A DNA stretch of 14,374 nucleotides from NCBI GenBank assembly GCA_024278215.1, contig JAJRTR010000008.1, positions 1 through 14,374 on the forward strand, in the 5' to 3' direction. The position numbers were made by a program, and so were the translations under genes. The stretch is from a bacterium. Its GTDB lineage: Bacteria; UBP15; UBA6099; JAJRTR01. The notes under the pieces are model-generated. The model saw only the letters and a program-made list of their open reading frames with translations, ran no database searches and was not told the origin of the DNA. Shown here piece after piece: positions 1 through 14,374 of the stretch. Position 1 is the first letter of the stretch. The number at the start of each line of letters is the position of its first letter.

Positions 1-54
1 CCCCCCCCCCCGCATATTCCGTTAGGAGCAGGTTTTCGTTCGGCCATCTGCTGC

Positions 55-2118
55 TTACTCCCCCGCCACTGATGCTTCCTCTTTGCGAATAAAGTTTTTC
101 ATGTCGAGTGTGAGTCGGCGCATGTTGTGCTTGATGATGTAGACTCCGGTGTTGAATTCTGCTGTGCAGTATGGGTTTTCGACGCGCTTGAATCCCGAAA
201 GTGGTATTACTCTGTTGTCGATTGTGAACGGGCCGTTCCAGGCGAATTTCGAGAGCCCGATGCCCGGCGCGTCGTATTCGACGGTGAGTTCTTCGACATT
301 TGCCGCGAGTTGCGCATCGAGAACGCTGTTCCGAAATTCATCGAATGAGCCGTATTGTGATTTGTTGCCCATCTGGCATATCCATATCTGGCGTGTTCCT
401 TTCGCGACAGCATCATGGACTCCCGGGCTTTCGGGTGCTTTCCAGTCATACGGCAGGGCCGAATAGAGAGCGATATAGGCGTCTTTCCTGCGGCCAATGA
501 TCCAATTGTCTACTTCACGCACTTCATCGAAGGCCCATTTTGGAAAGAAGGCGTGAGTGAAATCGAATACACGTCGTTCGCCGAGCGCTTTTTTCATATT
601 TATATCGTAGAGGATGAACGCGAGATTTTTGTATTGCGCGACGCGCGGTAGCCGGTTCTGGCCGCCCCAGTAGCAGGGTGTACGATCGTGAAGTCTCAGC
701 GAGCCTGGATTTGTGGTGAAAACAATAGCTTCGGGACTGAGGGTGGCCTGCCATATATGTTGCTGGTTGCCGCGCGTGCCGGGGCGGTAGTCAAGGGCGC
801 TGCTGAGCATATAATCCGGTGTGCGATAAGTGACTTTATCAACTTCACCGAGCAGAGTGCGGTCGGATTCCAGTTCTATGTCTGCTCTCATTTTTCCGGC
901 GGTTCCGTTTCGGGGCAAAATCTTGTGCGCGTTGCCGATGTCTTTTAGATAAGGCTGATCCCACCAGTTATATTTGTCGGCTGCTTTAATGAAAAGGTCG
1001 ATAATCTGCGGCTGCGCATAGATGCCCATTCCGAGCAGGGTAGCGAGGTCCCTTTTTTTCTTGAAACTGAGACCGTAGTCAGTGATTTTATCGAGGGGAA
1101 TGCCGTGTCGTTCTTTGTTTATGAGTTCGGGCGGGTTGTCGTGGCTGATGTCGATGATGACCTGCGAAGGGCGGTATCTGTCTGAAGCGCACAGAGCTGT
1201 CGATGCCATGCCGCCGGAGCCGCCGAACTGGCCGATGCCTGTTACCATAGTGAGGATGCCGTGTGTATCGTCGTCGCGACCGGTGAGCGAATCCTTTGCA
1301 TAAGCGCGACCATGCGAAGTGCCGTAGACACCGTGTTGCAGGTCTACAACCATGTCGAAGAACATGAGGTCGGCGACAATAGCGGCGGAGCGTGCCACAA
1401 CTTTGTCGTCCGCGAATTGCGCGAGATTCAGCACCGCGCCGAGGTCTTCGTTGTAGTATACATTCGAGTCCCACTCGCTGAAACCCCAGCGCGCGCGACG
1501 TTCGAGCCATGTCATGATGCGCGAGCGGGCGTGTTCCGAATGCCAGCGTCCGTTTTTCCCGTTGTTTGTGAAAATCTCGCCGGGGAACATCTGTCCGCTG
1601 AGGTACTCGATTACGTGGAAGAGCATCTGGTGGTTCTCTGTCCAGAAAATCATCGTGTCGCCGCCGGGTTCGTCGTACCAGTATTTGAAACCCAGAATCA
1701 GGCGCTTGAGGCGTTCATATTGGTCGCGGGAAAGAAATTGTTTCTGCTTGTTGAGATAAAGAGTCGTGATAACACGGATAGCCGAGAAGTCGGCGCAATC
1801 GGTACGGTCCGTCAGCTTGCGCTCGAAGCTTTCGATGCTGGAGTCGCTGATCGAGACGTCGTTGCCGAGAATGATACGCGCCATAGCCCCATTCCATCCG
1901 CGGTCGTTTTTCGCAGTCCATTCCAGGGCGATGCGCATACGTTCTTCATAAGTGGGCGCATAGGACTCTGTGTAGAACGGCGGCAGGTCGGGTCTGGGGT
2001 TTTCTATATCCAGCGTCATGCCCTTGAATGGATAAGCCTTCGGTTTTGCCTGTGCCGGCACGGCAGCGGAGAAAGAAACCGCGAGGACTACGAAAAATAA
2101 AAAATATTTTTTCCACAT
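55..2118 (-). CDS. Secreted alpha/alpha-toroid plus beta-sandwich protein, heparinase/polysaccharide-lyase-like, function unknown
   Basis: The product is about 687 residues from the ATG at 2116-2118. I prefer this start to the in-frame ATG at 2176-2178 because it begins a clean signal peptide (MWKK, hydrophobic core, A-Q-A cleavage site near residue 24) and has a GGGAAGG ribosome-binding site at 2128-2134, about nine bases upstream. The N-terminal half is helix-rich with conserved-looking aromatic and acidic patches: FWTENHQ (158-164), GFSEWDSNVYY (212-222) and HGVYGTSHGRAY (262-273). The C-terminal half looks beta-rich, with RPGTRGNQQHIW and WGGQNRLPR. This two-part layout resembles heparinase II/III-type lyases and six-hairpin glycosidases, and I recall similar FWTENH proteins annotated only as hypothetical. 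Substrate and reaction are unknown; an extracellular or periplasmic role on polysaccharide is inference. It lies downstream of moaA on the same strand with a 179-base gap. No frameshift is seen. Confidence 0.88.
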   Translation of the reverse strand: MWKKYFLFFVVLAVSFSAAVPAQAKPKAYPFKGMTLDIENPRPDLPPFYTESYAPTYEERMRIALEWTAKNDRGWNGAMARIILGNDVSISDSSIESFERKLTDRTDCADFSAIRVITTLYLNKQKQFLSRDQYERLKRLILGFKYWYDEPGGDTMIFWTENHQMLFHVIEYLSGQMFPGEIFTNNGKNGRWHSEHARSRIMTWLERRARWGFSEWDSNVYYNEDLGAVLNLAQFADDKVVARSAAIVADLMFFDMVVDLQHGVYGTSHGRAYAKDSLTGRDDDTHGILTMVTGIGQFGGSGGMASTALCASDRYRPSQVIIDISHDNPPELINKERHGIPLDKITDYGLSFKKKRDLATLLGMGIYAQPQIIDLFIKAADKYNWWDQPYLKDIGNAHKILPRNGTAGKMRADIELESDRTLLGEVDKVTYRTPDYMLSSALDYRPGTRGNQQHIWQATLSPEAIVFTTNPGSLRLHDRTPCYWGGQNRLPRVAQYKNLAFILYDINMKKALGERRVFDFTHAFFPKWAFDEVREVDNWIIGRRKDAYIALYSALPYDWKAPESPGVHDAVAKGTRQIWICQMGNKSQYGSFDEFRNSVLDAQLAANVEELTVEYDAPGIGLSKFAWNGPFTIDNRVIPLSGFKRVENPYCTAEFNTGVYIIKHNMRRLTLDMKNFIRKEEASVAGE

Positions 2119-2297
2119 AAAATGCAACCTTCCCGAAGAGCCGACCGCAGCCGGGCGAAGAAAAACATAATTCTGCAATCGGCTCTGAAATTGTTGAATT
2201 TCGACACCTTTCTGTTATCAGGCCCTTCAGGGCGGATTTCCCGGGTGGACCTCTGGAGCGAGCAAGAATGTGGACCTTCCGGATACCGGTGGTGCGA
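2119..2297 (-). other. Gap between moaA and the toroid gene
   Basis: This stretch of 179 bases separates two genes on the same strand. Apart from the leader hairpin at 2137-2186 and the ribosome-binding site at 2128-2134, it contains a short GCCC/GGGC hairpin with a four-base loop (2222-2233) that lacks a following T-run and so is not a convincing terminator. No strong sigma-70 promoter is apparent. Read-through from moaA is therefore possible, but an own promoter cannot be excluded. Confidence 0.4.
2137..2186 (-). promoter_or_regulatory. Leader hairpin beside the ribosome-binding site of the toroid gene
   Basis: An 8-base perfect inverted repeat (AGAGCCGA at 2137-2144, TCGGCTCT at 2179-2186) is extended inward, after a 2-base mismatch, by a 4-base pair (GCAG 2147-2150, CTGC 2173-2176), leaving a 22-base loop. 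In the minus-strand mRNA the stem ends two bases before the GGGAAGG ribosome-binding site. It could modulate translation or stabilise the 5' end, for example after processing from a moaA transcript. The inverted repeat is seen directly; any function is inference. Confidence 0.4.
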
Positions 2298-3290
2298 TCA
2301 GCCGCCGATGGAGTGCATGGAGCTGCCCGCCGCGACGAAGGCCCCTTTTCTGCCTTTCATTTCGACTGTTTTTTTGAAGGCTTCCAGTATATCATCGTCC
2401 GTGCCGCCACCCCTTACAATCGCCCTGATATCGACAAAATCATTTGAAAGAAGGCACGACAGGAGCCTGCCCTCGGGCGTGAGTCTGAGCCGGTTGCAAT
2501 TGCTGCAAAAACCGTGGCTGACAGGGCTGATAACACCTGCTTTTAATGAAGTGCCTTTTATCGGGTAGTAGCGGGCCGGGGCGTGCGGGTCCTCTTCATC
2601 TTCTTCCATTTCGTCGAGCCGGCCATGGGCGTTCTCAATGATTTCATCCCTGGAAACGTAGAGTTTCTTCCATTCATCGCTCTGTTTGATGGGCATATAT
2701 TCGATGAAGCGCACAGTCACATTTTCATTGACGGCGAAATTGATAAAGTCCTCGATTTCGTTTTCGTTGCGACCACGCATGACAACCACATTGACTTTTA
2801 CAGGTGTGAGCCCGGAGGCGTATGCGGCGCGTATGCCGGCAAGTACGCTTTCTATGCGGCCCGCACGGCATATTTTGCGAAATTTGCCGGCGTCGAGCGT
2901 ATCAAGACTCACGTTTATTCGCATCAGCCCCGCTGCTTTCAGCGCCTCCGCTTTTTCGGCCAGCACAAGCCCGTTCGATGTCATCGACAGGTCTTCGATT
3001 GTGCTCAATTCCGATAATTGCACGATGAGGTTCCCGATGCCTTTTCTCGCCAGCGGCTCGCCGCCCGTAATGCGCACTTTCGCTATGCCGGCGCGTGAAG
3101 ACGCAACGCCGATTATTCTGCGAAGTTCTTCATAACGCAGGATGTCTTCGCAGCGCAGGAATTCAACATTATCCGGCATGCAATATATACATCGCATGTT
3201 GCACCGGTCAGTGACAGACACCCTGAGGTAGTTGATCTCCCGTCCGAAGCTGACGAGTTTTTCGCCCGTTGTTTCTTCTTTATCTTCCAC
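2298..3290 (-). CDS. moaA: GTP 3',8-cyclase MoaA (molybdenum cofactor biosynthesis)
   Basis: MoaA is a cytoplasmic radical-SAM enzyme that converts GTP to 3',8-cyclo-7,8-dihydro-GTP, the first committed step of molybdopterin synthesis; MoaC acts next. The 330-residue length is normal for the family. The N-terminal SAM cluster motif is C30-x3-C34-x2-C37 within TDRCNMRCIYCMP, followed by the GGEP motif of SAM binding (TGGEPL). The second cluster, which binds substrate, is C262-x2-C265-x13-C279. The protein ends in the Gly-Gly tail (SIGG) needed for MoaA activity. The start is GTG at 3288-3290: an in-frame TAA lies three codons upstream (3297-3299) and no other start precedes the conserved core. 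The ribosome-binding site is weak (AAAGAG very close to the GTG). No other cofactor gene is present in the window. All key residues are intact. Confidence 0.97.
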   Translation of the reverse strand: MEDKEETTGEKLVSFGREINYLRVSVTDRCNMRCIYCMPDNVEFLRCEDILRYEELRRIIGVASSRAGIAKVRITGGEPLARKGIGNLIVQLSELSTIEDLSMTSNGLVLAEKAEALKAAGLMRINVSLDTLDAGKFRKICRAGRIESVLAGIRAAYASGLTPVKVNVVVMRGRNENEIEDFINFAVNENVTVRFIEYMPIKQSDEWKKLYVSRDEIIENAHGRLDEMEEDEEDPHAPARYYPIKGTSLKAGVISPVSHGFCSNCNRLRLTPEGRLLSCLLSNDFVDIRAIVRGGGTDDDILEAFKKTVEMKGRKGAFVAAGSSMHSIGG

Positions 3291-3374
3291 AGCTCTTTAT
3301 TATGGGTGTTGAAGCCGGGATATTCAACAAACCGACATACAGTTTGTAAAATTGCGGTTTGAGATAAATTCCAG

Positions 3375-3419
3375 GCGGAACATTCATTATGCCGCAGAGA
3401 AGTGCAATAAAAATCGCAC
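3375..3419 (-). promoter_or_regulatory. Two candidate hairpins in the moaA leader
   Basis: Read on the minus strand, the first hairpin (3402-3419) is a 7-bp stem with one G-U pair and a TTTT loop (GTGCGAT/ATTGCAC). The second (3375-3395) has four GC-rich pairs plus three A-T/G-C pairs (GCGG..CAT / ATG-CCGC) with a two-base bulge and a five-base loop. Both would lie in the 5' leader of moaA if transcription begins beyond 3420. moaA leaders in several bacteria carry the Moco riboswitch, but these small hairpins do not match its shape as I know it. A regulatory role is inference. Confidence 0.25.
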
Positions 3420-3472
3420 GAAAAGTGTTGTAAAATGACAACTTTTTTATGGTTGTATATATATTTAATGTA

Positions 3473-3501
3473 TTGTAAGCTTTGCCGGTTTGTAGTACAA
3501 T
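3473..3501 (+). promoter_or_regulatory. Candidate sigma-70 promoter for the giant protease gene
   Basis: TTGTAA at 3473-3478 and TACAAT at 3496-3501 are separated by exactly 17 bases. Each matches the sigma-70 consensus at most positions. Transcription would start near 3508, giving a leader of about 50 bases before the ATG at 3557. The ribosome-binding site is modest (CAGG about six bases before the ATG). No other pair in the spacer fits as well in this orientation. Confidence 0.5.
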
Positions 3502-3556
3502 TAACATGGCATAATGTCCATTTGCACCATGGATAAATACTAATATCAGGTTAATC

Positions 3557-6500
3557 ATGAGAAGAAGCAAACAACATTTTGTTTACATATACATTTCAAC
3601 AGTTTTTTTGATTCTTCTGACAGTTGCGGCGAAGAATGCGGTGGCTGCGGGCGGGCGGACGACGCTAAGCCCCGGCTGGCAGCTTGTAACTATCCCGTAT
3701 TCGCTGACTGAGGATAATACATGTATGGTCCCTGAAAACGGGGAAGTATTCGGTATTTCCCGGAACACTTACGTCATGTGCAACCGGATGGAAGGTGCCT
3801 GGAAACTCGGGAAAGGCTACTGGGTTTATGCCGATGCGGAAACCGAGTTTGCGGTAGACGGTAATCCGCTGCCGGAGGCGGGCTCATATAAAATTTTCCT
3901 CAAAAAGGGCTGGAATATAATCGGCACACCGTATCTGTTCAGTGTTTCAGTGGAAGACGCTCTGCTCATAGACAGTATTCCTATAACGGAATCGAAAAAG
4001 GTGAAACCCGAAATATTCGCTTATGACGGGGAGAATGAAGTTTATGTGAAGGCGAAGAAACTCGAGCCGTGGAAGGGTTATCTTGTGCTGGCGCTTGAGG
4101 ATACCGAACTCGATGTGTCGGCGATCGACGCGGATGAAACGGCGAAAAGGACGCGCACGCTGCGTATTGTAAACACGCCGGGCGCAGAAGCGGAAGAGGT
4201 CGGCCCGGAAGATTTCGACCCCGGCGATACAATAACATTCTGGGCGGCAGCTTATGATGAGACGGGCGTCTTTATAGATAATGTGCCGGTGGACTGGTCT
4301 GTCGAAGGCGACCTGCCGCCTGTTTCGTCCGAACCGTCGGACCACATCACTGTTACACTGCCTGAAGAGAAAACAGGCGGTAAGCTCAGGGCCGCCTTCA
4401 TGGACCTGATCGACAAAACCGGTTTCCTGACGATTATCGGAACCGGTGAACTATATGCGTTCCCCTTTGACGAAAAGACAATAACCGAGCAGGATAGTGA
4501 AACCGGCACGGATTACGTTGCCTCCCAGATTATAGCGGCAATATCCGGAGGGCTGGACGCGGCGCAGGTGAAAGATTTCATCGAAGGCCTGGGCGGCAGG
4601 GTTATCGGAAGAAATGTCGTTGCGGGCATATACCAGATAAAAGTGCCGGACGGAACAGCGCCCGAGGATTTTCTGAAGGAACTCGATAGCGAAAAAAGTG
4701 TGCTTTTCGCATCGCTTAATTACATCTTTTCGACAGGCGCGTATCCCGACGATCCGGTGTTCGGGCCGACAGCGCCACCGCAGCAGAAATGGGCTTTCGA
4801 CAGGATCGGAATGCCTGCGATATGGGATATTCTCGCGCCTGTGGGCGAGCCGGTAGTTGCGGTAATCGACACCGGCGTGGACGTCGCTCATCCCGACCTG
4901 GCGGACAAATTGCTTCCCGGCAGGAATTTTATCGACCCCTCGACGCCCGGCGACGTAACGGACGCAGGCGGCCACGGAACGGCTGTGGCAGGAGTGATCG
5001 GAGCGGAGGCAGGCAACGGCATCGGCGGCGCAGGAATATGCGCGGGATGCAGGATTATGCCGCTGAAAGCGTGCACGGCGGGCGGCGTGTGCCCGGTGTT
5101 CAACGTGGCAAACGCGATAACTTATGCCGCCGACAACGGAGCGGAGATAATAAACCTCAGCATCGGCGCACACCTGATACCCGGCACGTCCGCGGCGAAT
5201 ATTCTTGAACTTGTCGTAAATGACGCGGTGGCGAAAGGCTCGCTGCTGGTAGCCGCGGCGGGTAACGACGACACGGACATGAACACCTTCTATCCCGCCA
5301 GGCTAAGGAATGTATTTGCAGTAGCCGCCACAGACGAGAACGACAACCGCGCTCCGTTCTCGAATTACGGTTCGAGAGTGGACATAGCCGCGCCGGGTGT
5401 GAATATATACACGACGAATACGGGCGGATACGGATTCTATAACGGCACTTCACTTGCGGCGGCCTATGTATCCGGCGCGGCCGGGCTGCTGATGTCTGTC
5501 CAGTACGGCCTCGACAACAGATCTGTCAAAGGATATATCCAGGCGTCCGCGGATGTGATCGCTACAGACCGGATGATAGGCGGAAGACTTAACATAAAGA
5601 ACATGATGGCTTACTTCCTGAACAGTAATCAGCCGCCGGTCATCAGCAGTGTAGCGCCTGCCGCGCGATCCGCCGCGACCGGGGCGGCTGTCGCCGTCAA
5701 TGTTACTGCGTCGGACCCGGACGCCGACATTCTCTCGTATACATGGAGTGTCGAGGCCGGCAGCATCACGCAGGGCGGCGACTCCGCAGTGTGGACCCTG
5801 CCCGCGCAGCGCGGCAGCTATAAAGTCACCGTTGTGGTGACCGATTCGCTGGGACAGTCGGATGAGGCGGAAGCTTATGTGCTTGTCCTTGACGGGGCTC
5901 TCGAACAACTGCGCATCGAGCCGGTGAACAAAGTTTTTGAAATGGGCGACATCGGGCAATATCAGGTGTATTGCCTCGACAACGACGCGATATATAACGG
6001 GGCCGCCCCGGTGCTGTGCCATGCGGACGAATGGGACCTGAACGCGAATATCGGAACGCTCGACGATTCGGGCGCGTTCGCGGCGACGGCAGAGGGCGGC
6101 GGCAGGATATACGCGGCAGTGGATTCTGTCGCGGCCTCGACACGTGTGACAGTCGCACCCGCGGGGGGAGCGTCATTGTACACAGTAGCAGACTCCACGC
6201 CCTGTACTACGACCTGGGGGCCGCGTTGCAATATGGCCGGCACAAATACAACGACGAATTACCTGAATCCGCCACTTACGAGACGCGCCTACTATACCAC
6301 AGCTTCACAGATCAGGGATCAGGTGATTGCATATAACGGTATCCTGTATTTTGGAGACGCGAAAGGCTACATTTACGGAATCGACCAGACTACAATGACA
6401 GAAGTATGGCCACCGCTGGACCTGACGGCGAGGCCTGGTTCCGCTTTCCTTGGCGCTCTGGACTTCGACCCGACTTACAAGTTCGTATATGCGGCGTCCA

Positions 6501-9500
6501 ATAATGGATATGTATATAAAATCTCGATTGACGGATCGACAGGCTGGGCAGCGGGCACCAAGGTCTGGGAATGGACGCCCAACGCCGGCGTCGACATTTT
6601 CATAAACACTGTGACTGTGGACGGCAGCGACATCTATGTCGCCACATACCAGGAAGACGGTGTCCCGAATGTCGGGAGAATGTACAAAATCACGGATGGT
6701 GGTGGGTCGGCCTCGCAGAGTTGGGAATATCCACAGGCGCCTGCACCGCCCGCAAGGTCTTTCTGGGACAAGGTTGTCATTGACACCATAGGCGGCACAA
6801 AGATGGCAATGGCAGGCTCAAGCGGAGGTGTCTTTTATGCTGTAGACACAAACACCAGCAACGAAATTTGTACTTATAAACCTTCGCCGACGACGGGTTT
6901 TAATTCCGCTCCAACCCTTGTAAACGGCTTTGCCTATATGGGCAGCTCATCCGGGGATTTCTACAAAATCGATCCGGACCCGGCAAGTGTGGTAGGCGGC
7001 AAATGCAAATCCGTATGGACACCTCCAGTGCCGGTAGCCAATAAAATATTATCTCCCGCATCATATAAGAACAACGTCTTCTACTTTCCCGCATATACTG
7101 TGTCCGGTACAGGGAAATTATATGCGGTCAAAGAAACCGGTGCGGGACCCACCGATTACACTGTATTGTGGAGCTCCGAGTTGAACGGCGGATTATCTAT
7201 TGACCCGCCGGTAATATATGCTGCCGGCGCAAAACCTGCAGGGGCTCTCATCATGACATATAATCCCGGACAGGCTCTTGCTTTTAATCTCAACGACGGT
7301 AGTTTTATAGGAGATTGCATCGGGCTGTCGAGCATGCTGAGCACAAGCGTAATTCTGCCGTATAACGGTGACATGGAAGCCTATGCCACTTCTTTCAATA
7401 ACCTGACCGCGCTTGAGAAGAATTTCCCGCCTGTGATAACCAGCTACTCTCTGTGGGAAATGCCGGTCAACGGTGTCGCCATGCCACCCTACGGCACAAC
7501 GTCGGCCAGCGCGACAGTTCATGTAGATGATCCCAACGGTACTGATGATATAGTGTCTGTAACAATCGACATTACCCCCATCGGCGGCGCGTCCGACCAG
7601 TCACTATATAAAAGTTCGAGCACAAAGTATTACAATAAGTCCGACCTCATAGTGGAGACCGGTTCGCTGCCGGGCACTCATGAGATCATCGTTACCGTCA
7701 CGGACTTCGGCGGACTTCAGGCGACCGCAGGCCAGTTCATCGACGTCGCCAATCTCGCCCCGTCCATCGCCAACCTGACGTTCACTCCGGCGTCGGTATG
7801 CAACAACGGCTCCACGACCTCAACTGTGACCGCCGACGTTTCCGACCCCAACGGACTCGCCGACATAAACACCGTGCAGGTGGAACTCGCACCGATAAAA
7901 TCCGGCGTTTCCACCCCTGTCGACCTTTTCGACGACGGCACAAACGGCGACGCAACCGCCGGCGACGGCGAATACACCAACAACACGATCAGCGCGGATG
8001 CAGGCACAGCCGTCGGCACGTATCCAATTGTCGTCACCGTAACCGACGCCGCCGGCGAAACAGCGACCGACACTGAAAACATCGCCGTCGTCGACTGTAG
8101 TCCGCCGACGGACATTGCAAATGTTTACGACGGCCCCGACGCAGGTATCGACATTGATGTCGCCACATCGACAACAACACTTTCCTGCAACTGGACCGCT
8201 TCGAGCGATCCTCAATCGGGAATTGACAGTTACTGGTATGCCATCGGTTCGATGCCCGGTGCCACCGACATTCTCGGATGGACCAGTAACGGACTGAACC
8301 TTACCGTCACAAACAGCGGACTGGCACTCACTGACGGCAATACATACTACTGTACGGTAAAGGCGCGAAACGGCTCGGGGCTGGAGTCGAACCCGGCGAA
8401 TTCCGACGGCCAGAAGGTGGACAGCCTGCCGCCCGTGCAGAGCAACTGGAACCCCGCCGGCGGATCGGCGCTATGCACCTCCTCACCCACTGTTACATTG
8501 GATACCGATGAAAACGCCACATGCGCATGGTCGCTCACCGACCAGGCATACAGCGCCATGCCGGGCGCGAATGCCTGCGCGGGCGCGGGCACCACGAGTC
8601 ACTCCTGTGCGGTGACCGGCCTTGTCAGCGGCGCAAATACAGTATATATCGCCTGCATCGACGATCTGCTCAATGAAAACACCGCGCTGGATAATACCGA
8701 ACTTGCCTACACGGCGGACATCGACCCGCCTGTACAGAGCGCGTGGAACCCTGCTAAAAGCTCCAGCCTCACATCGAGCAGTGTCGATGTCGATTTCACA
8801 ACAGACGAGAACGCCACCTGCAAATGGTCGTTGTCGGACGACGATTACGCTGTGATGCCCGGAGCCAACAGTTGTGCCGGCGCGGGCACGACAAACCTGA
8901 CATGCGCGGCGACGGGACTTTCGCAGGGACCGGAGTTTGTCTACATATCGTGTCAGGACGCCTGCGGCAACGAAGACACAACCGCGACAAATGAAGACAT
9001 CGACTATACCGTGGACGCAACACCGCCCACAGACCCGAGCCCTGTGAACGACGGCACCGGTGCCGACATTGATGTAACGAATACCACCAGCGAGCTGTCC
9101 TGCAACTGGGCGGCATCTTCCGACCCCGAGAGCGGAGTCGCGAAATACTGGTATTCGTTCGGAACCTCCGCCGGCGCAAGCGATACCGTATCATGGACAG
9201 ATAACGCCGCCGCGACAACAGTAACGAAAAACGGCCTTACACTTACCGACGGACAAACATATTACTGCAATGTGCAGGCGGAAAACGGTGTCGGACTCAT
9301 GTCCGGCGTGATCACTTCCGACGGCCAGCTTGTGAAAACACCGCAGCCGCCCACTGTCGCAAATGTGCAGTTCGCGCCTGCAAGTGTCTGCGCTGACGGT
9401 TCGACAACTTCGACGGTGACTGCGAACGCCTCCGATCCCAACGGATTGCCGGATATAAATACCGTGCGTATCCAGTTGCAGCCGATAAACAATGGAACAC

Positions 9501-12382
9501 CGCTCGAACTCGACTTGTATGACGACGGTACAAACGGGGGCGACGCAACCGGCGGCGACGGCGAATTCACAAACAACGCTGTCGGCGCGGCGGCGGGCAC
9601 GGCCATCGGTTCGTATACTCTGACCGTCACCGCTACCGATATGGACCTCACAACCGGTTCCGCCACAGGCTCGCTCGATGTCGTCGACTGCCCCCCACCG
9701 ACGGATATTGCGACTGTGAACGACGGAACTGCCGCCGATATCGATGTAACAACTTCGACAACTCAGCTTTCCTGCAACTGGACCGCATCGTCCGACCCGG
9801 AAAGCGGCGTCGCGCGATACTGGTACTCGCTGGGCACAAGCGCCGGCGCGACAGACACTGTCGACTGGACGGACAACGCCGCCGCCTTGACTGTAACCCG
9901 CGCGGGGCTCGCCCTCACGGACGGTGTGACATATTACTGCAATGTCAAAGCGGAAAACGGCGCGGTAATGGTATCGAATGTCACAAGTTCCGACGGTCAA
10001 CTCGTGGACTCGACACCACCTGTGCAGAGCAACTGGAATCCGGCGGACGGATCGTCACTATGCGGAACTTCAGTGTCTGTCACGCTCGATACTGACGAAA
10101 ACGCCACTTGCGCATGGTCGCTCACCGACCAGGCCTACAGCGCGATGACGGACGCATGCACGGGCACGGGCACGACAAGCCACACATGCGCCGTCACCGG
10201 CCTTTCATCCGGCACGCAGTCGATATATATCGCCTGCACCGATAGTTACGGCAATGAACATTCGGCGGCAACAAATACGAGCCTGAGTTATTCGGTCGAC
10301 GGCGCTGCGCCCGTACAGAGCGTCTGGAACCCGGTGAAAGGCACAACGATTACGTCGACAAGCACCACTCTGATTTTCAATACCGACGAAAACGCCACCT
10401 GCGCATGGTCGCTCACCGACCAGACTTTCAGCGCGATGACAGGCAACTGTCCCATTACCGGCACTACAAGTCACTCATGCGACATAACAGGAATGCTCGA
10501 AGGCGCTGAAATGGTTTATACCGCATGCCGGGACGTATGCGGCAACGAGCAGACCACCTCGACAAATGAAAACATCGACTACATTGTGGATACGACGCCT
10601 CCGGTGCAGAGCAACTGGAATCCCGCCAAAGGGTCCATCCTGACGACTACAACGCAGGACATCACTTTCGATACGGACGAAAACGGGACATGCCGCTGGT
10701 CGCTCTCCGACCAGGCCTACAGCGCCATGGCGGACACCTGCCTCGGCGGCGGCACTTCGAGCCATACATGCCAGACAACAGGGCTCCAGCAGGGCGTCGA
10801 GATAGTCTACATCGCCTGCATAGACACTGTACTGAACGCCGACACTATCGCTTCCAACGAGGAAGTCGACTACACTGTCGACACCACGCCCCCGGCGGAT
10901 GTCCCCGTCTATGACGGAACCGGCGCGGATATCGACACACAGGGCGACTCCTCCTACCTTTCCTGCAACTGGGACGCGTCGACCGATGCCGAAACAGGCT
11001 TAGCGGACTATTACTACTCATTCGGCACTTCGGCGGGTGCGACCGACATCGTCAACTGGACCGACAACAACCTTGCGCAAACTGTCACCAGGACAGGACT
11101 GGTGCTTACGGTCGGCCAGATATATTACTGCAATGTTAGAGTAGTTAACGGCGCGGGCCTGCAATCCGGCGTCACAAGCTCGGACGGAGTGCTGATTGCC
11201 GACATAGCGCCCAGCCCGCCGGTACTCGCCGCGGCGGGCGAGGTGCACCAGATCAGGCTCACATGGACGCCGCCGACGACGACTATCGACGGCAATCCGC
11301 TCGACCCGGCCACCCTGGTATATAAGATATATAAATCAACAACCCAGGGCGGCCCCTACGCCGACCCGCCCCTGTTCACAACAGGCGCCGGCGTTACTAC
11401 TTATGTCGACACTGCCGTTGTCGACTGGACACGCTACTACTACGAGATAATCGCCGTACTGACAGGACCGGGGCTCGAAAGCAATTTTTCCAACGAAGCG
11501 GACGCCGTGCCGACAGACGATCCATACGTCTATATACAGTCATGCGGCTACCAGGACGATAATATTTATCACCCCGCCGACTACTGGGACTACAGCGGCA
11601 TCGCATATCTGAACGCGCCTTTTGACATCACCGCCGACAACGATTATCTCTACGTTTCCGATACGGACAACCACCGCATCCTGTCTTTCCGCCAGTCCGA
11701 CTGTTTCTTCATGGCACCGCCCTGGAGCGAGTTCGGTTTCGACGACGGCCGGCTTAAAAGGCCGAACGGCATTATCTTCGACAACGACAAGATATATGTT
11801 GTGGACCACACCAACCGTCTACAGATCTTCGACGCAGGCGCGGCCTCGGGCACTTTCCAGGTTAAATATACCGTGCCCGCTCCTTTTAATATTTCAAAAT
11901 CCGGAGACGGTAACCTGTACATAACTACATTCGACGACAGGGTTCTCAAGTTCGACCTCACAACCGGAACAATCGACCAGTCGGCTTCATTCGACACTAC
12001 ATCGCCCAGGGGCATCGTCTACAATCCTTCAAACGACAGGATATATGTCAGCGACCAGAACGCGAACATTATAAGGATTTTCGATCCGAGTACAGGACAG
12101 GAAACAGGAACCATCGGGAGTCCCGGAAGCAGAATAGGAGAATTCGACGAACCATTCGGACTGGCTGTCGATACGGCTGGAAATATTTATGTCGCCGACC
12201 GCAGAAACAACAGGGTACAGGTCTTCGACAACACGGGCAACATAGTGAATGTAATCGGAAGCTTCGGCTACACCGGCGGCAGCCTGCGAATGCCTATGGG
12301 GGTTGCGATTTCTCCGAGCACAGGCAACCTGTGGGTGGTCGACACTGCCAACCAGCGCATCGTCGAGTTTCAAAAACCGTAG
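3557..12382 (+). CDS. Giant secreted modular subtilisin-family (S8) protease with PQQ-like and NHL beta-propellers
   Basis: This single intact 2941-residue reading frame begins with a signal peptide (hydrophobic core at residues 8-25, AVAA near 28-31). Domain order by approximate residue: two GW repeats (35-190), beta-sandwich (198-293), I9/fervidolysin-like propeptide (318-395), S8 protease (405-690) with D438, H473, N570 and S632, PKD-like (695-775), Big-like (780-870), PQQ-like propeller (872-1287), A/B/C beta-sandwich array (1290-2550), FN3-like (2551-2653) and a six-bladed NHL propeller (2655-2941). Subtilases hydrolyse peptide bonds, so the expected role is an extracellular or surface protease on a long stalk with two binding propellers. 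The substrate is unknown. I see no LPxTG, PEP-CTERM, S-layer or type IX C-terminal signal; the NHL domain runs to the last residues. Transcription is divergent from moaA. The annotation as an S8 protease is firm; the biological role is not. Confidence 0.96.
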   Translation: MRRSKQHFVYIYISTVFLILLTVAAKNAVAAGGRTTLSPGWQLVTIPYSLTEDNTCMVPENGEVFGISRNTYVMCNRMEGAWKLGKGYWVYADAETEFAVDGNPLPEAGSYKIFLKKGWNIIGTPYLFSVSVEDALLIDSIPITESKKVKPEIFAYDGENEVYVKAKKLEPWKGYLVLALEDTELDVSAIDADETAKRTRTLRIVNTPGAEAEEVGPEDFDPGDTITFWAAAYDETGVFIDNVPVDWSVEGDLPPVSSEPSDHITVTLPEEKTGGKLRAAFMDLIDKTGFLTIIGTGELYAFPFDEKTITEQDSETGTDYVASQIIAAISGGLDAAQVKDFIEGLGGRVIGRNVVAGIYQIKVPDGTAPEDFLKELDSEKSVLFASLNYIFSTGAYPDDPVFGPTAPPQQKWAFDRIGMPAIWDILAPVGEPVVAVIDTGVDVAHPDLADKLLPGRNFIDPSTPGDVTDAGGHGTAVAGVIGAEAGNGIGGAGICAGCRIMPLKACTAGGVCPVFNVANAITYAADNGAEIINLSIGAHLIPGTSAANILELVVNDAVAKGSLLVAAAGNDDTDMNTFYPARLRNVFAVAATDENDNRAPFSNYGSRVDIAAPGVNIYTTNTGGYGFYNGTSLAAAYVSGAAGLLMSVQYGLDNRSVKGYIQASADVIATDRMIGGRLNIKNMMAYFLNSNQPPVISSVAPAARSAATGAAVAVNVTASDPDADILSYTWSVEAGSITQGGDSAVWTLPAQRGSYKVTVVVTDSLGQSDEAEAYVLVLDGALEQLRIEPVNKVFEMGDIGQYQVYCLDNDAIYNGAAPVLCHADEWDLNANIGTLDDSGAFAATAEGGGRIYAAVDSVAASTRVTVAPAGGASLYTVADSTPCTTTWGPRCNMAGTNTTTNYLNPPLTRRAYYTTASQIRDQVIAYNGILYFGDAKGYIYGIDQTTMTEVWPPLDLTARPGSAFLGALDFDPTYKFVYAASNNGYVYKISIDGSTGWAAGTKVWEWTPNAGVDIFINTVTVDGSDIYVATYQEDGVPNVGRMYKITDGGGSASQSWEYPQAPAPPARSFWDKVVIDTIGGTKMAMAGSSGGVFYAVDTNTSNEICTYKPSPTTGFNSAPTLVNGFAYMGSSSGDFYKIDPDPASVVGGKCKSVWTPPVPVANKILSPASYKNNVFYFPAYTVSGTGKLYAVKETGAGPTDYTVLWSSELNGGLSIDPPVIYAAGAKPAGALIMTYNPGQALAFNLNDGSFIGDCIGLSSMLSTSVILPYNGDMEAYATSFNNLTALEKNFPPVITSYSLWEMPVNGVAMPPYGTTSASATVHVDDPNGTDDIVSVTIDITPIGGASDQSLYKSSSTKYYNKSDLIVETGSLPGTHEIIVTVTDFGGLQATAGQFIDVANLAPSIANLTFTPASVCNNGSTTSTVTADVSDPNGLADINTVQVELAPIKSGVSTPVDLFDDGTNGDATAGDGEYTNNTISADAGTAVGTYPIVVTVTDAAGETATDTENIAVVDCSPPTDIANVYDGPDAGIDIDVATSTTTLSCNWTASSDPQSGIDSYWYAIGSMPGATDILGWTSNGLNLTVTNSGLALTDGNTYYCTVKARNGSGLESNPANSDGQKVDSLPPVQSNWNPAGGSALCTSSPTVTLDTDENATCAWSLTDQAYSAMPGANACAGAGTTSHSCAVTGLVSGANTVYIACIDDLLNENTALDNTELAYTADIDPPVQSAWNPAKSSSLTSSSVDVDFTTDENATCKWSLSDDDYAVMPGANSCAGAGTTNLTCAATGLSQGPEFVYISCQDACGNEDTTATNEDIDYTVDATPPTDPSPVNDGTGADIDVTNTTSELSCNWAASSDPESGVAKYWYSFGTSAGASDTVSWTDNAAATTVTKNGLTLTDGQTYYCNVQAENGVGLMSGVITSDGQLVKTPQPPTVANVQFAPASVCADGSTTSTVTANASDPNGLPDINTVRIQLQPINNGTPLELDLYDDGTNGGDATGGDGEFTNNAVGAAAGTAIGSYTLTVTATDMDLTTGSATGSLDVVDCPPPTDIATVNDGTAADIDVTTSTTQLSCNWTASSDPESGVARYWYSLGTSAGATDTVDWTDNAAALTVTRAGLALTDGVTYYCNVKAENGAVMVSNVTSSDGQLVDSTPPVQSNWNPADGSSLCGTSVSVTLDTDENATCAWSLTDQAYSAMTDACTGTGTTSHTCAVTGLSSGTQSIYIACTDSYGNEHSAATNTSLSYSVDGAAPVQSVWNPVKGTTITSTSTTLIFNTDENATCAWSLTDQTFSAMTGNCPITGTTSHSCDITGMLEGAEMVYTACRDVCGNEQTTSTNENIDYIVDTTPPVQSNWNPAKGSILTTTTQDITFDTDENGTCRWSLSDQAYSAMADTCLGGGTSSHTCQTTGLQQGVEIVYIACIDTVLNADTIASNEEVDYTVDTTPPADVPVYDGTGADIDTQGDSSYLSCNWDASTDAETGLADYYYSFGTSAGATDIVNWTDNNLAQTVTRTGLVLTVGQIYYCNVRVVNGAGLQSGVTSSDGVLIADIAPSPPVLAAAGEVHQIRLTWTPPTTTIDGNPLDPATLVYKIYKSTTQGGPYADPPLFTTGAGVTTYVDTAVVDWTRYYYEIIAVLTGPGLESNFSNEADAVPTDDPYVYIQSCGYQDDNIYHPADYWDYSGIAYLNAPFDITADNDYLYVSDTDNHRILSFRQSDCFFMAPPWSEFGFDDGRLKRPNGIIFDNDKIYVVDHTNRLQIFDAGAASGTFQVKYTVPAPFNISKSGDGNLYITTFDDRVLKFDLTTGTIDQSASFDTTSPRGIVYNPSNDRIYVSDQNANIIRIFDPSTGQETGTIGSPGSRIGEFDEPFGLAVDTAGNIYVADRRNNRVQVFDNTGNIVNVIGSFGYTGGSLRMPMGVAISPSTGNLWVVDTANQRIVEFQKP
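3656..4510 (+). other. N-terminal GW-repeat pair and beta-sandwich of the giant protease
   Basis: Encoded residues 34-318. Two copies of an approximately 75-residue all-beta repeat each start with a 'GW.(L/I)(V/I)..P' strand (GWQLVTIP near 40, GWNIIGTP near 118) and end with a 'W..G(K)GY.V.A' strand (LGKGYWVYA, PWKGYLVLA). These are common at the N-terminus of large secreted proteins from environmental bacteria and are of unknown role. They are followed by a beta-sandwich resembling bacterial Ig-like domains (RTLRIVNTPG through GFLTI). Placement before the protease propeptide means this whole segment could be released together with the propeptide on maturation, which is inference. Confidence 0.6.
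4511..5630 (+). other. I9-like propeptide and S8 catalytic domain
   Basis: The propeptide-like segment (residues about 318-395) has the fold signature of subtilase inhibitors: a helix (AAQVKDFIEGLGG), a central strand (VAGIYQIKVP) and an exit strand before the catalytic domain. The catalytic domain then shows VAVIDTGVD (D438), GGHGTAVAG (H473), the oxyanion-hole AAAGND (N570) and NGTSLAAAYVSG (S632), in the canonical D-H-S order. Two cysteines in CAGC and a third in LKAC lie shortly after the His motif and may form a disulfide. The usual Pro after the Ser motif (GTSMAAP) is Ala here, an uncommon but tolerated change. All catalytic residues are present, so activity is expected. Confidence 0.93.
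6170..7415 (+). other. PQQ-like (pyrrolo-quinoline-type) beta-propeller domain
   Basis: Encoded residues about 872-1287. Repeated blade signatures of the form 'Y.(G/A)...G.(I/V)Y.(I/K)' are visible: LYFGDAKGYIYGIDQ, VYAASNNGYVYKISIDG, MAGSSGGVFYAVDT, YMGSSSGDFYKIDPD and FPAYTVSGTGKLYAVKE. At least six blades are suggested. Such domains in secreted proteins usually mediate binding; the residues that hold PQQ in quinoproteins are not recognisable, so cofactor binding is not expected. It sits between the protease and the A/B/C stalk. Confidence 0.7.
7751..9340 (+). repeat. Beta-sandwich superblock 1: modules A2-B1-C1-C2-B2
   Basis: Approximate module limits: A2 7751-8097, B1 8098-8425, C1 8426-8722, C2 8723-9022, B2 9023-9340. 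Module A has PASVC..GSTTSTVTA, SDPNGL.DINTV and a DDGTNGDATAGDG loop like that of choice-of-anchor/Ca-type sandwiches. Module B has LSCNW.ASSDP.SG, YWY, TDG.TYYC.V.A.NG and SDGQ.V. Module C has PPVQS.WNPA, TDENATC.WSL, a Cys near +17, T(S/N).(S/T)C, VYI(A/S)C.D. A degenerate A-type module (A1, about 7423-7747) precedes the block and retains DDPNG..DIVSV but lacks the DDG..AGDG loop. B resembles FN3-type modules and C a Cys-rich sandwich found in large secreted proteins. Confidence 0.85.
9341..11204 (+). repeat. Beta-sandwich superblock 2: modules A3-B3-C3-C4-C5-B4
   Basis: Approximate module limits: A3 9341-9690, B3 9691-10010, C3 10011-10300, C4 10301-10590, C5 10591-10886, B4 10887-11204. 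The order repeats that of superblock 1 with one additional C module, which accounts for the size difference of about 270 bases. C3 shares with C1 an extra N-terminal cysteine (S(A/S)LC). C4 shares with C2 an extra cysteine in the D(A/V)CGNE segment. C5 has neither and carries a (V/L)LN(A/E) segment similar to C1. B4 is the most diverged B copy (DASTDAETGLADYYY). A 24-base stretch is identical in C1, C3 and C4 (8522-8545, 10109-10132, 10400-10423). Confidence 0.85.
11205..12379 (+). other. FN3-like domain and C-terminal six-bladed NHL propeller
   Basis: The FN3-like domain (residues about 2551-2653) has the core W in LTWTPP, the YKIYKS strand and the YYYEIIAV strand. The propeller (about 2655-2941) shows six NHL blades, each ending in an '(L/I)(Y/W)(V/I)(S/V/T/A)D...(R/N).(L/I/V)..F' pattern: YVSDTDNHRILSF, YVVDHTNRLQIF, YITTFDDRVLKF, YVSDQNANIIRIF, YVADRRNNRVQVF and WVVDTANQRIVEF. 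NHL propellers bind proteins or nucleic acids; in secreted bacterial proteins a protein- or glycan-binding role is more likely. The stop codon follows the last blade within three residues, so no separate anchor is present. Confidence 0.85.
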
Positions 12383-12466
12383 TGAAAAACCTCAATCTTC
12401 GCAATACAACGAAGTAAAGTGTTCGAGCAAAAAAGGCTGTGTTTATTGTGATATTACATTTCTTTA
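12383..12466. other. Convergent intergenic gap
   Basis: These 84 bases separate the stop codons of two convergent genes. The only hairpin seen is CTTCG/CGAAG (12397-12401 and 12410-12414) with an eight-base loop and no T-run on either side. It might help 3'-end formation but is not a convincing rho-independent terminator. Confidence 0.35.
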
Positions 12467-13993
12467 TTATCTTATGTAACCAGTGAGTTTAATACTCATT
12501 TTTGCAACGTCTGTGATCATCTCCCGATATTTTTCTTTTTCATAATCAGAGTCATACGTAATCATGCCTACAACATCCATATTATCGGAAAGAAACGCGA
12601 TGTCTTTCAGCGGTATCCGGCCTTCAACCGAATATCTGCCGATCCCGAATATCTTGTATTCCGCATCAGCTTTTTCTTTAACAGTCTCATATTTCTTTAT
12701 GCAGTTTTCAGTGCATTTTTTCCCGAAGGAAACGGCGGCGAAAGGTGTGTTGTCAATGATATTCATGAAATATTGACGGCTGTCCTCGGACAGGACGTTA
12801 AAGAAAGTCACCGCATATTGACCTCTCGGTACCCTCTGGGGAATCACAAAAGATGATATGGTATCATCCCCTGTTTTTCCCGGGTTCACATCCATTCTCC
12901 AGTATAGATAATTATCGTCTTTCGCAAAGTACAATGAATCGATGTGATCGAAATCGGCATTATTGTCCGACCTGAATTTCAGCAGCACGCAGGCGCTTAC
13001 ACCGATCCAATCTGAAATATCTCCGTCTGCCGTGATCTCTCTTTCCTCCGGCGCACACCGCCTGCTTATCCTTTCAACAAGTTTCCATTCGCCATTTATC
13101 AGATTGAATTTGTTGTCCATATAAAAAGCGTCGGAAATTGTTTTCTCATATCCCGTCTCCCTCAATACGATTTTCTCGATAGTGCCTACCACGGCGGTTT
13201 TCCCGTTTATAACAACATTTTCGATCTCCACATCAAACTGTTGTATACTGACGGACGAATTGAATTTTTCTATCGCGTCTGCAAGTTCGGAATAACTATA
13301 TACATAGTTTGAGATCTCGACCGTTGCCGTTTCCGCGAACAGACCCATAACCGCGGCTGTGTCTGATTCGCGAAATCCCGCAATCAGATTCCTCATTAGT
13401 TTTTTCAACTTTTCAACAGCAGCAGTTGTATCACCGGGAGAAGAATATGTTTTTGTGAGGTTGCCCACTGCATCATTGAAACTCGTGTTGTTTAATAAAA
13501 TCGTGACTGCGTCTGTAGCGTTTTCCGCATCATCGAAATTTATGTTTTTCGCAATTCCTGACAGCTCGTCACCAATAAACTTCAGTTCCGCGGCAGAATA
13601 GTTGTCTGGATCGAAAACGCCTCCGAGCAGCCATTCCGTAAGCGCTTCCGACACCGGATCGATACGCACGGAACCTGAAGTTGCTATTGCACGAAGCCGT
13701 CCCATTGATGTTATCGCTTCAACTACTGTTTTCCCCGGCTTCTCAGCGCCGCGCGCGACATCTATCGAGAACCTGCCGTCTTTTCCTGACTTCACGCCTG
13801 TTGTGAGCATTTCACCATCTGTTGTGTACACGCTCATAGCTGCATCCGGTGCCGGATGCAGCTTTCCCGATGTCGTCCGCTCTGAAGCAGGCGCTGGAAT
13901 TTGAACACTACCGGAAATTTCTTTTGCGGCGAGGTGACCGCCGTACAACATTACAACAGTCATACACACGATGGTTGACAGCCATATTTTCAT
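12467..13993 (-). CDS. Secreted protein with regulatory beta-sandwich, NTF2/SnoaL-like and CBM9/DOMON-like domains
   Basis: The product is about 508 residues. I place the start at ATG 13991-13993, which begins a typical signal peptide (MKIW, hydrophobic core, L-A-A near residue 23). A GTG at 14015-14017 is in frame but has no spaced ribosome-binding site; an in-frame TTG at 14006-14008 eight bases after AGGGG is a possible alternative. Residues 50-110 resemble a carboxypeptidase-regulatory/peptidase-associated sandwich (TTDG..L.TGVKSGKDGRFSIDV), followed by a helical segment. Residues about 195-312 look NTF2/SnoaL-like (AVMGLFAETATVEI, GEWKLVER). Residues 320-508 begin DGDISDW, typical of CBM9/DOMON-type sugar- or heme-binding sandwiches, and contain YLYWRMDV. 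The CTEN-C pair near residue 427 may be a disulfide. The function is unknown; extracellular ligand binding is likely. The gene is visibly more AT-rich than the giant gene. Confidence 0.9.
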   Translation of the reverse strand: MKIWLSTIVCMTVVMLYGGHLAAKEISGSVQIPAPASERTTSGKLHPAPDAAMSVYTTDGEMLTTGVKSGKDGRFSIDVARGAEKPGKTVVEAITSMGRLRAIATSGSVRIDPVSEALTEWLLGGVFDPDNYSAAELKFIGDELSGIAKNINFDDAENATDAVTILLNNTSFNDAVGNLTKTYSSPGDTTAAVEKLKKLMRNLIAGFRESDTAAVMGLFAETATVEISNYVYSYSELADAIEKFNSSVSIQQFDVEIENVVINGKTAVVGTIEKIVLRETGYEKTISDAFYMDNKFNLINGEWKLVERISRRCAPEEREITADGDISDWIGVSACVLLKFRSDNNADFDHIDSLYFAKDDNYLYWRMDVNPGKTGDDTISSFVIPQRVPRGQYAVTFFNVLSEDSRQYFMNIIDNTPFAAVSFGKKCTENCIKKYETVKEKADAEYKIFGIGRYSVEGRIPLKDIAFLSDNMDVVGMITYDSDYEKEKYREMITDVAKMSIKLTGYIR

Positions 13994-14059
13994 TCGATCA
14001 CTTAACAAAAGCAACACCCCTGAATATTTTGTGTGGTAATTTCAGCGTAATATAAGAAA

Positions 14060-14092
14060 AGTATACTTAATGGAATTTGCATTTGCAAATTC
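14060..14092 (-). promoter_or_regulatory. Sigma-70 promoter overlapped by a 9-2-9 palindromic operator-like site
   Basis: On the minus strand, TTGCAA (14088-14083) and TATACT (14065-14060) are separated by exactly 17 bases, placing transcription start near 14053 and a leader of about 60 bases before the ATG at 13993. A perfect inverted repeat, GAATTTGCA (14073-14081) and TGCAAATTC (14084-14092) with a two-base centre, covers the -35 box and part of the spacer. This is the usual position for a repressor operator. The promoter and palindrome are seen directly; the regulator is unknown and not encoded in the window. Confidence 0.55.
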
Positions 14093-14233
14093 ACTATGTC
14101 TGACGTTAGCGGATGCGTGATATGCAAGAGATGTCGCGCGAAATATGTTTTGTACTGCTCGCACGGGACGCAATCGCGATTTGCTCATTCCCGGATTCTG
14201 TGGTATTCTAAACTCAGAACAAGTTTACACTGA
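14093..14233 (+). other. Region upstream of the last gene with a 45-codon Cys-rich ORF
   Basis: This stretch holds an open frame of 45 codons at 14096-14233 (ATG to TGA) with C7-x2-C10-x2-C13 and C21-x-H23, a spacing loosely like a zinc knuckle. It has no ribosome-binding site: the ATG follows the AT-rich palindrome directly. No homology is recognised, so I do not call it a gene. No tRNA or other RNA gene is seen. Confidence 0.2.
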
Positions 14234-14374
14234 TGAGCCAATTGCAAAATTATGTTCGTAGCGAGATCGAGCGAAATTGTTCGGAGCAAGGCGGAGGTGT
14301 AAAATCCTCGCAGGCGTACTTGTAGAGTACGTCGAGGACGATTTTGTGCCGACAACGCAGCTATGGACAATAGC
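14234..14374. repeat. Palindromic intergenic repeat element, truncated by the window edge
   Basis: A strong imperfect hairpin occupies 14301-14345. AAAATC (14301-14306) pairs with GATTTT (14340-14345), CTCG (14307-14310) with CGAG (14333-14336) and CGTACT (14315-14320) with AGTACG (14326-14331), around a TGTAG loop. Outside it, TTGTTCGG (14278-14285) can pair with CCGACAA (14349-14355). The central phrase 'GGCGTACTT..AGTACGTCGAG' is one I recall from multi-copy non-coding repeats in bacterial genomes. The left boundary is probably near TGAGCCAATTGCA (14234 on), and the matching right end would lie beyond the window. A minus-strand ORF through it (14185-14370) is judged spurious. Confidence 0.55.

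Follow-up and report, generated by a model that had tools for sequence, protein, structure and literature searches.

Subtilases carry a propeptide that aids folding, blocks the active site and is cut after folding, and secreted hydrolases commonly carry PKD and FN3-type tails. To our knowledge, subtilases of the thermitase/fervidolysin type end after the protease or after a few beta-sandwiches. NHL domains such as those of TRIM71, Brat and Thin are eukaryotic intracellular binding domains. In PrtP and ScpA, cell-envelope proteases of lactic acid bacteria, several FN3-like domains in a row come after the S8 head, and many of these enzymes also have a C-terminal attachment region (PMC10535647). 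The subtilase STABLE of Staphylothermus marinus, which sits on the tetrabrachion stalk, cleaves its own surface-layer precursor according to one proposal (PMC5744192). A literature search with thin coverage of subscription journals yielded no description that combines a subtilase with NHL and a beta-propeller, and the main text of a 2008 survey of prokaryotic serine proteases is without NHL, PQQ or propeller.

Here we describe a giant subtilase encoded in a stretch of bacterial DNA of 14,374 nucleotides (the window), which is the entire contig C118 of an assembly of 4.55 Mb in 207 contigs. A first, sequence-only reading had claimed a single open reading frame of 2941 residues at 3557–12382, and this frame is indeed exact and uninterrupted, with 2941 codons, a stop and zero internal stops. 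Its parts are as follows.

3557–12382, + strand: whole gene, 2941 aa; ATG at 3557, stop ends at 12382
3557–3646, + strand: putative Sec-type signal peptide, aa 1–30; basic start and hydrophobic run, read by eye without SignalP
3653–4135, + strand: double-GW domain, aa 33–193; no Pfam family
4142–4456, + strand: Ig-like segment, aa 196–300; weak Big_1 match, 36% identical in the G005 relative
4484–4720, + strand: fervidolysin-type propeptide, aa 310–388; PF22148
4757–5620, + strand: S8 subtilase domain, aa 401–688; D438, H473, N570, S632 and invariant Cys 495, 498, 506 and 512
5627–5881, + strand: PKD domain, aa 691–775; Pfam E 1e-9
5903–6172, + strand: Big-like module, aa 783–872; homology to relatives, one family member scoring Big_2 at 3e-4
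6173–7423, + strand: PQQ/BamB-type beta-propeller (propeller 1), aa 873–1289; seven blades are clear, and an eighth probably closes the ring
7424–8098, + strand: modules A0 and A1 of choice-of-anchor-X/Ig type; NF041940 at aa 1456–1494
8099–9343, + strand: modules C1-B1-B2-C2; DNA repeats, C1 scoring Pfam fn3
9344–11206, + strand: modules A2-C3-B3-B4-B5-C4; DNA repeats and module alignment
11207–11515, + strand: FN3-like module, aa 2551–2653; sequence pattern, common to relatives
11516–12379, + strand: six-bladed NHL propeller, aa 2654–2941; Pfam, PDB matches and AlphaFold model

Since the window spans all of C118, contig edges bound both flanks of the gene. It lies between moaA upstream and the gene of a 516-aa protein downstream, both on the opposite strand, and the window shows no sign of an operon around it. 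The downstream product (12467–14017, − strand) looks exported and has a DUF4440/SnoaL-like middle and a Firmicu-CTERM match, both weak and below cut-off. A further frame on the − strand (55–2178) encodes 707 aa with a signal-peptide-like start and has no notable Pfam or NCBIfam match; the run of 11 C at window 1–11, at the contig start, probably reflects an edge effect of the sequencing or the assembly.

The protease domain of the protein is well supported. Pfam S8 matches aa 432–671 (E 9e-49), the best PDB matches are Ak.1 protease (1e-48) and thermitase (5e-44), and the Asp-His-Ser triad is found in D-T-G, G-H-G-T and G-T-S motifs together with the oxyanion Asn. Seven relatives retain all four of these positions (D438, H473, S632 and N570) without change, along with four cysteines spaced as CxxC...C...C, and the domain has a complete predicted catalytic triad. 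At aa 633 (window 5453–5455), directly after the catalytic serine, where subtilisins usually have an oxidation-sensitive Met, most family members have L, I, S, A or G. The PF22148 propeptide directly precedes the S8 domain (E 1e-6; 29.5 bits, cut-off 21). Matches named after T7SS mycosin, PatA and ScyF were far under their cut-offs and reflect the S8 and NHL folds only. For the Big module and the terminal FN3 module, neither segment has a Pfam match, and both calls follow the sequence pattern.

Ahead of the propeptide lies a domain of two units with GW[NQS]L(I/V)xxP and GYW(I/V)Y motifs, which had initially been labelled as GW repeats. This label had to be given up, because no Pfam model matches and the same domain is C-terminal elsewhere; in particular, no Listeria-type GW/SH3-like profile matched aa 1–400 at E up to 5, and the Listeria repeats were therefore rejected as the identity of aa 33–193. 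The double-GW domain, seen at window 3653–4135 and at L020, L022, L023 and L027–L032, has 12 matches in this genome and occurs in all seven genomes of the phylum in our set. The subtilases have it at the N-terminus, and some ten other large exported proteins of the genome end with it. We regard it as a candidate new domain family.

The two propellers differ in how firmly they can be assigned. At the C-terminus, Pfam NHL matches in five stretches (7e-27), six blades can be read by eye, the NHL domain of TRIM71 is a PDB sequence match at 6e-41, and an AlphaFold model built from the single sequence, of moderate quality (pTM 0.63), has NHL domains and six-bladed Pizza designs as its best PDB folds (E 5e-13). 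The NHL call is secure. Propeller 1 scores below the Pfam cut-offs (PQQ_2 1e-4, 22.1 bits versus 27.6; Beta-prop_ACSF4 4e-5), and 'PQQ-type' is therefore a fold-level description only, which says nothing on PQQ binding. A profile of two sequences, i.e. the window and its G005 relative, nevertheless retrieves only propeller chains from the PDB (Cake, Bagel, BamB), and seven blade repeats align at aa 922–1252. The blade profile matches the PQQ_2 region of the G001 relative, which Pfam certifies at 1e-21, with 3e-8 against 9e-4 for the best of 200 shuffles, and has no other match within this 4131-aa protein. No match to propeller 1 was found in the plasmid collection searched. Together, these data support a PQQ/BamB-type propeller, although less securely than the C-terminal one. 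AlphaFold models had been proposed as a check for two separate propellers: this succeeded for the NHL tail, whereas the single-sequence model of propeller 1 (pLDDT 46), even with BamB as its top fold match, is too poor to serve as proof of the fold. The claim of two different propellers and a modular stalk in one chain is nevertheless supported.

Between the propellers runs an array of 12 Ig/FN3-like modules plus FN3, with 97–116 aa per module, in the order A0-A1-C1-B1-B2-C2-A2-C3-B3-B4-B5-C4-FN3. At the DNA level its repeats are 60–80% identical, and repeats of 70–78% identity spaced by about 1590 bases suggest that an A-C-B block was duplicated as one unit. Conserved cysteines (two in A, four in B and two in C modules) fit the expectation for a location outside the cytoplasm. 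Pfam matches to FGF-BP1 and V-set are isolated, lie in B and C modules rich in Cys, and were taken as chance.

Is this protein an isolated oddity? This was not borne out: matches to the S8 head and the NHL tail are present in 7/7 genomes of the phylum (seven in the searched set), and the S8 domains form one clade. Many relatives are cut by contig ends, but head and tail occur in one frame in the window and in G001:C86 (4131 aa), G004:C44 (4269 aa), G005:C401 (3283 aa) and G002:C480 (4512 aa, cut at its N-terminus). An S8 tree set the eight family rows against 85 other subtilases (83 outside rows plus two more encoded in this genome) and placed all eight in a single clade (100/99). The window protein shares this clade, the GW head and the NHL tail. 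The tail is constant, taking up the last 290–300 residues in every member whose end is seen, whereas the middle varies. A PQQ propeller alone is found in the window and in G005:C239, which is cut just past the propeller; FG-GAP and PQQ_2 propellers occur in G001, an FG-GAP propeller in G005:C401, FG-GAP and several beta-helices (NosD/beta-helix) in G002:C480, and PKD arrays on contigs C446 and C472 of G002, perhaps the two ends of a single gene. Beta-helix motifs can be seen by eye in G001, G004 and G005:C401, where Pfam has no match at the threshold used, and the PQQ region of G004 is 91% identical to that of G001. In the S8 tree, the members with only a PQQ propeller form a pair (100/99) and the remaining six a group (99/95), so that the middle follows the protease lineage. 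No gene neighbourhood conserved between genera was found among the family loci, and neighbours are common to G001 and G004 only. With high confidence, which extends to the anatomy described above, the window protein is thus a member of a phylum-wide family of giant subtilases with a fixed head, a fixed NHL tail and a variable middle.

This family seems restricted to the phylum. Among the matches listed, none of the best 80 outside S8 loci has the NHL tail or the PQQ profile in the protease frame, and the tail profile scores 1e-112 or better within the phylum, with 3e-40 as the best match outside, in 386 genomes. Four outside contigs with NHL-tail matches and large frames (G211, G030, G048, G236) contain no S8 motif in these frames. 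The suggestion that the architecture is undescribed therefore holds for the nearest outside subtilases listed and for the literature searched.

Repeats can break or misjoin short-read contigs, and one could thus ask whether a repeat-rich middle joins two unrelated genes, the more so as a paralogue on contig C1 and the arrays on C107 and C172 of this genome end at contig edges. Such an assembly or fusion artefact is very improbable, however. The same head-to-tail order is found on four other contigs of other genomes, and the C1 paralogue (L036:3-4028), 57% identical to the C-terminal half of the window protein, is colinear with its tail module by module (B-B-C-A-C-B-B-B-C-FN3-NHL), its N-terminal part being lost at the contig edge. 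C107 and C1 were rejected as parts of one gene, as their ends have no exact overlap. Further giant proteins mainly of B and C modules are encoded on C172 (L018, L019), C34 (L020) and C107 (L021); on C172, an in-frame TAA separates a 3657-aa frame from a further array frame.

How might such a protein work? Its signal peptide, read by eye, would direct Sec-dependent export, and by analogy to subtilase biology the fervidolysin-type propeptide would be cut near aa 390–400, with the GW domain released too. The mature enzyme would then have the protease at its N-terminal tip, with PKD/Big and propeller 1 adjoining the active site. The earlier suggestion of a protease held between two binding propellers found no support, because the protease lies N-terminal of both, with the stalk separating the propellers, and propeptide processing would also remove the GW part. 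Propeller 1 would most likely bind a substrate or surface ligand, and the cysteine-rich Ig/FN3 array may act as a spacer, since its modules are repeated and have paired cysteines. As the NHL tail is constant across members, it may tether the enzyme, either to a partner or to the cell envelope, or be required for export, and replacement of the middle in evolution may have changed the choice of substrate or surface. Judged from this pattern of conservation, the constant parts probably serve the producer, i.e. retention or export, and the varying parts targeting. Overall, we moderately favour the reading that this giant subtilase is exported, belongs to a family specific to the phylum, and combines a middle that can be exchanged for targeting with a fixed NHL tail that serves retention or export.

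Surface retention is a guess, and free secretion is possible, because the C-terminus shows no known anchor or secretion signal; the signal peptide is the most hydrophobic stretch of the whole protein and the only strongly hydrophobic one. The main rival explanation, which seems possible if on the unlikely side, is thus a scavenging protease that is freely secreted to break down protein in the environment, with propellers and stalk serving only to bind insoluble substrate and without cell attachment. The lack of an anchor motif and of a transmembrane segment besides the signal peptide, the acidic excess of the 2941-aa protein (D+E 342 versus K+R 128) and its PKD and FN3-type tails, which secreted hydrolases often have, would all fit such an enzyme, but a constant NHL tail beside a changing middle suggests a shared partner on the producer, not a range of substrates. 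Alternatively, the protein could be a structural or adhesive giant of the surface, with a protease that mainly processes itself or neighbouring giants of the same modules. This genome does encode several giants built from these B and C modules and from the GW domain, has only three S8 genes in total, and self-directed cutting of a surface-layer precursor has been proposed for STABLE on tetrabrachion (PMC5744192). We consider this explanation improbable, however, given that no cleavage site is known and that family members elsewhere in the phylum have different array modules.

Returning to the retention or export reading, fixed ends around a changing middle amount to a natural experiment in re-aiming a secreted protease, and the NHL tail is a testable candidate for how these uncultured bacteria retain or export giant proteins. 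A farther-reaching version, which we find quite doubtful and put forward only tentatively, is that this phylum uses the tail as its own device for retention or export, in the role taken elsewhere by LPXTG anchors or type IX C-terminal domains, and the middle as an exchangeable targeting cassette. If so, this would be a bacterial protease display system with fixed ends and a swappable middle.

Compared with known systems, the protein shares its S8 core and fervidolysin-type propeptide with the thermitase/fervidolysin-type subtilases (S8A), with Ak.1 protease and thermitase as best matches, but adds the GW domain before the propeptide, the four invariant cysteines and some 2250 residues that make up its propellers and stalk. 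As in PrtP and ScpA, FN3-like domains come in a row after the S8 head; their LPXTG or SlpA attachment is absent here, and the comparison in PMC10535647 mentions no propeller. The likeness to STABLE on tetrabrachion, i.e. a subtilase carried by a long surface stalk, is one of working only, as that system is archaeal, its protease and stalk are separate proteins and the stalk is a coiled coil (PMC5744192). A propeller and PKD modules in one surface protein are seen in the archaeal surface-layer protein PDB 1l0q, a match of the fold search, yet that propeller is of YVTN type and the entry title is without a protease. The NHL domains of TRIM71, Brat and Thin match the tail best in both sequence and fold, but these are eukaryotic and intracellular, and no function carries over. 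Every part of the protein is known; what is new is the combination, its retention throughout the phylum and the constancy of its ends around a changing middle.
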